A stretch of DNA of 64,000 nucleotides, taken from positions 930,001-994,000 of the forward strand of contig NZ_JAKRGF010000001.1 in NCBI RefSeq assembly GCF_022347685.1, read 5' to 3'. Numbering within the stretch: the first letter of the stretch is position 1; each line of letters begins with the position of its first letter. The stretch comes from Thalassobius sp. Cn5-15 (lineage in GTDB: Bacteria; Pseudomonadota; Alphaproteobacteria; Rhodobacterales; Rhodobacteraceae). The position numbers and the translations under genes were made by a program. Positions 1-64,000 of this stretch are shown in pieces. A model generated the notes under the pieces. That model ran no database searches and was not told where the DNA came from. It saw only the letters and a program-made list of their open reading frames with translations.

Positions 1-1275
1 TTAGCCTAGAAAGTCAAACAGTGTGCGCGAGGAGATTTGCGCATAGGTCTGCTGCGCGGCCTCGCGACTCATCATCATTGCCTGCAACTCTGTCACGGCG
101 GCCGCGATATCCAGACCCTCGTATCCGGCAAGAGCGCGCTGCACCATTTCGAACCGTTTATCGAGGCCAACCCGGTGGCGTTCGCCCACCTGTTGCAAAG
201 CACCGATCTCCCCGCGTGCATCCGCAATGTGATCGAGGGTGGAGTTGATCTTGTCGATCATGGCGTTCGACGTCTCATCCGACGGCACAATGATGAAAGG
301 TGTATCCGCATCATCGCCTGCCAGCGGGGTGATCTGGACCATGTTGTCGTGCCGGTTGTTGCCTGCGTTGATGTCGGTTTTACTGATCGTAATATCACCG
401 CTCGCATCCAGCCGGATCGCGGTAGGATCTGCGGGATCAATCATCGCGGTGATGCCGGTGGTCGCGGTTTCTGCGTTGATCGCGGCGATCAGAGCGTCCT
501 TTGACTGCGCCATATAGGGCGCTGAAATCTCTGCTGTGCCATTCGGACCTTCGATGGTCATACCCACCTGCCCAGTGGTGTCGCCCAGTTGCAGGCGCAT
601 CGCGTCGGGGCCAGTGATGCTATCGCGACGTGCGCCGCCACCCGGCGTCAGCGTATGGATCAGGTCATCTACGACAGAAAACAGATCGCGCACCTCCGGC
701 CCATCGGCGCCGGGGACCTCAATCTCCATGAACAGTTCCTGGCCGTTGAGGCCCGATGCCATCATCGCGTTTTCCGACACGCGCAGCGTATGACGCCCAC
801 TGTCGCCCGCATAGACCACCCCATTCGGACCGTCGATAAAGGGATCACGGTCGGTCTTGTAACCCCCAAACAGGGCGCGCCCGGTGCTGTCGCGGCTTTG
901 TGCCATCGACACCAGACTGTCGCGCAACTCTACCGCCTCAATGCGCAGGGATTCGCGTTCAGATGGTGACACCGATCCACTGGCACCACGAATGGCAATC
1001 TCTGACAGGCGATTCAGCGTTTTGCCAACTGTGCCCAGAACGGTATCGCCCATGGTCAGCCGCGCATCCGCCCGTTCCAGGTTTTCAGTAAACTGTTCCA
1101 CCATCGCGCTTTGGTCGCGGGTGGCCGACATGTTGAGCGACCGCACCGGATCGACAGAGGCACGCGGGTCCGCCTTACCTTTGGCGATTTCAGCCTGCAG
1201 GTTGGAAATATCGGTATCCAGACGGGTGAAATGCCGTGTGGCCAGTTGGTGGTGTAGTGAGGTGCCGATGGTCAT
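1..1275 (-). CDS. flgL: Flagellar hook-filament junction protein FlgL (HAP3)
   Basis: The 424-aa product is a flagellin-like hook-associated protein. Its N-terminal helix (MTIGTSLHHQLATRHFTRLD) and the following heptad-rich region (residues about 1-140, with VEQFTENLERADARLTMGDT) match the D0/D1 coiled coil of FlgL. The C-terminal helix (MMMSREAAQQTYAQISSRTL) is the partner strand. The protein should link FlgK to the filament outside the cell. It is the last gene of the leftward flg operon, 15 bp after flgK. The TAA stop lies at the very edge of the window, so the gene is complete. The middle 200 residues are variable, as expected for exposed domains. Confidence 0.9.
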   Translation of the reverse strand: MTIGTSLHHQLATRHFTRLDTDISNLQAEIAKGKADPRASVDPVRSLNMSATRDQSAMVEQFTENLERADARLTMGDTVLGTVGKTLNRLSEIAIRGASGSVSPSERESLRIEAVELRDSLVSMAQSRDSTGRALFGGYKTDRDPFIDGPNGVVYAGDSGRHTLRVSENAMMASGLNGQELFMEIEVPGADGPEVRDLFSVVDDLIHTLTPGGGARRDSITGPDAMRLQLGDTTGQVGMTIEGPNGTAEISAPYMAQSKDALIAAINAETATTGITAMIDPADPTAIRLDASGDITISKTDINAGNNRHDNMVQITPLAGDDADTPFIIVPSDETSNAMIDKINSTLDHIADARGEIGALQQVGERHRVGLDKRFEMVQRALAGYEGLDIAAAVTELQAMMMSREAAQQTYAQISSRTLFDFLG

Positions 1276-1290
1276 ATCAATACCCTCCTA

Positions 1291-3618
1291 TTACCGCAGC
1301 GAAGTCATCAGGGTCGAAAACAGCTCTTGCGCCACTGTCATGATCCGTGCGTTGGCCTGATAGGCCTGTTGGAATTTCATCAGGTTGGCCGCCTCTGTGT
1401 CCAGATCAACGCCCGCTGCCGCCTGATGGGCCGTCAGGGCAGCCTCATGCTGAGCCTCGGTCACCTCTTCTTTGATCTTGGCGGCAGATGTCAGCCCGCC
1501 CACTTCGGTGCGGATTTCGGTCAGAATAGAATGGAACCCGCCCAGACCGCTGGAATTGTCGCGGGTGCGCAGTGCCGCCAGCGCACTGAGGCCGCGCGCA
1601 TCACCGGTGCCGGAACTGGACGCGGTGACATCAAACTGATCGCCCGTGGCATAGCCCGCCGCCAGTGTCAGATCAAAGCCCGCGATTTGCGCATTGCCGC
1701 TACCGTCCAGAATGCCGCCGCCCAAACGGTGACCAGTGGTCTGATCCACCACCGCAACTTCGCCCGTTGTGGCATCCACCACCTGTACCGTCACAGCGCG
1801 GTCGCCTTGTTCAGCCAGCGCGCCAGTGGTGACAGAGCCGCCAATTTCCAGATTGCCCGCGCCTGCAACCACAATCAGATCCTCGGCCGGCAGATCACTG
1901 AGACGGAGCCATTGCGTCGCAGCTGTACTGCCGTCCGTGGACAGTTTGGTGCCCAGATAGTTATTCGCCTGACCGGTCAGCGTGCTGTCATAAATCGCCC
2001 CGTCAGCAAAGCCGTTCGCCGTCGTCAGCAAAGAGGTCGCCGCCGCGCCGCTGAGAACAGGACCTGCGATTTGCGTGCCTTCGCGAGTGAACACCATAAT
2101 ATCAGATGCAGTGCCACTGCCTGCCAGCGATGCCAACGAAACCTCGGTGGCATCCGCAGGGATGATTCCGACCACGCCCGCAGACAGCAACCCCTGCGAG
2201 GAGCCATCGGTGGGCAACAGACTGGCCACAGTGGGCAGGCTGGTGAAACTTTCGTTTGCGGGTTCAGCGATCAGTGCGCTGGTGCCGGTGTTGGCCACAT
2301 TGGGGCTGATCACCAGTGCCCCGCCTGATGCAATCTGGTCAGTGTCGGTGAGCAGAAAACGCATGTTTTCTGCCGATCCATGCGTCGGCTCCAGCGTGAT
2401 CACATCGCCATCCACCGCCGCACCGGTAAGCTGCACCTCGACATTGCCGAGGCTGATAGAGGTGGTGCCGCTGCCAAGCAGGGTATTGCTGCTGTCATAG
2501 GCGTTCCATGCACCTGCGGTGCCGTCATAGACCAACTTGATGGGATCGGTTGGTGGGGCCTGCCCCTCCACCTCTGCCGCAACAGCCAGTGTACTGCCCG
2601 CGTTGTGCGGGCTGGGCACCGCGTCCCACCCATTGAGCGAAAACATCCGCGCACCCGCCGCCCCGTTGCCATCGCGCGAGCTTTGGTGGATGACGTTGAT
2701 CTGATCGGTAACTGATCCGGCAAAGCCCGCCAGATCCGACAATGTCGCCTGTACCGCGCTATAGGTGGCGTAGAGCCCGTGCAACTGCCCCGCCGAAGGC
2801 GAGCGGGTGATGGCATCCGCTGCCAGCGATCCAGCGGTCGCGCCACGCACATTGAGTGACAGATCCGCATTCAGCGTCAGACGCGCAGGTCCGTCTTGGC
2901 TCAGTAAGGTTGGGCCACCCGGCGCACTGCCAAGGGTAACGGTGGCCACGCCAATGTTGTTATATTCAACGCGAATATCGACCAGCTCTGACAGATCATT
3001 CAGCAGTTTATCACGGCGATCAAGCACCGCGTTATCTGCCCCGGGAACAGACGAAAGGCCCATCTGCGTCTGCAGTTTATGCGCCTCTTTCAGCAGGCCA
3101 TTGATACGATCCAGTACCTGCCCGCCCTGTGCGTGCATATATTCGCCCAGGTCACGTACATCCGTGGCCATATCGGCAATCGCCGTAGCCAGCCCGCGCC
3201 CCGATTCCAGAACGACAGCGCGCATACCCTTATCTTCGGGGTTGGCGGCCAGTCCTTCGATCGCCTCGAAATAGCCCGACAGCATCTCCTCAACGCCCCC
3301 CGCATCGGGCAGCAGCCGGTTTTCCAATTGCTCCATGGCCGGATGCATGGTGCTGGCCGAGGCCACAGCCGATCCGGTGTTGCGCACCTGCGCCACCACC
3401 AGTTCGTCAAAGGCGCGGCGGATGTCGTCCACCAACACCCCCTGCCCACTGGCGTTGGCGTAAAACGGGCTACTGGCACTGCCGGCCGCCTCTTTGGTGA
3501 TCACACTGCGCCGCGCGTAGCCGTCGGTATTGGCATTGGCAACGTTTTCCGATGTCACCGTCAGCGCGGCGCGGAACGCCATCATGCCGGAACGGCCGAT
3601 GTTCAAAATATCTGCCAT
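1291..3618 (-). CDS. flgK: Flagellar hook-associated protein FlgK (HAP1), enlarged
   Basis: The 775-aa product has the FlgK N-terminus (rod/hook signature MAFRAALTVTSENVANANTDGYARR, residues about 13-37) and the C-terminal helix that pairs with it (EAANLMKFQQAYQANARIM). FlgK forms the first junction between hook and filament. At 775 aa it is clearly longer than the roughly 550 aa of enterobacterial FlgK; the extra length lies in the central Gly/Ala/Thr-rich exposed domains (about residues 300-680). The start overlaps the flgJ stop by one base (TGATG), which indicates translational coupling. Terminal domains are unambiguous; the central domains have no recognised function. Confidence 0.92.
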   Translation of the reverse strand: MADILNIGRSGMMAFRAALTVTSENVANANTDGYARRSVITKEAAGSASSPFYANASGQGVLVDDIRRAFDELVVAQVRNTGSAVASASTMHPAMEQLENRLLPDAGGVEEMLSGYFEAIEGLAANPEDKGMRAVVLESGRGLATAIADMATDVRDLGEYMHAQGGQVLDRINGLLKEAHKLQTQMGLSSVPGADNAVLDRRDKLLNDLSELVDIRVEYNNIGVATVTLGSAPGGPTLLSQDGPARLTLNADLSLNVRGATAGSLAADAITRSPSAGQLHGLYATYSAVQATLSDLAGFAGSVTDQINVIHQSSRDGNGAAGARMFSLNGWDAVPSPHNAGSTLAVAAEVEGQAPPTDPIKLVYDGTAGAWNAYDSSNTLLGSGTTSISLGNVEVQLTGAAVDGDVITLEPTHGSAENMRFLLTDTDQIASGGALVISPNVANTGTSALIAEPANESFTSLPTVASLLPTDGSSQGLLSAGVVGIIPADATEVSLASLAGSGTASDIMVFTREGTQIAGPVLSGAAATSLLTTANGFADGAIYDSTLTGQANNYLGTKLSTDGSTAATQWLRLSDLPAEDLIVVAGAGNLEIGGSVTTGALAEQGDRAVTVQVVDATTGEVAVVDQTTGHRLGGGILDGSGNAQIAGFDLTLAAGYATGDQFDVTASSSGTGDARGLSALAALRTRDNSSGLGGFHSILTEIRTEVGGLTSAAKIKEEVTEAQHEAALTAHQAAAGVDLDTEAANLMKFQQAYQANARIMTVAQELFSTLMTSLR

Positions 3619-3974
3619 CAGTCAGCTTTCTTTACCAGGGGTGCGAATTGCCGCACGATTGCATCCGCCAGACCTAGTCCGGCCTGGTTGGCAGCATTCT
3701 CGGTCAGGGTTTCATCCAGCATGCCCTGCATGCGCTCTACCCCGCTCCCCCCAAGGAGGTCATCGCCCAGCGAGGCTGCACGCCCCGCCTTCAGCATCTG
3801 TTGCAGAAACAACGCCTCAAACCCTTCGGCGGCCTGACGCATACGCGGATCTACCGCACCGGTGTCAGAAGCGCCCTCTGCACGACGGGCCGCAGCGGCC
3901 TGCGCGTTGTGGCGGTGCACTTCCAGCGAACTGGAGATGTCCATCATCGGGGCAGAAGGGAGAGAGACTGACAT
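3618..3974 (-). CDS. flgJ: FlgJ-type rod-binding protein without muramidase domain
   Basis: The 118-aa product corresponds to the N-terminal rod-binding (rod-capping) domain of FlgJ: MRQAAEGFEALFLQQMLKAGRA around residues 44-65, followed by a short C-terminal helix. The C-terminal peptidoglycan hydrolase domain of enterobacterial FlgJ is missing. In R. sphaeroides the short FlgJ works with a separate lytic transglycosylase, SltF (established for that species). No such enzyme is encoded in this window. It lies between flgI and flgK in the leftward operon and overlaps flgK by one base. Confidence 0.85.
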   Translation of the reverse strand: MSVSLPSAPMMDISSSLEVHRHNAQAAAARRAEGASDTGAVDPRMRQAAEGFEALFLQQMLKAGRAASLGDDLLGGSGVERMQGMLDETLTENAANQAGLGLADAIVRQFAPLVKKAD

Positions 3975-4006
3975 GAAAACTAAACCTCTTTCTTATACGA
4001 CGCGCA

Positions 4007-5140
4007 TCAGATCACGATCAGTTCCGCGCGCAGTGAACCGGCGCGGTGCAGCGCCTCTAGGATGGCAACCAGATCTGCCGGGCTGGCGCCCACTGCATTG
4101 ATCGCATCCACCAGCGAGCTGAGACTGACACCAGGGTCAAAGATAAAGGCAGGCGCGTTTTCCTCGGTGATCATGATGTCGCTGTCGGGGGTCACGACAG
4201 GTTCGCCCGGCGCAACAATCACGTTGTCACCATTGGCCACCACGCTGGCACCGCCCTGATCAACGTTAAAATCCTCATTCACCCGTACGGTAAGCGATCC
4301 ATGACTGACCGCAGAGGGCGTCACGCGCACCGATCCGCCAATCACAACGGTGCCGGTGCGGGCGTTCACGATCACCTGCGCTGCCGCTTCGGCTGGTTGC
4401 ACCTCGATGTTTTCCAACAGGCCCATGAAGGCCACACGCTGTGCCGGATCGGCAGGCGCGCGCACACGAACAGACGTACCATCCAGCGCCACCGCAACAC
4501 CTTCACCGAACATTTCATTCACCGCATCAACCACGCTGGCCGCGGTGGAAAAGTCAGAGCGATTGAGGTTCAGAACCAGATATTCCGCTTCAAGAAATGG
4601 GGTTTCCACCATGCGTTCAATCGTTGCACCACCGGGCACACGGCCCACGGTGGGCACATTGACCACCAACGACGATCCATCACCGCCCTCAACCCCCAGA
4701 CCACCAACCACAAGGTTACCCTGCGCAATGGCGTATACCTCACCGTCGGCACCCATCAAGGGCGTCATCAACAGCGTGCCCCCTTTCAGCGATTTCGCGC
4801 GCCCTGCGGTGGACACGGTCACATCCAGCGATTGACCGGGCTTCATAAAGGGGGGCATTTCCGCCGTCACCATCACAGCGGCGGCGTTTTTGGTATCCAG
4901 ATCCCCCGGTCGCGTGTCCAGCCCAAGACGAGAGATCAGCGATTGCATCGACTGCTGCGTCAGCTTTGAACCGCCATCGCCCGTGCCCGCCAGGCCCAGT
5001 ACCAGACCGTAGCCCACCAGCGCGTTCGACCGCACGCCTGCAACCGAGGCCATATCCTTGATCCGGTCGGCCATAGCGCCACCCGCAGATGCAAAAATGC
5101 AAAGACTGGCGACAAATGCGCGGATGATTTTGCGTGTCAT
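4007..5140 (-). CDS. flgI: Flagellar P-ring protein FlgI
   Basis: The 377-aa product builds the periplasmic P ring around the rod. It has a cleavable signal peptide ([24 protein letters not shown]) followed by the conserved FlgI start [22 protein letters not shown]. The frame is open upstream to 5368, but that extension runs into flgH and has no coding character, so I chose the ATG at 5140. It starts the signal peptide and is preceded by AGAGGG. The C-terminus [21 protein letters not shown] is typical. flgH lies 52 bp upstream and flgJ 32 bp downstream. Confidence 0.93.
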
Positions 5141-5192
5141 GGGGAAACCCTCTGTTCTCTTCGTGCCCGATCCGTGGTCCGTTGCGGCCGGA

Positions 5193-5864
5193 TCAGATCG
5201 GCGAAACCGCGTCAAAGCCACGGCGCAGCCAGCCCTTCTTGCCGGTGTCCGCCACATCGCCTGCACCGACATATTTGATCTCGGCGTTGGCCAGGCGATT
5301 GCTTTCGACAGTATTATCGGCACTGATGTCGGCCTGACGGACAATGCCGCGCAGGCGGATGTATTCATCGCCGTTATTCAGCGTCATCTTCTTCTGACCG
5401 ATCACCTCAAGGTTGCCACCGGGCAGCACCCGCACCACCGAAACAGACATGCTGCCAGTGAGGGAGTTCGACTGCGACGCACGACCATTGCCATTGAAAG
5501 TCTTGTTCGTGCCTGCAGTCAGCTGTGAATCATTGATATTGAGGATGCCGGGGGTGTTCACCTGAAAGGCGTCCGCCTTCGACGAGGATGCATTCTGCGC
5601 CTTGGAGGCCTGGAACTTCTCCTGCAGCACAACGGTCAGGATATCACCTACCTGAGAGGCGCGGCGGTCGGTGGCAAAGAGCCCCATCTGGCCGCCATTG
5701 AAAATCGCGCCACTGGCCAGCTGTGCGGTGGGTTGTGGCAGCGGCTGTTGATAAACAGGCGCCCAATCGCGTGAGGCGGCGGCTTCTTGTTCGACGGTGC
5801 AGCCCGCGACGGTCAGTGCGGCGGGCATCATGCCCAGACAGATGATTTTGCGAAAGTTCATCAC
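5193..5864 (-). CDS. flgH: Flagellar L-ring lipoprotein FlgH
   Basis: The 223-aa product forms the outer-membrane L ring. Its N-terminus is a lipoprotein signal with the lipobox LTVAGC (Cys22 to be lipidated). The body carries FlgH motifs: [81 protein letters not shown] is the diagnostic C-terminal block (quoted here in family terms, residues about 130-180). It sits 8 bp after flgG. Unlike many flg operons, no flgA lies between flgG and flgH. A second ATG three bases downstream is an equally possible start. Confidence 0.93.
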
Positions 5865-5872
5865 AACGATCC

Positions 5873-6661
5873 TCAGAGTTTGTTCGACAGGTAGCGCAGC
5901 ATCTCGTCCGTGGCCGAGATCGACTTGGAGTTCACTTCATAGGCGCGCTGCGCCTCGATCATCTCCACCAGTTCCTGCACAACGTTTACGTTTGATGCCT
6001 CCAGCTGGCCTTGCAGCAGACGCCCCGCGCCTTCGACGCCGGGGACCGAAACAATCGGTTCACCGCTGGCCTGACTTTCGACCGAGAAGTTTTCGCCGAT
6101 CGGCGTCAGACCACGTGGGTTCACAAAGCGGGTGACCGAGATCTGGCCCAACTCCTGCGGTTCCACATCGCCGGGGGTGGTGGCACTGACGATCCCATCC
6201 GCCGAAATCGAGATATTGGTCGCATCAGACGGAATGGTGATTTCGGGCTGCAGGATATAGCCCGACGAAGTGGTCATCACCCCATCTGCATTCATGCCAA
6301 AGCTACCGTCGCGGGTGTAGCCCATGCGACCATCCGGAAGCAGCACCTCAAAGAAGCCGTTGCCGTCAATGGCCAGATCCATCGCGTTGTCGGTGCTCAT
6401 CAGGTTACCCTGACTAAAGGTCTTTTCGGTGCTGACCAGACGCACCCCCGTCCCGATGGACGAACCAGAGGTCAACTGCGTGCTTTCAGAGGTTTGCGCA
6501 CCCGCCGGACGCCAAGTCTGGTAGAGCAGCGTCTCAAAGTTGGCACGATCCCGTTTGAAGCCAGTGGTGTTCACGTTGGCCAGGTTGTTCGAAATCACCT
6601 GAATCCGGGACTGTTGGGCGTTGAGGCCGGTTTTGGCCACGTGCATCGCGCTGCTTGACAT
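5873..6661 (-). CDS. flgG: Flagellar distal rod protein FlgG
   Basis: The 262-aa product is the distal rod protein. The N-terminal rod signature is at residues about 9-40 (TGLNAQQSRIQVISNNLANVN), the central DNAMDLAIDGNGFFEVLLPDGRMGYTRDGSF block is characteristic of FlgG/FlgF, and the C-terminal helix VQELVEMIEAQRAYEVNSKSI closes the D0 coiled coil. Length equals the usual 260-262 aa. A consensus sigma54 promoter lies 51-67 bp upstream, so flgG and the genes after it can be transcribed separately from flgF. Confidence 0.95.
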   Translation of the reverse strand: MSSSAMHVAKTGLNAQQSRIQVISNNLANVNTTGFKRDRANFETLLYQTWRPAGAQTSESTQLTSGSSIGTGVRLVSTEKTFSQGNLMSTDNAMDLAIDGNGFFEVLLPDGRMGYTRDGSFGMNADGVMTTSSGYILQPEITIPSDATNISISADGIVSATTPGDVEPQELGQISVTRFVNPRGLTPIGENFSVESQASGEPIVSVPGVEGAGRLLQGQLEASNVNVVQELVEMIEAQRAYEVNSKSISATDEMLRYLSNKL

Positions 6662-6711
6662 GCCTGTCCTCCTTTAGGGTGGTGGCTGGAACCTATTCTT
6701 ACCCAAAGAGG

Positions 6712-6728
6712 TGCAAGGCCCGTGCCAA
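6712..6728 (-). promoter_or_regulatory. Sigma54 (-24/-12) promoter upstream of flgG
   Basis: On the minus strand the sequence TTGGCACGGGCCTTGCA matches the sigma54 consensus, with GG (6725-6726) and GC (6713-6714) exactly 12 bp apart. It lies in the 99-bp gap between flgF and flgG and points at flgG. It should give a second dose of flgGHIJKL mRNA. The match is seen directly; promoter activity is inferred. Confidence 0.8.
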
Positions 6729-6760
6729 TCCCCGCCAGAGGCGCGACTTAAGCGATGATT

Positions 6761-7528
6761 TTAGCTGTCAGGAGAACGCAGCAGGCGGGCGGAGGATTCA
6801 TCCAGCTTCTGTGCGTTGGACACAAAGCGGATGTTCAGCTCGAAATTGCGCTGCATGTCGATGGAATTTATCAATTCCTCGACCGTGTTGATGTTGCTGC
6901 CTTCAAGTGAGCCTTGATTGACCTTGGCCAACTGATTGGGGAAAGGCACCTCGCCATCGGGGTCACGGATCTGGCCATCTGGGCCTTTGCGCAGCACGGT
7001 GCCCTCTTCGGGCACCACGGTGGCGATGACACCGGCCAGAACCGGTTCGGCGCCGGGCTGTGCGTTTGCCGGCACAATCCAGATCTCGCCAATGTCGGTG
7101 ATGGTCAGGTCGCGGTATTGTTCCAGCTGGATCGGGGTCATGGTCTGGTCAAGGATCGCATCCCCTGCCCCGTTGACCAGCGTGCCCTCCACATTGCGAC
7201 GCAGGTCGCCGCGCCGGGTCAGGGCAACATCGCCGTCACCATCGGGCATGGAGAAGAAATAGCCTTCATCGACGATGGCCAGATCCAGTTCCGCGCCGGT
7301 CTGCTGCAACGGGCCTGAGGCCGAGGAAAACCCGGCCGGTCCCAGCTCTGTCTGGAAGGCGCGCACAGTGGCGGTTTCCATCGCGGTGGCAAAATAGGTG
7401 CGCCCTTCGTTGGGCAGATCGCGGCGAAAGCCCGGCACGTTCATGTTGGCCAGGTTTTGCGCCTGCGTGATCCGTTGATCGCGCTGGTTCGAAAGGGCAT
7501 TGAGTGCCGTGTAGATCATGCGGTCCAT
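6761..7528 (-). CDS. flgF: Flagellar proximal rod protein FlgF
   Basis: The 255-aa product has the FlgF N-terminus MDRMIYTALNALSNQRDQRITQAQNLANMNVPGFRRD, an abbreviated form of the rod/hook signature. It also has the block DLAIVDEGYFFSMPDGDGDVALTRRGDL and the C-terminal helix LINSIDMQRNFELNIRFV. Length fits the family (about 240-255 aa). It assembles into the proximal rod between FlgC and FlgG. It follows flgE after 42 bp and is separated from flgG by a promoter-bearing gap. Confidence 0.92.
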   Translation of the reverse strand: MDRMIYTALNALSNQRDQRITQAQNLANMNVPGFRRDLPNEGRTYFATAMETATVRAFQTELGPAGFSSASGPLQQTGAELDLAIVDEGYFFSMPDGDGDVALTRRGDLRRNVEGTLVNGAGDAILDQTMTPIQLEQYRDLTITDIGEIWIVPANAQPGAEPVLAGVIATVVPEEGTVLRKGPDGQIRDPDGEVPFPNQLAKVNQGSLEGSNINTVEELINSIDMQRNFELNIRFVSNAQKLDESSARLLRSPDS

Positions 7529-7570
7529 ATCAGTGCCCTTTCGTGTTTCGTGTCAGTGCCAGATCAGCGC

Positions 7571-8821
7571 TTAGGCGCGGATATTCATGATGGTCTGTGC
7601 CATCGACGAACTGGTCTCCAGCGCCTTGGCCGAGGCCTGATAGTTCCGCTGTGCGGTGATCAGATCCACCAGTTCTGAGGTGAGCGAGACGTTGGAAAGT
7701 TCCAGCGCGCCACTTTCGATATTGCCGAGGCCATCGGAACCAGCTGCACCATAAACCACATCACCCGAAGCATTGGTCGCCGCATAGCTGGCATCGCCCA
7801 GACTCTTCAGACCCTGCAGATTGGAAAAGTTGCCAATCGCCAGTTGGCCCAGCGCAATCGCACGGTCGCCCGCATAAGACGCCCACAGCAGACCGTCATC
7901 GCCGATCTCCAGCCCCGAGAGGCCACGCGGGCGATCGCCATTGTGGGCCGATGACTCCACCGAAAAGCTCTGATTGCTCATCTCGGTATCATCAAGGTTC
8001 AGCGCCATGTTCCAGTTGGTGCCAGAGAAGTTCATAGTCGAGAACGGTGCCGACGGATTGCCTTCGTCGTCAAAGGTGATGCTTGCAGGGCTCGCAGTCA
8101 TCGTTTCGCCGTCAATCACCATACGCACCTCATACGACGTGGTGGGGGCCGCCAGTGTCGGATCGGCGGTGCGCACAAAATAAACCGCTGCGTTCACCGG
8201 ATTGCCTTCGTCATCCATAACGTTAATCGGCGCCGTAGAGGCATAGGTGGTGTCATCCGTTGGATCAAAGGCAAGGGCCGAAGGCACCGCCGCCTGATTG
8301 CCATGACCTTCAGAGCCGAATTGCAAATTGACCTGCAAATCCACAATCGTCGTCTGGGTCGCCTCGCCATATGTTGAAGGCACACGAATACGGCCGATAT
8401 CAGTCTGATCGCGGATACTGCCATCCATGTTGGTCGGAAAACCCTGCAGAAAGCCGCCGCCAGCGTTCACGATATACCCGTTCTGATCAACGCCAAAGGC
8501 ACCAGCTCGGGTGTAGCTCATGTTGCCGTTCTGTACCGCATCCGACACGGTAAAGAACCCCTGCCCCTGAATGGCCAGATCCAGTGTATCCGCAGTTTGC
8601 GACACCGCACCTTGGCTGAAGCTCTGGCGGACGTTCTGTACGCGAACACCCGATCCCATCGCGGTACGCGATGCCGCATAGGGCGAGCGGGTGAAAAGGT
8701 CCGAAAACTCGGTCCGGCTGGCGCGGAAGCCGCCGGTGTTCACATTGGCGATGTTGTTAGAAGTGGCGGTCAAATCTGCCTGCGCGGCATTCAGACCAGA
8801 CAATGCGATAAAGCTACTCAT
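7571..8821 (-). CDS. flgE: Flagellar hook protein FlgE
   Basis: The 416-aa product is the hook subunit. The N-terminus SSFIALSGLNAAQADLTATSNNIANVNTGGFRASR is the standard signature, followed by the TADTLDLAIQGQGFFTV block, a central flgE insert (about residues 170-300), and the C-terminal ELVDLITAQRNYQASAKALETSSSMAQTIMNIRA. Length is normal for a hook protein. It lies between flgD (its assembly cap) and flgF in the leftward operon, 40 bp after flgD. Confidence 0.95.
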   Translation of the reverse strand: MSSFIALSGLNAAQADLTATSNNIANVNTGGFRASRTEFSDLFTRSPYAASRTAMGSGVRVQNVRQSFSQGAVSQTADTLDLAIQGQGFFTVSDAVQNGNMSYTRAGAFGVDQNGYIVNAGGGFLQGFPTNMDGSIRDQTDIGRIRVPSTYGEATQTTIVDLQVNLQFGSEGHGNQAAVPSALAFDPTDDTTYASTAPINVMDDEGNPVNAAVYFVRTADPTLAAPTTSYEVRMVIDGETMTASPASITFDDEGNPSAPFSTMNFSGTNWNMALNLDDTEMSNQSFSVESSAHNGDRPRGLSGLEIGDDGLLWASYAGDRAIALGQLAIGNFSNLQGLKSLGDASYAATNASGDVVYGAAGSDGLGNIESGALELSNVSLTSELVDLITAQRNYQASAKALETSSSMAQTIMNIRA

Positions 8822-8861
8822 CTTTCGTCCTTTTCAGGTTTGATCCTTGAAGCACTGCACA

Positions 8862-9527
8862 TCAGCGCAGGGCAGTGATTTCTGAACCCAGATACTGACC
8901 GTAATCCTGCACCTGCAGGATCATGCCGTTATTGGTGGGATCGATCTCGACCCCTTCGATCAGGGCATATAGCTGTACGCTTGCATCTTGCGTGCCACCT
9001 TCGTTGCTGATGGTGGCGGAAACGCGAATTTCGCGCCCGTCACTGGGTGCCTCGTCCCAGGAAAAATCGGCTTTGCCCGCGAATTGATCGCTAAGAACCT
9101 GACGATGCAACACCTCGCCAGAATTCGCATCCGTATAGGTCAGCGTCACCTCCGACCCGTTGTCAGGCACCAGAACGCGGCCATCCACACTGCCCTCATG
9201 GGCGCGGGTGGAGGACCCATTGATCAAAGCGCGCTGACCCAGCATCGAAGAAGCCTCGGAGATCATCGAGTTGCTCATCGCATTCGCAACGGAAGTCATC
9301 GTGGTATTGAGGTTCTCAATCCCACTGACGCTGGACATCTGTGCCAGCTGCGCAAGGAACTGTTCGTTCTGCATCGGCGACAGCGGGTCCTGGTTCTGCA
9401 ACTGTTTGGTCATCAACAGCAGAAAGTCATCCGAACTCAGTTCTGTCTGACCGTTCGGTGTCGCCTTCCGGTTCATTTCATCAAAGGTCCGCAGACCGGC
9501 GGCGTTATTGGTGGTGTTTACTGTCAT
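8862..9527 (-). CDS. flgD: Hook-capping protein FlgD
   Basis: The 221-aa product has the FlgD N-terminal region SSDDFLLLMTKQLQNQDPLSPMQNEQFLAQLAQMSSVSGIENLN (residues about 27-70), the most conserved part of the family. It is followed by a beta-rich Fn3/Tudor-like segment with VLVPDNGSEVTLTYTDANSGEV. FlgD caps the growing hook and is not retained in the finished structure. Its start overlaps the flgC stop by four bases (ATGA), suggesting coupled translation. Confidence 0.93.
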   Translation of the reverse strand: MTVNTTNNAAGLRTFDEMNRKATPNGQTELSSDDFLLLMTKQLQNQDPLSPMQNEQFLAQLAQMSSVSGIENLNTTMTSVANAMSNSMISEASSMLGQRALINGSSTRAHEGSVDGRVLVPDNGSEVTLTYTDANSGEVLHRQVLSDQFAGKADFSWDEAPSDGREIRVSATISNEGGTQDASVQLYALIEGVEIDPTNNGMILQVQDYGQYLGSEITALR

Positions 9528-9928
9528 TGACCCATCCTTGTGGTTTTGGACATGAGGTTGCGCAGTGTTGACACCACCTCCAGCGTATTTTGGTACTGAC
9601 GGCTGGCCTCCATCATCTCGACCATCTCTTCATCGGGATTGACGGCGGCCTGATAGACATAGCCTTCGCCATCCGCCAACGGGTGGTCTGGCTGAAAGCT
9701 TTGTGTTGGGGCACGGTCCAACTGCACGATCTCTCTCACATCCACGGTGGACAGACCGGTCTGTTGCATCTGATCGGCAAACTGCGTCTCGAACACCGGG
9801 CGCATCGGCTTATAAGCGCCTTCGCGGGTGCTGGAGACGGAATTCATATTGGCCATGTTAGAAGCCACGGTGTTCAACCGCAGCATCTGCGCACTCATCG
9901 CGCGGGCTGAAACGTCAAAAACGTTCAT
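9524..9928 (-). CDS. flgC: Proximal rod protein FlgC
   Basis: The 134-aa product is of normal FlgC length. The N-terminus MNVFDVSARAMSAQMLRLNTVASNMANMNS is the rod signature, and the C-terminal half (PDEEMVEMMEASRQYQNTLEVVSTLRNLMSKTTRMGQ) is the conserved D0 helix. It follows flgB by 5 bp and overlaps flgD by four bases. Confidence 0.94.
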   Translation of the reverse strand: MNVFDVSARAMSAQMLRLNTVASNMANMNSVSSTREGAYKPMRPVFETQFADQMQQTGLSTVDVREIVQLDRAPTQSFQPDHPLADGEGYVYQAAVNPDEEMVEMMEASRQYQNTLEVVSTLRNLMSKTTRMGQ

Positions 9929-9933
9929 TCTTC

Positions 9934-10317
9934 TTACTCCCCTCTAATCGCGCCTTTAAGACCGCGGATTTTACGGTTCAGAAATTCAAGACTGGACTGG
10001 TAACGCAGGGTGTTCTGGGCGAACTCCATCTGCTCCACCGCGATCTCGACGGTATTGCCGTCCAGCGCCGTGGTGGTAGGCTTGCGGTAAAGCATGCCAT
10101 CCCCTGCCCCATTCCCCACCGGCATATGACCTGCATGGGTCGTCTTCAGCTCACCCGCACCAATGGCGCTGCTAAGCGCAGAGCTGAAGTCAATGTCACG
10201 CGCCTTGAAACCAGGCGTGGCGGCATTGGCGATATTAGAGGCCAGAACCTCGTTTCGCTTTTCGCGCAGCTGCAGCGCCTGAGCGTGCAGGTTCAGATGA
10301 TTGGCAATTGCAGACAT
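9934..10317 (-). CDS. flgB: Proximal rod protein FlgB
   Basis: The 127-aa product has the FlgB signature [28 protein letters not shown] and the C-terminal helix [24 protein letters not shown] chose ATG at 10317 over the in-frame GTG at 10329, because the GTG overlaps the best ribosome binding site (GAGG, seven bases before the ATG). It is the first gene of the leftward flg operon and is preceded by a sigma54 promoter about 120 bp upstream. Confidence 0.94.
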
Positions 10318-10380
10318 GACTGACCTCACGGTTTCTGTGGGTTTCGGTTTTTATGACCCTTAAGCGTCGAGTGGCTGCAG

Positions 10381-10397
10381 TTGGCGCGATACTTGCT
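10381..10397 (+). promoter_or_regulatory. Sigma54 promoter for the 846-aa orphan gene
   Basis: TTGGCGCGATACTTGCT on the plus strand has GG (10383-10384) and GC (10395-10396) 12 bp apart, as sigma54 requires. It lies about 80 bp before the start codon at 10476. It overlaps in orientation with the flgB promoter on the other strand, so the two predicted transcripts would run across each other. Confidence 0.75.
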
Positions 10398-10437
10398 GAT
10401 CTGTAGCAACTCCGGCAGGGCCGTTCGCCTGGATCCC

Positions 10438-10454
10438 TGCAAGGACAATGCCAA
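10438..10454 (-). promoter_or_regulatory. Sigma54 promoter for the flgB operon
   Basis: The minus strand reads TTGGCATTGTCCTTGCA, a near-perfect -24/-12 element, with GG at 10451-10452 and GC at 10439-10440. It should start the flgBCDEF(GHIJKL) transcript near 10427, leaving a leader of about 110 bases before the flgB ATG. Confidence 0.82.
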
Positions 10455-10475
10455 GCCAGCGAAACGAGGATAATC

Positions 10476-13016
10476 ATGGCCCGCACCACCAAGCGCGCAA
10501 AACCCAAGGTTCCCCCGGTGATCACCAAGCTGTTGAAAACAGTGAACACCCTGTCTGTCGAAGAGGCGGTGGATGAGCTGCAGCTGGCCTGGGAAGAAGA
10601 ACCTTCGTTGGACAAGAAACGCACCCTGATGAAGGCGCGGATCAAGCTGCTGGAGGACGCCCAGAAACCCAAGCGCGGTGGCAAGGGCGGCACAAGCTGG
10701 TTGATCAGTAAACCGGTGAAAGTGCCGGCGGGGTCGAAAAAAAGGGCCACGAAAGACACTGACGAAGAGGTTCTTGAGGCCGAAGAGGTCGCCGCGGCAC
10801 GCAAGAAGGGCGGCACCGGCACGGTCACGGCATTGGACCTCAACGATCTGGGTGCCATGATGGGATCCAGCGAAGGCGAGGACGGGACAGACGGCAGCAG
10901 CGCGAACGAAACTGGCGCAGAAGGCGGCGAGGCCGCACAGTCGCAGGCCGGCGCAGGTGCTGCAGGTAACACTGCAGCTGCAAGGGGTGACGCCGCTGCC
11001 GGTGCAAATGATGCCATCGCAATGCCGCCGCCAGAAGGCGACCCGACAGCAGGCGGGGACGCAGAAGCCGCCGAAGCACAAGCCGCAGCAGAGGCGGAGG
11101 CCGCCGCCGAGGCTGCCGCTGCCGAAGCGGCCGCCGCCGAAGCAGAAGCCGCAGCATACAAAGAACAGCAACTGGATGTGCCTGACTATGCCAAGGATGA
11201 GATGTATCAGCAGATCTGGAAAGAAATGCAGCAGGAAGGCATCGACAAACTGACCAAGGTGCGCCTGTCAGAGGAAGATTTTGACGCCCGCCTTGAACAG
11301 GCGCGCAAGGATGCAGACTGGCTGGGCTTTGGCGCAACGCGCATGGGCGACACAGATTGGGCCAATGCCGCCAATTCCATCGTCTTTGACTGTGACAGCA
11401 TCAATGCGGATTGGCAGCTGGACCAGCGCCTGAACAAAGGCATCACCGATATGACTGCCCTGCAAGGTGCAGATGCCCCCAATCTGCCAGATGTCGAGGT
11501 CCCCGAAGGCGCCGAAGAGGCCGCCGCGACACCCGACCCTGAACCTGAACCCGCCCCACAGCCTGAACCGGAACCCGAAGCGCCCGCCGCAGAGGAAAAG
11601 CCCGCCGCGAAACCAACGGAGCCAGTGCTGGACCCGATGGCCAATATGGATGCGCTGTTTGCAGAATTGGGCGACGGTGACGCAGCATCCGAACAGGCTG
11701 GCGATGCGCCGGAAGCCGCAAGTGAGCCCGAACCTGCGCCTGAGCCAGTCCCAGAGGCAGAACCCGAGCCAGAATCCGTGTCGGAGGCGGATCAAACGCC
11801 TGAACCGGACCAGACGCTGCCGGAGCCGACAAAAGAGGCCCCTCCGCCTGCCCCACCTTCTGCCCCGCAAGCCACTGACGATGAGACAGAAGGTGAGGAA
11901 GAGATCGTGGTGGTGTTTGACCCCACACCAATCTCTCGCTTCTCCGAGGATCATCAATATATGCAGATCTGGGAGGAAATGGTGGTCGAAACCCTGCAGG
12001 CGCTCGGACTGGCTGAGACATGGAAGGCCGAATTTGACGCCCGCTTGAAACGGGTTGACGACAGCGCTGCGCGCCTCCTTCATGCCGCGCGCCAGATGGA
12101 ATTTGACGATTGGATCCACCTGTTAGAGGATTTCAATTTCGACCTGCCCGCAATTGGGGACGATGCCGCGCTGAACGCTGCCGTGGCCAAGATCCGCGGC
12201 GACCTGCAAGCCCTGCGCGGCGATAAACCAGAGGTGAGCCTGCCCGCAGAAGACACCTATCTCCCCCCCAAAGTCACCGCAAATCCGCAGACCGTAAGCG
12301 CACACAAAGAGGACGCCACTGCGGGTAATCCAGCGGCAGACATGCGCAAACCGCCCAAACCCACGGTGACTGACACCGATGAAAGCGGCCAGATCCGCGA
12401 CGACTGGGAAAGCGAGGATTTCTGGTCATGGGATGACGAGGATGCCACTCCAAGCACCGAAACGCCGCCACCGGCAGAGCCAACGCCTGAAGTCACCCCC
12501 ACGACAGTCGACGCTTCGGGCGCCCCCACGGACAACGCGGCGCCAGTTGACAGCTTTGATCAGGACCCGGGCTTCCGCGGGGTGTGGCAGGATATCGTGC
12601 AAGAAACCCTTGAAGGTCTGCGCATTCAGCGTGGCAGCGCCGCGCCTTTGGATGACCGGCTGAGCGGCGCCAAGGCGCAGGCGGATCGTTTGCTGCATGC
12701 GGCGGAACAGATGGGCTATGCGCCTTGGGTGGAGACGCTGAAAAGCTTCCTCACAAAAACACGCCTCATCGGTGAGGCCGTGATGTTGCAACAAACCATC
12801 GACAGTCTCTTGGCGGATCTGGAGTTGCTGCATTCAGGTGCAGCCGCCGTGAAGGATCTGTTGTCGCAGGGCGCGACTCAGGGTGCCGCTCAAACCCCAC
12901 CGCCTGCCACCCCTGCAGTGTCGCGCACCAAAGAAGAGGCCCGCGCCGCCGCGCAATCGCGCAGCGGCAAGGCAACGCTGGATGATATCTACAAGTTCTT
13001 CCCGAAACCGGAATAG
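10476..13016 (+). CDS. Orphan 846-aa flagellar-locus protein with three CheA-shared Hpt-like modules
   Basis: I do not recognise a named family. The N-terminus (1-95) is basic and helical. Residues 95-235 are Ala/Glu/Gly-rich and 345-470 Pro/Glu-rich, both likely disordered. Three modules of about 95 residues lie at 236-330, 488-582 and 695-787. Each has an aromatic-xxIW/VW segment and, 41 residues later, the core LLHAAxQMxFxxW (His536, His741). The first module has Phe285 instead of His. The same module occurs three times in the CheA-like protein at 16630-20886, as does the short motif MANMDALFAELGD (388-400). No membrane segment or signal peptide is visible. It starts with a good GAGG site and has its own sigma54 promoter divergent from flgB. 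A role as cytoplasmic phosphotransfer, phosphatase or scaffold partner of the chemotaxis cluster is inference. Confidence 0.85.
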   Translation: MARTTKRAKPKVPPVITKLLKTVNTLSVEEAVDELQLAWEEEPSLDKKRTLMKARIKLLEDAQKPKRGGKGGTSWLISKPVKVPAGSKKRATKDTDEEVLEAEEVAAARKKGGTGTVTALDLNDLGAMMGSSEGEDGTDGSSANETGAEGGEAAQSQAGAGAAGNTAAARGDAAAGANDAIAMPPPEGDPTAGGDAEAAEAQAAAEAEAAAEAAAAEAAAAEAEAAAYKEQQLDVPDYAKDEMYQQIWKEMQQEGIDKLTKVRLSEEDFDARLEQARKDADWLGFGATRMGDTDWANAANSIVFDCDSINADWQLDQRLNKGITDMTALQGADAPNLPDVEVPEGAEEAAATPDPEPEPAPQPEPEPEAPAAEEKPAAKPTEPVLDPMANMDALFAELGDGDAASEQAGDAPEAASEPEPAPEPVPEAEPEPESVSEADQTPEPDQTLPEPTKEAPPPAPPSAPQATDDETEGEEEIVVVFDPTPISRFSEDHQYMQIWEEMVVETLQALGLAETWKAEFDARLKRVDDSAARLLHAARQMEFDDWIHLLEDFNFDLPAIGDDAALNAAVAKIRGDLQALRGDKPEVSLPAEDTYLPPKVTANPQTVSAHKEDATAGNPAADMRKPPKPTVTDTDESGQIRDDWESEDFWSWDDEDATPSTETPPPAEPTPEVTPTTVDASGAPTDNAAPVDSFDQDPGFRGVWQDIVQETLEGLRIQRGSAAPLDDRLSGAKAQADRLLHAAEQMGYAPWVETLKSFLTKTRLIGEAVMLQQTIDSLLADLELLHSGAAAVKDLLSQGATQGAAQTPPPATPAVSRTKEEARAAAQSRSGKATLDDIYKFFPKPE
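11181..12836 (+). repeat. Three Hpt-like modules encoded in the orphan gene
   Basis: The modules are encoded at 11181-11465, 11937-12221 and 12558-12836. In all three the distance from the aromatic of the first helix (Tyr244, Tyr495, Phe700) to the His position (Phe285, His536, His741) is exactly 41 residues, and a Trp follows ten residues after it (295, 546, 751). Linkers are acidic and proline-rich. They are protein-level repeats, not DNA tandem repeats. Confidence 0.8.
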
Positions 13017-13043
13017 GGAGAAGGTGTGGTGTACGCTGTCAGG

Positions 13044-13682
13044 TCAGCTTTTATAACTGCACAGGTCAGGGTATCCCGCTCCGTGGCCGTCACACCATTG
13101 TTGGTAAAGGCTTGCCGCCTTCTGCTGCGCCCCCAGACGTGTTTCACGGTCCAGCTTGCGCCCTGTCACGTCACGCCACTTGCTGGCGTGGGGCACCTGC
13201 ATTGCGGCCGCCATCGTGAACCAGACCAACGCCTGTTCATTGTCGGCCGGCGCAGCCACCTCCAGATAGGCCCGGCCCAAGGACAGCATGGCGTCTTTAT
13301 TGCCGTTGTTCACCTCTTCCAGCAGATCCGTCTGCAGACGTTTTTGCACCTTTTCCAGCAGGCTTTCAGGCGACCCGTGTCCCAGATAGCTGGTCAGCGA
13401 CTGCGCTTTGTGAACACCGGCAAAGCGCGCCTTCCACGCCCAGTAGAGCGCGGTTTCATCGTTTTGCGTCACACCAGAGCCCAGTGCATACAGCACCGCC
13501 AGATTGAACTGGGCCGGACCATTGTGATCATCCGCCAGACGCTGAAACATCTGCACTGCCTGCGCCGCCTGCCCTGCACGTGCGGCAGCGACCGCTTCGG
13601 CAAAGGCATTGGACTGCGCGGGCTGGGCCAGAACAGACAGGCTGACACACAGCCCCAGGATATGGGACCACCGCGATGTCAT
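13044..13682 (-). CDS. Exported Sel1/TPR-like repeat protein
   Basis: The 212-aa product begins with a signal peptide (MTSRWSHILGLCVSLSVLAQPAQSNA). It then carries helical repeats of Sel1 type: AVQMFQRLADDHNGPAQFNLAVLYALGSGVTQNDETALYWAWKARFAGVHKA fits the consensus around residues 42-95, and a second set (GNKDAMLSLGRAYLEVAAPADNEQALVWFTMAAAMQ) follows. Such proteins are protein-binding adaptors; this one should act in the periplasm. It overlaps the stop of its upstream partner (13679-14065) by four bases and converges on the orphan gene. Its position suggests a flagellar role, but no specific function is visible. Confidence 0.75.
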   Translation of the reverse strand: MTSRWSHILGLCVSLSVLAQPAQSNAFAEAVAAARAGQAAQAVQMFQRLADDHNGPAQFNLAVLYALGSGVTQNDETALYWAWKARFAGVHKAQSLTSYLGHGSPESLLEKVQKRLQTDLLEEVNNGNKDAMLSLGRAYLEVAAPADNEQALVWFTMAAAMQVPHASKWRDVTGRKLDRETRLGAQQKAASLYQQWCDGHGAGYPDLCSYKS

Positions 13683-14065
13683 CTGCCCGCCATCATCACC
13701 AGTTGCAGATACATCAGGCGCTTGGGCAGCGCTCCGCGCACTTGTTCATAGACCACCACTTTGGACCGCTCACCGGGATCAGTTTCGACCGACACCAGAA
13801 TATCTTCAGGCAGGTGAACGTGATAATCCGACAGCGTGTCTTTGGGCGCCAGATAAAACTCCTGACGGAACCCTTTGTCGATCCAGCAACGCGCCAGCGC
13901 GCGGCCCAAAATATCGGGCAGAAACCGTTCGACTTGCGAAACATTCGACAGGTGTGTCTCCTGACGCACCAGTTGAAAATCTTGATGTGTGTCTTCCGCG
14001 CCTTCATTCACCGTGCGATACCTGCCAAGGTTACGGGTGAGCGTGCGCACCTTTCTGGATGACAT
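13679..14065 (-). CDS. Hypothetical protein in flagellar island
   Basis: The 128-aa product has no recognised motif, signal peptide or membrane segment. It begins MSSRKVRTLTRNLGRYRTVNEGAEDTHQDF and has a moderately hydrophobic second half (HVHLPEDILVSVETDPGERSKVVVYEQV), which suggests a small mixed alpha/beta domain. The start has AAGGAT at good spacing. It forms a two-gene operon with the exported Sel1-like protein (four-base overlap) and is divergent from the second FliL-like gene. No sigma54 element was found in front of it. Confidence 0.7.
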   Translation of the reverse strand: MSSRKVRTLTRNLGRYRTVNEGAEDTHQDFQLVRQETHLSNVSQVERFLPDILGRALARCWIDKGFRQEFYLAPKDTLSDYHVHLPEDILVSVETDPGERSKVVVYEQVRGALPKRLMYLQLVMMAGR

Positions 14066-14181
14066 AAATTTATCCTTCTCGGAACAAAGCCCTTGCTGGT
14101 CATTTCTTTAAACGTCCCAAGGTCTGCCTGTCTTAGTACTTTATTCCTAAAAGCGCGGTTTTTTAGTCACATGCGCGCCAG

Positions 14182-14198
14182 TTGGCATCGCCTTTGCA
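14182..14198 (+). promoter_or_regulatory. Sigma54 promoter, upstream copy of a tandem pair
   Basis: TTGGCATCGCCTTTGCA matches the -24/-12 consensus, with GG at 14184-14185 and GC at 14196-14197. It is the first of two such elements in front of the gene at 14332, 76 bp before the second. No gene lies between them. Confidence 0.7.
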
Positions 14199-14257
14199 AC
14201 CCCGGTCCTTCGGCCAGTTATGACACGATGCAGGAAAATTTCTGCCGTGGTGACGGT

Positions 14258-14274
14258 TTGGCATCGACCTTGCT
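14258..14274 (+). promoter_or_regulatory. Sigma54 promoter, proximal to the FliL-like gene
   Basis: TTGGCATCGACCTTGCT has GG at 14260-14261 and GC at 14272-14273. It lies 57 bp before the ATG at 14332 and is the likely direct promoter of that gene. Confidence 0.78.
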
Positions 14275-14331
14275 GACACAGGGGCAAAGCGCTGGTCCAT
14301 CACCTGCGCCGTTCAGCAGAAGAGGTCCAAA

Positions 14332-14850
14332 ATGGCCGAACCCGAAGTCGAAGACGAAGGCCCAAAGCCCCCAAAACCCCCGATCCTGCCCGGCGTGGCG
14401 GCTTTTAGTCTGCTGGTCGGGGCCTTTGCCATTGGGCAATTCACCATGACCACGCCCGAAGACGTCGCCCTGCCCGAACCAGAAATGGTGGACGAAGAGG
14501 TCGTCGAGGACGACGGCCCACCAGAGCGACGCTATGTGTCTTTTCCGGTCAGTTTGACGGTGAATGTGCCGCGCTGGGGAACCTTGCTGATCGATATCGG
14601 CATGGCGGTGAACGATGTCTTACCCCAGAATGTGACCGAGGCGTTTTTGACCGATAGCGCCCCCTTGCTGGGCCCGATGACCGACGCGATGGTGAAAGCG
14701 GTCGAAGATCCTGACGCCACCGATCTGGAGGCCCTGCAGCGCCTGCTGCCGCCGCTGTTGCGCGATGCGCTGAACGGCGTTCTTAGCACAGAAGATCTGA
14801 TTGACCCGGTGCTGGAGGTTTATGTGCTGAAGCTGATCACCTCCGGCTAG
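14332..14850 (+). CDS. Second FliL-like membrane protein
   Basis: The 172-aa product has a short cytoplasmic Pro/Glu tail, one transmembrane helix (about residues 21-40, GVAAFSLLVGAFAIGQFTM), an acidic linker and a periplasmic domain. The start of that domain (RRYVSFPVSLTVNVPRWGTLLIDIGMAV) resembles FliL. It is distinct from the canonical fliL at 36622. FliL-type proteins surround the stator, so this copy might tune motor output. MotF of R. sphaeroides is another single-span motility protein it could correspond to; I cannot decide between them. The RBS is AGAGG, and two sigma54 promoters precede the gene. Confidence 0.65.
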   Translation: MAEPEVEDEGPKPPKPPILPGVAAFSLLVGAFAIGQFTMTTPEDVALPEPEMVDEEVVEDDGPPERRYVSFPVSLTVNVPRWGTLLIDIGMAVNDVLPQNVTEAFLTDSAPLLGPMTDAMVKAVEDPDATDLEALQRLLPPLLRDALNGVLSTEDLIDPVLEVYVLKLITSG

Positions 14851-14861
14851 AACCCGACGGT

Positions 14862-14878
14862 TTGGCACGAAAACTGCA
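14862..14878 (+). promoter_or_regulatory. Sigma54 promoter for the 64-aa protein gene
   Basis: TTGGCACGAAAACTGCA has GG at 14864-14865 and GC at 14876-14877. It lies 44 bp before the ATG at 14922 and 11 bp after the previous stop codon. Its presence argues that the tiny downstream ORF is a real, separately expressed gene. Confidence 0.78.
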
Positions 14879-14921
14879 ACCGTCAGGTCAGGACAACACC
14901 AACCGCGCAAAGGAGACTAAA

Positions 14922-15116
14922 ATGCTAGATCAGCAAAACCGGACCGACGCGACCCAAACAACCACTTCGCTCGACGGAATCGTGGTTGAGGTGGTGACCT
15001 ATGACACGACAGGCACCGCCCGTCCTGCAACGCGCGCGACCCTGCACGATTATCTGCGCCCCTTCCGTGATGTGCCCGGCACTCCCCCCCGCCGCGCCCA
15101 ACCACGCCTCGGCTAA
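14922..15116 (+). CDS. 64-aa small protein expressed from its own sigma54 promoter
   Basis: The ORF starts at the ATG at 14922, which has a strong AAAGGAG site at proper spacing, rather than at the ATG at 14862 inside the promoter. The product is polar, begins MLDQQNRTDATQTT, has a short hydrophobic strand (DGIVVEVVTYDTT) and ends in a Pro/Arg-rich tail. No family is recognised. A dedicated sigma54 promoter, strong RBS and terminator frame it as a monocistronic flagellar-regulon gene. Size and abundance signals would suit a regulator, chaperone or secreted peptide, but none of these can be shown. Confidence 0.72.
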   Translation: MLDQQNRTDATQTTTSLDGIVVEVVTYDTTGTARPATRATLHDYLRPFRDVPGTPPRRAQPRLG

Positions 15117-15140
15117 TCCCCCTAGCCACGACGCGCAGAA

Positions 15141-15172
15141 AAAACGGCGCCGCAGTGATGCGGCGCCGTTTT
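15141..15172. terminator. Bidirectional intrinsic terminator
   Basis: A 13-bp perfect stem (aaaacggcgccgc / gcggcgccgtttt) with a six-base loop is flanked by an A run on the left and a T run on the right. It can end both the rightward 64-aa gene and the leftward gene at 15198-15455. Confidence 0.85.
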
Positions 15173-15197
15173 CTATGAAGCTGAGGATCGGTGAGGA

Positions 15198-15455
15198 TCA
15201 GTGGCGTGTCGAATGCGCCCGGCGCTGCTGCGCCGCCTCCACCCGCACCATTTCAGCGCGGTGGGCCTTCAGGCGGCGATAGAACGCATAAGAACCGCCC
15301 AGCATAATCATCATGCCGATGGTCATCGGTGACGGCATCAACCCCGCCACTTTCTGCGCCTGCTCAGGACGCAGTCCAATCAGCAGGATCGCCACAAAGG
15401 CGCAGCCCAGATAGATGCGGATCAACTGGCATTTGCGGCAGGTGGTGGCGAACAT
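15198..15455 (-). CDS. Small membrane protein with CxxC motif
   Basis: The 85-aa product starts at 15455, where AAGGAGT precedes the ATG; the longer reading to 15491 lacks this. It begins MFATTCRKCQLIRIYLGCAF, with Cys6 and Cys9 as CxxC, two predicted transmembrane helices (about residues 10-29 and 40-60) and a basic tail. It follows the fliT-like gene by 32 bp and ends at the bidirectional terminator. A CxxC so close to the membrane could bind a metal or be redox active; function unknown. Confidence 0.72.
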   Translation of the reverse strand: MFATTCRKCQLIRIYLGCAFVAILLIGLRPEQAQKVAGLMPSPMTIGMMIMLGGSYAFYRRLKAHRAEMVRVEAAQQRRAHSTRH

Positions 15456-15487
15456 CGAAGACTCCTTAACGAAAACTGGTGTGGGGA

Positions 15488-15823
15488 TCACAACCGCGCC
15501 GTGCCGCGCGAATAGGCCAGCCGCACCTTGCGATCATTGCCCTTGCGCTGTTGCAGCTTGCGCCGGTCCTGTTCAATCTCATCTGCGGTGGCGCCCAGTT
15601 TGGTCACCGCCGAACGCAGGGCGTCAAAGTAATGCACTTCATCCGGTTCCGCTGCCGGCATCGCCGCGATCAAAGCCATCGCCATATTGCGCAGCTGGTG
15701 GTCAAGCGCGCGGAAGGCGGCCATATCGCCGTCGCGTGCGGCCTGCTGGCATCGATCCAGCATCGCCTCAAACTCCTGCACACGTTCCCGCGCGCTGAGG
15801 GTATTGATCGGCTCCGTGGTCAT
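15488..15823 (-). CDS. FliT-like flagellar chaperone (putative)
   Basis: The 111-aa product is helical and polar, with the early segment RERVQEFEAMLDRCQQAARDGDMAAFRALDHQLRNM and a basic C-terminus. It has no membrane segment. Identification rests on position: it directly follows fliS with a four-base overlap, where fliT usually stands, and its size and predicted helices match FliT (about 110-120 aa). Sequence similarity alone is weak, so the assignment is tentative. Confidence 0.55.
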   Translation of the reverse strand: MTTEPINTLSARERVQEFEAMLDRCQQAARDGDMAAFRALDHQLRNMAMALIAAMPAAEPDEVHYFDALRSAVTKLGATADEIEQDRRKLQQRKGNDRKVRLAYSRGTARL

Positions 15824-16215
15824 CCAACCTGTCTCACTTGCGGGCCGATCTCTGTCCAGGCATCCAGAATGCCCGAAATGGCATCTGCCGAGGCAGCCAA
15901 TTCAGCCCCCTCTTCCTTGCGGAAGGCGGCCAGAATGTTCTGACGGCAGAACTCATACAGCTCAAACAGCGACACTGCGATGTCTTCGCCCTTGTCGAAA
16001 TCAAGGCTGGATTGCAGCAGATAAATCGCCCGCAGCGCCTTGTTCACGTGATCCGGCGGATATTCGGTGCCAGCGGCATGGGCCGCTTTCATGACGTTCA
16101 AGGATTTTTCCAACTCGGTTAGGATGACGCGGATGATCTGGTGCGGATCATCAGGGACACTCACTCCTGAGTTACCTGTTTGACGATAGGTCGAACGTGC
16201 CTGAGTAAAGGTCAT
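15820..16215 (-). CDS. fliS: Flagellin export chaperone FliS
   Basis: The 131-aa product is an all-helical FliS: Y-rich N-terminus (TQARSTYRQTG), the DPHQIIRVILTELEKSLNVMKAAHAAG helix, NKALRAIYLLQSSLDFDKGEDIAVSLFELYEFCRQNILAAF in the middle, and a C-terminal helix. FliS keeps flagellin unfolded in the cytoplasm and delivers it to the export gate. Flagellin itself is not encoded in the window. The next gene overlaps it by four bases. Confidence 0.88.
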   Translation of the reverse strand: MTFTQARSTYRQTGNSGVSVPDDPHQIIRVILTELEKSLNVMKAAHAAGTEYPPDHVNKALRAIYLLQSSLDFDKGEDIAVSLFELYEFCRQNILAAFRKEEGAELAASADAISGILDAWTEIGPQVRQVG

Positions 16216-16284
16216 CTGGCGTCTTTCCCTTGGTTTCCTGAATTGCCGTGTTATTTAAAAGAACGGCAATTCCGACGGAAAGCT

Positions 16285-16596
16285 TTAGACCTGCGGCCTA
16301 TTAATTTCATCCGCCTGCCCACCATGCATCCAAACCGGCACATACAGATCCCGCCCACCTTCAAGACGACGGCATTCCTGACGCGGGGCCTCGCCCACTG
16401 TGTGGGGCACGTGCGCTGCGTGCTGCCGGGCTGCATGCACGGTGCGGCGTTGCTTTGAAGCAGGCGAGACCAGCTGTCCCTTCCCCCCCTGTCTCATGCC
16501 CCCATTTTTCACCCGCCAAGGCGTCAGAACCACGCGCAACGCAATCTGGGCCAAAAGGCCCAGAAATCCAAGGTGTCGACGAAAACTGTTATGCAT
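16285..16596 (-). CDS. Possible 103-aa hypothetical protein between cheA and fliS
   Basis: An open frame lies in the same direction as its neighbours in a 414-bp gap between the CheA-like gene and fliS. I prefer the ATG at 16596, which has GAGG seven bases upstream, over 16611. The product has an N-terminal hydrophobic segment (HLGFLGLLAQIALRVVLTPW), a basic His/Arg-rich middle and ends EGGRDLYVPVWMHGGQADEI. No family is recognised. Codon use is acceptable but weaker than in its neighbours; if not real, the gap holds only untranslated sequence. Confidence 0.45.
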   Translation of the reverse strand: MHNSFRRHLGFLGLLAQIALRVVLTPWRVKNGGMRQGGKGQLVSPASKQRRTVHAARQHAAHVPHTVGEAPRQECRRLEGGRDLYVPVWMHGGQADEINRPQV

Positions 16597-16629
16597 AGCG
16601 GGCCTCATCATTGGGGGCCGCTATGGGAG

Positions 16630-19600
16630 TTAGGCGGCCTCTGCTAGGCGATCTACTGCAACGACCATGCCGACTTCGCCGCCCGACAGCAGCGCCAGCC
16701 CCATCATATTGCGAATGCCAACCAGCGGCCCCTGCAGCGGACGCAACAGAACCAGTTGCTGGCCCAGCATTTCATCCACCGGAATGGCGAAACGACGATC
16801 CTCGTTGCGCAGCACTACATAGAGACTCTGGGTTTTCTTGCCCGATGCTTTGGCACGGCTGGCCTGTTCGCCCAATCCCATACCCCCGTCGATGACACTC
16901 AGTTGGCGGATCGGGGCCAGTTCACCGGTATCCGTGCGCAGCATCGCGGCGTTTTTCTGCGCCGGGATCGGCAACAGCGCATCAGAACTGCCCAGCTGGA
17001 TGCGTTCAATCGCACCCACCGGCACCACATAACGCACCTCCCCCACACGCACGACCATCCCTTCCAGAAGGGCCATGTGAACCGGCAGCCGCAAATGGAA
17101 ACTCTGCCCGCCCTGGGGCACAGGTGCGACGCGGAATTCACCGCCCTGATGCACTGCCTCTGCTTCAAGATCCTTGATCAGCTCGCCGTCAAGCGGAGCT
17201 GTGCCATCATCGCTAAGAACCACGCTGACGCTGTTATCGGACCGGCTAAGGCCAAGGTGCATTTTCGTCGCCGCGCCCTCTTTCACCAGACGCGAACGGA
17301 TCAACCGTTTCAGAAACCGCTGCAACCCATCCATCATCGCCTGATCAACAACCACATCACCGCCGGAATGGCTCATCCGTGCTTCGCGTCCGACGGTGCG
17401 CGAACGTGCTTCAACAAAAGCCGCCAGCGTGCGCAGCAGGATCGAGGCCTTGCGTTCGCGCAGCTTCGCGGTTTCTTCCTGCAGACGGCTCATTTGGGTA
17501 TTCAACTGATTTTCAGCCTCTGCCGCGCGAGCCACCTTCTGGGCGTATTCCTCCACCACACCGCGAATGGCGCTTTGGGTCACGGCATCCATTCCGCCTT
17601 CGAACTGCTGGGCTTTGCGGCGCATGATCGTATCAACCGACTGCACAATATCGGTGGCCATCAGTTCATCCAGAATGTGATGCACCATCGCCTGTCCGGC
17701 AGAAATTTCGCCGATGGTTTCCATCATCGACAGGCTGATACCTGCGCCGTCCCCTGCGCCGGCTTCGGCCTTGGGACTTGCTTCTTCCTGCAGTTCCTCT
17801 TCGATGCTGGTATAGTCGGGATCCAAGACCTGACGCATAAAGAGGTTGCTGGCGGACGGATCCATATTTGTCATCGCCGCAACCAGACCGTCCTGTTCCA
17901 AATCAGAGGCCAGCAAGAAGTCAAACAACGTCTTCTCATTCTGGAAGACGGTCACGTTAGTGATCATCTGCGCATTTCCTGCGCCGATCCATTCAAGGAA
18001 CTTTTCTGCCAGCACCTCATCTTCGTTCAGGTCGGTGCGGATGATGTAGAAACTTTTCTTCTCTTCCAGCGCCTTATGAGCAGACTTCACACTTTCAGGA
18101 CTGAGGACGCGGTGGAACTCTTCCGGCAGGCGCAGCTTGCGTTCAATCGTGCGTGCCGACACCACACCGCCCTGCTGGAAGGTGATGTTCGTCGCCTCTT
18201 CAAACAGCTCTTCGACCCTGTCCATATCAGGTTCATCGCCCTGATCCAGCGCGTCAAACACCAGTTCAATAGTGTCAAGGAAGCCACGTGCCATATGCAG
18301 CATCAGGGCGTCTGCGACGTTAGTGCTCTTCTTCACCCGCCCGAAAAGGTCAACCAGCGCCATAGTCAGGTTGGCGGCAGTTTCCATACGATAGTGGTTA
18401 CAGGCGTGATAGACCAACCGCATCTTGTGGTTAAAGCCCGCAAACCATGCATTGCCTTCGGCAGCGAGGGTTTCGCGGTCGATCTTGTGGCGCAAACCGT
18501 TCAGCGTCTCAAATATCTGATCCGTCGCCCATTGGCGCACCAGATTGGAGGGGCGGACAATCAGATCACCAGCGATACGTTGGTCCGCAGGCATGATCTC
18601 TTCATATCCGATCAGCTCTTCGTAGAAGGTCAGCTGTTCAATACGGGCCTTTTTAACACACTCGGCCTTGGCCAAACGCTGAATTGAATCAATCGCCCGT
18701 ACCAATCCGTGTGGTTCGATCAGTTCGATCACGGTTGCGGCCAACTTGTCCAGTTCTTTGCGCGCCTCTGCCGGGTTTTCGTCGACAAACATCACCGCTT
18801 CGGTGATGGCGGCATAATAAGGTTCCAGCTGACGAAACAGATTATCTGCCTCGCTGGTCTCTGCCGAAGGTGCAATGCCGCCAGTCACATTCAGCGCCTC
18901 TGCGTCGGCCATAAGACCTTTCAGCGCACCGTCCAGAGCGGCCAGATCTGCGAACCCTTCAAGTTTCGCCTCGAAAGATTCCAGCAGGTCAATCCAGCTG
19001 TCGAAACCCATTTGATTGGCCGCGTGCAGCAACCCATCACACTGCTTGAGCAGGTTGACCTTGCGATCCCCGATCGCCGCGTCCGAGGCCAGGTCGTCCT
19101 TCAGATGATCCAGAAACTCTTCGCACATCTCTGCAAAAATGGCGCGATAGGTCGGATCGTCAGACAATTTCTTGGCTTCGCCGCTCGTGCAGGCTTCCTG
19201 CGCGGCAATGCTGCTTTCGGCTTGCAGATCAGTGGCGGATTTTTCCGCCACAGGTGCGGGCGCGTCTGATGGTTCTGGTGCGGGCGCAGGGTCTGCGGCC
19301 GCTGGCGCCGGTGGGGCTGCAGGTGATGTTTCAGGAGTTGGTGGCATCTCTCGCGCGGCGGCTTCTGCCTGTACCTCGGGAGTCCCGCCTTGCTGCAGCA
19401 CATCCAGATCCGCAATCAGCTTGTCCACCGCGGCGGGCGCTGCTGCATCGGATAGATCCGCGGCAGCGGCATCAAAGGCCGCAAGGGTGGTGACCCAAGC
19501 GTCAAATTCCATCTGACGGGCCGCATGCAACAGACCACCAACCTGCGCCAGCGCCTCTTCTTTGCGCTCTGCAGGTACCTTGCCCGTCCCCTTTTTCAAA

Positions 19601-20886
19601 CGAGCGATCAGATCATCCGCCATTTCCGCAAAGATCGCGCGATAGGAGGGATCATCGGACAGTTTCGCATTTGGGTCCGGTTCCACATGGCCGTTGGCGG
19701 GGACATCTGCCGCCGCATCCGTGTCAGGCTCCGAAGGTTTATCCACAACAGGGCGGGCACGGGGTGCATCGCCAGCTTTAAGCGCCTCCATATCGCGCAT
19801 CAGACCATCAATCGCACCAACCAGACCATCGACGTCGGCAATTGCCGGGCAATCGAAGGCGAAATCCTCCAGCAGGGACACCCAGTCGGGAAATCCCATC
19901 TGCCCTGCCGCATGCAAAAGACCATCGACCTGCCGTTCAACTTGCAGTTTGCGCTCCTCAAACCCTTCTGCCGAGGCTTTAATGGCAGAGAGTTTGGCCA
20001 CCAGATCCTCGGTCATTTCGTCCCATATTTTCATATAGGTGGGATCTTGAGCGAAGTTGTCGATCGGGGTTTCGTCGATCTCAACGGTGGAGGTGACGGG
20101 CCCATGCTGAACGGGGCGCTCTGCCTCCGCCTCTTCCATATCAACGGCTTTGGCGGCTTCTTTGGCAGCCAGTTCTTCTTCGCTCAGATCCTCATCGAAG
20201 CTGAGGGCGTCGTCATCATTTTGAAAACTGCTATCGCCCATTTCAGCAAACAGCGCGTTCATATCTGCCATGCCCCCCGCAGGAACGGCGGCAGGTTCAG
20301 GTTCAGGAGCTGGTTCAGGTTCGGGCTCGGGCACCACCTCTGCAACGGGTTCAGGTTCGGGCACAGGGTCCGGTTCAGGCACGGGGTCAGGTTCGGGCGC
20401 CGCAACAGGTTCGGGCGCGGCCGCAGGTTCTTCAACGACCTCCTCGGCCACCGCCTCCACCGGGGCATCAGCGGGGTCAGCTTTGGGATCGACTTTGGCA
20501 ATCATCGCTTTCAGCTGGTCCAACAGATCCTGCGAGGGTTCTGGATCCACGTCAGCGCGGTTGGCGGCCACATCTTCCAGCATAGACCGCAGGGTGTCAC
20601 CGGCCAGAAACATCAGGTCCAGAATATCTTCGTCAAGCGGCACGCCATCATCGCGCACCAGACCGATCAGATCCTCGGCGAGGTGGGCGCGACTTTCAAC
20701 CACTGCAAGTCCCAGTACACGGCTGTTGCCCTTGAAGGTGTGCACGGCACGAAACAGCGCCGAGATATGTTCGGTCGGGTCTTCAGCACCGTCTTGCAGA
20801 GCATCAAGGGCAGCCTCCATTCCGTCCAGCGCCTGCTGGCCGTCATCAGCGAAGAGTTCCCAGATTTCGTCCATTTCGCTCGACAT
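16630..20886 (-). CDS. cheA: Giant CheA3-like protein: Hpt, three Hpt-like modules, vestigial ATPase, CheW-like domain
   Basis: The 1418-aa product starts with a canonical Hpt/P1 domain (residues 1-130; phosphoacceptor His49 in VHTFKGN). A Pro/Glu-rich linker (155-200) and the motif MADMNALFAEMGD (206-218) follow. Three repeated modules come next (279-371, 410-500, 575-665; core LLHAAxQM, His325, His454, His621), then a long helical region (680-900), a P2-like segment (about 915-1000), a coiled coil (1100-1150), a kinase-like remnant (1168-1272) and a complete P5/CheW-like domain (1270-1415). The remnant keeps SDDG but has lost the Asn-box, so autophosphorylation is unlikely. R. sphaeroides CheA3 likewise has P1 and P5 without a kinase domain and is phosphorylated by CheA4. 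Here the partner would be the Hpt-less CheA at 26042. It is the last che gene, before the small ORF and fliS. Confidence 0.88.
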   Translation of the reverse strand: MSSEMDEIWELFADDGQQALDGMEAALDALQDGAEDPTEHISALFRAVHTFKGNSRVLGLAVVESRAHLAEDLIGLVRDDGVPLDEDILDLMFLAGDTLRSMLEDVAANRADVDPEPSQDLLDQLKAMIAKVDPKADPADAPVEAVAEEVVEEPAAAPEPVAAPEPDPVPEPDPVPEPEPVAEVVPEPEPEPAPEPEPAAVPAGGMADMNALFAEMGDSSFQNDDDALSFDEDLSEEELAAKEAAKAVDMEEAEAERPVQHGPVTSTVEIDETPIDNFAQDPTYMKIWDEMTEDLVAKLSAIKASAEGFEERKLQVERQVDGLLHAAGQMGFPDWVSLLEDFAFDCPAIADVDGLVGAIDGLMRDMEALKAGDAPRARPVVDKPSEPDTDAAADVPANGHVEPDPNAKLSDDPSYRAIFAEMADDLIARLKKGTGKVPAERKEEALAQVGGLLHAARQMEFDAWVTTLAAFDAAAADLSDAAAPAAVDKLIADLDVLQQGGTPEVQAEAAAREMPPTPETSPAAPPAPAAADPAPAPEPSDAPAPVAEKSATDLQAESSIAAQEACTSGEAKKLSDDPTYRAIFAEMCEEFLDHLKDDLASDAAIGDRKVNLLKQCDGLLHAANQMGFDSWIDLLESFEAKLEGFADLAALDGALKGLMADAEALNVTGGIAPSAETSEADNLFRQLEPYYAAITEAVMFVDENPAEARKELDKLAATVIELIEPHGLVRAIDSIQRLAKAECVKKARIEQLTFYEELIGYEEIMPADQRIAGDLIVRPSNLVRQWATDQIFETLNGLRHKIDRETLAAEGNAWFAGFNHKMRLVYHACNHYRMETAANLTMALVDLFGRVKKSTNVADALMLHMARGFLDTIELVFDALDQGDEPDMDRVEELFEEATNITFQQGGVVSARTIERKLRLPEEFHRVLSPESVKSAHKALEEKKSFYIIRTDLNEDEVLAEKFLEWIGAGNAQMITNVTVFQNEKTLFDFLLASDLEQDGLVAAMTNMDPSASNLFMRQVLDPDYTSIEEELQEEASPKAEAGAGDGAGISLSMMETIGEISAGQAMVHHILDELMATDIVQSVDTIMRRKAQQFEGGMDAVTQSAIRGVVEEYAQKVARAAEAENQLNTQMSRLQEETAKLRERKASILLRTLAAFVEARSRTVGREARMSHSGGDVVVDQAMMDGLQRFLKRLIRSRLVKEGAATKMHLGLSRSDNSVSVVLSDDGTAPLDGELIKDLEAEAVHQGGEFRVAPVPQGGQSFHLRLPVHMALLEGMVVRVGEVRYVVPVGAIERIQLGSSDALLPIPAQKNAAMLRTDTGELAPIRQLSVIDGGMGLGEQASRAKASGKKTQSLYVVLRNEDRRFAIPVDEMLGQQLVLLRPLQGPLVGIRNMMGLALLSGGEVGMVVAVDRLAEAA
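18892..20052 (-). repeat. Three Hpt-like modules encoded in the CheA3-like gene
   Basis: The modules are encoded at 19774-20052, 19387-19659 and 18892-19164. Each has DPxYxxI(W/F)xEM and, 41, 39 and 41 residues later, the His of LLHAAxQMxFxxW. They are closer to the modules of the orphan protein than to the true Hpt domain at the N-terminus of this protein. Confidence 0.82.
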
Positions 20887-20978
20887 ATGTCACCCATAGA
20901 TACTCAATAACTAAACTGCGTCAGCGACGCGGACCAACGCCCAAACAGGCGGGCGTCGATCATTCACAAATAGGACGC

Positions 20979-21383
20979 TTAGGCCGCGACGAGACGGCGC
21001 ATGGTTTCGCGCAGTTCATCGCCGGTCTTTTCTTCCAGATCGTGAGACACGGTGCCGGAGGGTTTCGCGACCACACCATCAGCGCCAAGTTCGCGCGCTT
21101 TGGCGGCGTGGGGCGAGCCCTGCACCGTCACCGACGACAGCATGCAGATCTTGGCGCGGGTTTTCAGTTTGGCGTGGCGCAGAAACTCCAACCCGTCCAT
21201 CACCGGCATTTCAATGTCCAACAGGATCAGGTCCAGATCGGGAATATCGGCTAGCTTGTCCAGCGCCTCCCGCCCGTTTGCCGCCTGCGCGGCCACCTTG
21301 AAATCCGGAAGGGCGTTCAGAAAGCTGGAGATGTAAAGCCGCATCATCGCTGCGTCATCTACGATCATCACTTTGTAAGCCAT
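20979..21383 (-). CDS. cheY: CheY-type response regulator
   Basis: The 134-aa product is a single receiver domain: acidic pair Asp9-Asp10 (IVDD), phosphoacceptor Asp56 (LLDIEMPVMDG), Ser83/84 and Lys107 (AKPSG). It has no output domain, so it should act by binding the flagellar motor or as a phosphate sink. The KPSGTVSHDL segment resembles the CheB receiver more than E. coli CheY. It lies between the soluble receptor and the CheA3-like gene, the place of cheY6 in R. sphaeroides cheOp3, where CheY6 stops the Fla1 motor. Equivalence is inferred from position. Confidence 0.9.
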   Translation of the reverse strand: MAYKVMIVDDAAMMRLYISSFLNALPDFKVAAQAANGREALDKLADIPDLDLILLDIEMPVMDGLEFLRHAKLKTRAKICMLSSVTVQGSPHAAKARELGADGVVAKPSGTVSHDLEEKTGDELRETMRRLVAA

Positions 21384-21411
21384 ATTAAATGCTCTCCTCG
21401 TGGGGTCTTGT

Positions 21412-21435
21412 GCCCCCTCCTGAGCGGGAGGGGGC
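21412..21435. other. Strong GC hairpin between the receptor gene and cheY
   Basis: A perfect 9-bp stem (gccccctcc / ggagggggc) with a six-base loop lies in the 70-bp gap. No T run follows on either strand, so it is more likely an mRNA processing or stability element (or a partial attenuator) than a full terminator. It would sit just upstream of the cheY RBS (GAGGAGAGC). Confidence 0.5.
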
Positions 21436-21453
21436 GAAACAGTTTTCGGTCAC

Positions 21454-23214
21454 TCAGAAATCGAGGAAACCGCGTTCATCATGGTCGGTGTCACCACCCG
21501 GTGGCTGTGCCGCGACGCCGCCTGCACCACCGCCCAGTTTAGCGCCCATCATTGCTTTCAGCTTGGCCAGCATTTCCGGCGGCAGGTTTTCCATGCCGTC
21601 CACCATGCCAAAATCAGCCGAAGAAGGTGTCACCGGACGCAGCTTGTAGCGCGAGATTTCGCGGCTCATGCTTTCGGTCGCGGCCGTCATTTCAGCCGAG
21701 GTTGCGGCCAGTTCATCCGCCTGCTGGCTGGTCGCCAGCGCGGTGCGGGCGACCTCACCGATGGCCGAGTTAATCTGTGCCACACCGCGCGACTGCTCTT
21801 CAGAGGCGCGGTTGATGGTTTCCACCAGCTCCTTCACCTCTGCGATATTGACCGCAATCTTTTCAAAGCTCTCCGAGGTTTCAGTCGCCAGACGCACACC
21901 AGAGGCGACGCGCCCGTTGGCCCCTTCGATCAAATCGGAGGTTTCGCGCGCCGCTTTGGCCGAGCGACCAGCGAGGTTGCGCACCTCTTGAGCCACCACA
22001 GCAAATCCACGACCGTGTTGACCTGCGCGCGCGGCTTCGACCGCAGCGTTGAGCGCCAGCAAGTTGGTTTGGAAGGCAATTTCGTCGATCACCTTGATGA
22101 TTTTCGCAATGTCCTGCGACGAGGCGTTGATGCCTTCCATCGCGGTGACCATTTCGTCGATCTTACTTTTGCCTTCGGCAGCCACATCCGCGTTCTGGGT
22201 GACCAGAATTTCAGCCGTGCGCGCGGCGTCGGCATTTGCCTGCACCTGCACATCGGTTTCCTCGGCCGAAGCCGAAACATCATCCACCGAGGTTGATGCA
22301 ATCTGCGAGTTGCTGGCCAGTTCCTGACTGGCCGCGCTCATCTGGCCAACAGTCTGGCTGACCTGCCCCACCTGGGCGCTGATTTCGCTGAAGGCGCTGT
22401 TTAGGCCGACAAAGGCGCTCTCAAAGCTCTCGATGATCTCGCGGAAGGCGCCTTTGAAATTGTCGGTATTACCGCGCACCTCCAGATTGCCTTCGACAAT
22501 CGCATCAGACAGGCGTTTGATCTCGCTGTTGATGTTAGTGAAATTGTCGCGTGTACGGTCAATCGCCTGATTGAGCGCTGCCTTTTCACCCGGCAGCGGC
22601 GGCATGTTGGCGGAAAAATCCCCTTCGGAAAAACGCTCGAAGACGCTGATGCCTTCTAGGATCGCGGCCAGGTGATCCTCGACCATTTTGTTAACCTGCT
22701 CACCGGCCGAAACAATGTAGGGCAACTGGAAATCGTCGGTTTTGATCCGTTCGCGCACCAGGCCGGCATTGTGTGCCTCTGCCATATCCGTAATGCCCTG
22801 CAGCAGCTTCTTGGTTTCGTCCTCGATCTGCGTTTCGGCAGATTTATCCTGAAACTCAGCCACAAAGCCCAAACCATCCGGCGTGCGTTTGGTGGTGATA
22901 TCCCAGGCAAAGCCCGGCAAACGGATCGCTGCCTGATAAGAGCCTTTCAGACCTTTCAGCAGATTACGCTGATGGCTGGGGGTTTCGTGGAAATCATCGA
23001 TGCAGGTGCCAATAAGCGATCCCGCGGAAAAATGAGGCAACATGCCCTTCAGCGTCTCTTCGGCGCCGGCAAACATCTCCATCGCAGCGGAGTTAGCAAA
23101 GATAATGACAAGGTCGTTGTCGGTGATCAGGACCGGCTCGGAAATCATATCGAGAGTATGATACGCTTCGACTGGGGGGCGGTCAGAAGCGGCTTCCGGT
23201 TTCGCTTTGGTCAT
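21454..23214 (-). CDS. Soluble (cytoplasmic) methyl-accepting chemotaxis protein, TlpT-like
   Basis: The 586-aa product has no signal peptide or transmembrane helix. A PAS domain covers about residues 15-115 ([26 protein letters not shown]), two HAMP-like segments cover about 175-270, and the MCP signalling hairpin has its tip in [19 protein letters not shown]. The C-terminus is Gly-rich and ends ERGFLDF. The ATG at 23214 has AAAGGA; the upstream ATG at 23244 does not. It should organise a cytoplasmic chemoreceptor cluster. Its position between cheW and cheY matches tlpT in R. sphaeroides cheOp3. The last residues could be a variant CheR/CheB tether, although the usual Trp is missing. Confidence 0.88.
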
Positions 23215-23543
23215 CTGAGTTGTCCTTTCTGGCGAGCTGTACATTTAATAGCGACCGGGCTGGAAATTTCTTTAGCCACGCGGTGCGCTTAAGTCTGGAT
23301 TTTCGGAATTTCTGGCTTTCGGGCAGCGATGGGAAAGAGCTTTGCGATGCGCCAGACTGTACAGTCCGGGCGGATGGGGTCCGCGCGTGCTCAGTGGCAC
23401 TCTCCTTGGGTTACTAAATCACTTGTTCACTAAACTGGCGAAACAGACCGCCAGCGGGGGGGGTGGGCAGGACAACCCTGCCCTTGTCTTAAACCATGTC
23501 TCAGGAGCCGCCTCAGGGGCGGCACCCATTGCCCAACAAGGCC
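23215..23543. other. 329-bp gap between cheW and the receptor gene
   Basis: No convincing gene is visible on either strand. It holds two hairpins: 23507-23523 (GCCGCC/GGCGGC), just after the cheW stop, and 23465-23483 (GGGCAGG/CCTGCCC). Neither has a T run. In R. sphaeroides cheOp3 this is where the ParA-like cluster-positioning gene ppfA lies; nothing like it is present here. A promoter for the receptor gene could be located here, but I found no sigma54 element. Confidence 0.5.
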
Positions 23544-24068
23544 TTAGGCACTCATCGCTTCGGGCATGGCCAGTTCGGTGTCAGACACCAACAGGCCAGA
23601 GTTGAGGATGATCGCCACGTTTTCACCAACACGGCCCAGACCATGCACCAGGCCCTGACTTTCGCCGCCACCCAAACCGCTGGCGCTGTCGATGTGGTCA
23701 TCCGCGATTTCCAGAACTTCAGACACGCGGTCGACAATCAAACCAACGGGCGAAGTGCCAAGTTCGAGCACGATGATCACCGTACGGTCGTCATAAGCAC
23801 GCTCTTCCAGATTGAAACGCAGGCGCACGTCCATCAACGGGATTACTTTGCCGCGCAGGTTGATCACGCCTTTGATGTATCGCGGCACATCCGGCACCGT
23901 CATGATGCGCTGCATGCCGACAATCTCTGTCACCACGGCGATGGGTACACCGTAGGTTTCTGTGCCGATGGCAAAGGTGAGGTACATGTTTTCGATGTTG
24001 TCATCATCGCGCAGCAGTGCCTCTGCGTCTGCGGGGGTAGTGCCTTGATCAGTGGTCAACTCGGTCAT
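23544..24068 (-). CDS. cheW: Chemotaxis adaptor CheW
   Basis: The 174-aa product is a single CheW domain (about residues 28-165): YLTFAIGTETYGVPIAVVTEIV, the PRYIKGVINLRGKVIPLMDVRLRF core, and VGLIVDRVSEVLEI. It bridges receptors and CheA. ATG 24068 was chosen because AGAGG/AGGA precede it and the longer frame to 24122 overlaps the cheB end. It lies 13 bp after cheB. Confidence 0.93.
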   Translation of the reverse strand: MTELTTDQGTTPADAEALLRDDDNIENMYLTFAIGTETYGVPIAVVTEIVGMQRIMTVPDVPRYIKGVINLRGKVIPLMDVRLRFNLEERAYDDRTVIIVLELGTSPVGLIVDRVSEVLEIADDHIDSASGLGGGESQGLVHGLGRVGENVAIILNSGLLVSDTELAMPEAMSA

Positions 24069-24081
24069 CCTCTGGATCCTT

Positions 24082-25218
24082 TCAAACTCGATAACTTTCC
24101 TGTCCTGCTGGGGCGGCGGCACTGGGACATGACGCCATCAACCAGGACGGTATTTCACTCAACGGGACCAGTTTTTCTGGTGCCCCGAACTCATAGGCGG
24201 CTTTGGGCATGCCATAGACCACACAACTGGCTTCATCCTGCGCCACACAGCGCCCGCCAGAAAGGCGAATGGCCAACTGACCTTCAGCGCCGTCGCGTCC
24301 CATGCCGGTCAGAATGGCCGAAGAGACCCGGCCCTTGGCGTGGCGCGCAACGGATTTAAACAACACATCAACCGCAGGACGGGAAAAACAGACCTCTGGC
24401 CCCTCAACCAGTTCCACCGCCAAACGATCGCCCTTGGGCTGAACACGCATATGGCAGAGGCCGCCCGGCGCAATCAGCACGTGCCCGGTTTGCAACACGT
24501 CGCCATCGCGGGCCTCGCGCACCTGCATGGCGCAGGTCTGGTCCAGACGACGGGCAAAAGAGCCGGTGAAGCCTTCAGGCATGTGCTGCACAATGACAAT
24601 CGGCGGCGTGTCGGCAGGCAGCGACTGCAACACAGCCGTCAGCGCCTGCACACCACCGGTGGACGCGCCGATGGCAATCAGCCAATCCGGTGCTATTGTC
24701 GGCGCGGCGGTTGGCGCGGTGCTGAACGATGGGCGCGGCATCTCTACCTGCGCTGGCGCCATTGGGGTCTGTTCCACTTGTGCTTTGGCGGCAACCTTCA
24801 CCCGATCTGCGATGCTTTGCATCATGTCGTTCAGACCACCGCCCAACTCCATCTTGGGCTTAGCAATCACATCCACCGCACCGGCGGCCAGCGCGTCAAC
24901 GGTGGCCTGCGCCGAACGCTGGGTTTGTGAGGAAATCACCACCGTCGGGATCGGTGCCTTCGCCATCAAGCCGCGCAGGAAGGTCAGCCCGTCCATATTG
25001 GGCATTTCCAGATCCAGCGTAATCACATCAGGCCGGTCCTTGACCAGATATTGCATCGCGACACGCGCATCAGCGGCGGCCCCCATCACCTCGATCTCGG
25101 GATCCTGACCCAGACCGATCGACAGGATTTTACGCACCATTGCGCTGTCATCGACGATCAACGTTCGGATCTTGCGCGGGGCAGGTTTGCGTGTGCGTGG
25201 GGCAGAAGCGAACGTCAT
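24082..25218 (-). CDS. cheB: Protein-glutamate methylesterase CheB
   Basis: The 378-aa product has an N-terminal receiver domain (VDDSAMVRK; phosphoacceptor Asp69 in LDLEMPNMDG) and a C-terminal methylesterase. The catalytic residues lie in IGASTGG (Ser), VQHMPEGF (His) and GMGRDG (Asp). It removes receptor methyl groups when phosphorylated. ATG 25218 follows the cheR stop by two bases and has GGAGGGG inside the cheR end; the longer frame to 25269 is less likely. Confidence 0.95.
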   Translation of the reverse strand: MTFASAPRTRKPAPRKIRTLIVDDSAMVRKILSIGLGQDPEIEVMGAAADARVAMQYLVKDRPDVITLDLEMPNMDGLTFLRGLMAKAPIPTVVISSQTQRSAQATVDALAAGAVDVIAKPKMELGGGLNDMMQSIADRVKVAAKAQVEQTPMAPAQVEMPRPSFSTAPTAAPTIAPDWLIAIGASTGGVQALTAVLQSLPADTPPIVIVQHMPEGFTGSFARRLDQTCAMQVREARDGDVLQTGHVLIAPGGLCHMRVQPKGDRLAVELVEGPEVCFSRPAVDVLFKSVARHAKGRVSSAILTGMGRDGAEGQLAIRLSGGRCVAQDEASCVVYGMPKAAYEFGAPEKLVPLSEIPSWLMASCPSAAAPAGQESYRV

Positions 25219-25220
25219 TC

Positions 25221-26042
25221 TCAACCCCTCCGGTAGATGCCGGTGGTGACGGGGATCCAAGCATCGCACAGATCACGCACCGCTTCGGTGACAGAAGTCA
25301 CAAGGAAACCGCCCGGTTCTGTCGCGTCATAGATAGCACGCAGAGTGGCTGCCTGATCCTCTGGCTCGAAATAATAAAGGATATTGCGGCAAAACACGAC
25401 TTGGAACTGCTTGGCAAAGGGGTAAGGCGTCGCCTTCAGATTGAGGCGGCGGAAGGTGCAGGTTTTGCGCAAAGGCTCGTTTACCTGAAACATCCCCTCC
25501 CCCGCTGGCGTCATGTAACGCGACCGCATGGCAACATCCATCTGGCTCAACGCACGATCGGAAAATACCGCTTTTTCAGCGCTTTCCACCACCGGCGCCG
25601 AAATATCAGTGCCCAAAATCGACAATTTTCTCAGCGCGGCCGGCCCCAGCTTTTCCGCCACCAGCATCGCAATTGTGTAGGCCTCATCGCCGGTACTTGC
25701 TGCGGCGGACCAGATGCGAATTTCGTCGCGCCCTGCCAATTGCGGCAAGATGTTTTCAGCAAAAACATCTAGGACTTCAGGCTCGCGGAAGAAGAAGGTG
25801 TGGTTGGTCGATGCCGCATGCATCACCGCCAACTCCACGTCCTGGCGGTCGCCTTTGGTGATCGCACCAGCCAGTTCATTGAGGTCACGCAGCGCATAGG
25901 TATGCGTCACCCGCGCCAGTCGCTGGCGCAGCAGATTGGCCTTGTGATCAGGATAAGAGATGCCGCAGCGATCCCCCAGCCATGCGCGGATGCTCTCATA
26001 ACCGACAGAGTCCTGATGCGGCAGACCATGGGCCATCGTCAT
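25221..26042 (-). CDS. cheR: Chemoreceptor methyltransferase CheR
   Basis: The 273-aa product has the CheR N-terminal helical domain and the SAM-binding domain, with the motif IRIWSAAASTGDEAYTIAM, NHTFFFREPEVLDVF before it, and FCRNILYYFEPEDQAATLRAIYDATEPGGFL after it. It methylates receptor glutamates. Start and upstream cheA stop share a base (TGATG). ATG at 26036 is an alternative start. Confidence 0.95.
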   Translation of the reverse strand: MTMAHGLPHQDSVGYESIRAWLGDRCGISYPDHKANLLRQRLARVTHTYALRDLNELAGAITKGDRQDVELAVMHAASTNHTFFFREPEVLDVFAENILPQLAGRDEIRIWSAAASTGDEAYTIAMLVAEKLGPAALRKLSILGTDISAPVVESAEKAVFSDRALSQMDVAMRSRYMTPAGEGMFQVNEPLRKTCTFRRLNLKATPYPFAKQFQVVFCRNILYYFEPEDQAATLRAIYDATEPGGFLVTSVTEAVRDLCDAWIPVTTGIYRRG

Positions 26043-27262
26043 CAGTTTTCCTCCCCTGCGGCCAGACGATCAGCGTCCAGAACCAAAGCCACCTCACCGG
26101 TGCCCAGCAATGCGCAGCCCCAGCTGGCGCGGACCTTGGCCAGCACCCCCGAAAGCGGCTTCATCACCACCTGCTGACGGTCCAGCACCTCATCCACCGG
26201 CACGGCGATCTGACGTGAACCGGCGTTCAGCACGATGACCACGGTATCGTTCAGCGGCTTCAGATCCTGCATCACATCGCCATAATAGGTTTCCAGACGA
26301 CACACCGGCACATGGGTGTCACGCAGACGCAGCATTTCCGCGCGCGAACCAGCGGAAATGGTCATGCTGTTTTCAATGCCAGGGTTCACAATCTCGGCAA
26401 TATCTTCGACCGGCACTGCGAACAGATGGGTGCCCTGCCGCAGCAGGATGCAATCAAGGAAAGCCAGCGACACCGGAATATGCAGCGACACATTGGTGCC
26501 CTTACCTTCCCAGCTGTCCACGGCGATCCGACCGCGCAGATCCCGCATGGTGGAGTTCAAAACGTCCATCCCAACCCCACGGCCTGACAGGTTCGACACC
26601 TGTTCAGCGGTGGAGAAACCCGGTTCAAAGATCACCTTCCACAGCTTGCTGCTTTCGGGTTCTTCATCGGGGCCATAGAAACCACGCTTGCGCGCAATCT
26701 CTAGGATCTTCTTACGGTTCAGTCCACGACCGTCGTCACCGACAACGATCTGCACCTCGCTGCCGACCTGCGCTGCAGATAGGGTAATGGTGCCCTTCTC
26801 GCTCTTGCCCGCAGCCAGTCGTTCTTCAACGCCTTCAAGACCGTGGTCGGCAGAGTTGCGCAAGACATGCAACAAAGGATCATAAAGGCGGTCTGCCACC
26901 ATTTTATCAATGGCGGTATCGGCACCAACAATATTGAGGTTGATCTTCTTCTTGGTCTGGCGCTCCAGCTCACGGATCATCCGTTTCAGGCGCTTAAATA
27001 CCTCATCAACCGGCACCAACCGCAATTCGGTCGCCGCGTCTTGTACTTCGCGCACGATCATCGAAAGGCGGTGGGCGGCGGCTTCAAAGTCGGTACGATC
27101 GCCGTTGCTGTTCACCAAATCAGGGGAGTTCACCGTCTCAGACACACTGAGCGACAATTCCCCAACAAGATCCATCAGCCGGCTGATCTTCTGCGACGAA
27201 ACCCGCAGCAGAGCACCGCCCGCCGCCTGTTTGTCTGTTCCGGTATCTGCCTCTGCTGACAT
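26042..27262 (-). CDS. cheA: CheA4-like chemotaxis kinase lacking the Hpt domain
   Basis: The 406-aa product begins directly with the P3 dimerisation helices (about 18-85). It has an intact ATPase (N-box DPLLHVLRNSADHGLE with Asn136 and His140; G1 GDDGRGLN 175-182; F-box FEPGFST; G2 GRGVGMD 227-233) and ends in a P5/CheW-like domain. No phosphoacceptor Hpt or P2 domain is present. It therefore cannot phosphorylate itself in the usual way and needs a separate Hpt substrate, most simply His49 of the CheA3-like protein. This is the arrangement of R. sphaeroides CheA4 and CheA3. ATG has AAGG at seven bases; 72 bp separate it from the upstream gene. Confidence 0.92.
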   Translation of the reverse strand: MSAEADTGTDKQAAGGALLRVSSQKISRLMDLVGELSLSVSETVNSPDLVNSNGDRTDFEAAAHRLSMIVREVQDAATELRLVPVDEVFKRLKRMIRELERQTKKKINLNIVGADTAIDKMVADRLYDPLLHVLRNSADHGLEGVEERLAAGKSEKGTITLSAAQVGSEVQIVVGDDGRGLNRKKILEIARKRGFYGPDEEPESSKLWKVIFEPGFSTAEQVSNLSGRGVGMDVLNSTMRDLRGRIAVDSWEGKGTNVSLHIPVSLAFLDCILLRQGTHLFAVPVEDIAEIVNPGIENSMTISAGSRAEMLRLRDTHVPVCRLETYYGDVMQDLKPLNDTVVIVLNAGSRQIAVPVDEVLDRQQVVMKPLSGVLAKVRASWGCALLGTGEVALVLDADRLAAGEEN

Positions 27263-27334
27263 CTGACCTTGATCCTTTATTTACACAACATACGCCCGAC
27301 GTGGGCGCCACTCATTACGAAATGATCGCGAGGC

Positions 27335-27640
27335 TTAAGCCGCGTCTTCGTTGCCGTCGAAACTAAAGATGCACACCCCGTCAAATCCCGTAGATTTGAA
27401 CAGAAAGGTCTTCTTCATCATATCGACAAAGCCGCCGTGTTTCTTTTCGAAGTTCTTCAGATCAGCCACGGTGGGGAAAAAGACATTAACGGAAATGTCA
27501 CCTTCCTTACTGATCAGAACCGTGAGGCCGGACAAACGACACTCTGGGATAGCGTTCCCCAACGTCTCGGTCACAAAAGGCGCCGCGATTTGCGCAGCGT
27601 CGAGGCTGGGAAATTTAAGGTGGTAAGTTTTTGACAACAT
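27335..27640 (-). CDS. 101-aa hypothetical protein leading the che operon
   Basis: The product begins MLSKTYHLKFPSLDAAQIAAP and has an alpha/beta-looking body with a hydrophobic centre (LTVLISKEGDISVNVFFPTVADLKNF) and a Lys-rich helix. No family is recognised, and no membrane segment or signal is seen. It is the first gene of the leftward che operon (72 bp before the CheA4-like gene) and divergent from the sigma54 activator. The beta-alpha-beta-like pattern might be a small sensory or ligand-binding fold. Confidence 0.72.
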   Translation of the reverse strand: MLSKTYHLKFPSLDAAQIAAPFVTETLGNAIPECRLSGLTVLISKEGDISVNVFFPTVADLKNFEKKHGGFVDMMKKTFLFKSTGFDGVCIFSFDGNEDAA

Positions 27641-27988
27641 AAACAGGGCCTGCGGATTTGTTTTTCGTCTGCAAAGTCAAACGTCCGTTAACCACAAAAG
27701 TTGATGCCCTTATTTTGGGAAAACGCACCCCACAAAGTATAGGTCGTCGAGAATTTGGAGATATGACAGTGTCGTCAAGTTTCCGACAGGTATCAAAACC
27801 CCGTCAATATAACGAATCATGCGGGTAGATGCCCCCCATACCTAGGGCGTTAACCTTTTATATACTTTAGTTAATTTAGTTTTTAATTTCATTAAATATC
27901 AATGGCTTGTGATTTTTTCGAATCACATCTCTGCTGTTTGGTACGGCTCCTGCTTCTTAGAAACCGACAGCAATCGCAGGAGGCACCA
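27641..27988. other. Divergent promoter region of the che and fli operons
   Basis: The 348-bp gap is strikingly AT-rich (for example about 27851-27900) for this genome. It holds the sigma54 promoter at 27938-27954 for the rightward operon and must also hold the promoter of the leftward che operon, for which I see no sigma54 match. No tRNA or convincing small gene is visible. Confidence 0.6.
27938..27954 (+). promoter_or_regulatory. Sigma54 promoter for the activator-fliE-fliJ operon
   Basis: TTGGTACGGCTCCTGCT has GG at 27940-27941 and GC at 27952-27953 (12 bp). It lies 35 bp before the activator ATG. The gene for a sigma54 activator thus has a sigma54 promoter itself, implying feedback or control by another activator. 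Confidence 0.75.
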
Positions 27989-29164
27989 ATGGCCAAGATC
28001 TTCATCATCGCACAAGAATTTGACGACGCGACCGCAGTGGCGGATCTGTTGCAGCGTCGCCGGATCGACACGGTGTTGATCGACGCACTGGGCGTACCTG
28101 ACACCAACCCTGGTAAAGGCAACACGCTGGTATGTTCCGCTGCCGCCGAGAAAGCCGCCGGTGGTCAATCCGGTCTGGTCTCTGCCGCACGTGCCCTTGG
28201 CATCGCGCAGATGGTGATTGTGGAACCGGGCAAAGCCTTCTCTGTCACCGCAGAACTGGGCGGCCGTATGCAGCGTGTAACCCTGCCGCTGCGCGGCTCT
28301 GCCATTCCGCCTCTCAATGCCCCGTCGCTTCTGGCGCTGACCGATCTGATCGCCACCCCCCACGGTGGCATGGTCGCCGCCGCTGACAGCACCGGCGCGC
28401 TGATGGATCTGGCGGCCCGTGTGGCCCAGACCGATGTCACCGTCTTCATCAACGGCCCGACGGGTTCCGGCAAAGAGGTGCTGAGCCAACTGATCCACGA
28501 CCGTTCGCCCCGCGCAGGCAAGCCGTTTGTGGCTGTGAACTGTGCGGCAATCCCCGAAAACATGCTGGAAGCGATGCTGTTTGGCCATGAAAAGGGTGCC
28601 TTCACCGGTGCATCAACTGCCAACCGCGGTATCTTCCGCGCCGCAGACGGTGGCACGCTCTTGCTGGATGAAATCTCGGAAATGCCGCTGGGCCTTCAGG
28701 CCAAACTGCTGCGCGTACTTCAGGAAAAGAAAGTCACCCCGCTGGGCAGCCAGAAAGAAGAGCAGGTTGATGTGCGCGTGATCGCCACCTCCAACCGTGA
28801 CATGCTGGCCGAGGTCGAGGCAGGCAACTTCCGCGAAGACCTGTACTACCGCCTGAACGTCTTCCCGCTGGCGACACAGGAACTGGCCGCGCGCGCGCAG
28901 GATATCCCCGCACTCGCAACCGCTATGATCCGCCGCCACACCCCCGAAGGCACAAACCTGCCCCTTCTGGCAGATGAGGCAGTGATCGCCCTGCTGGCCC
29001 ACGACTGGCCCGGAAATGTGCGTGAACTGGAAAACGTCGTTCAGCGTGCACTGGTTCTGCGCACCGGTGATGTGGTCAGCGCCGCAGACATCATGCTGAC
29101 CGCCAACGCAGCCATGATCCCCGGTTTCAACATCAGCGCCCCGATGGCAGCACACGCCGCCTAA
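27989..29164 (+). CDS. Sigma54-dependent flagellar activator lacking a DNA-binding domain (FleT/FlbD type)
   Basis: The 391-aa product has a non-canonical N-terminal region (1-125) without receiver Asp motifs, then an AAA+ sigma54-interaction domain. That domain has Walker A GPTGSGKE (156-163), the sigma54-contacting GAFTGA (203-208), Walker B LLLDE (224-228) and WPGNVRELENVVQRAL (340-355). It ends about 20 residues after the AAA+ lid, so no Fis-type helix-turn-helix follows. In R. sphaeroides FleT, encoded before fliE, works together with the DNA-binding FleQ; this gene has the same place. ATG 27989 was chosen for its AGGAGG site. fliE follows after 27 bp. Confidence 0.9.
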   Translation: MAKIFIIAQEFDDATAVADLLQRRRIDTVLIDALGVPDTNPGKGNTLVCSAAAEKAAGGQSGLVSAARALGIAQMVIVEPGKAFSVTAELGGRMQRVTLPLRGSAIPPLNAPSLLALTDLIATPHGGMVAAADSTGALMDLAARVAQTDVTVFINGPTGSGKEVLSQLIHDRSPRAGKPFVAVNCAAIPENMLEAMLFGHEKGAFTGASTANRGIFRAADGGTLLLDEISEMPLGLQAKLLRVLQEKKVTPLGSQKEEQVDVRVIATSNRDMLAEVEAGNFREDLYYRLNVFPLATQELAARAQDIPALATAMIRRHTPEGTNLPLLADEAVIALLAHDWPGNVRELENVVQRALVLRTGDVVSAADIMLTANAAMIPGFNISAPMAAHAA

Positions 29165-29191
29165 AAAAGAGGGCAAATATTGAGGTAAGCC

Positions 29192-29536
29192 ATGACTATT
29201 TCGAGCCTTTCTGGAAATTCGACACTGGCCGCTTTGAATGCGCGTGCAGCGGCTTCGCTGCAAAACACGACCTCGGCGATCCCCTCTGCCCTGCCCAATC
29301 CGGCTGAGCCGCAGGCCCCCAACTTTGCCGAACGGCTGGGTGACGCGATCAAAGAGGTGAACAGCGCACAGGATAAAGCGAACAAATCCGCCTACGCCTA
29401 TGAGACCGGCGCCACGGACAATCTGGCTTCGGTGATGGTGGATCAGCAGGTGTCGTCGCTAGGGTTCCAGATGACCATGCAGGTCCGTAACAAGGCCCTG
29501 ACCGCTTACCGCGATATCATGAACATGCCGGTGTAA
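29192..29536 (+). CDS. fliE: Flagellar hook-basal body protein FliE
   Basis: The 114-aa product has the conserved FliE C-terminal half: NFAERLGDAIKEVNSAQDKANKSAYAYETGATDNLASVMVDQQVSSLGFQMTMQVRNKALTAYRDIMNMPV (described as one block, residues about 47-114). FliE joins the MS ring to the rod. TGAGG precedes the ATG. It lies between the sigma54 activator and fliF, the usual order. Confidence 0.93.
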   Translation: MTISSLSGNSTLAALNARAAASLQNTTSAIPSALPNPAEPQAPNFAERLGDAIKEVNSAQDKANKSAYAYETGATDNLASVMVDQQVSSLGFQMTMQVRNKALTAYRDIMNMPV

Positions 29537-29589
29537 TCCGGCAACTGATCCTCAACAGGATCTAACGGCAAAATAGAACGAGAGTTTCG

Positions 29590-31308
29590 ATGGACAGCAC
29601 AACCAATCCAGTTGCCCCCGCCGAAGGCAAGTCCCCCGCCCAACAGGGCCGGGCCTATCTGGAACAGGCACAGGAAATGATGGCTCAGCCAGCGGTGCGA
29701 CGCGCCCTGCCTGCAATCATTCTGGTTGTGGTGGCGGTGTTTGGCCTTGTGGTTTACATGATGCTGGCCCAGCCCAAACGGCTGAGCCTCTACACCGACC
29801 TGCCCGAAGCGGACAAAGCCCGCGCGGTTGAGGTGCTGACTGGCGGCGGCATCGACGCCATCATCGACCAATCCACCGGCGCCCTGCGCGTCACAGAAGC
29901 TGATTATCACAAAGCCCGCATGATGCTGGCCACCGAAGGCCTGCCGGCAGGCACGCCTGACGGGATCTCGACCCTCAATGACATGCCGATGGGGGCGTCG
30001 CGTTCGGTGGAAGCCGCCCGCCTGCGCCGCATGCATGAACTGGATCTGGCCCGCTCGATCACCGAATTTTCCAACGTGACGTCTGCGCGTGTGCATCTGG
30101 CGCTGCCGGAACAAACCGCCTTTATCCGCGACACCAAACCGCCGCGCGCCTCTGTCTTTGTGCAGGTGGCCCCGGGCCGTGCGCTGGATGACGGACAGGT
30201 CAGTGCGATTGTCTCGCTCGTGTCCACCTCCGTACCCGGAATGACCCGCGCCAATGTATCGGTTGTCGATCAGACCGGCCGCCTGCTGTCGCGCGAAAGC
30301 AACGATCCCCTGAGTGCGCTGTCGACCCAGCAGCTGGGCCACCGCAAGCAAATGGAAACCCATTACCGTCAACGGATTGAGGCGCTGCTTTCGCCCATCG
30401 TCGGCGCCGGAAATGTGGCGGCAGAGGTGACGGTGGATATGGATTTCACCCGCTCCGAGATCACCGCAGAACAGTACATGCCCAACGGTTCGGTCATTCG
30501 TTCCGAGCAGAAGATGACCCAGCAGAACAACACCCAGCAGGCACGTGGCATTCCCGGTGCGGTGTCCAACACCCCGCCGCAGGAAACCCAGCTGGTGGAA
30601 AACGGCCCGACCAGCTTTGCCGGTGGGCAGATCGAAAACAACACTGAAAACTCGACCCGCAACTATGAGGTCAGCCGCCGCGTTGAAACCAAACAACCCT
30701 CCAGCGCCCAGATCGTGCGCATCCATGCCGCCGTGCTGTTGCGCACCCCTGCAGGCACGATGGCCGAAGACGGATCGCTGGTGCCCGGTGCATTGCCCGA
30801 GTCGGTGATGAAAGACGCAGAGGCGCTGGTGCGTTCGGCCATCGGGTTTCAGGGCCGTCGCGGCGACACTGTGACCCTGTCCGCCCAACCCTTTATCGAT
30901 ACCTTCTCTGAGGTTTCGATGCCCTGGTACAAAGAAGCATGGGTCATGGACACCGCTCGTTATGGTGCACAGATTGCCGTCCTTGCCATCGTGGTGCTGG
31001 GTCTGGTGAAACCGATTGTTGACCGCCTGCTATTTTCTCCTGCTGCACCAGCCTCGCCCCTGGGGATGGGTGCCCCGATCGGTGGCGCACCCGGTGGTCT
31101 GGGTGATGTGATTGAGGTGGGACCCGGGGAAACTCTGGCCGAAGTGCGCGCGCGTCTGGATGGGTTCGAACCCGTCGGCAACCCTTGGTCCCATGTGTCC
31201 TACGAAGAAAAACTCGCCCTGATCCGCGACCTGACCCACAGCGACGGCGACCGCATCGCCACCGCGTTTAAGTCGATGATCGAAGAAGACTCCTCTCAGC
31301 TGAAGTGA
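29590..31308 (+). CDS. fliF: Flagellar MS-ring protein FliF
   Basis: The 572-aa product has two membrane helices (about residues 40-60 and 456-475) enclosing a periplasmic part. That part includes the YscJ/FliF domain (RLSLYTDLPEADKARAVEVLTGGGIDA) and the RBM3 region. The C-terminal cytoplasmic tail (SYEEKLALIRDLTHSDGDRIATAFKSMIEED) is the FliG-binding segment. It forms the membrane ring on which the rotor is built. fliG follows after 8 bp. Confidence 0.95.
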   Translation: MDSTTNPVAPAEGKSPAQQGRAYLEQAQEMMAQPAVRRALPAIILVVVAVFGLVVYMMLAQPKRLSLYTDLPEADKARAVEVLTGGGIDAIIDQSTGALRVTEADYHKARMMLATEGLPAGTPDGISTLNDMPMGASRSVEAARLRRMHELDLARSITEFSNVTSARVHLALPEQTAFIRDTKPPRASVFVQVAPGRALDDGQVSAIVSLVSTSVPGMTRANVSVVDQTGRLLSRESNDPLSALSTQQLGHRKQMETHYRQRIEALLSPIVGAGNVAAEVTVDMDFTRSEITAEQYMPNGSVIRSEQKMTQQNNTQQARGIPGAVSNTPPQETQLVENGPTSFAGGQIENNTENSTRNYEVSRRVETKQPSSAQIVRIHAAVLLRTPAGTMAEDGSLVPGALPESVMKDAEALVRSAIGFQGRRGDTVTLSAQPFIDTFSEVSMPWYKEAWVMDTARYGAQIAVLAIVVLGLVKPIVDRLLFSPAAPASPLGMGAPIGGAPGGLGDVIEVGPGETLAEVRARLDGFEPVGNPWSHVSYEEKLALIRDLTHSDGDRIATAFKSMIEEDSSQLK

Positions 31309-31316
31309 TCTGAACA

Positions 31317-32333
31317 ATGCCCAAGCCCCTGACAATCGACGACCTTGGCGGCACCCAGAAAGCGGCCGTGATGATGATGCTGTTCGGCGAAGACGCCGCC
31401 GCCAAGATCCTTGGCTATCTCAACCCGCATGAGGTGCAACAACTGGGCACCGCAATGTACATGGTGCGCAATGTAGAACATTCGACCGTCGATGCGGTGC
31501 TGAACGAGTTTCTGCATGACCTGCGCGAACAGACCGGGCTGGGCGTGGGCGTGAACGCTTACATCAAGGATGTGCTGACCAAAGCTCTGGGCAATGACAA
31601 GGCACATTCGGTCCTCAGCCGGATCCCACGTACCTCTTCGGATCGTCCGATCGAGATCCTTGAATGGATGGACGCGCCCGCGGTGGCGGAACTGATTGTC
31701 GATGAACACCCGCAGATCATCGCGCTGGTCATTGCCTCGCTGGAGCCGGTCACCGGCGCAGAGGTGTTGAAACTGATCCCTGAAGATGTGCAATCCGATA
31801 TCATCCACCGGATTTCCAACCTCGCCAATGTGCAACCGGAGGCGTTGAAGGATCTGGAACAGGTGATCCAGAAAAAGTTCCAGGAAAACACCACCCTGCG
31901 CGCCAGCCAGATGGGCGGCGTGAAAGCGGCCGCGCGGATTATGAACTTCACCAAGCAGGACATGGAAAGCCGCATCATGAAGGACGTGCAGAAGCAGGAC
32001 AAAACGCTGGTTACTGCACTGCAGGACAACATGTTCGTCTTCGACAACCTCATCAAATCCGACGATCGCGCCATTCAGACACTGCTGCGCGAAGTGGAAA
32101 ACCGCACGCTCGTTCTGGCGCTGCGTGGCGCCGACGAAATTCTGCGCGACAAGCTCTTGGGCTGTATGTCCACCCGTGCTGCCGCCGCCATTGTGGATGA
32201 GATGGAGGCGCTTGGTCCCGTCCGTCTGACCGAAGTGCAGACCGCACAGAAAGATGTTATCGCTGTAGCCCGTCGCCTGTCGGATGAGGGCACCATCACC
32301 CTTGCCGGTCGTGGCGGCGAGGTCATGGTTTAA
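31317..32333 (+). CDS. fliG: Flagellar motor switch protein FliG
   Basis: The 338-aa product has all FliG parts: N-terminal domain (GGTQKAAVMMMLFGEDAAAKI), middle EHPQIIALVIASLEP motif, and the C-terminal charged torque helix (DDRAIQTLLREVENRTLVLALRGADEILRDKLLGCMS). It transmits stator force to the MS ring. Normal length. fliH starts 27 bp downstream. Confidence 0.95.
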   Translation: MPKPLTIDDLGGTQKAAVMMMLFGEDAAAKILGYLNPHEVQQLGTAMYMVRNVEHSTVDAVLNEFLHDLREQTGLGVGVNAYIKDVLTKALGNDKAHSVLSRIPRTSSDRPIEILEWMDAPAVAELIVDEHPQIIALVIASLEPVTGAEVLKLIPEDVQSDIIHRISNLANVQPEALKDLEQVIQKKFQENTTLRASQMGGVKAAARIMNFTKQDMESRIMKDVQKQDKTLVTALQDNMFVFDNLIKSDDRAIQTLLREVENRTLVLALRGADEILRDKLLGCMSTRAAAAIVDEMEALGPVRLTEVQTAQKDVIAVARRLSDEGTITLAGRGGEVMV

Positions 32334-32360
32334 CACCCCGGCTGAGAAGGAGAGAGCACA

Positions 32361-33188
32361 ATGGGCTTTCACAAGGACCTATCGGTTCAGGCGCTGGACA
32401 TTGAATCGATCAATGACATCCTGCGCAAAAACCGCGATGGCAACTTCCGCCCGCGCGCCTTTGAAGAGGTCAGCATAGACGACATGCCGGCGGAACATAT
32501 CCCCGTCGGCACGCCAGCTGATGCCGCACTTGAGGCAGCGGGGGTAGGTCAGCCGATCCAGACGCGCGATGCAGATGACACCGCTGCCGACGCTCCCGCC
32601 GAAGAGGATCCCGCCGCCAAAGAAGCCGCGGCGCGCAAGGCAGGCTACACTGAAGGCTACGCCGAAGGATATCAGAAAGGGCTCAGCGAAGCACCGCCTG
32701 CACAGGCCCCCGCCCCTGCCGGCCCCTGCCCCGAAGCTCAGGCGCAGATGGAAGAGGCCGCGCGGCTGTTCACCGATCTGACCACGTCGCTGACCGATCA
32801 TGCCGCCGATCATCACAGCGCCCTGCGCAACGCGATGGAACAGACGTTGCTGACGCTGGCCAGCGATCTGGCCGGTCAACAGATCGACGCCCTGCCCGCT
32901 GCCTTTGCCCAGAAAGTGGGCGAGTTGGTGGACCGTGTGGGCAAAACCGTTGACTGCACCCAGATCCACCTGAACCCCGAAGATCTGAACGCGATTGAAC
33001 CCACCCTTGAAGGGTCTGAACTGATCGAGGGCTGTATCCTGCAGGCCGATGTCGCCCTGCCCCGCGGTGCGGTTGATATCCGCTCTGGCCCCAACCGCGT
33101 ACAATCAGCGTTGTCCGATTTTGCCGATGGCGCCCTGCCGGTGGATTGGGACGACAGTGATTTGCAGATCGAAGGCAAAACCGCATGA
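32361..33188 (+). CDS. fliH: Flagellar export stator/assembly protein FliH
   Basis: The 275-aa product has an acidic, Ala-rich N-terminal half with a helical segment (EAAARKAGYTEGYAEGYQKGLSEA) containing Gly-spaced repeats typical of FliH. A C-terminal domain (LTLASDLAGQQIDALPAAFAQKVGELVDRV, then LNPEDLNAIEP) binds the ATPase FliI. The sequence is divergent as usual for FliH, but size and position between fliG and fliI are standard. fliI overlaps its end by four bases. Confidence 0.85.
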   Translation: MGFHKDLSVQALDIESINDILRKNRDGNFRPRAFEEVSIDDMPAEHIPVGTPADAALEAAGVGQPIQTRDADDTAADAPAEEDPAAKEAAARKAGYTEGYAEGYQKGLSEAPPAQAPAPAGPCPEAQAQMEEAARLFTDLTTSLTDHAADHHSALRNAMEQTLLTLASDLAGQQIDALPAAFAQKVGELVDRVGKTVDCTQIHLNPEDLNAIEPTLEGSELIEGCILQADVALPRGAVDIRSGPNRVQSALSDFADGALPVDWDDSDLQIEGKTA

Positions 33189-34534
33189 GCCCGACAGTGA
33201 TGGAACGGCTCAGCCATGATCTGGCCACCCTGCCCGAACGTTCTGCCCCTCAGATCAGCGGTCAGGTGGTGCGCTATGACGGATTGGTGGTGGAATGCTC
33301 GGGCTTTCCAGCCTCTCCCGGGGATCTGTGCCTGATCTATCCGCGCCACGCTGGTCCCGATGCAACGCCTGTAGAGGGCGAGGTTGTGGGCTTTTCCGAT
33401 GGCAAGAACCTCCTCTTCCTCGACACAGCTGGGGCACAGATCACGCTAGGCGATCCGGTGGTGCTACGCCGTGCAGGACGTTTGTGTGAGGTAGGGCCGG
33501 AACTCCTTGGCCGGGTAATTGACGCCAGTGGTGCGCCGCTGGACGGACGGCCAGCGCCGAAACCTTCGGACCTCTGGCCTCTGGCCGGAAAACCGCTGAA
33601 CCCGCTGGCCCGTGGCCCGGTGAAGGACGTGCTGGATGTGGGGGTGCGCATCCTCAACTCCTCCATGACCATCGGACGCGGGCAACGCGTGGGGATTATG
33701 GCGGGATCGGGTGTGGGTAAATCCGTACTGATCGAAATGATGACCCACAACACCACCGCCGACGTGATCATCGTGGGTCTGATCGGTGAACGGGCGCGTG
33801 AGGTGGGCGATTTTGTCAGCCGCGTGATGACCCCAGAGGCCGCCGCGCGGGTCTGCGTCGTCGCCGTGCCTGCGGACCGATCGCCGCTGTTGCGCCTGCG
33901 CGCTGCGAACCGCACGACCGCCATTGCCGAGTATTTCCGCGATCAAGGCAAGGATGTGCTGCTGATCATGGACAGCCTCACCCGCGTGGCCCACGCCAAA
34001 CGCGAGGCGGGACTGGCGCTGGGGGAACAACCCACCGCGAAGGGCTACACACCTTCGGTGATCTCGATGATCCCGTCACTGATTGAACGCTGCGGCCCCG
34101 GCCTGCCCGGTCAGGGGACGATTACCGCGCTTTATACCGTTTTGGCAGATGGCGATGACACCACCAACGATCCGGTGGTGGATTCAGCCCGTGCGATCCT
34201 TGACGGCCACATGGTCCTAAGCCGTGCACAGGCGCAACGCGGAATATATCCAGCAATTGACCTGCCGGCTTCCGTCAGTCGGGTGATGAACGACATCGTC
34301 CCACCGGAACATGTCACCGCCAGCCAGCGGCTGCGGCGCCTCATTTCTCTTTACAATGAAAACCGCGATCTGATGTTGATGGGCGGCTACAGTGCCGGTC
34401 AGGACAAGGATCTGGACGCCGCGATCAAGAACTGGCCGCAAATCGAAAGTTTCATCTGCCAGATGAAGCATGAAAAGGTCACCTTCGCTGAAAGCCAGAA
34501 ACAGCTGATCGAGCTGATCGGCATGACCGCCTGA
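33185..34534 (+). CDS. fliI: Flagellum-specific ATPase FliI
   Basis: The 449-aa product is an F1-beta-like ATPase. It has Walker A GIMAGSGVGKSV (residues about 175-186), Walker B DVLLIMDSLTRVAHAKREAGLALGE, and the family stretch YTPSVISMIPSLIERCGPG. It unfolds and feeds export substrates to the gate, together with FliH and FliJ. Length fits (about 440-460 aa). The ATG overlaps the fliH stop (ATGA). Confidence 0.96.
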   Translation: MSPTVMERLSHDLATLPERSAPQISGQVVRYDGLVVECSGFPASPGDLCLIYPRHAGPDATPVEGEVVGFSDGKNLLFLDTAGAQITLGDPVVLRRAGRLCEVGPELLGRVIDASGAPLDGRPAPKPSDLWPLAGKPLNPLARGPVKDVLDVGVRILNSSMTIGRGQRVGIMAGSGVGKSVLIEMMTHNTTADVIIVGLIGERAREVGDFVSRVMTPEAAARVCVVAVPADRSPLLRLRAANRTTAIAEYFRDQGKDVLLIMDSLTRVAHAKREAGLALGEQPTAKGYTPSVISMIPSLIERCGPGLPGQGTITALYTVLADGDDTTNDPVVDSARAILDGHMVLSRAQAQRGIYPAIDLPASVSRVMNDIVPPEHVTASQRLRRLISLYNENRDLMLMGGYSAGQDKDLDAAIKNWPQIESFICQMKHEKVTFAESQKQLIELIGMTA

Positions 34535-34545
34535 GAACGTGAAAG

Positions 34546-34917
34546 ATGACGAAACCAAACGGCAACCACCTGCATCTGATGGCCAAGGCCGAAACGGTCA
34601 AGCAGGCCGATCTGGCCAAACGCCTGCGCCGTGCGCAGGACGAGATGAACAACATCACCGCACAGGCAGGCTCCATCAACCGGATGCTTGATGAACATGG
34701 CGGGCAATTGCGGGCAGCTAAAACGTCGGCCCAACTGGCGGGGGCGTTGCGCCTTGGTCAGCAGTTGGAGGGCTTTCGCAGCACACTGAGCCTGCAAAAA
34801 GCACAGTCAGAGCGGCGCCTGAAAAAGGCGCAGACCGAACTGGCCCAGAGCGGTCACAAATTGGACATGCTGACTGACAAAGCCAACAAGCTGTCCGCTC
34901 AGCAAAATTCTGACTGA
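34546..34917 (+). CDS. fliJ: Flagellar export chaperone FliJ (putative)
   Basis: The 123-aa product is an antiparallel coiled-coil-like protein with Lys/Gln/Ala-rich helices (ETVKQADLAKRLRRAQDEMNNITAQAG, then LEGFRSTLSLQKAQSERRLKKAQTELAQSGHKLDMLTDKANKLS). FliJ connects FliI to FlhA. Sequence similarity is weak for this family; size, coiled coil and position directly after fliI support it. It is the last gene before the next sigma54 promoter. Confidence 0.75.
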   Translation: MTKPNGNHLHLMAKAETVKQADLAKRLRRAQDEMNNITAQAGSINRMLDEHGGQLRAAKTSAQLAGALRLGQQLEGFRSTLSLQKAQSERRLKKAQTELAQSGHKLDMLTDKANKLSAQQNSD

Positions 34918-34959
34918 ACACACTACACTTGAACAAAATTACAACGGGTTTGTGTCGCC

Positions 34960-34976
34960 TTGGCACGGATGCTGCA
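34960..34976 (+). promoter_or_regulatory. Sigma54 promoter for fliK-fliN
   Basis: TTGGCACGGATGCTGCA is an excellent -24/-12 match, with GG at 34962-34963 and GC at 34974-34975. It lies 42 bp before the fliK start. Confidence 0.85.
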
Positions 34977-35017
34977 GCGGATAGTGCAAATCCAGTTTCA
35001 AGGACCCGAAGTCACTC

Positions 35018-36610
35018 ATGCAAAACCCTGTTGCATCCTCTCCCAGCGCCAGCCAAAGCCCCACCCTGCCGATCCACGGCGCAGCCGCGGCAACCACCTC
35101 TTCTTTGGCGATGGCCTCAACCACCGCACCTGCGGCCGATTTCGCCGCCCTGATGCAGGGCGCGCAAGCGGTGGGCGACGGTGCGGGCCTGTCCCTCGGC
35201 GCTGGCGGTGTCAGTGCTGAAGGCATTGAAACACTGGACCCAGACGCACTGGCACTTCTACAGGCGGGCAGCGAAGCGATCGACGGCTTAACGCCTGAAC
35301 AGGCAGCCGCAGGTGTTATGTTCACCGTCGGCGGCGCGGCCATCGCCACCCAATCCGGGACCCTCTCTATCGCGCCGCTCAGTGATGAGGCCGCAACGGA
35401 GGCAGGCGATGCCGTTATGCAGAAACTGATGGCTGAGGGCGACGCCGCCCGCAAGGCCGCTGGTCAGACGCCGATCACTGCAGCGCAACTCTCCGGGGCG
35501 CAAGTGGCCGAACGTCAGGCCCTGATGCGCAAAGCTGATGGTAAATCCCTGTCCGCAGGGCAGACCCCAACCACAGAATTGAGTGCAGAGGCATTGGACG
35601 ACATGGCTGCCAAAGCCGCGGCTCAGGCGACAACCACGCAAACCTCGGCCAATACCCGCCCCGCGGCTATGGCAGAAGACGCACTGCGCGCTGCGTTGGC
35701 AGATAAACTGCCAGCCAGTACAAAGGCAGCAGAGGCTACACAAAACGCCGTACCGGCAGCGGCTATGACACCGCAGGCCCAAACCGCGATTGCCCGCATC
35801 ACTCAGGCACAGGCTCAGGCGCACTCAGCGCAGGCCCAAAACCCGCTGACACAGTCGACTCCAGCGCAGTCCACAGGCCCGAGCGCAGACATGCCCCTGA
35901 CCGAAGCCGCCTATGATCCCACCGCCGTCAAACCGGCAGGATCCGACACCGGCATGATGGCCGAGCTGAAGGCGGAACTGAAACTGACCACCACGACCGC
36001 GCAAACACCTGCGCAGGTCCAACTACAAGCCCAGACCGCTCAAACCAACGTTCAGACAGCCGAGCAGCCGCTAAACGTCACCCAATTGGGTCAAACGCAG
36101 GCTATGAGTGCGCCAGAGGTGGCACAGGCCCAACTCAATCCCGCGCAAGCCGCCCCGCTGCCCCGCAGCCTGGTCATGACAGATCGTGAATGGCCCACAC
36201 AGCTGACCGCGATGATCAAAGAAGCGCGTGACCTGACCCAGGGCGATATTGAAATCGCTCTGCAGCCCGAACGTCTGGGACGGATGACCATCCGCATGGA
36301 AATGCGCGAAAACGCAGTTGCGGTGACAATTGTTACAGACAATGACGCTTCGGCACGATTGTTGAATGACAACCAGGCGCGGCTTGCCGATCTGATGTCG
36401 AAGGCGGGGCTGGATCTGAGTCAGCATAACGCCTCTTCGGGTCAGCAAGGTGGTGCGCAGACAGGATTGGGGGGTCAGGGCGGCAATGGCGCGCCCGGGC
36501 AAGACCAGTCCGACGATACGAATAGCTTGGCCACCGCACAGGTTCTGGGCGGCGAGGCTGGGCAGATGAACACCGCCGACGATGACGACGGCATTGATAT
36601 TTTGGCCTGA
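35018..36610 (+). CDS. fliK: Flagellar hook-length control protein FliK
   Basis: The 530-aa product has a long, low-complexity Ala/Gln/Thr/Pro-rich N-terminal region (about 1-370), the molecular ruler. The conserved C-terminal FliK domain (about 380-490) contains WPTQLTAMIKEARDLTQGDIEIALQPERLGRMTIRMEM and LNDNQARLADLMSKAGLDLS. A Gly/Gln/Asp-rich tail follows. It switches export from hook to filament proteins. It is the first gene of the fliKLMN unit with its own sigma54 promoter. Confidence 0.9.
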   Translation: MQNPVASSPSASQSPTLPIHGAAAATTSSLAMASTTAPAADFAALMQGAQAVGDGAGLSLGAGGVSAEGIETLDPDALALLQAGSEAIDGLTPEQAAAGVMFTVGGAAIATQSGTLSIAPLSDEAATEAGDAVMQKLMAEGDAARKAAGQTPITAAQLSGAQVAERQALMRKADGKSLSAGQTPTTELSAEALDDMAAKAAAQATTTQTSANTRPAAMAEDALRAALADKLPASTKAAEATQNAVPAAAMTPQAQTAIARITQAQAQAHSAQAQNPLTQSTPAQSTGPSADMPLTEAAYDPTAVKPAGSDTGMMAELKAELKLTTTTAQTPAQVQLQAQTAQTNVQTAEQPLNVTQLGQTQAMSAPEVAQAQLNPAQAAPLPRSLVMTDREWPTQLTAMIKEARDLTQGDIEIALQPERLGRMTIRMEMRENAVAVTIVTDNDASARLLNDNQARLADLMSKAGLDLSQHNASSGQQGGAQTGLGGQGGNGAPGQDQSDDTNSLATAQVLGGEAGQMNTADDDDGIDILA

Positions 36611-36621
36611 GGAAAAAGGTA

Positions 36622-37185
36622 ATGGCAGACGCAACAGCAAACGCCCCCGCCAAGAAAAAAGGCGGCGCAGTCAAAATGATTTTGCTCATGGTTGTGGGCG
36701 CGGGTCTGGCCGGTGGCGGCTTCTTTGGCGGCAAGTATTTTGCCGAATCCAGCATGAGCCCAGCCGACGAAGTTTTGCGCCTGATCGAGGAAACCGGCCC
36801 CGCCACTGAGGAGATGGGCGAAGAAGGCCCGATGAAAGTTTCCAAGGAACTGCCCGAAGAGCCGATGTTCGTCACCCAATACTTCGAGTTTCCCGACCCG
36901 CTGACAACCAACCTCAAAGGGTCCAGCAGGTTCCTGCAGTTGGGCATCGGTCTGTCAACGCAATATGACGAAGCGGTGCTGAACAACGTCCAGACCCATG
37001 AAATGGCGCTGCGCTCGGACATTCTGGCCGTGCTGTCCACGTACACAGAGGCAGATGTCGAAGGCACCGATGGCCGTGACCGTCTGTCAGAAGAACTGCT
37101 GACGGTGGTAAATCGCCGTCTTGAAACGCTGGAAGGGTTCGGCGGCATCGAAAGCGTCTTCTTCCCCACCTTCGTGATGCAGTGA
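36622..37185 (+). CDS. fliL: Flagellar basal body-associated protein FliL
   Basis: The 187-aa product has a Lys-rich cytoplasmic start, one transmembrane helix (about residues 18-40, VKMILLMVVGAGLAGGGFFGG) and a periplasmic FliL domain. The domain includes FVTQYFEFPDPLTTNLKGSSRFLQLGIGL and the ALRSDILAVLSTYTEADVEG motif. FliL supports the stator. It lies 11 bp after fliK and 10 bp before fliM, the standard place; a second FliL-like gene is at 14332. Confidence 0.92.
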   Translation: MADATANAPAKKKGGAVKMILLMVVGAGLAGGGFFGGKYFAESSMSPADEVLRLIEETGPATEEMGEEGPMKVSKELPEEPMFVTQYFEFPDPLTTNLKGSSRFLQLGIGLSTQYDEAVLNNVQTHEMALRSDILAVLSTYTEADVEGTDGRDRLSEELLTVVNRRLETLEGFGGIESVFFPTFVMQ

Positions 37186-37195
37186 GGCCGCACTG

Positions 37196-38176
37196 ATGGT
37201 TGGGCATAAACTTTCCAGTACCGAGCTTGCCAATCTTGTTGGCGACCTTATGAACCTCGACGCCGACGAAAACGGCGAAATGCTCGATGGTGACATAAGT
37301 TATAAGCCGTACAAATTTGGCGATAACAATCTGTCGCTGATGGGCGACTACTACGGGTTGCGGATGATCAACGAACGGTTCTGCCGATTGGCGCGTTCGG
37401 TTTTCCTGCCGATGCTGCGTCTACAGCCGCGGATTTCGTCATTCCCGCCTGAGATCAAGACCTTTTCTGACTACACCGATCAGGTAGAAAACTTTGTCTC
37501 GCTGACCACCAGCCGGATTGAGGCGTTGCGCGGATCGCAGATGCTGGTGATCCCGCCGGATTTCGTGTCGATGCTGACCAACAGCTACTATGGCGGCGAT
37601 ATCAGTTCGCTGCAGGTGGCACGTACCGAATTCACCGGCACCGAACAGCGGGTGATCGAACTGGTGTCTGACGGGTTGAACAAACAGCTGGAACTGGCCT
37701 GGCGTGACCTGATGCCGATCAATTTTGAACTACAAGCACGTGAGGAAAACCTCAGCTTTGCCTCCTTCGCCGATGCCGAGGATATGGTGATCAACTGCTC
37801 CTTTATGGTGCAGCTGCCCGATACCGATCCGGCGAACTTTGATGTGATTTATCCGCTGCAGACGCTGAAACCCATCGCCGCGCAGCTGCGGTCGCGCATG
37901 CACTCTGACCTGATGGAAGAGGACATGACATGGCGCGAGAAACTGGAACAAGCGGTGCTACAGGTGCCGCTGGATGTCACTGCCATTCTGGCTGAACCGC
38001 AACTGCCGCTTGGCCGCATTGGCCAGGTCGCGGCAGGCGATGTGGTTCCGGTGGCAATGACCCCTGCCCCGAAACTGATCGTCGAAGGCCGGCCGCTGTT
38101 TGACGCCGACCTTGGCGAAGCCTCTGGCAAATCTGCCCTGAACCTCACCCGCCGTCTGGCGGAAACCACCTCTTAA
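37196..38176 (+). CDS. fliM: Flagellar motor switch protein FliM
   Basis: The 326-aa product shows FliM architecture: a CheC-like middle domain (INERFCRLARSVFLPMLRLQPRI to NKQLELAWRDLMPINFELQ) and a C-terminal SpoA domain (VPLDVTAILAEPQLPLGRIGQVAAGDVVPV). FliM receives CheY-P at its N-terminus. That N-terminal EIDALL-type motif is not obvious here: the sequence begins MVGHKLSSTELANLVGDLMNLD, a possible divergent form. It is followed by fliN after 45 bp. Confidence 0.92.
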   Translation: MVGHKLSSTELANLVGDLMNLDADENGEMLDGDISYKPYKFGDNNLSLMGDYYGLRMINERFCRLARSVFLPMLRLQPRISSFPPEIKTFSDYTDQVENFVSLTTSRIEALRGSQMLVIPPDFVSMLTNSYYGGDISSLQVARTEFTGTEQRVIELVSDGLNKQLELAWRDLMPINFELQAREENLSFASFADAEDMVINCSFMVQLPDTDPANFDVIYPLQTLKPIAAQLRSRMHSDLMEEDMTWREKLEQAVLQVPLDVTAILAEPQLPLGRIGQVAAGDVVPVAMTPAPKLIVEGRPLFDADLGEASGKSALNLTRRLAETTS

Positions 38177-38221
38177 GATGCCCAAAACCGGCCAAGACCC
38201 CGAAGTAAAAGGATCGTTGTG

Positions 38222-38563
38222 ATGAGTGATGACACCGTGATGGAAGAAGCCGCTGGTCTGCCCGCCACCTCTGGCGCGGGCTTGCCCGATACCACGGATC
38301 AAGGCCTTTTGGGGGGCCTCGGCGTTCTGGACTCGGTCAAAGTACGGCTAACAGTGGAGGTCGGCCGCACCCAGATCACGATCGAAGATCTGTTGAAACT
38401 GAACGAAGGATCGGTTGTAGAACTGGACCGGATGGCGGGTGATCCGCTGGATATCCAGATCAACGGCACCACAATCGCCAAGGGCGAGGTTGTGGTGATC
38501 GGCGAACGCTTTGGCATTCGGTTTGGCGACATTGTCGATCCAAAAGATCGGGTGAACATCTGA
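38222..38563 (+). CDS. fliN: Flagellar motor switch protein FliN
   Basis: The 113-aa product is mostly one SpoA domain (about 38-108): LDSVKVRLTVEVGRTQITIEDLLKLNEGSVVELDRMAGDPLDIQINGTTIAKGEVVVIGERFGIRFGDIV, described here as one block. FliN forms the lower C ring. The ATG at 38222 was preferred over the adjoining GTG at 38219, since AGGA lies nine bases upstream. It ends the fliKLMN unit; the next gene has a new promoter. Confidence 0.94.
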   Translation: MSDDTVMEEAAGLPATSGAGLPDTTDQGLLGGLGVLDSVKVRLTVEVGRTQITIEDLLKLNEGSVVELDRMAGDPLDIQINGTTIAKGEVVVIGERFGIRFGDIVDPKDRVNI

Positions 38564-38679
38564 TCTGATCCGCAAAACCTGACATCAGGGGGCCCTCGTC
38601 CCCTGCCAGCCCCCTCAAACACACGCAGGCCCAGCACCCGCGCGAATTTTGCTGCGCACGTGGCACATCGCGCGACCAC

Positions 38680-38696
38680 TTGGCACGAAACATGCC
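38680..38696 (+). promoter_or_regulatory. Sigma54 promoter for fliOPQR-flhB
   Basis: TTGGCACGAAACATGCC has GG at 38682-38683 and GC at 38694-38695. It lies 38 bp before the fliO start and 117 bp after fliN. Confidence 0.82.
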
Positions 38697-38733
38697 CCCA
38701 ATTGGTCATCGAGGCCGATAGGAGAGGCGTGTT

Positions 38734-39042
38734 ATGGATATTGTCACAATCGATCAGCTGCTGACTGTAGGAGGCTTTCTGGCCGTCCTTCTGGCGGCGC
38801 TTTATGTGGTGCAAACCAACAAGGGCAAGCTGAAGGGCAAACTGTCCACAGATCGTCGCATGGCGATTACCGAAGTGACCGCACTGGGCGCTGACAGCCG
38901 CGCGATGCTGCTCAACGTGGACGGGCAAGAGTTTCTGATCGTCACCGCGAAACGTCAGGCTCCTGTTGTGACCCCGCTGAATGCCAAAGCCGCAAGCGTC
39001 ACGCCTGCAGAGGTCGCCCAGATCGCACAGGTGGCCGCATGA
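38734..39042 (+). CDS. fliO: Flagellar export protein FliO
   Basis: The 102-aa product has one N-terminal transmembrane helix (LLTVGGFLAVLLAALYVV) and a small cytoplasmic FliO domain (RRMAITEVTALGADSRAMLLNVDGQEFLIVTAKR). FliO helps to assemble the FliP ring. The start overlaps nothing upstream; its stop overlaps the fliP start. Confidence 0.88.
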   Translation: MDIVTIDQLLTVGGFLAVLLAALYVVQTNKGKLKGKLSTDRRMAITEVTALGADSRAMLLNVDGQEFLIVTAKRQAPVVTPLNAKAASVTPAEVAQIAQVAA

Positions 39043-39800
39043 TGCGCGCGACTGCCCCCCTCCTCCTCATCGCGGCGGCAACGCTCACCGCCTCCCCCGC
39101 TCTGTCGCAGGGCCTGCCCGCGCTGGAACTGATCGGCCCCGGCGGCGGTGAAAGCACGAAATACTCTCTCTCCCTGCAGATCCTTGCGCTGATGACCGCG
39201 TTGACGGTACTGCCGTCGATTGTCCTGGGGATGAGCGCCTTTACGCGCATTATCATCGTCCTGTCGATCCTGCGTCAAGCACTGGGCACACAGCAGACGC
39301 CGCCCAATCAGGTGCTGGTGGCGATCGCGCTGTTCCTGGGCTTCTTTGTTATGCAACCGATGCTGACACAAGTCTTTGACAGCGCCGTTGCCCCCTATCT
39401 GGACGGCAACATGGCCGCGCCCGAGGCGATCCAACGCGCCCGCGTGCTGATCAGCGGCTTTCTGATCGAAAACACTCGCCAAAACGACCTGATGATGTTC
39501 ATGGACCTGTCGGGAAGCGGCCCTTACGAGACCAACGAGGACGTGCCGCTGTCAGTGATGTTGCCGGCCTTCATCACCTCGGAGCTGAAGACAGCGTTTC
39601 AGATCGGATTCCTGTTGTTCCTGCCGTTTCTGGTGATCGACATGGTGATCGCGTCGATCCTGATGGCACTGGGTATGATGATGCTGTCGCCGATGTTGGT
39701 GTCGCTGCCATTCAAGCTGCTGCTGTTCGTGCTGGTCGATGGCTGGGCGCTGACCATGGGGTCTCTTGTCAACTCATTCGCCAGCGGTGTGGGAGCATAA
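39039..39800 (+). CDS. fliP: Flagellar export gate protein FliP
   Basis: The 253-aa product has a cleavable signal peptide (about residues 1-24) and the highly conserved gate sequence. Motifs are ALMTALTVLPSIVLGMSAFTRIIIVLSILRQALG, then TPPNQVLVAIALFLGFFVMQP, and FITSELKTAFQIGFLLFLPFLVIDMVIASILMALGMMMLSP. Five FliP subunits form the export channel core. Two adjacent ATGs (39039 and 39042) are possible starts. Confidence 0.96.
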   Translation: MMRATAPLLLIAAATLTASPALSQGLPALELIGPGGGESTKYSLSLQILALMTALTVLPSIVLGMSAFTRIIIVLSILRQALGTQQTPPNQVLVAIALFLGFFVMQPMLTQVFDSAVAPYLDGNMAAPEAIQRARVLISGFLIENTRQNDLMMFMDLSGSGPYETNEDVPLSVMLPAFITSELKTAFQIGFLLFLPFLVIDMVIASILMALGMMMLSPMLVSLPFKLLLFVLVDGWALTMGSLVNSFASGVGA

Positions 39801-39803
39801 ACA

Positions 39804-40070
39804 ATGGATTTTGACGCAAATATCGAACAGCTGCAGATCGCCTATTGGAAGATCCTGATGACCGCAGGCCCCGTGCTGGGCATCGCGCTGGCCGTCGGTC
39901 TGACCGTTGGCATCATTCAGGCTGCCACATCAATCAACGAGGCGACACTGTCTTTTGTCCCGAAACTGGCCATTGTGCTGCTGACCATGGGACTGGCATC
40001 CGGGTTCATGCTGACCACGATGTCAGACTACTTCATCCATATTTTTGAACTGGTTGCGAATATCCGCTGA
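39804..40070 (+). CDS. fliQ: Flagellar export gate protein FliQ
   Basis: The 88-aa product has two transmembrane helices (about 17-38 and 52-74) and the family motif GLTVGIIQAATSINEATLSFVPKL. It packs around FliP/FliR in the export gate. It follows fliP after 3 bp, and its stop shares a base with the fliR start. Confidence 0.95.
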   Translation: MDFDANIEQLQIAYWKILMTAGPVLGIALAVGLTVGIIQAATSINEATLSFVPKLAIVLLTMGLASGFMLTTMSDYFIHIFELVANIR

Positions 40071-40891
40071 TGTTTATTGATCTGGTCACATATGACTCTG
40101 GCGTGCCTGGGATCGAGATTTCAAGACTGCTTGATATCCTGCTCCTCTTCATGTTTGCGATGATCCGCATCGGCGCCTTTATCATGGCGGCACCGATCAC
40201 CGGCGCGCGTTTTGTGCCGGTGCAGGTGCGCATTGTGACCTCTGTCATTCTGACACTGCCGGTTATGGCCTACGCCCAGCTCCCCACGGTCGAGGCACTG
40301 ACCAGCCCCGCCATCGTCGGCATGGTGCTGGGCGAGATTGCCCTTGGAGCCTCCTCCGGCCTGATCCTGTCGATCTTCTTTGCCGCCGCCGCCGTGGCAG
40401 GCGACCGAATTGCGACCACCGCGGGCCTTGGCTTTGCCTCGCAGGTCGATCCAACGAACGGTGCCACTGCGCCGGTCATTTCTCAGTTGTTCAGCCTCGG
40501 CCTGCTGGTGTTGTTTGTCTCGACAGACAGCCACCTGACCGCGTTTCGTCTGGTGCTGGACAGCTACAACCACATTCCCCCCGGCACGGTCTTTGACTTC
40601 TCCGGTGTGGCGCAGGCAGGCATTGATGCAGGCGGGCAAATGTTTGCCCATGCGACCAAACTGATGATGCCGGTCGTGTCGGTCCTGCTCTTGGTGAACA
40701 TGGGTATCGGCGTGATGACCCGGTCGGCCCCGCAGCTGAACATTTTCTCATTCGGTTTCCCCCTCACCCTCTCGGTCACCATGGTTCTTTTGTACCTTGG
40801 CGCACCAGTGATGGGGCTGGCGTACAACAAACTAATCGAGGCAGCGATCAACGCGCTGACCCAGATGCTAACAGGAGCGGCAAATGGCTGA
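40070..40891 (+). CDS. fliR: Flagellar export gate protein FliR
   Basis: The 273-aa product has six or so hydrophobic helices and family motifs: FAMIRIGAFIMAAPITGARFVPVQVRI near the start, GEIALGASSGLILSIFFAAAAVAGDRIATTAGLGFASQVDP in the middle, and LNIFSFGFPLTLSVTMVLLYL near the end. It caps the gate spiral. Its end overlaps flhB by eight bases. Confidence 0.95.
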   Translation: MFIDLVTYDSGVPGIEISRLLDILLLFMFAMIRIGAFIMAAPITGARFVPVQVRIVTSVILTLPVMAYAQLPTVEALTSPAIVGMVLGEIALGASSGLILSIFFAAAAVAGDRIATTAGLGFASQVDPTNGATAPVISQLFSLGLLVLFVSTDSHLTAFRLVLDSYNHIPPGTVFDFSGVAQAGIDAGGQMFAHATKLMMPVVSVLLLVNMGIGVMTRSAPQLNIFSFGFPLTLSVTMVLLYLGAPVMGLAYNKLIEAAINALTQMLTGAANG

Positions 40892-42038
40892 AGGTGGCGC
40901 AGGCGACAGTCAGGAAAAAACTGAGGAGCCAACCCCAAAAAAGAAAGCGGACGCTAGAAAGGAGGGCAAGACAGTCACCTCCAAAGAAATGTTCGTCTTC
41001 GCCTCTATGCTCAGCGCCATTGTGATTTTGATGGCTGGCAGCTTCGCAGGACCTATTCTGGCCCGTGATTTTGCCAGTTTTTTCCGTTTTGGCACCGCCG
41101 CAAACTATGACAGTTTAATAATAACACGCCTGCATGACTCGTTGCGCCATGTGCTGATCATCGGCATGGTTCTGGGCGTGCCGATGTTGCTTGCCACAGT
41201 GGCGATGCAGGCAGCAATGGGCGGCGGTATCCTCTTTGCCACCTCGAACCTCAAGCCCAAGTTTTCCAAGCTGAACCTGTTTAAGGGCATCAAGCGCATG
41301 GTGTCCACCAAGGCGCTGGTGGAACTGCTGAAGGCGGTGATGAAGGTCACCATGCTGAGCGCCGCCGCCGGTCTGGTGCTGTGGCAATGGCTGCCGCAAC
41401 TGTCGACCACCGCGTTCATGGAGGCGGGATCGCAGTTTTCAATGCTGTCGTCTGTGTCCTATCAGGTGCTGATGGCACTGGTTCTGGCGCTGGCCATCAT
41501 CGGTGCGGTAGACCTGATCTGGCAGATCCACAGCATGAATAAACAGCTGAAAATGTCGCTGCAGGAAATCAAAGATGAGAGCAAACAGACCGAAGGCTCG
41601 CCAGAGGTCAAAGGCGCGATCCGCCGCAAACAGATGGAGGCCGCACAAAGTGGTGCCGCCCGTCGCGCTGCGTTGGATGATGTAAAAGACGCCACCGCAA
41701 TCATCACCAACCCCAAACACTTCTCCGTCGCGCTGCGCTATGTGCCGGGTGAGGATGACGCGCCGCGCGTTCTGGCACTGGGTGAAGGCGCGATGGCCTT
41801 CCAGATCCGTGAACTGGCAAAGGAACACGATGTGACCATCCTGCCGGTGCCGCCTCTGGCCCGCGCGCTCTACTTCACCTCGCCTTTAGGTGGCGAAATC
41901 CACCCCGGTCTTTATGCGGCTGTGGCGACCATTCTGGCCCATGTCTATCACCTGGATCAGGAGCCCGACGCCGACATGCCGGATGTCGACCTGCCCGATG
42001 ACTTCCGCTTTAACGAACATGGCAAGAAAGCTGCATGA
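40884..42038 (+). CDS. flhB: Flagellar export switch protein FlhB
   Basis: The 384-aa product has the FlhB start (SQEKTEEPTPKKKADARKEGKTVTSKE), four transmembrane segments, and the cytoplasmic autocleavage domain. The cleavage motif reads Asn276-Pro277-Lys278-His279 instead of the common NPTH; Asn, Pro and His are kept. FlhB changes export specificity after hook completion. It is the last export gene here. flhA, normally close by, is not in the window. Confidence 0.95.
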   Translation: MAEGGAGDSQEKTEEPTPKKKADARKEGKTVTSKEMFVFASMLSAIVILMAGSFAGPILARDFASFFRFGTAANYDSLIITRLHDSLRHVLIIGMVLGVPMLLATVAMQAAMGGGILFATSNLKPKFSKLNLFKGIKRMVSTKALVELLKAVMKVTMLSAAAGLVLWQWLPQLSTTAFMEAGSQFSMLSSVSYQVLMALVLALAIIGAVDLIWQIHSMNKQLKMSLQEIKDESKQTEGSPEVKGAIRRKQMEAAQSGAARRAALDDVKDATAIITNPKHFSVALRYVPGEDDAPRVLALGEGAMAFQIRELAKEHDVTILPVPPLARALYFTSPLGGEIHPGLYAAVATILAHVYHLDQEPDADMPDVDLPDDFRFNEHGKKAA

Positions 42039-42078
42039 TCGCAGCATCCCTTGCGCCACCTGATAGAAAGGACACCCC

Positions 42079-42297
42079 ATGCTGAACCGCGAAAAAGGCT
42101 CTTACGGACAGATGATTTCCACGATGTGTTTCGCCGGTGTTGGCCTGTTCCTGCTGGGCGAAGCGGCAATCACCGAAGGTCAGCCGCTGAAGCTTGCCTT
42201 TATGGCCTTCTGTGCGATGCTGTCACTGGCAGGCGCGTTGAGGTTTCAGATTGCCAAACTGGCCGAAGTGTTGCCGCGTCTGTTAAACGGGCAATAG
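42079..42297 (+). CDS. Small two-helix membrane protein after flhB
   Basis: The 72-aa product starts MLNREKGSYGQ and has two hydrophobic helices (about residues 12-31 and 38-54) and a short basic tail. AAAGGA precedes the ATG. It is the last gene of the fliO-flhB operon, 40 bp after flhB and just before a terminator, so it is probably co-expressed with the export gate. No family is recognised. Confidence 0.75.
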   Translation: MLNREKGSYGQMISTMCFAGVGLFLLGEAAITEGQPLKLAFMAFCAMLSLAGALRFQIAKLAEVLPRLLNGQ

Positions 42298-42339
42298 GCG
42301 TAAACAGCCCTGTGTACGTCAAACCAGATCACACACGCA

Positions 42340-42370
42340 AAAACGGGTGGCCGAAAGGACCACCCGTTTT
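42340..42370 (+). terminator. Intrinsic terminator of the fliO-flhB operon
   Basis: An 11-bp stem (aaaacgggtgg / ccacccgtttt), extended by a short GGCC-type inner stem with a GAAA loop, ends in a T run. It also has an A run upstream and could work in both directions. It marks the right border of the flagellar island. Confidence 0.85.
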
Positions 42371-42452
42371 CACTGGAGAGAGAAATTTGCTGCGGGGCTG
42401 GGATAGCTAGGGGACAAACCACCCCCGCAGACTTGGGTAAGGTGTATCCGTG

Positions 42453-42611
42453 TCAGATGACAGTTTTGGTCAACACGGGAATGAACCACAGCCAGAACAT
42501 AGTGCCGCTCAGCAAAAAGGGCGCCATCCACCAACCCGAAGGCATCTGCGAAACATCCCCACCACGGGGTTCGGAGTGATCCAGAGAAGAGGTTTTAAAC
42601 AGTCTCAACAT
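42453..42611 (-). CDS. 52-aa single-span membrane protein
   Basis: This short gene lies in the otherwise empty 0.6-kb stretch after the flagellar island. It starts at 42611 with AAAGGA eight bases upstream and ends with TGA at 42453. The product begins MLRLFKTSSLDHSEPRGG and has one Trp-rich hydrophobic helix (about residues 26-46, SGWWMAPFLLSGTMFWLWF) followed by a short Lys/Thr tail. The frame and RBS make it credible. No function can be given. The 267 bp upstream of it hold no other gene. Confidence 0.6.
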   Translation of the reverse strand: MLRLFKTSSLDHSEPRGGDVSQMPSGWWMAPFLLSGTMFWLWFIPVLTKTVI

Positions 42612-42878
42612 TTGAACAGTCCTTTCGTTTCGCGGGTCGTTTCCATGGGCGCTGATCCCATGACCACCTTGGCCACATCAGCAAAAACGCCACAACAAGT
42701 TCCGTCTTGTTACAAACATCTTGCCGCACACCGCAGGCCCCGCGCCAGATCACATAGGACGGTGCCGGGTGAGAATAGGTTTGGGTCTACCTGCGAAAGT
42801 ATGGGGGGTATTCGTTAAATCGGCGTAAATCAGAAAAGTTTTAGCAAAAATCGTGTCAGGGCTGCTTGCGCGCGCGGA

Positions 42879-43577
42879 TTAGACTGCAGCGCCAAGGGTC
42901 AGGCGCACAGGTTCCAATCCGTCAATCTGCCCCACCAGTTGATCCCCTGCCTTAACGGCACCAACGCCGGCAGGCGTGCCGGTCAGGATCACATCCCCCG
43001 CCCGCAGGTGATAATATTGCGACAGATCCGATATGATGGCGGCCACATTATGGATCATCTGATCCAGCGTCGCGTCCTGACGCATCTCGCCGTTGACCTT
43101 CAGCCGGATCGCCTGCGACACGACAGGGTCCCACTCACCTGCCCGCGTCAGCGGGGCAAGCACCACCGCGCCCTCAAAATCTTTGCCCAGATCCCACGGG
43201 CGGCGCTTCTCCTTCGCCTTGGCCTGCAGATCGCGCCGCGTCATGTCCAGCGCACAACCATAACCGAAAACTGCCTGCACAGATTGTACCCTATTGGCAC
43301 GAAACACTGTTTCACCAAGCGCAACGGCCAGCTCCATCTCGTGATGCAGATCGGCGGTGCCGGGAGGATAGGACAATGTCGCACCGCCAGGCAGGGCTGC
43401 ATGGGCTGATTTGGTGAAATAGAACGGTGCTTCGCGGTCCACCTCGGTCCCCATTTCGCGCGCGTGCGCCTCATAATTGCGGCCAACGCAGAAAATCCTG
43501 TGGATGGGATAAAGGGCCTCTGTCCCCTGCACCTCGATCGTGGGCTGTGGCGCGGGATCGAAAAGATACTCAGACAT
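42879..43577 (-). CDS. Fumarylacetoacetate hydrolase family protein
   Basis: The 232-aa product has the family core: IFCVGRNYEAHAREMG, then APFYFTKSAHAAL, HHEMELAVALGE (metal ligands in the HxExE-like motif), GYGCALDMTRRDLQ, KDFEGAVVLAP, and the end DVILTGTPAGVGAVKAGD. It resembles FAHD1/fumarylpyruvate hydrolases, which cleave C-C bonds of 2,4-dioxo acids or decarboxylate oxaloacetate. The exact substrate cannot be read from the sequence. ATG 43577 has GAGG at nine bases; the longer frame to 43673 lacks support. It is divergent from nadA. Confidence 0.88.
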   Translation of the reverse strand: MSEYLFDPAPQPTIEVQGTEALYPIHRIFCVGRNYEAHAREMGTEVDREAPFYFTKSAHAALPGGATLSYPPGTADLHHEMELAVALGETVFRANRVQSVQAVFGYGCALDMTRRDLQAKAKEKRRPWDLGKDFEGAVVLAPLTRAGEWDPVVSQAIRLKVNGEMRQDATLDQMIHNVAAIISDLSQYYHLRAGDVILTGTPAGVGAVKAGDQLVGQIDGLEPVRLTLGAAV

Positions 43578-43836
43578 GGAAGGACACCTCATGCGGGCTA
43601 TAATCACTGTGAAACCCATGCTGACGCCCCCGCTCACAACATGCAAGCGATCCGCGCAGACATCCCGCCCCAAACAGACCCAATGGTCCCCTTTCGGAAA
43701 CTCCGTCCCGTCAAATCTTCACAAAAATATGACAACTCAGGACATATATGGCGAAATTCACTGGCGAGGGCCGTGTTTTCCACATATACCCCGCCCCCAA
43801 GCCATCCGGCCAGGCACCTTCAAGGAGGACAGTTGC

Positions 43837-44889
43837 TTGCTCGATCTCAGCGATCTGCGTGTTGAACTTGGCGCGCATTACGACCTTAGCCCTGATCAGA
43901 AACTCGCCGACAGTATGGCAGATATCTACGCGCGTATGGACCGCGTGGTGTCGCCCCCCGATTGGGTGGTCTATGCGCCTTATGTCAAGGCCATCAACGA
44001 CCTGAAAAAAGAGCGCAACGCTGCTATTCTGGCCCACAACTACATGACGCCAGACATTTACCACGGCATCTCCGATGTAGTGGGCGACAGCCTGCAGCTG
44101 GCGATCGAGGCCACCAAGGTGGAGGCGGACGTCATCGTTCAGGCGGGCGTGCACTTCATGGCGGAAACCTCGAAAATCCTGAACCCGTCAAAGACCGTGC
44201 TGATGCCGGATATGGAAGCAGGCTGTTCCCTCGCCTCCTCCATCACTGCTGAAGGTATCGCAGAAATGCGCGCCAAATACCCCGGTGCGCCGGTGGTCAC
44301 CTATGTGAACACCACCGCCGAGGTGAAGGCAGCGTCTGACATCTGCTGCACCTCGTCGAATGCCGCCCAGATCGTCGCGGCGATGGACAGTGACACGGTG
44401 ATCATGACACCGGACCAGTATCTGGCCCAGAACGTCGCCAAACAGGTGCCGCAGAAAAACGTCGTCTGGTGGGAAGGGTCGTGCATCGTGCATGAACGCT
44501 ACACCGCGCAGGACCTGCGCGAGTTCCGCGAATGGAACCCCGGTACCCGTATCATCGCTCATCCCGAATGCCCTCCTGATGTGGTGAATGAGGCTGACTT
44601 CTCCGGCTCGACCTCCGGCATCATCTCTTATGTTGAAACAGAGCGCCCCAAAAAGGCGATGCTGGTGACAGAATGTTCGATGGCCTCCAACATTTCGGAC
44701 GCGCTGCCGGATGTGGATTTCGTCGGCCCCTGCAACATGTGCCCCTTCATGAAGAAGATCACGCTGGAAAAGGTCCTCTATAGCCTGCACACCATGTCCA
44801 CCCCTGTTGAGGTGGACCCAGAGGTCGCCGAGGGCGCGCGTCTGGCGGTGCAGCGCATGATCGACGTCAGCCGCAAGATGGGCCTCTAA
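43837..44889 (+). CDS. nadA: Quinolinate synthase NadA
   Basis: The 350-aa product condenses iminoaspartate with dihydroxyacetone phosphate to quinolinate. It shows the NadA motifs ERNAAILAHNYMTPDIYHGISDVVGDSLQLA, the cluster cysteines in MEAGCSLASS, VTECSMASN and GPCNMCPFMKK, and the HPECPPDVV segment. I placed the start at TTG 43837: GGAGG lies eight bases before it, and family members start with this LDLSDLR region. The frame stays open upstream to 43540, but that stretch overlaps the divergent gene. It heads the nadABC operon. Confidence 0.93.
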   Translation: MLDLSDLRVELGAHYDLSPDQKLADSMADIYARMDRVVSPPDWVVYAPYVKAINDLKKERNAAILAHNYMTPDIYHGISDVVGDSLQLAIEATKVEADVIVQAGVHFMAETSKILNPSKTVLMPDMEAGCSLASSITAEGIAEMRAKYPGAPVVTYVNTTAEVKAASDICCTSSNAAQIVAAMDSDTVIMTPDQYLAQNVAKQVPQKNVVWWEGSCIVHERYTAQDLREFREWNPGTRIIAHPECPPDVVNEADFSGSTSGIISYVETERPKKAMLVTECSMASNISDALPDVDFVGPCNMCPFMKKITLEKVLYSLHTMSTPVEVDPEVAEGARLAVQRMIDVSRKMGL

Positions 44890-44995
44890 GGCCCGCCTTC
44901 CCCGCCCCACACCAGTTTGCCAGCCTTTGGTGCCAGCATCCTTTGGCCAGAGTCGTACCGCCTGACGATCCGGCTCGTGTCTATGGAGAGAGAGC

Positions 44996-46591
44996 TTGCC
45001 TCAAACACCGCAACAGATCGAAACCACGCCCATCACCACAGATCGCATCGTGATCGTCGGCGCCGGGCTGGCAGCACTTTATGCAGCGCTGCATTTGGCA
45101 CCGCGTCCTGTTTTGATGATCTCGCCCGATCCCTTGGGCGAAGGTGCATCATCCGCTTGGGCGCAGGGCGGCGTCGCCGCAGCCATGCGCGACCCCGACA
45201 GTCCTGACAGCCATTCCAGCGACACACTGGCCGCAGGTGCTGGCACCGTAGACGCAGCGGTGGCTGCGCGTGTGACGCGCGAGGCGCGAGATCACATTCT
45301 AGACCTCACCCGCCTTGGCACGCCATTTGATCGGGACAAAAACGGCGGCTACGTGTTGTCGCGTGAAGCCGCGCACAGCTACGCCCGTGTGGTCAGGGTC
45401 AAAGGGGATCAGGCCGGGGCCGAGATCATGCGCGCCCTGATCGCAGAGGTGGCGGCAACCCCATCCGTACAGGTGCTGGAGGGCGTTCTGGCCTCCGGTC
45501 TGGAAACGACTGGCAGCAGCGTCAGTGGGAAAACTGTAACTGGCGTCTGGGTCGAGCCTGCGGCAGGCGGCAAGGCGCCTGTGCTGATCAACGCCCCAGC
45601 TGTATTGCTGGCAGGTGGTGGATCAGGCGGTCTTTACAAACTCACCACCAACCCGCCGCGTATTCGTGGGCAGGTGATCGGCATGGCAGCACGCGCAGGG
45701 GCGATGATTGCCGATGCCGAATTTGTACAGTTCCACCCCACCGCCATCGACATGGGCGAAGATCCGGCGCCACTGGCCACCGAGGCGCTGCGCGGTGAAG
45801 GCGCGGTTTTGGTCAACGCAGACGGTCATCGGTTCATGACCGACGTACATCCAGATGCCGAACTGGCCCCCCGCGATGTGGTCGCCCGCGCGATCTACGC
45901 CGAAACCCAAGCGGGCCGCAAACCCGCGCTCGACACTCGCCAAGCCATCGGTGCGGCAATCAAGACGCAGTTTCTGGCCGTGGCCGAGGCCTGCGCGCGC
46001 GCTGGTCTGGACCCAGAGGTACACACCATCCCCGTCGCCGCCGCCGCGCATTATCACATGGGTGGCATCGCGGTGAATGCAGAAGGCCGTGCATCCCTGC
46101 AAAACCTCTGGGTTTGTGGCGAAGCCTCCTCGACCGGTCTGCATGGTGCAAACCGTCTGGCGTCCAACGGATTGCTGGAGGCGCTGGTCTATGGCCGCAT
46201 TTGCGCCCGTGACATAGCCAACGCCGTGCCAGATGCGATGGGTTCCGCCCGTGTTGAACTGACTTTCACTGGCACCGGAACATATCCTGATCCACAGGCC
46301 GTTGAGGCCCTGCGTGCGTGCATGACTCAGAACGTCGGCGTCTTGCGTGACGCCACAGGTCTCGAAAAGGCGCTGCACCAGATCGCATCCCTTGAGGCCA
46401 CCCACGCCCCCTGCCCAAGTTTTACCAACATGACCGCCACCGCAACGCTGATCACCGCCGCCGCCCTGATGCGGCAAGAAAGTCGTGGCGCCCACTGCCG
46501 GCTTGATTTTCCCGAGACCAAAGGCGACACCGGACAGCGTAGCCGCCTGACCCTGACAGAGGCGCTAAAGCTGCGCCAAAGATACGAGTGA
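44996..46591 (+). CDS. nadB: L-aspartate oxidase NadB
   Basis: The 531-aa flavoprotein oxidises aspartate to iminoaspartate for NadA. The FAD-binding start RIVIVGAGLAALYAALHL, ASSAWAQGGVAAAM, the EFVQFHPTAID active-site block, HYHMGGIAVNAEG, and GEASSTGLHGANRLASNGLLEALVYG are all present. The start is TTG, with GGAG eight bases upstream, so both nadA and nadB use TTG. It lies 106 bp after nadA and 6 bp before nadC. Confidence 0.95.
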   Translation: MPQTPQQIETTPITTDRIVIVGAGLAALYAALHLAPRPVLMISPDPLGEGASSAWAQGGVAAAMRDPDSPDSHSSDTLAAGAGTVDAAVAARVTREARDHILDLTRLGTPFDRDKNGGYVLSREAAHSYARVVRVKGDQAGAEIMRALIAEVAATPSVQVLEGVLASGLETTGSSVSGKTVTGVWVEPAAGGKAPVLINAPAVLLAGGGSGGLYKLTTNPPRIRGQVIGMAARAGAMIADAEFVQFHPTAIDMGEDPAPLATEALRGEGAVLVNADGHRFMTDVHPDAELAPRDVVARAIYAETQAGRKPALDTRQAIGAAIKTQFLAVAEACARAGLDPEVHTIPVAAAAHYHMGGIAVNAEGRASLQNLWVCGEASSTGLHGANRLASNGLLEALVYGRICARDIANAVPDAMGSARVELTFTGTGTYPDPQAVEALRACMTQNVGVLRDATGLEKALHQIASLEATHAPCPSFTNMTATATLITAAALMRQESRGAHCRLDFPETKGDTGQRSRLTLTEALKLRQRYE

Positions 46592-46597
46592 TCCATC

Positions 46598-47446
46598 ATG
46601 ACCTATGCCACCCTGCCTGACCTGATCCTGGAACCGCTGGTAAAATCCGCCTTGATGGAGGATTTGGGCACCTATGGTGACATCACCACCCGCGCGGTCA
46701 TCCCCGCCGATGTGCGCTACACTGCACGGCTGAACGCCCGCGCGGATGGCGTTGTGTCGGGCATGCAGGTGGCGGCAATTGCCTTTCGTCTTGTCGATCC
46801 CACGCTGGACATTCGCATGTTGAAACAGGATGGCGAGGCGATCGCGAAGGGCGACACCCTGATGGAGATCGAAGGCCCCGCCACCTCGATCCTGTCGGGC
46901 GAACGTGTAGCGCTGAACTTTGCCGGCCGCCTGACGGGGATTGCTACCCTGACCGCCAGCTTCGTGGCCGAGACCGCAGGCACCAACGCCCGCATCACCT
47001 GTACCCGCAAAACCACCCCGGGTCTACGCATCGTAGAAAAACAGGCCGTGCTGCATGGCGGTGGTTTCAACCACCGTTTCAGCCTGTCCGACGCGATCCT
47101 GATCAAGGACAACCACATCGCCGCCGCCGGTGGTGTGCGCGCTGTGTTGGAGGCCACCAAAGCCCACGCCAGCCATATGGTCCGGGTGGAGATTGAGGTG
47201 GACACGCTGACCCAGCTGGATGAGGTCCTGAGCATTGGGGGTGCAGACGTCGTGCTGCTGGACAATATGGACACCCCCACCCTGCGCGAGGCTGTGACGA
47301 TGAACGCAGGCCGCATGGTGCTGGAAGCCTCCGGCAACATGAAACGGGAACGGATTGCCGAAGTGTCGGCAACGGGTGTCGACTATATATCCTCCGGTGC
47401 GCTGACCCATTCTGCGCAGACGCTGGATTTAGGGTTGGATTTCTGA
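46598..47446 (+). CDS. nadC: Quinolinate phosphoribosyltransferase NadC
   Basis: The 282-aa product converts quinolinate plus PRPP to nicotinate mononucleotide. Motifs are LMEDLGTYGDITTRAV, GPATSILSGERVALNFAGRLTGIAT, TCTRKTTPGLRIVEKQAVLHGGGFNHRFSLSDAILIKDNH (substrate and phosphate binding) and VEIEVDTL. Length is normal. It ends the nad operon; 143 bp without a clear gene follow. Confidence 0.95.
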   Translation: MTYATLPDLILEPLVKSALMEDLGTYGDITTRAVIPADVRYTARLNARADGVVSGMQVAAIAFRLVDPTLDIRMLKQDGEAIAKGDTLMEIEGPATSILSGERVALNFAGRLTGIATLTASFVAETAGTNARITCTRKTTPGLRIVEKQAVLHGGGFNHRFSLSDAILIKDNHIAAAGGVRAVLEATKAHASHMVRVEIEVDTLTQLDEVLSIGGADVVLLDNMDTPTLREAVTMNAGRMVLEASGNMKRERIAEVSATGVDYISSGALTHSAQTLDLGLDF

Positions 47447-47589
47447 TTCAGAAATCTGCCCAAGCCTATAGCTGTCGCTTAAAAATGCGGCGCGGGACGC
47501 CGTAGACCAACAGCAACCCAGCGTTAAGTTTGCACAAAAATGCTGCAATGCGGAAAATCCGGGCGCAATAGCCACGGAAGCGCGCCGCC

Positions 47590-48174
47590 ATGCCCAAGAA
47601 CCTCTCTATCATTATCGTCGAAAAGGACCGCGACCGCGCGGACCAGATCGTCGAGGGGCTCACCGCCTCCGGCGCTCACGACATCACCGTTATACCGGAC
47701 GAAAGTGGGCTGGCGCGGCGCATTGCGGCACTGGATCCCGATATTGTGCTGATCGACATGGCCAACCCGTCTCGCGATGCGCTGGAAGAACTGGCGCTCG
47801 CCTCTGGCCCAATGGAACGTCCCGTTGCGATGTTTGTCGATCAATCCGATGGTGCGCTAACCAAGGCGGCGATTGAGGCGGGCGTCTCTGCCTATGTGGT
47901 CAATGGCCTGCAACAGGAACGATTGATTCCCATTCTGGATGCCGCCATCACCCGTTTCCATATGGTCAGCCGCATGCGCACTGAGCTGGAGGCGACACGC
48001 CGCGCGCTGGAGGAACGCAAATCCATCGACCGCGCCAAAGGCATTCTCATGAAAGCCCGCGGCATCAGCGAAGATGAGGCCTATGCGCTGTTGCGCCGGG
48101 CGGCGATGGATCAGGGCCGCAAACTGCCCGAAGTAGCAGAGGCATTGGTCAGCACAGCGGGGCTCCTGTCATGA
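47590..48174 (+). CDS. nasT: ANTAR-type antitermination regulator NasT
   Basis: The 194-aa product has a pseudo-receiver domain (1-120; EKDRDRAD in place of the acidic pair, VLIDMANPSRDALEEL around the phosphoacceptor position) and a C-terminal ANTAR RNA-binding domain (about 130-190; ALEERKSIDRAKGILMKARGISEDEAYALLRRAAMDQGRKLPEVAEALV). NasT binds paired hexaloop hairpins in the nitrate operon leader and prevents termination. Such hairpins are present at 49444-49522. Its end overlaps nasS by four bases. Confidence 0.92.
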   Translation: MPKNLSIIIVEKDRDRADQIVEGLTASGAHDITVIPDESGLARRIAALDPDIVLIDMANPSRDALEELALASGPMERPVAMFVDQSDGALTKAAIEAGVSAYVVNGLQQERLIPILDAAITRFHMVSRMRTELEATRRALEERKSIDRAKGILMKARGISEDEAYALLRRAAMDQGRKLPEVAEALVSTAGLLS

Positions 48175-49343
48175 CGATGCGCGTGCCTGTTGGTTATATC
48201 CCCCTTGTCGATGCGGCACCGCTGATCATTGCCCGCGAACTGGGCTTTGATGAGGAAGAAGGCCTGCAACTGGACCTGTATCGCGCGCCCAGCTGGTCGG
48301 CGCTGCGTGATTATCTGGCACTGGGACATGTGGAGGCCGCACATCTTCTGGCGCCGCTGCCGATTGCCACCGCCCTTGGACTGGGCGGATCGGCGCAGCC
48401 CTTGGAGGTGCTGTCGGTCCTGTCACTCAATGGTAATGTTATAGGCCTCAGCCCCGCTGTGGCGGGTCAACTGCGCCGCAGCGGGCATCGGTTCGGCTTT
48501 GACGATGCGACCGCCGCCGGTCAGGCCCTATTGGGCCTCGACCAGCCCCTGCGCGTTGGCATTCCCTTCCCGTTTTCCATGCACGCGGAGCTGTTGTTTT
48601 ACTGGCTGGATGCCATCGGCCTGCCACAAGATCGCCGCCCCAGCATTCATACCGTCCCCCCGCCCCTGATGGCCGAAGCGATGGCCAAGGGCGAAATCGA
48701 TGCCTTTTGCGTGGGCGAGCCGTGGGGCACCATGTCCGTTGAAAATGGCGTTGGGGAGCTGCTGTTGCCAGGTCAGGCGATCTGGCAAAGCGCACCAGAG
48801 AAGGTGCTGGCCACCCGCCATGGCTGGGCGGATCGCCATCCCGATATCGCTGGTCGCCTGATCCGCAGCCTGTGGCGCGCCGGTCGCTGGCTGGGTCAGG
48901 CGCAAAACATGACCACCTGCGCAGAAATCCTGTCACGCCCCGAACATCTGGGCGTGTCGCCCGACCTGATCGACCGAGCGCTCTCAGGGCGTCTGGTCAT
49001 TTCCGCACGCGGCGAGGAACGGCAGGTGCCGCGCTTTGTCGACTTCTTCGAAGGGGCGGCGACCTTCCCGTGGCAATCGCAAGCCGCGTGGATCGGCGTG
49101 CAACTGGCGCGGCGCCATGGCGGCGATCCGGTGAAGGCCGCAGAACGCGCCAAAAGTGTTTTCCGCAGTGATCTGCATCGCCAGTATCTGGCGCACGTGA
49201 CCCGTGGGTTGCCCGGTGCATCGTCCAAATTAGAAGGTGCGCTGAGCCATCCCAGCGCCTTGGGGTCAGAAAACGGGCGCCTGATCCTACCGCCTGATTC
49301 CTTCTTTGATGGCCGGATTTTTGATCTTGAGCAAATTGCCTGA
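48171..49343 (+). CDS. nasS: Nitrate sensor NasS (NrtA/CmpA-like, cytoplasmic)
   Basis: The 390-aa product resembles the nitrate-binding protein NrtA encoded nearby (both share [18 protein letters not shown] starts and the AFCVGEPWGTMSV / [13 protein letters not shown] region) but has no signal peptide. It should therefore work in the cytoplasm. In the known NasS-NasT system NasS holds NasT without nitrate and releases it when nitrate or nitrite binds. Overlap with nasT supports this. ATG 48177 is an alternative start. Confidence 0.92.
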   Translation: MTMRVPVGYIPLVDAAPLIIARELGFDEEEGLQLDLYRAPSWSALRDYLALGHVEAAHLLAPLPIATALGLGGSAQPLEVLSVLSLNGNVIGLSPAVAGQLRRSGHRFGFDDATAAGQALLGLDQPLRVGIPFPFSMHAELLFYWLDAIGLPQDRRPSIHTVPPPLMAEAMAKGEIDAFCVGEPWGTMSVENGVGELLLPGQAIWQSAPEKVLATRHGWADRHPDIAGRLIRSLWRAGRWLGQAQNMTTCAEILSRPEHLGVSPDLIDRALSGRLVISARGEERQVPRFVDFFEGAATFPWQSQAAWIGVQLARRHGGDPVKAAERAKSVFRSDLHRQYLAHVTRGLPGASSKLEGALSHPSALGSENGRLILPPDSFFDGRIFDLEQIA

Positions 49344-49443
49344 TCAAAAATTGTGCACAACCCCACGTCAAATGCGGCAGCGCAGCAAAATCGTTTCAAT
49401 TTTATTGCTGCACCGCCGTAATCGTCGCAGGATCATAAACAAC

Positions 49444-49522
49444 CGGAACAACGGCGTTCCGATACTTAACACGGCCCTCCTCCTCCCTTTCTGGGTCGCG
49501 TTACACTGGAGCAAAGCCGCTC
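49444..49522 (+). promoter_or_regulatory. ANTAR target: two hexaloop hairpins in the nas leader
   Basis: Hairpin 1 (49444-49461) is CGGAAC-AACGGC-GTTCCG, a perfect 6-bp stem. Hairpin 2 (49509-49522) is GAGC-AAAGCC-GCTC, a 4-bp stem. Both loops have six bases with A at position 1 and G at position 4, the ANTAR recognition pattern. Hairpin 2 shares 49516-49522 with the left arm of the terminator, so the two structures exclude each other. Confidence 0.78.
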
Positions 49523-49568
49523 GACCTGTCTGACCACCTCCCGTGTCAGACCTGTCGGGCGGCTTTTT
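49516..49568 (+). terminator. Regulated leader terminator of the nitrate operon
   Basis: Left arm 49516-49534 pairs with right arm 49545-49563 in 17 of 19 positions, loop 49535-49544, followed by TTTTT. It lies 58 bp before nrtA. Without NasT it should stop transcription of the structural genes. Confidence 0.88.
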
Positions 49569-49625
49569 CCGTTACAAAACAGGGAATTGGGACGCCCGCA
49601 AAAGGACTGCAACAGAGGACTTGAT

Positions 49626-51005
49626 ATGAAACGCCTTACTTTGAAAACTGCTTCACTGCTTGCTGCCAGCACCCTCCTGACCTCGCCTGCGATGGCGGAA
49701 CTGCTGGATGTAGAAAAGGATGAGTTGAAATTCGGCTTCATCAAACTGACAGACATGGCACCGCTCGCCGTGGCCTATGAAAAGGGCTATTTCGAGGATG
49801 AGGGCCTGTTTGTGACGCTCGAAGCACAGGCCAACTGGAAGGTGCTGCTGGACGGCGTGATCTCTGGCACGTTGGACGGTGCACATATGCTGGCCGGTCA
49901 GCCGCTGGCCGCCACCATCGGGTATGGCACCGAGGCGCATATCATCACCCCTTTCTCGATGGATCTGAATGGCAACGGTATCACCGTATCCAATGAAATC
50001 TGGGACGAGATGAAACAGCACATCCCCCATGATGACGCGGGCAAACCGATCCACCCGATTTCCGCCTCCGCGCTGAAACCGGTGGTCGATGCCTACGCCG
50101 ACGAGGGCAAGCCGTTCAACATGGGCATGGTGTTCCCCGTATCCACCCACAACTACGAACTGCGCTACTGGCTGGCCGCTGGCGGACTGGAGCCGGGCTT
50201 TTATTCGCCAGAGGACGTGAGCGGTCAGATCGGCGCCGATGTTCTGCTGTCTGTAACCCCGCCGCCGCAGATGCCCGCCACGATGGAGGCAGGCACCATC
50301 TATGGCTACTGCGTGGGGGAACCGTGGAACCAGCAGGCCGTGTTCAAAGGCATCGGTGTGCCGGTGATCACCGACTATGAACTGTGGAAAAACAACCCTG
50401 AAAAGGTCTTTGGCCTGTCGGCGGAGTTCCAACAAGAAAACCCCCAGACCACACTGGCCATCACCAAAGCGCTGATCCGTGCCGCCATGTGGCTGGATGA
50501 AAACGACAACGCCAACCGCCCAGAAGCGGTGGAGATCCTCAGCCGTTCCGAATACGTGGGCGCGGATTATGACGTCATCGCCAACTCGATGACCGGCACC
50601 TTTGAATATGAAAAGGGTGACAAGCGCGACGTGCCCGATTTCAACGTGTTCTTCCGCTACAACGCCACCTACCCCTACTATTCAGATGCGATCTGGTATC
50701 TGACCCAGATGCGCCGTTGGGGACAGATCGCCGACGCAAAGCCCGACAGCTGGTATGACGAAATCGCCAAGTCGGTCTACAAGCCGGAAATCTATCTTGA
50801 AGCAGCCAAAATGCTGGTCGAAGAAGGTCTGGCGGATGAAGCAGACTTCCCCTGGGACAGCGACGGCTACAAGGCCGCAACCCCGGCTGCCGATATCATT
50901 GATGGCATCCCTTACGACGGTCGCACTCCCAACGCCTATCTGGACAGCCTGCCGATCGGCCTGAAAGGCGAACAGAAGGTCGTGGGCAGCGACATTCAGG
51001 GCTAA
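49626..51005 (+). CDS. nrtA: Nitrate ABC transporter substrate-binding protein
   Basis: The 459-aa product starts with a Sec-type signal peptide ([24 protein letters not shown]). It continues as an NrtA-family binding protein: [61 protein letters not shown] (as one block near the start), [48 protein letters not shown]. It captures nitrate in the periplasm. ATG 49626 was chosen because it begins the signal peptide and lies after the terminator. A partial terminator follows. Confidence 0.93.
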
Positions 51006-51035
51006 CCACCTCTTCCCCGAGTGGCCCTACACACT

Positions 51036-51069
51036 GGGGGCGGCGCGGTGCAGCCCGCCCCCGTCTTTT
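51036..51069 (+). terminator. Partial terminator/attenuator between nrtA and nrtB
   Basis: An 8-bp GC stem (GGGGGCGG 51036-51043 with CCGCCCCC 51055-51062) is followed by GTCTTTT. Such hairpins after binding-protein genes reduce downstream expression and protect the upstream mRNA. Confidence 0.55.
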
Positions 51070-51104
51070 CCCTTCACTGATCGCTCCAGCCAGGACACCT
51101 CGCC

Positions 51105-52199
51105 ATGACTGCCATCGACCCACAGACACTTGCCGACGCGGAGAAAGACGCCGCGAAAGAAGCCCGACAGGCCCGCATTTTCACCCGCATCAACCGCATG
51201 GACGGCTGGTTTCAAGTGCTGGGTCTGGCGTGGCTGACCCCGATCCTGAAAGCCGCCGCCGGTGATAACCCGCGTGCCCAGATGAAAGAGGTCTGGCAAC
51301 TGCTGGGCGTGCCGCTGATCGCCATCGCCGCCTTCCTCATCGCGTGGGGCACGCTGGCGCCCAAAGTGCAGACCTCGCTGGGCGCAATCCCCGGTCCAGT
51401 GCAAGTATGGGAGCAGGTGGGCAACCTTCACGCCGACCATATACGCGAAAAAGACAAGGCAGCCGCATTTTATGAACGCCAGGATGCCCGTAATGCCAAG
51501 CTGATCGAGGCGGGCAAAGCCGATAAGGTCAAGCAACGCAGCTACACCGGCAAGCCCACCTATTACCAGCAAATCTGGACGTCGATCACCACGGTCTTCT
51601 TCGGCTTCCTGATTGCCACAGCCATCGCTGTGCCAGTCGGCATCGCCGCTGGCCTCAGTAAAACCGCAAACGCTGCGGTGAACCCGCTGGTGCAGATATT
51701 CAAACCGGTGTCGCCGCTGGCTTGGCTGCCGATTGTCACGATGATTGTGTCCGCCGTCTACACCACCAATGACGGCATGTTCTCCAAGTCTTTCCTGATC
51801 TCGGCGATCACGGTGACGCTCTGTTCGCTGTGGCCCACCCTGATCAACACTGCCCTGGGTGTGTCCAGCATCGACAAAGACCTCGTCTCTGTTTCCAAGG
51901 TGCTGAAAATGAACACATGGACCAAGATCACCAAACTGGTCCTGCCCTCGGCTCTGCCGCTGATCTTTACCGGTCTGCGCCTCAGCCTGGGTGTAGGTTG
52001 GATGGTACTGATCGCCGCCGAAATGCTGGCGCAGAACCCCGGTCTGGGCAAGTTCGTCTGGGATGAGTTTCAAAACGGTTCCAGCCAGTCGCTGGCCAAG
52101 ATCATGGTCGCGGTCTTCACCATCGGCATCATCGGCTTCCTTCTGGATCGTGTGATGTATGCCCTACAGTCCCTGTTCACCTTCACGAACAACCGGTGA
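51105..52199 (+). CDS. nrtB: Nitrate ABC transporter permease
   Basis: The 364-aa product has an N-terminal cytoplasmic extension and about six transmembrane helices, with the BPD-type permease motif (LISAITVTLCSLWPTLINTALGVSSIDKDLVSVSKVLKMNTWTKITKLVLPSALPLIFTGLRLSLGVGWMVLIAAEML as the coupling loop region). A charged insert of about 60 residues (KDKAAAFYERQDARNAKLIEAGKADKVKQRSY) separates the first and second helix. Its stop overlaps a GTG in front of the ATPase gene. Confidence 0.93.
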   Translation: MTAIDPQTLADAEKDAAKEARQARIFTRINRMDGWFQVLGLAWLTPILKAAAGDNPRAQMKEVWQLLGVPLIAIAAFLIAWGTLAPKVQTSLGAIPGPVQVWEQVGNLHADHIREKDKAAAFYERQDARNAKLIEAGKADKVKQRSYTGKPTYYQQIWTSITTVFFGFLIATAIAVPVGIAAGLSKTANAAVNPLVQIFKPVSPLAWLPIVTMIVSAVYTTNDGMFSKSFLISAITVTLCSLWPTLINTALGVSSIDKDLVSVSKVLKMNTWTKITKLVLPSALPLIFTGLRLSLGVGWMVLIAAEMLAQNPGLGKFVWDEFQNGSSQSLAKIMVAVFTIGIIGFLLDRVMYALQSLFTFTNNR

Positions 52200-52204
52200 T
52201 CGAC

Positions 52205-53902
52205 ATGTCTATGATTTCTTTCAAAAACCTCAGCAAATCCTATGGCGAGGGCCAACATCGCCATGACGTTCTGAAAAACATCAATCTCGATGTGAAGGAG
52301 GGGGAGTTTCTGGTCCTCCTCGGCTTCTCCGGCTCTGGCAAAACCACCCTGGTGAACATGATGGCGGGTCTGGACACCCCCACCAGCGGTGAGATCACGT
52401 TCAAGGGCAAGCCGATTGACGGCCCCGGCCCAGAACGCGGTATTATCTTTCAAAGCTACTCCCTGATGCCGTGGCTGACCGTTGCGGGCAATGTGGGGCT
52501 GGCGGTGGACACCATCTTCCCTAATCTCAACAAGTCCGAGCGCGCTGAAAAGGTCGCACATTACGTGAAAATGGTGGGCCTCAGCCACGCCATGACCCGC
52601 CGCCCGGCGGAACTATCTGGCGGCATGCGTCAACGGGTGAACGTGGCGCGGGCGCTGGCGATGAACCCTGAGGTTCTGCTGCTGGATGAACCGCTGTCTG
52701 CACTGGATGCACTAACCCGCGCCAATCTGGCGGATGAGATCCTAGAGATCTGGGATGCGGACAAGAAGACCTGCGTACTAATCACCAATGACGTGGATGA
52801 GGCGGTTATCATGGCCGATCGCATCATCCCGCTGAATCCAGACGGCACATTGGGTGAGGCGTTCACCGTGGATATCCCCCGCCCCCGCGACCGGATGGAG
52901 ATGAACCACCACGACGGTTTCAAGAAGCTGCGCGGCGAGATCACCAAATACCTGATGGATGTGGGCATCGAGGCCAAATCAGAGGCCACCCGCACCCTGC
53001 CCAATGTGGAACCGATCCACGGTGTGCCCGCGGCGGTGGCGGAGGCGCAGAAGGGGTTGATCGACAACAACTTCCTCGACTTTTCCCAGCTGCATAAAAT
53101 CTACCCCACCCCCAAGGGTCCGCTGACCGTGGTGGAGGACTTTAACCTGAAACTGAACCGGGGCGAATTTATCTCTCTCATCGGGCATTCGGGGTGTGGC
53201 AAATCCACCGTACTGACCATGGCGGCGGGTCTGAATTCAATCAGTAAAGGCGGTATCCGTCTGGACGGTCGCCATGTTGAGGGTGCAGATCCCGAACGCG
53301 CGGTGGTGTTCCAATCGCCGAATCTGTTCCCCTGGCTGACAGCCCGCGAAAACTGCGCCATTGGCGTGGATAAGGTCTATCCCAAGGCGTCGCAGGCCGA
53401 ACGTCAGGACGTGGTGGAATACTATCTGGAACGTGTGGGGCTGGCCGATGCGATGGACCGCCCTGCCAGTTCGATGTCAAACGGCATGCAGCAACGTGTA
53501 GGCATCGCCCGCGCCTTTGCCCTGTCGCCGAAACTGCTCCTCTTGGATGAACCCTTCGGCATGCTCGACAGCCTGACGCGCTGGGAGTTGCAGGAGGTGC
53601 TGATGGAGGTCTGGGACCGCACCAAGGTGACCGCGATCTGTGTGACCCATGATGTGGATGAGGCGATCCTCTTGGCGGATCGCGTGGTGATGATGACCAA
53701 CGGACCGCAAGCTACAGTAGGTAAAATTGTCGACGTTGATCTGCCACGTCCGCGCACCCGCAAGGCGCTTCTGGATCACCCGGACTACTACACTTTCCGA
53801 CAAGAGGTTCTTGATTTCCTTGAGGAATACGAACACGGCGCCAAACCGAAAGCACCGAAATCGCCCGCGTCCCCGACGGGCAAAAAATCCATTGCGGCGT
53901 GA
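52205..53902 (+). CDS. Nitrate importer ATPase with two fused ABC domains (NrtC-NrtD type)
   Basis: The 565-aa product contains two complete ATPases in tandem. Domain 1 (about 3-260) has Walker A GFSGSGKTT, signature LSGGMRQR and Walker B LLLDEPLSALDALT. Domain 2 (about 290-535) has Walker A GHSGCGKST, a degenerate signature MSNGMQQR and Walker B LLLDEPFGMLDSLT. In cyanobacteria NrtC carries an ATPase plus an NrtA-like regulatory domain and NrtD is a separate ATPase. Here both ATPases are one chain and the regulatory domain is absent. ATG 52205 was chosen; GTG 52196, overlapping nrtB, is also possible. Confidence 0.9.
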   Translation: MSMISFKNLSKSYGEGQHRHDVLKNINLDVKEGEFLVLLGFSGSGKTTLVNMMAGLDTPTSGEITFKGKPIDGPGPERGIIFQSYSLMPWLTVAGNVGLAVDTIFPNLNKSERAEKVAHYVKMVGLSHAMTRRPAELSGGMRQRVNVARALAMNPEVLLLDEPLSALDALTRANLADEILEIWDADKKTCVLITNDVDEAVIMADRIIPLNPDGTLGEAFTVDIPRPRDRMEMNHHDGFKKLRGEITKYLMDVGIEAKSEATRTLPNVEPIHGVPAAVAEAQKGLIDNNFLDFSQLHKIYPTPKGPLTVVEDFNLKLNRGEFISLIGHSGCGKSTVLTMAAGLNSISKGGIRLDGRHVEGADPERAVVFQSPNLFPWLTARENCAIGVDKVYPKASQAERQDVVEYYLERVGLADAMDRPASSMSNGMQQRVGIARAFALSPKLLLLDEPFGMLDSLTRWELQEVLMEVWDRTKVTAICVTHDVDEAILLADRVVMMTNGPQATVGKIVDVDLPRPRTRKALLDHPDYYTFRQEVLDFLEEYEHGAKPKAPKSPASPTGKKSIAA

Positions 53903-53990
53903 TCTGACATGACCCGTTTCGCGCCCCATACCTTCACTTTTTGGCAAGCATTCACTGCCATCCTCCCCGCGTTCAACGTGGGAGAAGATG

Positions 53991-54416
53991 ATGAACTTGC
54001 TCGAAAAGCACGAGGTGGAACTGATCCAGAACGCCTATCAAACACTTGGCCCCAGCAAGGGGTTTCTGACCAGCGTGTTCTACCGACGGCTCTTTGCCAT
54101 CGCGCCACAGGCACGACCGCTGTTTCCGCAGGACATGGACGAACAGCTGACCAAGCTGGAAAAGATGCTGGATATGTTGGTCGACAACCTGCATCAGCCA
54201 ATGTTCTTCATGGGCAAGCTGAAACGGCTGGCGCGACGGCATGTGGGCTACGGTGCACAGCCGGAACACTACGCATTGGTGGGCGAAGCGCTGATCTTCG
54301 CCATCGACGAAATTACCCCGGGCGGCCTGCCCGAGGTGGAACGCGGCCTTTGGGTCGAAATCTACACAGCAATATCCAACACGATGATCGACGCCGCCTA
54401 TTCCAAGGCGTCCTGA
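53991..54416 (+). CDS. Single-domain globin in the nitrate operon
   Basis: The 141-aa product is a globin-fold protein. Its helices A-H span LLEKHEVELIQNAYQTLGPSKGFLTSVFYRRLFAIAPQARPLFP to GLWVEIYTAISNTMIDAAYSKAS. The His of RHVGYGAQPEHYALVGEAL is a good candidate for the proximal (F8) heme ligand. It lacks the FAD/NAD domain of flavohemoglobin. Placed between the importer and nirB, it may protect against nitric oxide formed during nitrite reduction or affect nitrate/nitrite handling. ATG 53991 fits the GGAG spacing better than 53988. Confidence 0.85.
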   Translation: MNLLEKHEVELIQNAYQTLGPSKGFLTSVFYRRLFAIAPQARPLFPQDMDEQLTKLEKMLDMLVDNLHQPMFFMGKLKRLARRHVGYGAQPEHYALVGEALIFAIDEITPGGLPEVERGLWVEIYTAISNTMIDAAYSKAS

Positions 54417-54461
54417 CAGGGGCGCTCCGCGCCCGGATCATCGGGCAAGGAGGCAGCCACT

Positions 54462-56906
54462 ATGTCTAAAAAACTCGTTGTGATCGGGGCCGGTATGGCC
54501 TCGGGGCGGATGCTGGAACACCTGTTTGACGCAGATCCAGCCGCCTATGACGTCACCCTGTTCAACGCAGAACCGCGCGGCAACTACAACCGACTGATGC
54601 TATCGCCAGTACTGTCGGGCGAAAAAACCTATGCCGAAATTGTCACCCATGATGACGATTGGTACGCGCAAAACGACGTCACCTGCCGCTTCGGCGAACG
54701 GGTGGTGCATATCGACCGCGACCGTAAGGTGGTGGTTGGGGAGCATGGTGAGCTCCCTTATGACAAGCTGGTGCTTGGCATGGGTTCCACCCCTTTCATG
54801 ATCCCGCTGCCCGGCCATGACCTGGACGGCGTTATCCCCTACCGCGATCTGGAAGACACCGAACGGATGATGGGCCTGGGCGCGAAAGCAGGATCCAAGG
54901 CCGTGGTCATCGGCGGTGGCCTTTTGGGTCTGGAAGCGGCCGCTGGTATGGCGGCGCAGGGCGTGGACGTCACTGTGGTGCATATCATGGGCCACCTGAT
55001 GGAACGTCAGCTGGATCCGGCAGCGGGTTATCTGCTGCGCAAGGCGCTGGTGGATAAGGGTATCACCGTAATGTGCAATGCCAACTCCAAGGAAATCCTT
55101 GGGGAGGATGGCAAGGTGCGCGCGCTGCTCTTGGACGACGGGACCGAACTGCCCTGCGATCTGTTGGTCATGGCCGTTGGCATCCGTCCAGCAACCGCGT
55201 TGGGCGAGGCCGCTGGCCTGGCCACGGGTCGTGGCATCCATGTGGACGATCAGATGATCACCTCGGACGCGGATATTCTGGCGCTGGGGGAATGTGTGGA
55301 ACACAAAGGCGAGGTCTTCGGCCTTGTCGCGCCGCTTTATGATCAGGCAAAGGTTCTGGCGCAAACCCTGCTGGACCAAGAGGCCACCTTTGTAAACAAA
55401 GAGGTATCGACCAAGTTGAAGGTGACCGGCTGTGACCTGTTCAGCGCCGGTGATTTCGCCGAAGGCGACGACCGCGAAGACATCGTGTTCCGTGATCCAG
55501 CCCGCGGTGTCTACAAACGCCTGATCCTCAAAGAAAACCGCATCATCGGTGCGGTGATGTATGGCGACACAGCCGATGGCGCGTGGTTCTACGGCATGAT
55601 CAAAGACGGCACCGATGTGTCCGACATGCGCGACACGCTGATCTTTGGGCCAGCCTACCAGGGGGGGACCGCGCTGGACCCTATGGCGGCCGTTGCAGCC
55701 TTGCCGGATGATGCAGAAATCTGCGGCTGCAACGGCGTATCCAAAGGTGACATTGTGGCGGCGATCCACGCTGGCGCCACCTCTCTTGCCGAAATCAAAG
55801 CAACCACCAAAGCCTCTGCCTCCTGCGGCAGTTGCGCAGGGCTGGTGGAACAGGTTCTGGGCGTCACCATGGGGGATGAGTTTGTCATCCCGCAGGACGA
55901 AAGCATTTGCGGCTGCTGTGACCTCAGCCACGAAGACGTGCGGCGTCTGATCAAATCACAAGAGCTGAAAAGCCAGGAAGCGGTCTGGCAGGAACTGGGC
56001 TGGAAAACACGCAACGGCTGCGCCACTTGCCGTCCGGCGATCAACTATTATCTGCTGGCCGATTGGCCGGTTGAATATCAAGATGACCCGCAGTCACGTT
56101 TTGTGAACGAACGCAAGCACGCAAACATTCAGAAAGACGGCACATTCTCTGTGGTGCCCCGCATGTGGGGCGGCATCACCACCCCGGATGAACTGCGCGC
56201 CATCGCCGATGCGGCGGACAAATACAATGTGCCTACGGTGAAAGTAACCGGCGGTCAGCGCATAGACCTCTTGGGCGTCAAGGGGGAGGATCTGCCAGCA
56301 ATCTGGTATGACCTCAATCAGGCGGGCATGGTGTCGGGGCACGCCTATTCCAAGGGGCTGCGCACGGTGAAAACCTGTGTCGGCTCTGACCACTGCCGCT
56401 TTGGCACGCAGGATTCGACAGGCCTTGGCATCAAGCTGGAAAAACTTCTCTGGGGGTCGTGGACACCGCACAAGCTGAAGCTGGGCGTGTCCGGCTGCCC
56501 GCGCAACTGCGCCGAAGCAACCTGCAAGGACATCGGCGTGATCTGCATCGACTCGGGCTATGAAATCCACGTCGCCGGCGCTGCAGGAATGGAGATCAAG
56601 GGAACCGAGGTTCTGTGCCGTGTCACCACCGAGGAAGAGGCGATTGAGATCATCACCGCCATGTCCCAGATCTATCGTGAAAACGCCAAATATCTGGACC
56701 GGATTTTCAAGTGGGTGGACAAGGTTGGCCTTGACTGGGTCAAGGAACAGGTGGTCGAAAATCTGGACGAACGCCGTGCCTTGGTGGAACGGTTTAACCT
56801 GTCGCAATCCATCTACCGCAAAGATCCATGGGCCGAACACGCCAAACCCGAAAAGGCCGAGACGTATCGTCCGCTGGCCGATCTGACATTGGAGGCTGCA
56901 GAATGA
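54462..56906 (+). CDS. nirB: NAD(P)H-dependent assimilatory nitrite reductase, large subunit
   Basis: The 814-aa product reduces nitrite to ammonium. An FAD/NAD domain (1-400; KLVVIGAGMASGRMLEHL, VVIGGGLLGLEAAAGMAAQGVDVTVVH, LALGECVEHKG) is followed by two BFD-like [2Fe-2S] segments (EICGCNGVSKGDI...CGSCAG and ESICGCCDLSHEDV...NGCATC). Then come the ferredoxin-like half-domain and the siroheme/[4Fe-4S] site (TCVGSDHCRFG and GCPRNCAEATCKD). AAGGAGG precedes the ATG. nirD overlaps its stop. Siroheme is supplied by cysG downstream. Confidence 0.96.
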   Translation: MSKKLVVIGAGMASGRMLEHLFDADPAAYDVTLFNAEPRGNYNRLMLSPVLSGEKTYAEIVTHDDDWYAQNDVTCRFGERVVHIDRDRKVVVGEHGELPYDKLVLGMGSTPFMIPLPGHDLDGVIPYRDLEDTERMMGLGAKAGSKAVVIGGGLLGLEAAAGMAAQGVDVTVVHIMGHLMERQLDPAAGYLLRKALVDKGITVMCNANSKEILGEDGKVRALLLDDGTELPCDLLVMAVGIRPATALGEAAGLATGRGIHVDDQMITSDADILALGECVEHKGEVFGLVAPLYDQAKVLAQTLLDQEATFVNKEVSTKLKVTGCDLFSAGDFAEGDDREDIVFRDPARGVYKRLILKENRIIGAVMYGDTADGAWFYGMIKDGTDVSDMRDTLIFGPAYQGGTALDPMAAVAALPDDAEICGCNGVSKGDIVAAIHAGATSLAEIKATTKASASCGSCAGLVEQVLGVTMGDEFVIPQDESICGCCDLSHEDVRRLIKSQELKSQEAVWQELGWKTRNGCATCRPAINYYLLADWPVEYQDDPQSRFVNERKHANIQKDGTFSVVPRMWGGITTPDELRAIADAADKYNVPTVKVTGGQRIDLLGVKGEDLPAIWYDLNQAGMVSGHAYSKGLRTVKTCVGSDHCRFGTQDSTGLGIKLEKLLWGSWTPHKLKLGVSGCPRNCAEATCKDIGVICIDSGYEIHVAGAAGMEIKGTEVLCRVTTEEEAIEIITAMSQIYRENAKYLDRIFKWVDKVGLDWVKEQVVENLDERRALVERFNLSQSIYRKDPWAEHAKPEKAETYRPLADLTLEAAE

Positions 56907-57220
56907 GCTGGATTGATATTGGCGCAATTGACCGCATCCCTGATCGTGGCGCCCGCGTGGTGCGCACCCCGCGCGGAGACATCGCGGTGTTTCGCACCGG
57001 CACGGCAGAGGTTTTTGCCACCGACGACAGGCTGGGCGACAGCTATGGCCCACTGTCGGATGGCATCGTCTCGGATCGGTCAGTGAATTGCCCGATCACC
57101 AATGTGATCTTTGATCTGGAAACCGGACAGTCGAGTGAAGGCAGCCTGCAAACCCACGGCTGCCGGATCGAAAACGGGCGCGTCCTGCTGGACGACAGCA
57201 AACTGACCGCCGCCGCCTGA
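56903..57220 (+). CDS. nirD: Assimilatory nitrite reductase small subunit NirD
   Basis: The 105-aa product has a Rieske-like fold (RVVRTPRGDIAVFRTGTAEVFATDDRLGDSYGPLSDG, then VNCPITNVIFDLETGQ) but lacks the paired Cys-His ligands, as in other NirD proteins that bind no cluster. It stabilises NirB. ATG 56903 overlaps the nirB stop (ATGA); the longer frame to 56828 lies inside nirB. Confidence 0.92.
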   Translation: MSWIDIGAIDRIPDRGARVVRTPRGDIAVFRTGTAEVFATDDRLGDSYGPLSDGIVSDRSVNCPITNVIFDLETGQSSEGSLQTHGCRIENGRVLLDDSKLTAAA

Positions 57221-57300
57221 AACGCAACAGGGGCTGCGCATATACTCCGTGGCCTCCCCTTTATCCGCTTCCCCAGCACGCCGAAACAGGACCGCCAGAT

Positions 57301-59922
57301 ATGAGCAAAACGATCAAGACCACCTGCCCCTACTGCGGCGTCGGCTGCGGTGTTCTGGCCACCTTGAAAAACGGTCAGGTCAGTGTTCAGGGCGATCCTG
57401 ATCACCCTGCCAACAAAGGCCGCCTGTGTTCCAAAGGATCAGCGCTGGCAGAAACGCTGTCACTGGACGGCCGGCTGTTGAAACCCGTGGCACATGGCGC
57501 AGAAACCACATGGGACAGCGCGCTGGATGAGGTGGCGGCGCGGTTCAAACAGACGATTGCCGATCACGGGCCGGACTCGGTCGCGCTCTATGTATCGGGC
57601 CAGTTGCTGACAGAGGATTACTATGTCGCCAACAAGCTGATGAAAGGCTTCATGGGCACCGCCAACATCGACACCAATTCGCGGCTGTGCATGGCATCAT
57701 CCGTTGCAGGGCACAAACGGGCCTTTGGCGCCGATACCGTGCCGGGCAATTACGAAGATCTGGAACAGGCGGATCTGTTGGTGCTTGTGGGATCAAACCT
57801 CGCATGGTGCCACCCTGTCCTGTATCAGCGGGTTGCAGCGGCCAAGAAAGCCCGCCCGAACATGCGGATCATCAACATCGACCCGCGCCGCACCGCAACC
57901 TCTGATCTGGCTGATCTGCATCTGGCCGTAACGCCCGGCAGCGATGTGGCGTTGTTCAACCATCTCCTCTGCTCCATCCACGAACAAGGTGCTGTGGACA
58001 GCGCCTATGTCGCGGCCCATGTCAACGGATTTGATGCAGCGCTTGAGGCCGCCAGTTCCGGCGATGTATCCGTCACTGGCCTGTCCCGCGCCGACATCGA
58101 CGCCTTCACCCGTGCATGGGTTGGCACCGAAAAGGTCGTCACCATCTATTCGCAGGGGGTGAACCAGTCCACCGCCGGTGCTGATAAGGTAAACGCGATC
58201 CTCAATTGCCATCTCGCCACAGGCCGCATCGGCCGCGCAGGCATGGGGCCGTTTTCCGTCACCGGCCAGCCCAACGCCATGGGCGGACGCGAAGTTGGCG
58301 GGCTGGCCAACATGCTGGCCTGCCACATGGACCTGGAAAACGCAGGCCACCGCGCCACCGTGCGCGATTTTTGGCAGTCCCCACATATGCCGGAGGCGGC
58401 AGGGCTGAAGGCGGTGGATATGTTCCACGCCGTGGGGGATGGCCAGATCAAGGCACTTTGGGTGATGTGCACCAACCCCGTTGTGTCCCTGCCAGAGGCA
58501 GATCGGGTGAAAGACGCGATTGAAGGCTGCGATTTCGTTGTGGTGTCGGACATGTACGGCGACACAGATACGGCAAAACTGGCCGACGTGCTGCTGCCCG
58601 CCACAGGCTGGGGCGAAAAAACCGGCACGGTCACCAATTCCGAACGTTGCATTTCGCGGCAACGCTCCTTCCTACCCGCGCCGGGTGAGGCGCGCCATGA
58701 CTGGGACGTTCTGGCGGACGTGGGCCGGCGTATGGGCTGGCAAGCGGCCTTTGACTATGAAACGCCTGCTGAGGTGCTGCGGGAATATGCGGCGTTGTCG
58801 GGTCTGGCAGCAGGTCATGGGCGGGATTTCGATATCTCTGCCCTCAGCGATCTGTCCAATGAAGGATATGACGATTTCACCCCGCAACTTTGGCCGATCA
58901 GCGCCGCGCGAAATGGCGGACGCTTCTTTGCCGATGGGCAATTTTACACCCCCACAGGCAAGGCCAATATGCTGCCCCTGCACCACCGCGCGCCCGCAAA
59001 TGCACCCACGGCGGAGCATCCCTTTGTGTTGAACACCGGCCGCATTCGCGACCAATGGCACACGATGAGCCGCTCGGGGCTTGCCCCGCGCCTCAGCCAG
59101 CATATGGGCGAACCTTATGTGGAAATTCACCCCCGTGACGCCGAAGGGCTAGGCCTGAAACCTGCCGATCTGGCAGAGGTCACATCGCCTCATGGTCGCG
59201 CCGTTCTGCGGGTGCTGATCAGCGATAAAATGCGCCGTGGGGAGGTGTTTGCCCCGATGCACTGGACCGGCACCCATGCCTCTGACGGGCGTATCGATGC
59301 ACTGGTCGCGGCAGAGGTAGATCCGGTGTCCGGCCAACCCGAAAGCAAGGCAAGCCCGGTGAAAATCACCAAGTTACAAGCGGCATGGTACGGGTATGCC
59401 GTGACCTCTGAAAAGCCGACAGTCGGCACGGATTACTGGGCCATCGCCCGCGTCGGCAACGGCTGGCAGGCGGAACTGGCGGGCATGACAGAGCCCGAGG
59501 AGTGGGAGACAGAGGCGCGCAGGCTCTTTGACCTCACCGATGCAAATGTGCAGGTGGTACAGGATCCCGCGCGCGGTCTGTTCCGTCTGGCCGCACACCG
59601 CAATGGGCAGTTGATCGCCGCGCTGTTTATTGCGCCCGCCCCCGTTGCTCTGGCCCGCAGTCACCTGATCGGGCAGCTGGGCGGCGATGATTCGGCCGCC
59701 CTTGCGGGTCGTGCAGGGGCCAATCAGCCCGATCCGGGGGCGACGATCTGCGCTTGTTTCAACGTGGGCGTCAATACGATCATTGAGGCGATTAATCTGC
59801 AAAACCTGATCAGCGTGGAACAAATCGGTGCCGCGTTGAACGCTGGCACGAACTGCGGTTCTTGCAGGCCGGAACTTGCGGCAATTCTGGCCTCCACCCA
59901 ACACCGCGAGGCCGCCGAATGA
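57301..59922 (+). CDS. nasA: Assimilatory nitrate reductase catalytic subunit with C-terminal BFD domain
   Basis: The 873-aa molybdenum enzyme reduces nitrate to nitrite. N-terminal [4Fe-4S] ligands are Cys9, Cys12, Cys16 and Cys43. Cys130 (SRLCMASS) is the likely molybdenum ligand, and the bis-MGD domains follow up to about 700. The C-terminus (about 813-870; ICACFNVGVNTI and NCGSCRPEL) is a BFD-like [2Fe-2S] domain for electron entry. No separate FAD reductase subunit is in the cluster, so the donor is unclear. It lies 80 bp after nirD. Confidence 0.95.
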   Translation: MSKTIKTTCPYCGVGCGVLATLKNGQVSVQGDPDHPANKGRLCSKGSALAETLSLDGRLLKPVAHGAETTWDSALDEVAARFKQTIADHGPDSVALYVSGQLLTEDYYVANKLMKGFMGTANIDTNSRLCMASSVAGHKRAFGADTVPGNYEDLEQADLLVLVGSNLAWCHPVLYQRVAAAKKARPNMRIINIDPRRTATSDLADLHLAVTPGSDVALFNHLLCSIHEQGAVDSAYVAAHVNGFDAALEAASSGDVSVTGLSRADIDAFTRAWVGTEKVVTIYSQGVNQSTAGADKVNAILNCHLATGRIGRAGMGPFSVTGQPNAMGGREVGGLANMLACHMDLENAGHRATVRDFWQSPHMPEAAGLKAVDMFHAVGDGQIKALWVMCTNPVVSLPEADRVKDAIEGCDFVVVSDMYGDTDTAKLADVLLPATGWGEKTGTVTNSERCISRQRSFLPAPGEARHDWDVLADVGRRMGWQAAFDYETPAEVLREYAALSGLAAGHGRDFDISALSDLSNEGYDDFTPQLWPISAARNGGRFFADGQFYTPTGKANMLPLHHRAPANAPTAEHPFVLNTGRIRDQWHTMSRSGLAPRLSQHMGEPYVEIHPRDAEGLGLKPADLAEVTSPHGRAVLRVLISDKMRRGEVFAPMHWTGTHASDGRIDALVAAEVDPVSGQPESKASPVKITKLQAAWYGYAVTSEKPTVGTDYWAIARVGNGWQAELAGMTEPEEWETEARRLFDLTDANVQVVQDPARGLFRLAAHRNGQLIAALFIAPAPVALARSHLIGQLGGDDSAALAGRAGANQPDPGATICACFNVGVNTIIEAINLQNLISVEQIGAALNAGTNCGSCRPELAAILASTQHREAAE

Positions 59923-60017
59923 GGGCACCCGCCCCTTTAAAACATGTAGCTAGAACGCTATTTTAGCACCAGCCCGCTGTCGACCATGCAGCAAGCAACA
60001 AGATCAAAGGCGACCCG

Positions 60018-61403
60018 ATGAAATTCTTCCCGATGTTTCTGAAAATGGCCGGTCGCCGTGTGGTGATCGCCGGTGGCGGCGAACAGGCCGCGCAAAAGGC
60101 CCGTCTGGTGCTAAAGACAGAGGCCGCGCTGACCCTTCTGGCGCCAGCGCTAGAGGATGAGCTGCAGGCGCTGGTCGATGAAGGCCGCGCCAGCCATCAC
60201 GCGGGCCCCATCACCGCCACAGAATTTGCCGACACCGCGCTGGTGTTCATCGCCACCGGCTGCCCCGGCCTTGACGCGTCGCTGCACGCCATTGCCAAGG
60301 ATGCGGGCGCGGTTGTGAATGTTGTCGACCAACCTGATCTGTGTGACGCGACAACGCCGTCTATCGTGGACCGTGACCCTGTCGTGGTGGCCATCGGCAC
60401 CGAAGGCACTGCGCCTGTTCTGGCGCGCCGTCTGAAAACCGATCTGGAAACCATGCTGGATCCGCGCCTTGGCAGCTTTGCGGCGCTGGCGGGCCGGTTG
60501 CGTGATGCGGTGGCCCGTCGGGTGCCGCAGAACAAGCGCCGCGATTTTTGGCGCTGGACCTTCAAGGATGCCCCATGGGAAGCGCACAAGCGAGGATCGG
60601 AACGTCAGGCGGCAGATCTGCTGAAACAGGCAATCGCCAATGGCGGTGCCCCCAGTGCATCTGATCTAGGCCAGATCTCACTGGTGGGCGCTGGACCCGG
60701 TGCGCGCGATCTGCTGACCCTGCGCGCGGTAGAGCGCCTACAAGAAGCGGACATCATTTTCTACGACCGTCTGGTTGATCCTGATGTGCTGGAACTGGCG
60801 CGTCGTGATGCTGAACGGGTCTATGTGGGCAAGGTGCTGGGCACCACACAATGGCCGCAGGACCGCATCAACGATGTGGTGATGCGCGCCGCCCAGCAGG
60901 GCCAGCGCGTGGTGCGGCTGAAATCCGGCGACCCGTCGATCTTTGGCCGCGCAGTGGAAGAGTTGGAGACCGCTCGCCTCGCCGGTGTGCCGGTTGAAAT
61001 TGTGCCGGGTGTCACCGCTGCCTCTGCCGCGGCGGCCGCATTGGCGCGCCCGCTGACCGAACGCGGCGAAACCGACCGCGTGACGCTGACAACCGGCACC
61101 CTGCGCCCCGGTGATGGCGCGCCAGACTGGGCCCAGATGGCGCTGCCGGGATCGCTGCTGGTTCTTTACATGGCGGTGCATAAGGCCTTTGAAGTTCAGG
61201 AAAACCTCTTGGCTGGCGGCCTCCCCCCCCATACGGAGGTGTCTGTTGTGGCCTCCGCCAGTCATGCACACGAACAGATCCTTGAATGCAGTCTTGATGA
61301 GATGGCAGAAGCGATCGAGGCCAAGAGTATTGGCAATCCTGCGGTCCTGATGATCCGCTGCCCAAAGGACGCGCAAGAATATCGCCAAAGCGTGACCAGC
61401 TGA
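60018..61403 (+). CDS. cysG: Siroheme synthase CysG (multifunctional)
   Basis: The 461-aa product combines precorrin-2 dehydrogenase/ferrochelatase (about 1-200; RRVVIAGGGEQAAQKARLVLKTEAALTLLAP, VVNVVDQPDLCDATTPSIVDRDPVVVAIGTEGTAPVLAR) with uroporphyrinogen-III methyltransferase (about 213-455; SLVGAGPGARDLLTLRAVERLQEADIIFYDRLV, VVRLKSGDPSIFGRAVEELE). It supplies siroheme for NirB and closes the nitrate cluster. Confidence 0.95.
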   Translation: MKFFPMFLKMAGRRVVIAGGGEQAAQKARLVLKTEAALTLLAPALEDELQALVDEGRASHHAGPITATEFADTALVFIATGCPGLDASLHAIAKDAGAVVNVVDQPDLCDATTPSIVDRDPVVVAIGTEGTAPVLARRLKTDLETMLDPRLGSFAALAGRLRDAVARRVPQNKRRDFWRWTFKDAPWEAHKRGSERQAADLLKQAIANGGAPSASDLGQISLVGAGPGARDLLTLRAVERLQEADIIFYDRLVDPDVLELARRDAERVYVGKVLGTTQWPQDRINDVVMRAAQQGQRVVRLKSGDPSIFGRAVEELETARLAGVPVEIVPGVTAASAAAAALARPLTERGETDRVTLTTGTLRPGDGAPDWAQMALPGSLLVLYMAVHKAFEVQENLLAGGLPPHTEVSVVASASHAHEQILECSLDEMAEAIEAKSIGNPAVLMIRCPKDAQEYRQSVTS

Positions 61404-61472
61404 GACAGGCTGTCGCCTAGATTTGCGGCCCCTGCTAGGTTAGCACTTGCGCAAGCAAACTGAGGCCGCGCC

Positions 61473-63665
61473 ATGCAAACGTCGATGCAAACAGACATTC
61501 CCCTGACCCGTGATCTGGTCTTGATCGGCGGCGGTCATACCCACGCGCTGGTGCTGCGGAGGATGGGCGTGCGCCCGCTGCCCGGCCTGCGCATCACGGT
61601 AATCAACCCCGGCCCGACGGCCCCCTACACCGGCATGTTACCGGGCCACATCGCTGGGCACTACACGCAGGACGAATTGGAAATTGACCTGATCCAACTG
61701 GCCCGTTTCGCCGGTGCCCGCGTGATCCTTGGTGCGGCGGATCACATTGATCCGATCGCCAAAACCGTACACGTCGCAGGCCATGGCGTGATTGCCTATG
61801 ACGTGGCTTCGGTCGATGTTGGCATCACCTCGGATCTACCACAACTGCCGGGATTTGCCGACCATGCGGTACCCGCAAAACCACTGGCACGATACGCCGC
61901 CGTATGGCGCGACTATCTAGCGACAGCGCAGGAGACTGGCACAGCTGGTCCCGTCGCCGTCATTGGCGGCGGCGTTGCAGGCGTGGAACTGGCGCTGACC
62001 ATGGCGCATGGTTTGCGCCAAGCAACCGGTCAGGCAAATGTCACCGTGCTGGAGGCGCAGGACCATCTGACCGGCACCAGTGAGGCGACCCGCGCAGCAC
62101 TCAGCACCAAACTGGCACAGGCCGGCGTCAAGGTCTGGAGCGGCGCCAAGATCGCCGAGATTACCCCCGAAGGCCCCCGCATAAGCACAGGTGAGGTGGT
62201 GCCCGCCAGCCTAACCATCGGCGCCGCCGGTGCCACACCGCATCCGTGGCTGGCTAAGACGTCATTGCCCTTGCAAGACGGCTTTATCAAAATCGGCGCG
62301 ACCCTTCAGGTGGAGGGGCAAGAGGACCTCTTTGCCACTGGTGACTGCGCGCACCTGATGCACGCACCGCGCCCCAAGGCAGGTGTCTTTGCCGTCCGCG
62401 CAGCCCCGGTGCTGCGCGACAATCTGGAGGCACGTTTGATCGGCGCCGCCCTACGCAGGTTCGCGCCGCAGAAAAACTACCTGAAACTGATCGCATTGGG
62501 CGGAAAATCAGCCCTCGCTGAACGCTGGGGGCGGCCCATCAGCGGCCCACTGTTGTGGCGGTGGAAGGATCGGATTGACCGGACCTTCATGGCGCAGTTC
62601 AAGGATTTGCCCGTAATGGAACCGGCCACACCTCCCAAAGCCGCCGCTCTCGGTGTGGCGGAGGAGCTGTCAGGTGGCCGCCCAATTTGCGCGGGTTGCG
62701 GTTCAAAAATCGGGCCTGGAACGCTCAGCGCGGCACTGCAATCGCTACCCCGTCAGGCGCACAAGGATGTGGTGCAGGGTGCGGGCGATGATGCGGCAGT
62801 GCTGCGGATGGGAGATATAACACAGGTTATCTCCACCGATCATCTGCGCGCATTCAGCCAGGATCCGGCGCTGATGGCGCGGATCGCGGCGGTGCATGCG
62901 CTCGGCGACATCTGGTCAATGGGGGCGCGGCCCCAATCTGCGCTGGCGCAGATCATCCTGCCGCGCATGTCGCCTGCCCTGCAGGAACGGACATTGGCAG
63001 AGGTGATGGCCCACGCCGGCGCCATCTTTGCCGATGCGGGCGCCGAAGTGGTTGGCGGCCACACCACGCAAGGCGCGGAAATGACCATCGGGTTCACCGT
63101 CACCGGCACCTTGGCCAAGGGACGGCAACCGATCACGCTGGCGGGTGCCCGCGCAGGGGACGCGCTGATCCTGACACGCCCGATTGGCAGCGGCACACTT
63201 CTGGCCGCCGAAATGCAGGGGCGCGCCAATGGCCGTCACGTCGCCGCGATGCTTCGCCAGATGGCGGAACCGCAGATTGTCGCCGCCACGCTGTTGGCAG
63301 AGGCCCACGCCATGACCGATGTGACCGGCTTTGGTCTGGCAGGTCATTTGAAAGAGATGTGCGACGCCTCTGGCACCGGCGCGGAACTATGGATGAAGGC
63401 GCTGCCGCTTTATGATGGCGCTGAGGAGTTGGCGGCAACTGGCATCACCTCCACACTGCATGAAGCAAACCTGACATACGCCCCCGTACAGAACGCCACC
63501 GGCCCGCGTGGCATGCTGCTGCATGATCCGCAGACCGCAGGCGGGATGCTGGCAGCCGTGGCGGTGGAGCAGGTCGACGACATACTGCTCCGTATGGCAG
63601 AGGCAGGCGTGCCCGCCCGCCAGATCGGCACCATTGTGCCGGGAGATCAGATCAGCTGCCGGTGA
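61473..63665 (+). CDS. selD: Selenide water dikinase SelD fused to an NDH-2-like flavoprotein
   Basis: The 730-aa product has two parts. Residues about 10-385 are a pyridine-nucleotide/FAD oxidoreductase (LVLIGGGHTHALVLRRMG, PVAVIGGGVAGVELALTMAHGL, FATGDCAHLM). Residues about 405-730 are selenophosphate synthetase (ICAGCGSKIGPG with catalytic Cys and Lys; GAGDDAAVLR, IGSGTLLAAEMQGRA, TDVTGFGLAGHLKEM). The catalytic residue is Cys, not selenocysteine. The flavoprotein part may prepare or deliver reduced selenium, as suspected for other such fusions. It converges on a probable mnmH gene. Confidence 0.93.
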   Translation: MQTSMQTDIPLTRDLVLIGGGHTHALVLRRMGVRPLPGLRITVINPGPTAPYTGMLPGHIAGHYTQDELEIDLIQLARFAGARVILGAADHIDPIAKTVHVAGHGVIAYDVASVDVGITSDLPQLPGFADHAVPAKPLARYAAVWRDYLATAQETGTAGPVAVIGGGVAGVELALTMAHGLRQATGQANVTVLEAQDHLTGTSEATRAALSTKLAQAGVKVWSGAKIAEITPEGPRISTGEVVPASLTIGAAGATPHPWLAKTSLPLQDGFIKIGATLQVEGQEDLFATGDCAHLMHAPRPKAGVFAVRAAPVLRDNLEARLIGAALRRFAPQKNYLKLIALGGKSALAERWGRPISGPLLWRWKDRIDRTFMAQFKDLPVMEPATPPKAAALGVAEELSGGRPICAGCGSKIGPGTLSAALQSLPRQAHKDVVQGAGDDAAVLRMGDITQVISTDHLRAFSQDPALMARIAAVHALGDIWSMGARPQSALAQIILPRMSPALQERTLAEVMAHAGAIFADAGAEVVGGHTTQGAEMTIGFTVTGTLAKGRQPITLAGARAGDALILTRPIGSGTLLAAEMQGRANGRHVAAMLRQMAEPQIVAATLLAEAHAMTDVTGFGLAGHLKEMCDASGTGAELWMKALPLYDGAEELAATGITSTLHEANLTYAPVQNATGPRGMLLHDPQTAGGMLAAVAVEQVDDILLRMAEAGVPARQIGTIVPGDQISCR

Positions 63666-63835
63666 CATCGGCAGTTTCGATAGGTTCGCGCCCGATCCCT
63701 AGGGCGGCCATCCAAAAGCGCACCCCATCGCTTCTCCTCAAACCTCACAACAGAGTTAAACGGCAGAAAATCGAGCCCGCCCTTGGGGGCGGGGTCGGGC
63801 GTTAACCGGACCGCTGCGCGATCCGGTAAGAATAT

Positions 63836-64000
63836 TTAACCTTCCACAAGCTTACTAAACTCGGTCGCCAACACCTGCTGCGCCGCCGCTGATAGGTCTG
63901 CCTGATCTATACCCGCCAGTTCAATAACCGCCAGTGGGTCACGCGCCCGCCGCGTGGCGCGCGCATAACTGGGATCATAGTGTTGCGCGACCAGTTCAGC
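63836..64000 (-). CDS. mnmH: 3' end of probable tRNA 2-selenouridine synthase (partial)
   Basis: Only the last 54 codons are in the window; the gene continues beyond 64000. The fragment reads AELVAQHYDPSYARATRRAR near its start and ends in a helical ATEFSKLVEG. The HYDPxY motif is typical of the C-terminus of MnmH/SelU, which uses selenophosphate to replace sulfur in tRNA wobble 2-thiouridine. The selD neighbour supports it. The 170 bp between the two stops contain a GC inverted repeat (63776-63793) and an ACCGGA/TCCGGT hairpin (63805-63827) that may help end transcription. Confidence 0.6.
   Translation of the reverse strand, partial: AELVAQHYDPSYARATRRARDPLAVIELAGIDQADLSAAAQQVLATEFSKLVEG

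Follow-up and report, generated by a model that had tools for sequence, protein, structure and literature searches.

Two proteins of a Rhodobacteraceae chemotaxis and flagellar locus, a CheA3 and the product of a gene divergent from flgB, each carry three copies of a module of about 95 amino acids that is a conserved, unannotated domain of CheA3. Sequence comparisons establish both the common descent of these modules and the sharing of a short motif between CheA3 and the flagellar protein family. Both genes lie in the window, by which is meant the whole stretch of DNA that was analysed (64,000 nucleotides of Thalassobius sp. Cn5-15, NZ_JAKRGF010000001.1, positions 930,001 to 994,000, forward strand). 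Neither the module nor the flgB-divergent family is described in the accessible portions of the open-access literature searched.

The six modules are homologous, and a first-pass annotation that had described them from the letters alone was accurate to the residue. The leading aromatic residue and the histidine position are separated by 41 residues in five modules and by 39 in CheA3 module 2; the histidine is kept in five of the six, the exception being Phe285 of flagellar-protein module 1; and a tryptophan follows exactly ten residues after His or Phe in all six (CheA3 335, 464, and 631; flagellar protein 295, 546, and 751). When compared with its own genome (tblastn, E≤0.001), the flagellar protein matches only itself and three places in CheA3 (E 3.4e-19, 2.5e-10, and 1.1e-9), and the likeness of the modules is therefore not a matter of chance. 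Searched with an HMM built from these six copies, all five CheA3 orthologues of other genomes show the module, with whole-protein E values of 5.5e-10 to 1.7e-28 as computed within the ORFs of the five loci; together with the tblastn result, this bears out the earlier view of a shared, unnamed module.

CheA3 and its chemotaxis locus

On the evidence of its sequence, the minus-strand protein is confirmed as a CheA3: its P1 is nearest to that of R. sphaeroides CheA3 (3kyi, its best PDB match, E 7.6e-48), it has no working P4, its P5 is CheW-like and matches CheW in Pfam, and a CheA4 partner gene is present. The features of the locus are as follows; the layout of CheA3 behind the modules is drawn by analogy with a model of the C. 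azotoformans orthologue.

16630..20886, minus strand: CheA3 orthologue, 1418 aa, comprising P1, linker, three modules, helical region, alpha/beta domain, P3-like region, pseudo-P4, and P5
20563..20868, minus strand: P1, a true Hpt domain with the phospho-acceptor motif HTFKGN (Pfam Hpt E 1.2e-12; 3kyi/3kyj)
20230..20271, minus strand: short motif of the CheA3 linker, MADMNALFAEMGDS
19804..20076, minus strand: CheA3 module 1, residues 271-361 (HMM)
19405..19683, minus strand: CheA3 module 2, residues 402-494 (HMM)
18916..19185, minus strand: CheA3 module 3, residues 568-657 (HMM)
17074..17448, minus strand: pseudo-P4, an ATPase-domain remnant without nucleotide-binding boxes (alignment with intact CheAs; Foldseek of the orthologue)
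20979..21383, minus strand: CheY6 orthologue, the proposed partner (Response_reg E 1.1e-18)
26042..27262, minus strand: CheA4-like kinase without P1 (P4 boxes present in alignment)

The genes are ordered cheA4-cheR-cheB-cheW-mcp-cheY-cheA3, all the others lying upstream of cheA3 and mcp encoding a soluble receptor, and the gene order of cheOp3 is similar. This order and the 3kyi match secure the label "CheA3-like" that the protein had been given. The gene list of cheOp3, as it appears in the available part of its source, also resembles the cluster in the window (PMC7277832).

The modelled orthologue from C. azotoformans (mean pLDDT 80) has a pTM of 0.34, so that the placement of its domains relative to one another is unreliable. 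Its P1 is followed by a disordered linker and, at residues 241-324, by the module; behind these come a long stretch of helices, the alpha/beta domain, P3-like helices, an ATPase-like domain, and P5. Its P1 is 86% identical to 3kyj; its linker lies mostly below pLDDT 50, apart from one short helix at residues 182-187 with the sequence ADILALL; and its last part matches P3-P4-P5 of CheA (1b3q, E 1e-16, Foldseek). Aligned with three intact CheAs, the CheA3 P4 lacks the stretches in which their N, G1, F, and G2 boxes lie, and in the window protein no Pfam HATPase_c match and no match to any ATPase family was found. By this alignment, CheA3 is thus more than P1 and P5 joined: it is a CheA that has a P3-like region and whose P4 is dead.

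Excerpts of the literature on R. sphaeroides CheA3 name P1 and P5 alone, with a 794-aa interval between them that encodes a CheY6-P phosphatase activity (PMC2817712, PMC2829493). The activity is known (PMC2924250) and is lowered by CheA4 (PMC3591291). The same body of work, in its accessible parts, gives CheY6 as a substrate of CheA3 (PMC2924250, PMC2817712), to which P1 alone transfers phosphate specifically (PMC2817712), and as the one CheY able to stop the motor (PMC2924250, PMC9198570). The phosphatase has thus been localised, as far as these excerpts go, to a single 794-aa interval, and the present domain map splits that interval into named pieces.

Distribution and conserved residues of the module

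A pattern scan for the middle region of CheA3 in 84,980 species, each represented by a single genome, returned 36 loci; it used two short patterns and is not exhaustive. These loci belong to Rhodobacteraceae or Rhodobacterales genera or to alphaproteobacterial bins. With two loci from a search of the family (L043, L044) and three from the window genus (the window, L097, and L099), they make up 41 loci that hold different CheA3 proteins, a few of them from one and the same species. The module is present in all 41, after P1 and the linker: once in 33, twice in four (three Roseovarius and one bin), and three times in four, all of the window genus, these counts being minima for L052, truncated by a contig end, and L077, whose frame lacks P1. 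CheA3-type CheAs were already described as very rare in the accessible part of an earlier survey (PMC2829493). A class-wide search found the module in at least three of 385 genomes, the window genome included; it scored at most 12 candidates per genome and may have missed others. Elsewhere in the class, two CheAs of other families carry a related, weaker module before the kinase part, one complete with P1 (L100) and one whose frame starts inside P1 (L101), which suggests that this layout is older than CheA3.

Leu59 and Trp71 do not vary across the alignment of 49 modules, in which Asp17, Tyr20, Ile23, Met27, Ala62, Ala63, and Gln65 are each conserved in at least 90%. Residue 61 is His in 28, Tyr in 17, and Phe in four; residue 65 is Gln in 45 and Arg in four; and the four Phe61 modules are the four Arg65 modules, namely flagellar-protein module 1 of the window, both copies of L042, and that of L067, or about three lineages. 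Were the rows independent, this coincidence would arise by chance once in 211,876, a figure that the relatedness of the rows makes too strong. Helix geometry would place residues 61 and 65 on one helix face, away from the Leu/Ala core. The first-pass annotation had taken the histidine for an Hpt-type residue and the modules for a possible phosphate sink; neither view is supported, since this position is Tyr or Phe in 21 of the 49 modules. Judged from the alignment, residue 61 does not behave like a phospho-acceptor, since it changes together with residue 65 and Tyr is a common replacement.

Fold and origin of the module

Modelled with AF2, flagellar-protein module 2 forms four helices (pLDDT 90), the four-helix bundle that had been expected of it. 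Foldseek against the PDB gave 367 matches at E≤10, the lowest E being 0.19. Among the best 50 of these 367, 15 are Hpt domains by title (TM-score on the query 0.58-0.64), CheA3 P1 among them (0.63-0.64), and 4euk_B may be a 16th. About 13 other matches are what we take to be BRIL (cytochrome b562) fusions, and several designed bundles are also found among the best 50. Because the BRIL fusions and designed bundles match as well, fold alone does not decide kinship with Hpt domains, and the model supports a resemblance to them that is weak and not significant.

Profile comparison gives no sign of Hpt homology. The hhalign probability is 0.4% against CheA3 P1 and 1.1% against 29 Hpts together with the window P1, a set with Neff 3.5 of which those inspected are mostly of one CheA type; with two outgroup modules added, it is 0.6%. 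The profile-profile search of module against Hpt that had been proposed returned no significant match, and of the "Hpt-like" description it is the weak likeness in fold that is supported and descent from Hpt by sequence that is not. Pfam Hpt is touched by six of the 49 modules at E≤10 (best E 0.009) and by the module of the outgroup CheA L101 (E 0.0017, below the cut-off). That the module is a true Hpt was rejected: it has no HTxKG, no conserved phospho-His, and no significant profile match, and at column 57, the position of the His when an Hpt sequence is aligned by eye, 37 of 49 modules have Asp. That by-eye pairing, of D-G-L-x-H-A-A-x-Q-M-G with H-T-L-K-G-A-A-R-N-L-G, is kept as a guess.

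A PDB sequence search with the module profile gave nothing relevant. The four-module flagellar protein of a further species of the genus (L097) comes close to the KinB_sensor family (PF16767), at 26.9 bits for a cut-off of 27 (whole-protein E 7.5e-6). Scanned singly, three of its four modules match this family over most of their length (E 0.0042-0.021, at most 18.0 bits), short of the curated cut-off, and a PDB search with one of them gave nothing relevant. KinB_sensor has no match in the five window modules scanned singly, and scores E 0.24 against the whole window flagellar protein; the 25 families listed for the full set of 49 modules, the sixth window module (module 2) included, do not contain it.

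A family of flgB-divergent flagellar proteins

The second module-bearing protein of the window is encoded divergently from flgB.

9934..10329, minus strand: flgB, the divergent neighbour (synteny)
10476..13016, plus strand: protein encoded divergently from flgB (846 aa), carrying three CheA3 modules
10476..10676, plus strand: N-terminal domain, apparently helical, that is conserved across the flgB-divergent family
11163..11450, plus strand: flagellar-protein module 1, the Phe/Arg variant (HMM)
11637..11678, plus strand: flagellar-protein motif MANMDALFAELGDG, as in the CheA3 linker
11919..12182, plus strand: flagellar-protein module 2, the copy modelled (HMM; AF2 pLDDT 90)
12534..12821, plus strand: flagellar-protein module 3 (HMM)
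12972..13013, plus strand: C-terminal motif ATLDDIYKFFPKPE, which all four flagellar proteins of the genus conserve

No Pfam or NCBIfam family matches this protein above its cut-off, and the weak matches lie at E 0.05-0.24. It belongs to a fast-evolving family, recognised by its N-terminal domain and its place next to flgB, in which an apparently helical N-terminus is followed by a disordered, repeat-rich chain. Nine genomes of the window genus were searched and modules were found in four. The four flagellar proteins of the genus (those of the window, L097, L098, and L099) are all encoded beside flgB and agree in their N-terminus and in their C-terminal motif; those of L098 and L099 have many short repeats and no detected module, and these sister species are natural controls for the domain-capture event discussed below.

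The family extends beyond the genus. Among 16 further CheA3 genomes, chosen by hand, the flgB-adjacent gene matches the N-terminal profile in 14, of which nine are seeds of the profile and five are not (L181, L186, L187, L192, and L193; E 8e-7 to 7e-5 within the fetched ORFs). The flgB regions of the other two, L194 and L196, gave no N-terminal match, although the L194 ORF nevertheless ends in the motif. A family gene likewise stands beside flgB in Donghicola (G039), a bin (G027), and G650. Among 394 genomes of the taxonomic family, the N-terminal profile is strong in eight (E 2.2e-15 or lower) and weak in six (E 1.6e-4 to 6.4e-4, likely by chance). Six of 149 such genomes, the window genome included, have a CheA3, and all six have the flgB-divergent protein (E<1e-14), each having itself supplied a row of the N-terminal search alignment; as to the other two of the eight strong genomes, G553 has a CheA3 and the contig of G650 ends before the place of cheA3. 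The relatives within the genus and beside flgB elsewhere overturned an initial impression that the protein is unique to the window species, drawn from the four of 149 genomes with any match, three of which matched through CheA3 or low-complexity parts.

The protein had been called an orphan and a dedicated partner of the chemotaxis cluster. It is not an orphan, being a member of a conserved flgB-adjacent family; its role as a partner of the chemotaxis and flagellar system is supported by synteny, a common motif, and a captured CheA3 segment.

Shared motif and domain capture

Family members outside the genus carry a motif resembling LFxELGDS (for example, ALFGELGDS, MMMNELGSG, and QFAAMSGDG) that also occurs in many CheA3 linkers. 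A matrix of 12 flgB-adjacent proteins from outside the genus scores 250.8 on 39 CheA3 linkers, against 184.6 ± 10.8 for column-permuted matrices, none of 1000 of which reaches the observed score; the 12 cores were picked by eye from related species, one of them from L194, the ORF without an N-terminal match. Individually, 12 of the 39 linkers reach p<0.05, four of these in the window genus, and 12 score below 3, that is, are without the motif. Among 44 proteins of the window, the two best matches are the flagellar protein (15.9) and the CheA3 linker (15.1), followed by an unrelated protein at 11.5. In the modelled orthologue (L072), the matrix picks a place other than ADILALL (p 0.14), a site that was identified by eye.

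The idea that the motif is a CheY-binding peptide of the FliM or CheZ type was dropped. A matrix of nine FliM N-termini shows no excess in the 39 CheA3 linkers (98 of 500 permuted matrices reach its score). The excess is marginal in the two sister proteins that lack modules (8 and 13 of 300), and the two module-bearing flagellar proteins show none (80 and 153 of 300); FliM and CheZ patterns match no ORF of the window.

In the module tree, a single group (94/89) unites all seven modules carried by the two flagellar proteins. It adjoins CheA3 module 1 from these two species (86/96), within a clade of the genus (100/100); the supports of 94/89 and 86/96 fall under the usual 95/80 mark. A block of the CheA3 linker precedes the modules in the L097 flagellar protein, and the G154 protein likewise carries this block (48.8% over 201 aa). 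Sequence comparison therewith supports a capture, in two species, of the linker plus module 1, followed by multiplication of the copies. The probable direction, from CheA3 to the flagellar protein, is supported by the presence of the module in 41 of 41 CheA3s and its absence from the flagellar proteins of two sister species.

Possible functions of the shared elements

Our preferred reading, tentative and a little short of evenly balanced, is that modules and motifs are putative docking sites through which CheA3 and the flagellar protein would bind one and the same partner, CheY6 being the simplest candidate. A common partner is suggested by the fact that the two proteins keep sharing first a peptide motif and then a domain. 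In CheA3 the four-helix module comes after P1 and a disordered linker, in the place that the CheY-docking P2 takes in an ordinary CheA, and linker motif and module would both bind the partner. CheY6 suggests itself as the substrate of the CheA3 P1 and phosphatase, as the motor-stopping CheY, and as the product of the gene adjoining cheA3, which is 84-93% identical across the eight loci compared. This choice of partner comes from context, as the motif does not score as FliM-like in CheA3 linkers and FliM and CheZ patterns match nothing in the window. The flagellar protein might then collect or buffer CheY6 close to the motor, and copies of the module in CheA3 might keep it beside P1 and the phosphatase region; docking would not be needed for phosphotransfer itself, given the specificity of P1 alone noted above.

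The module could instead serve for self-association or as a scaffold, tying CheA3 and the flagellar protein to each other or into the cytoplasmic cluster, a rather unlikely reading with which one module type in both proteins, copies grown to three or four, and flexible linkers would agree. A two-hybrid table, in the accessible part of its source, seems to show self-interaction of CheA3 and names no domain (PMC6829392). However, 33 of 41 CheA3s have a single copy, and the flagellar protein of two sister species has none.

Less likely still is that the module is itself the CheY6-P phosphatase of CheA3, with the bundle presenting Gln65 as CheZ presents its catalytic Gln, the motif serving as a tether, and the flagellar protein acting as a phosphatase at the motor. 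The R. sphaeroides activity maps between P1 and P5, where the module lies (PMC2817712, PMC2829493, in the parts available), Gln65 is found in 45 of 49 modules, and no CheZ was found in this genome. However, that interval also holds the helical region, the alpha/beta domain, the P3-like region, and the pseudo-P4, and the lowering of CheA3 phosphatase activity by CheA4 could, as excerpted, equally point to the P3-like or P4-like part (PMC3591291). The exposure of Gln65 is argued from helix geometry, and four modules have Arg65 with Phe61. We hold the probability low, since every module found in L042 (both copies) and L067 (the sole copy found) is of the Arg65 type, so that a catalytic Gln would be missing there. 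A fuller version, in which linker motif and module form a CheY6-P phosphatase unit, an Hpt-like bundle turned phosphatase, of which three to four moved to the motor-side protein, is very unlikely; if true, these transplanted units would give the flagellum its own off-switch for CheY6-P.

That the flagellar-protein copies are a neutral CheA3 insertion without function is distinctly unlikely: two sister species do without modules and module 1 has lost both His and Gln, but the insertion is in frame in two species, with three and four copies, and modules 2 and 3 retain His, Gln, and Trp. Most improbable of all is that the modules are degenerate Hpt domains serving as phosphate sink or phosphotransfer stations, for the likeness in fold and the weak Pfam matches described above are set against the co-variation of residues 61 and 65, the want of Lys-Gly, the hhalign results, and KinB_sensor scores that are equally good on the sister-species modules.

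Comparison with known systems

The CheA3/CheA4 split kinase of R. sphaeroides (cheOp3) consists of orthologous proteins. Set against R. sphaeroides CheA3, the interval between P1 and P5 is here resolved into the linker, module(s), and the four regions behind them, and CheA3 of the window genus has three modules, where that of C. azotoformans, a relative of R. sphaeroides, has one. The Hpt domain (PF01627) is likewise a four-helix bundle of similar length, but the module is without phospho-His, HTxKG, or a significant match in profile or structure. KinB_sensor, to which three of the four L097 modules come near below the cut-off, is a periplasmic kinase input. The P2 domain of CheA, an alpha/beta domain held between P1 and the rest on flexible linkers, has a like position, but the module is all-helical. 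CheZ is a phosphatase built of four helices, with its CheY-binding peptide set apart on a linker and a catalytic D-x-x-x-Q, in place of which the module has H/Y-x-x-x-Q in 45 of 49 and F-x-x-x-R in four; no module matched CheZ among the families listed in the Pfam scans (25 listed for 49 members). An analogy from the literature, in a different motility system, is offered by the Pil-Chp pathway of Pseudomonas, where the Xpt domains of ChpA and FimL, which resembles the ChpA N-terminus, represent non-phosphorylated phosphotransfer-like domains in a CheA. In that system, according to the accessible part of its source, the polar localisation of PilG depends on FimV and FimL (PMC12632253).

Flagellar and neighboring genes

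The Donghicola flgB-divergent protein (L148:9276-13364) is an acidic, low-complexity chain carrying many DPFAAF repeats. In the flagellar protein of G154, a second species of the window genus, three of the four modules weakly match Pfam KinB_sensor (L097:7151-8791; E 0.0042-0.021). All 10 FliMs recovered, including that of the window, carry the form KLS[SA]xE[VL]AxLV at their N-terminus, which differs from the enteric form.

37196-38176 (+), FliM, N-terminus KLSSTELANLVGDLMNLD

Near cheA3 lie two small genes, each lacking a Pfam match above the cut-off.

15488-15823 (-), small gene, matches confined to the window genus in comparison with nine other genomes
13679-14065 (-), small gene, matched in 8 of nine other genomes compared

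CheA relatives and kinase-part remnants

A related but weaker module precedes the kinase part in CheAs from two other alphaproteobacterial families, possibly relatives of the ancestral form behind the CheA3 layout.

L100:7724-10843, CheA with the weaker module
L101:9516-12218, CheA with the weaker module

Passages in PMC2817712 and PMC2829493 assign CheA3 only P1 and P5, whereas the window CheA3 has, besides these, a P3-like region together with a P4 of the ATPase fold.

17074-17448 (-), P4 of CheA3, without nucleotide-binding boxes
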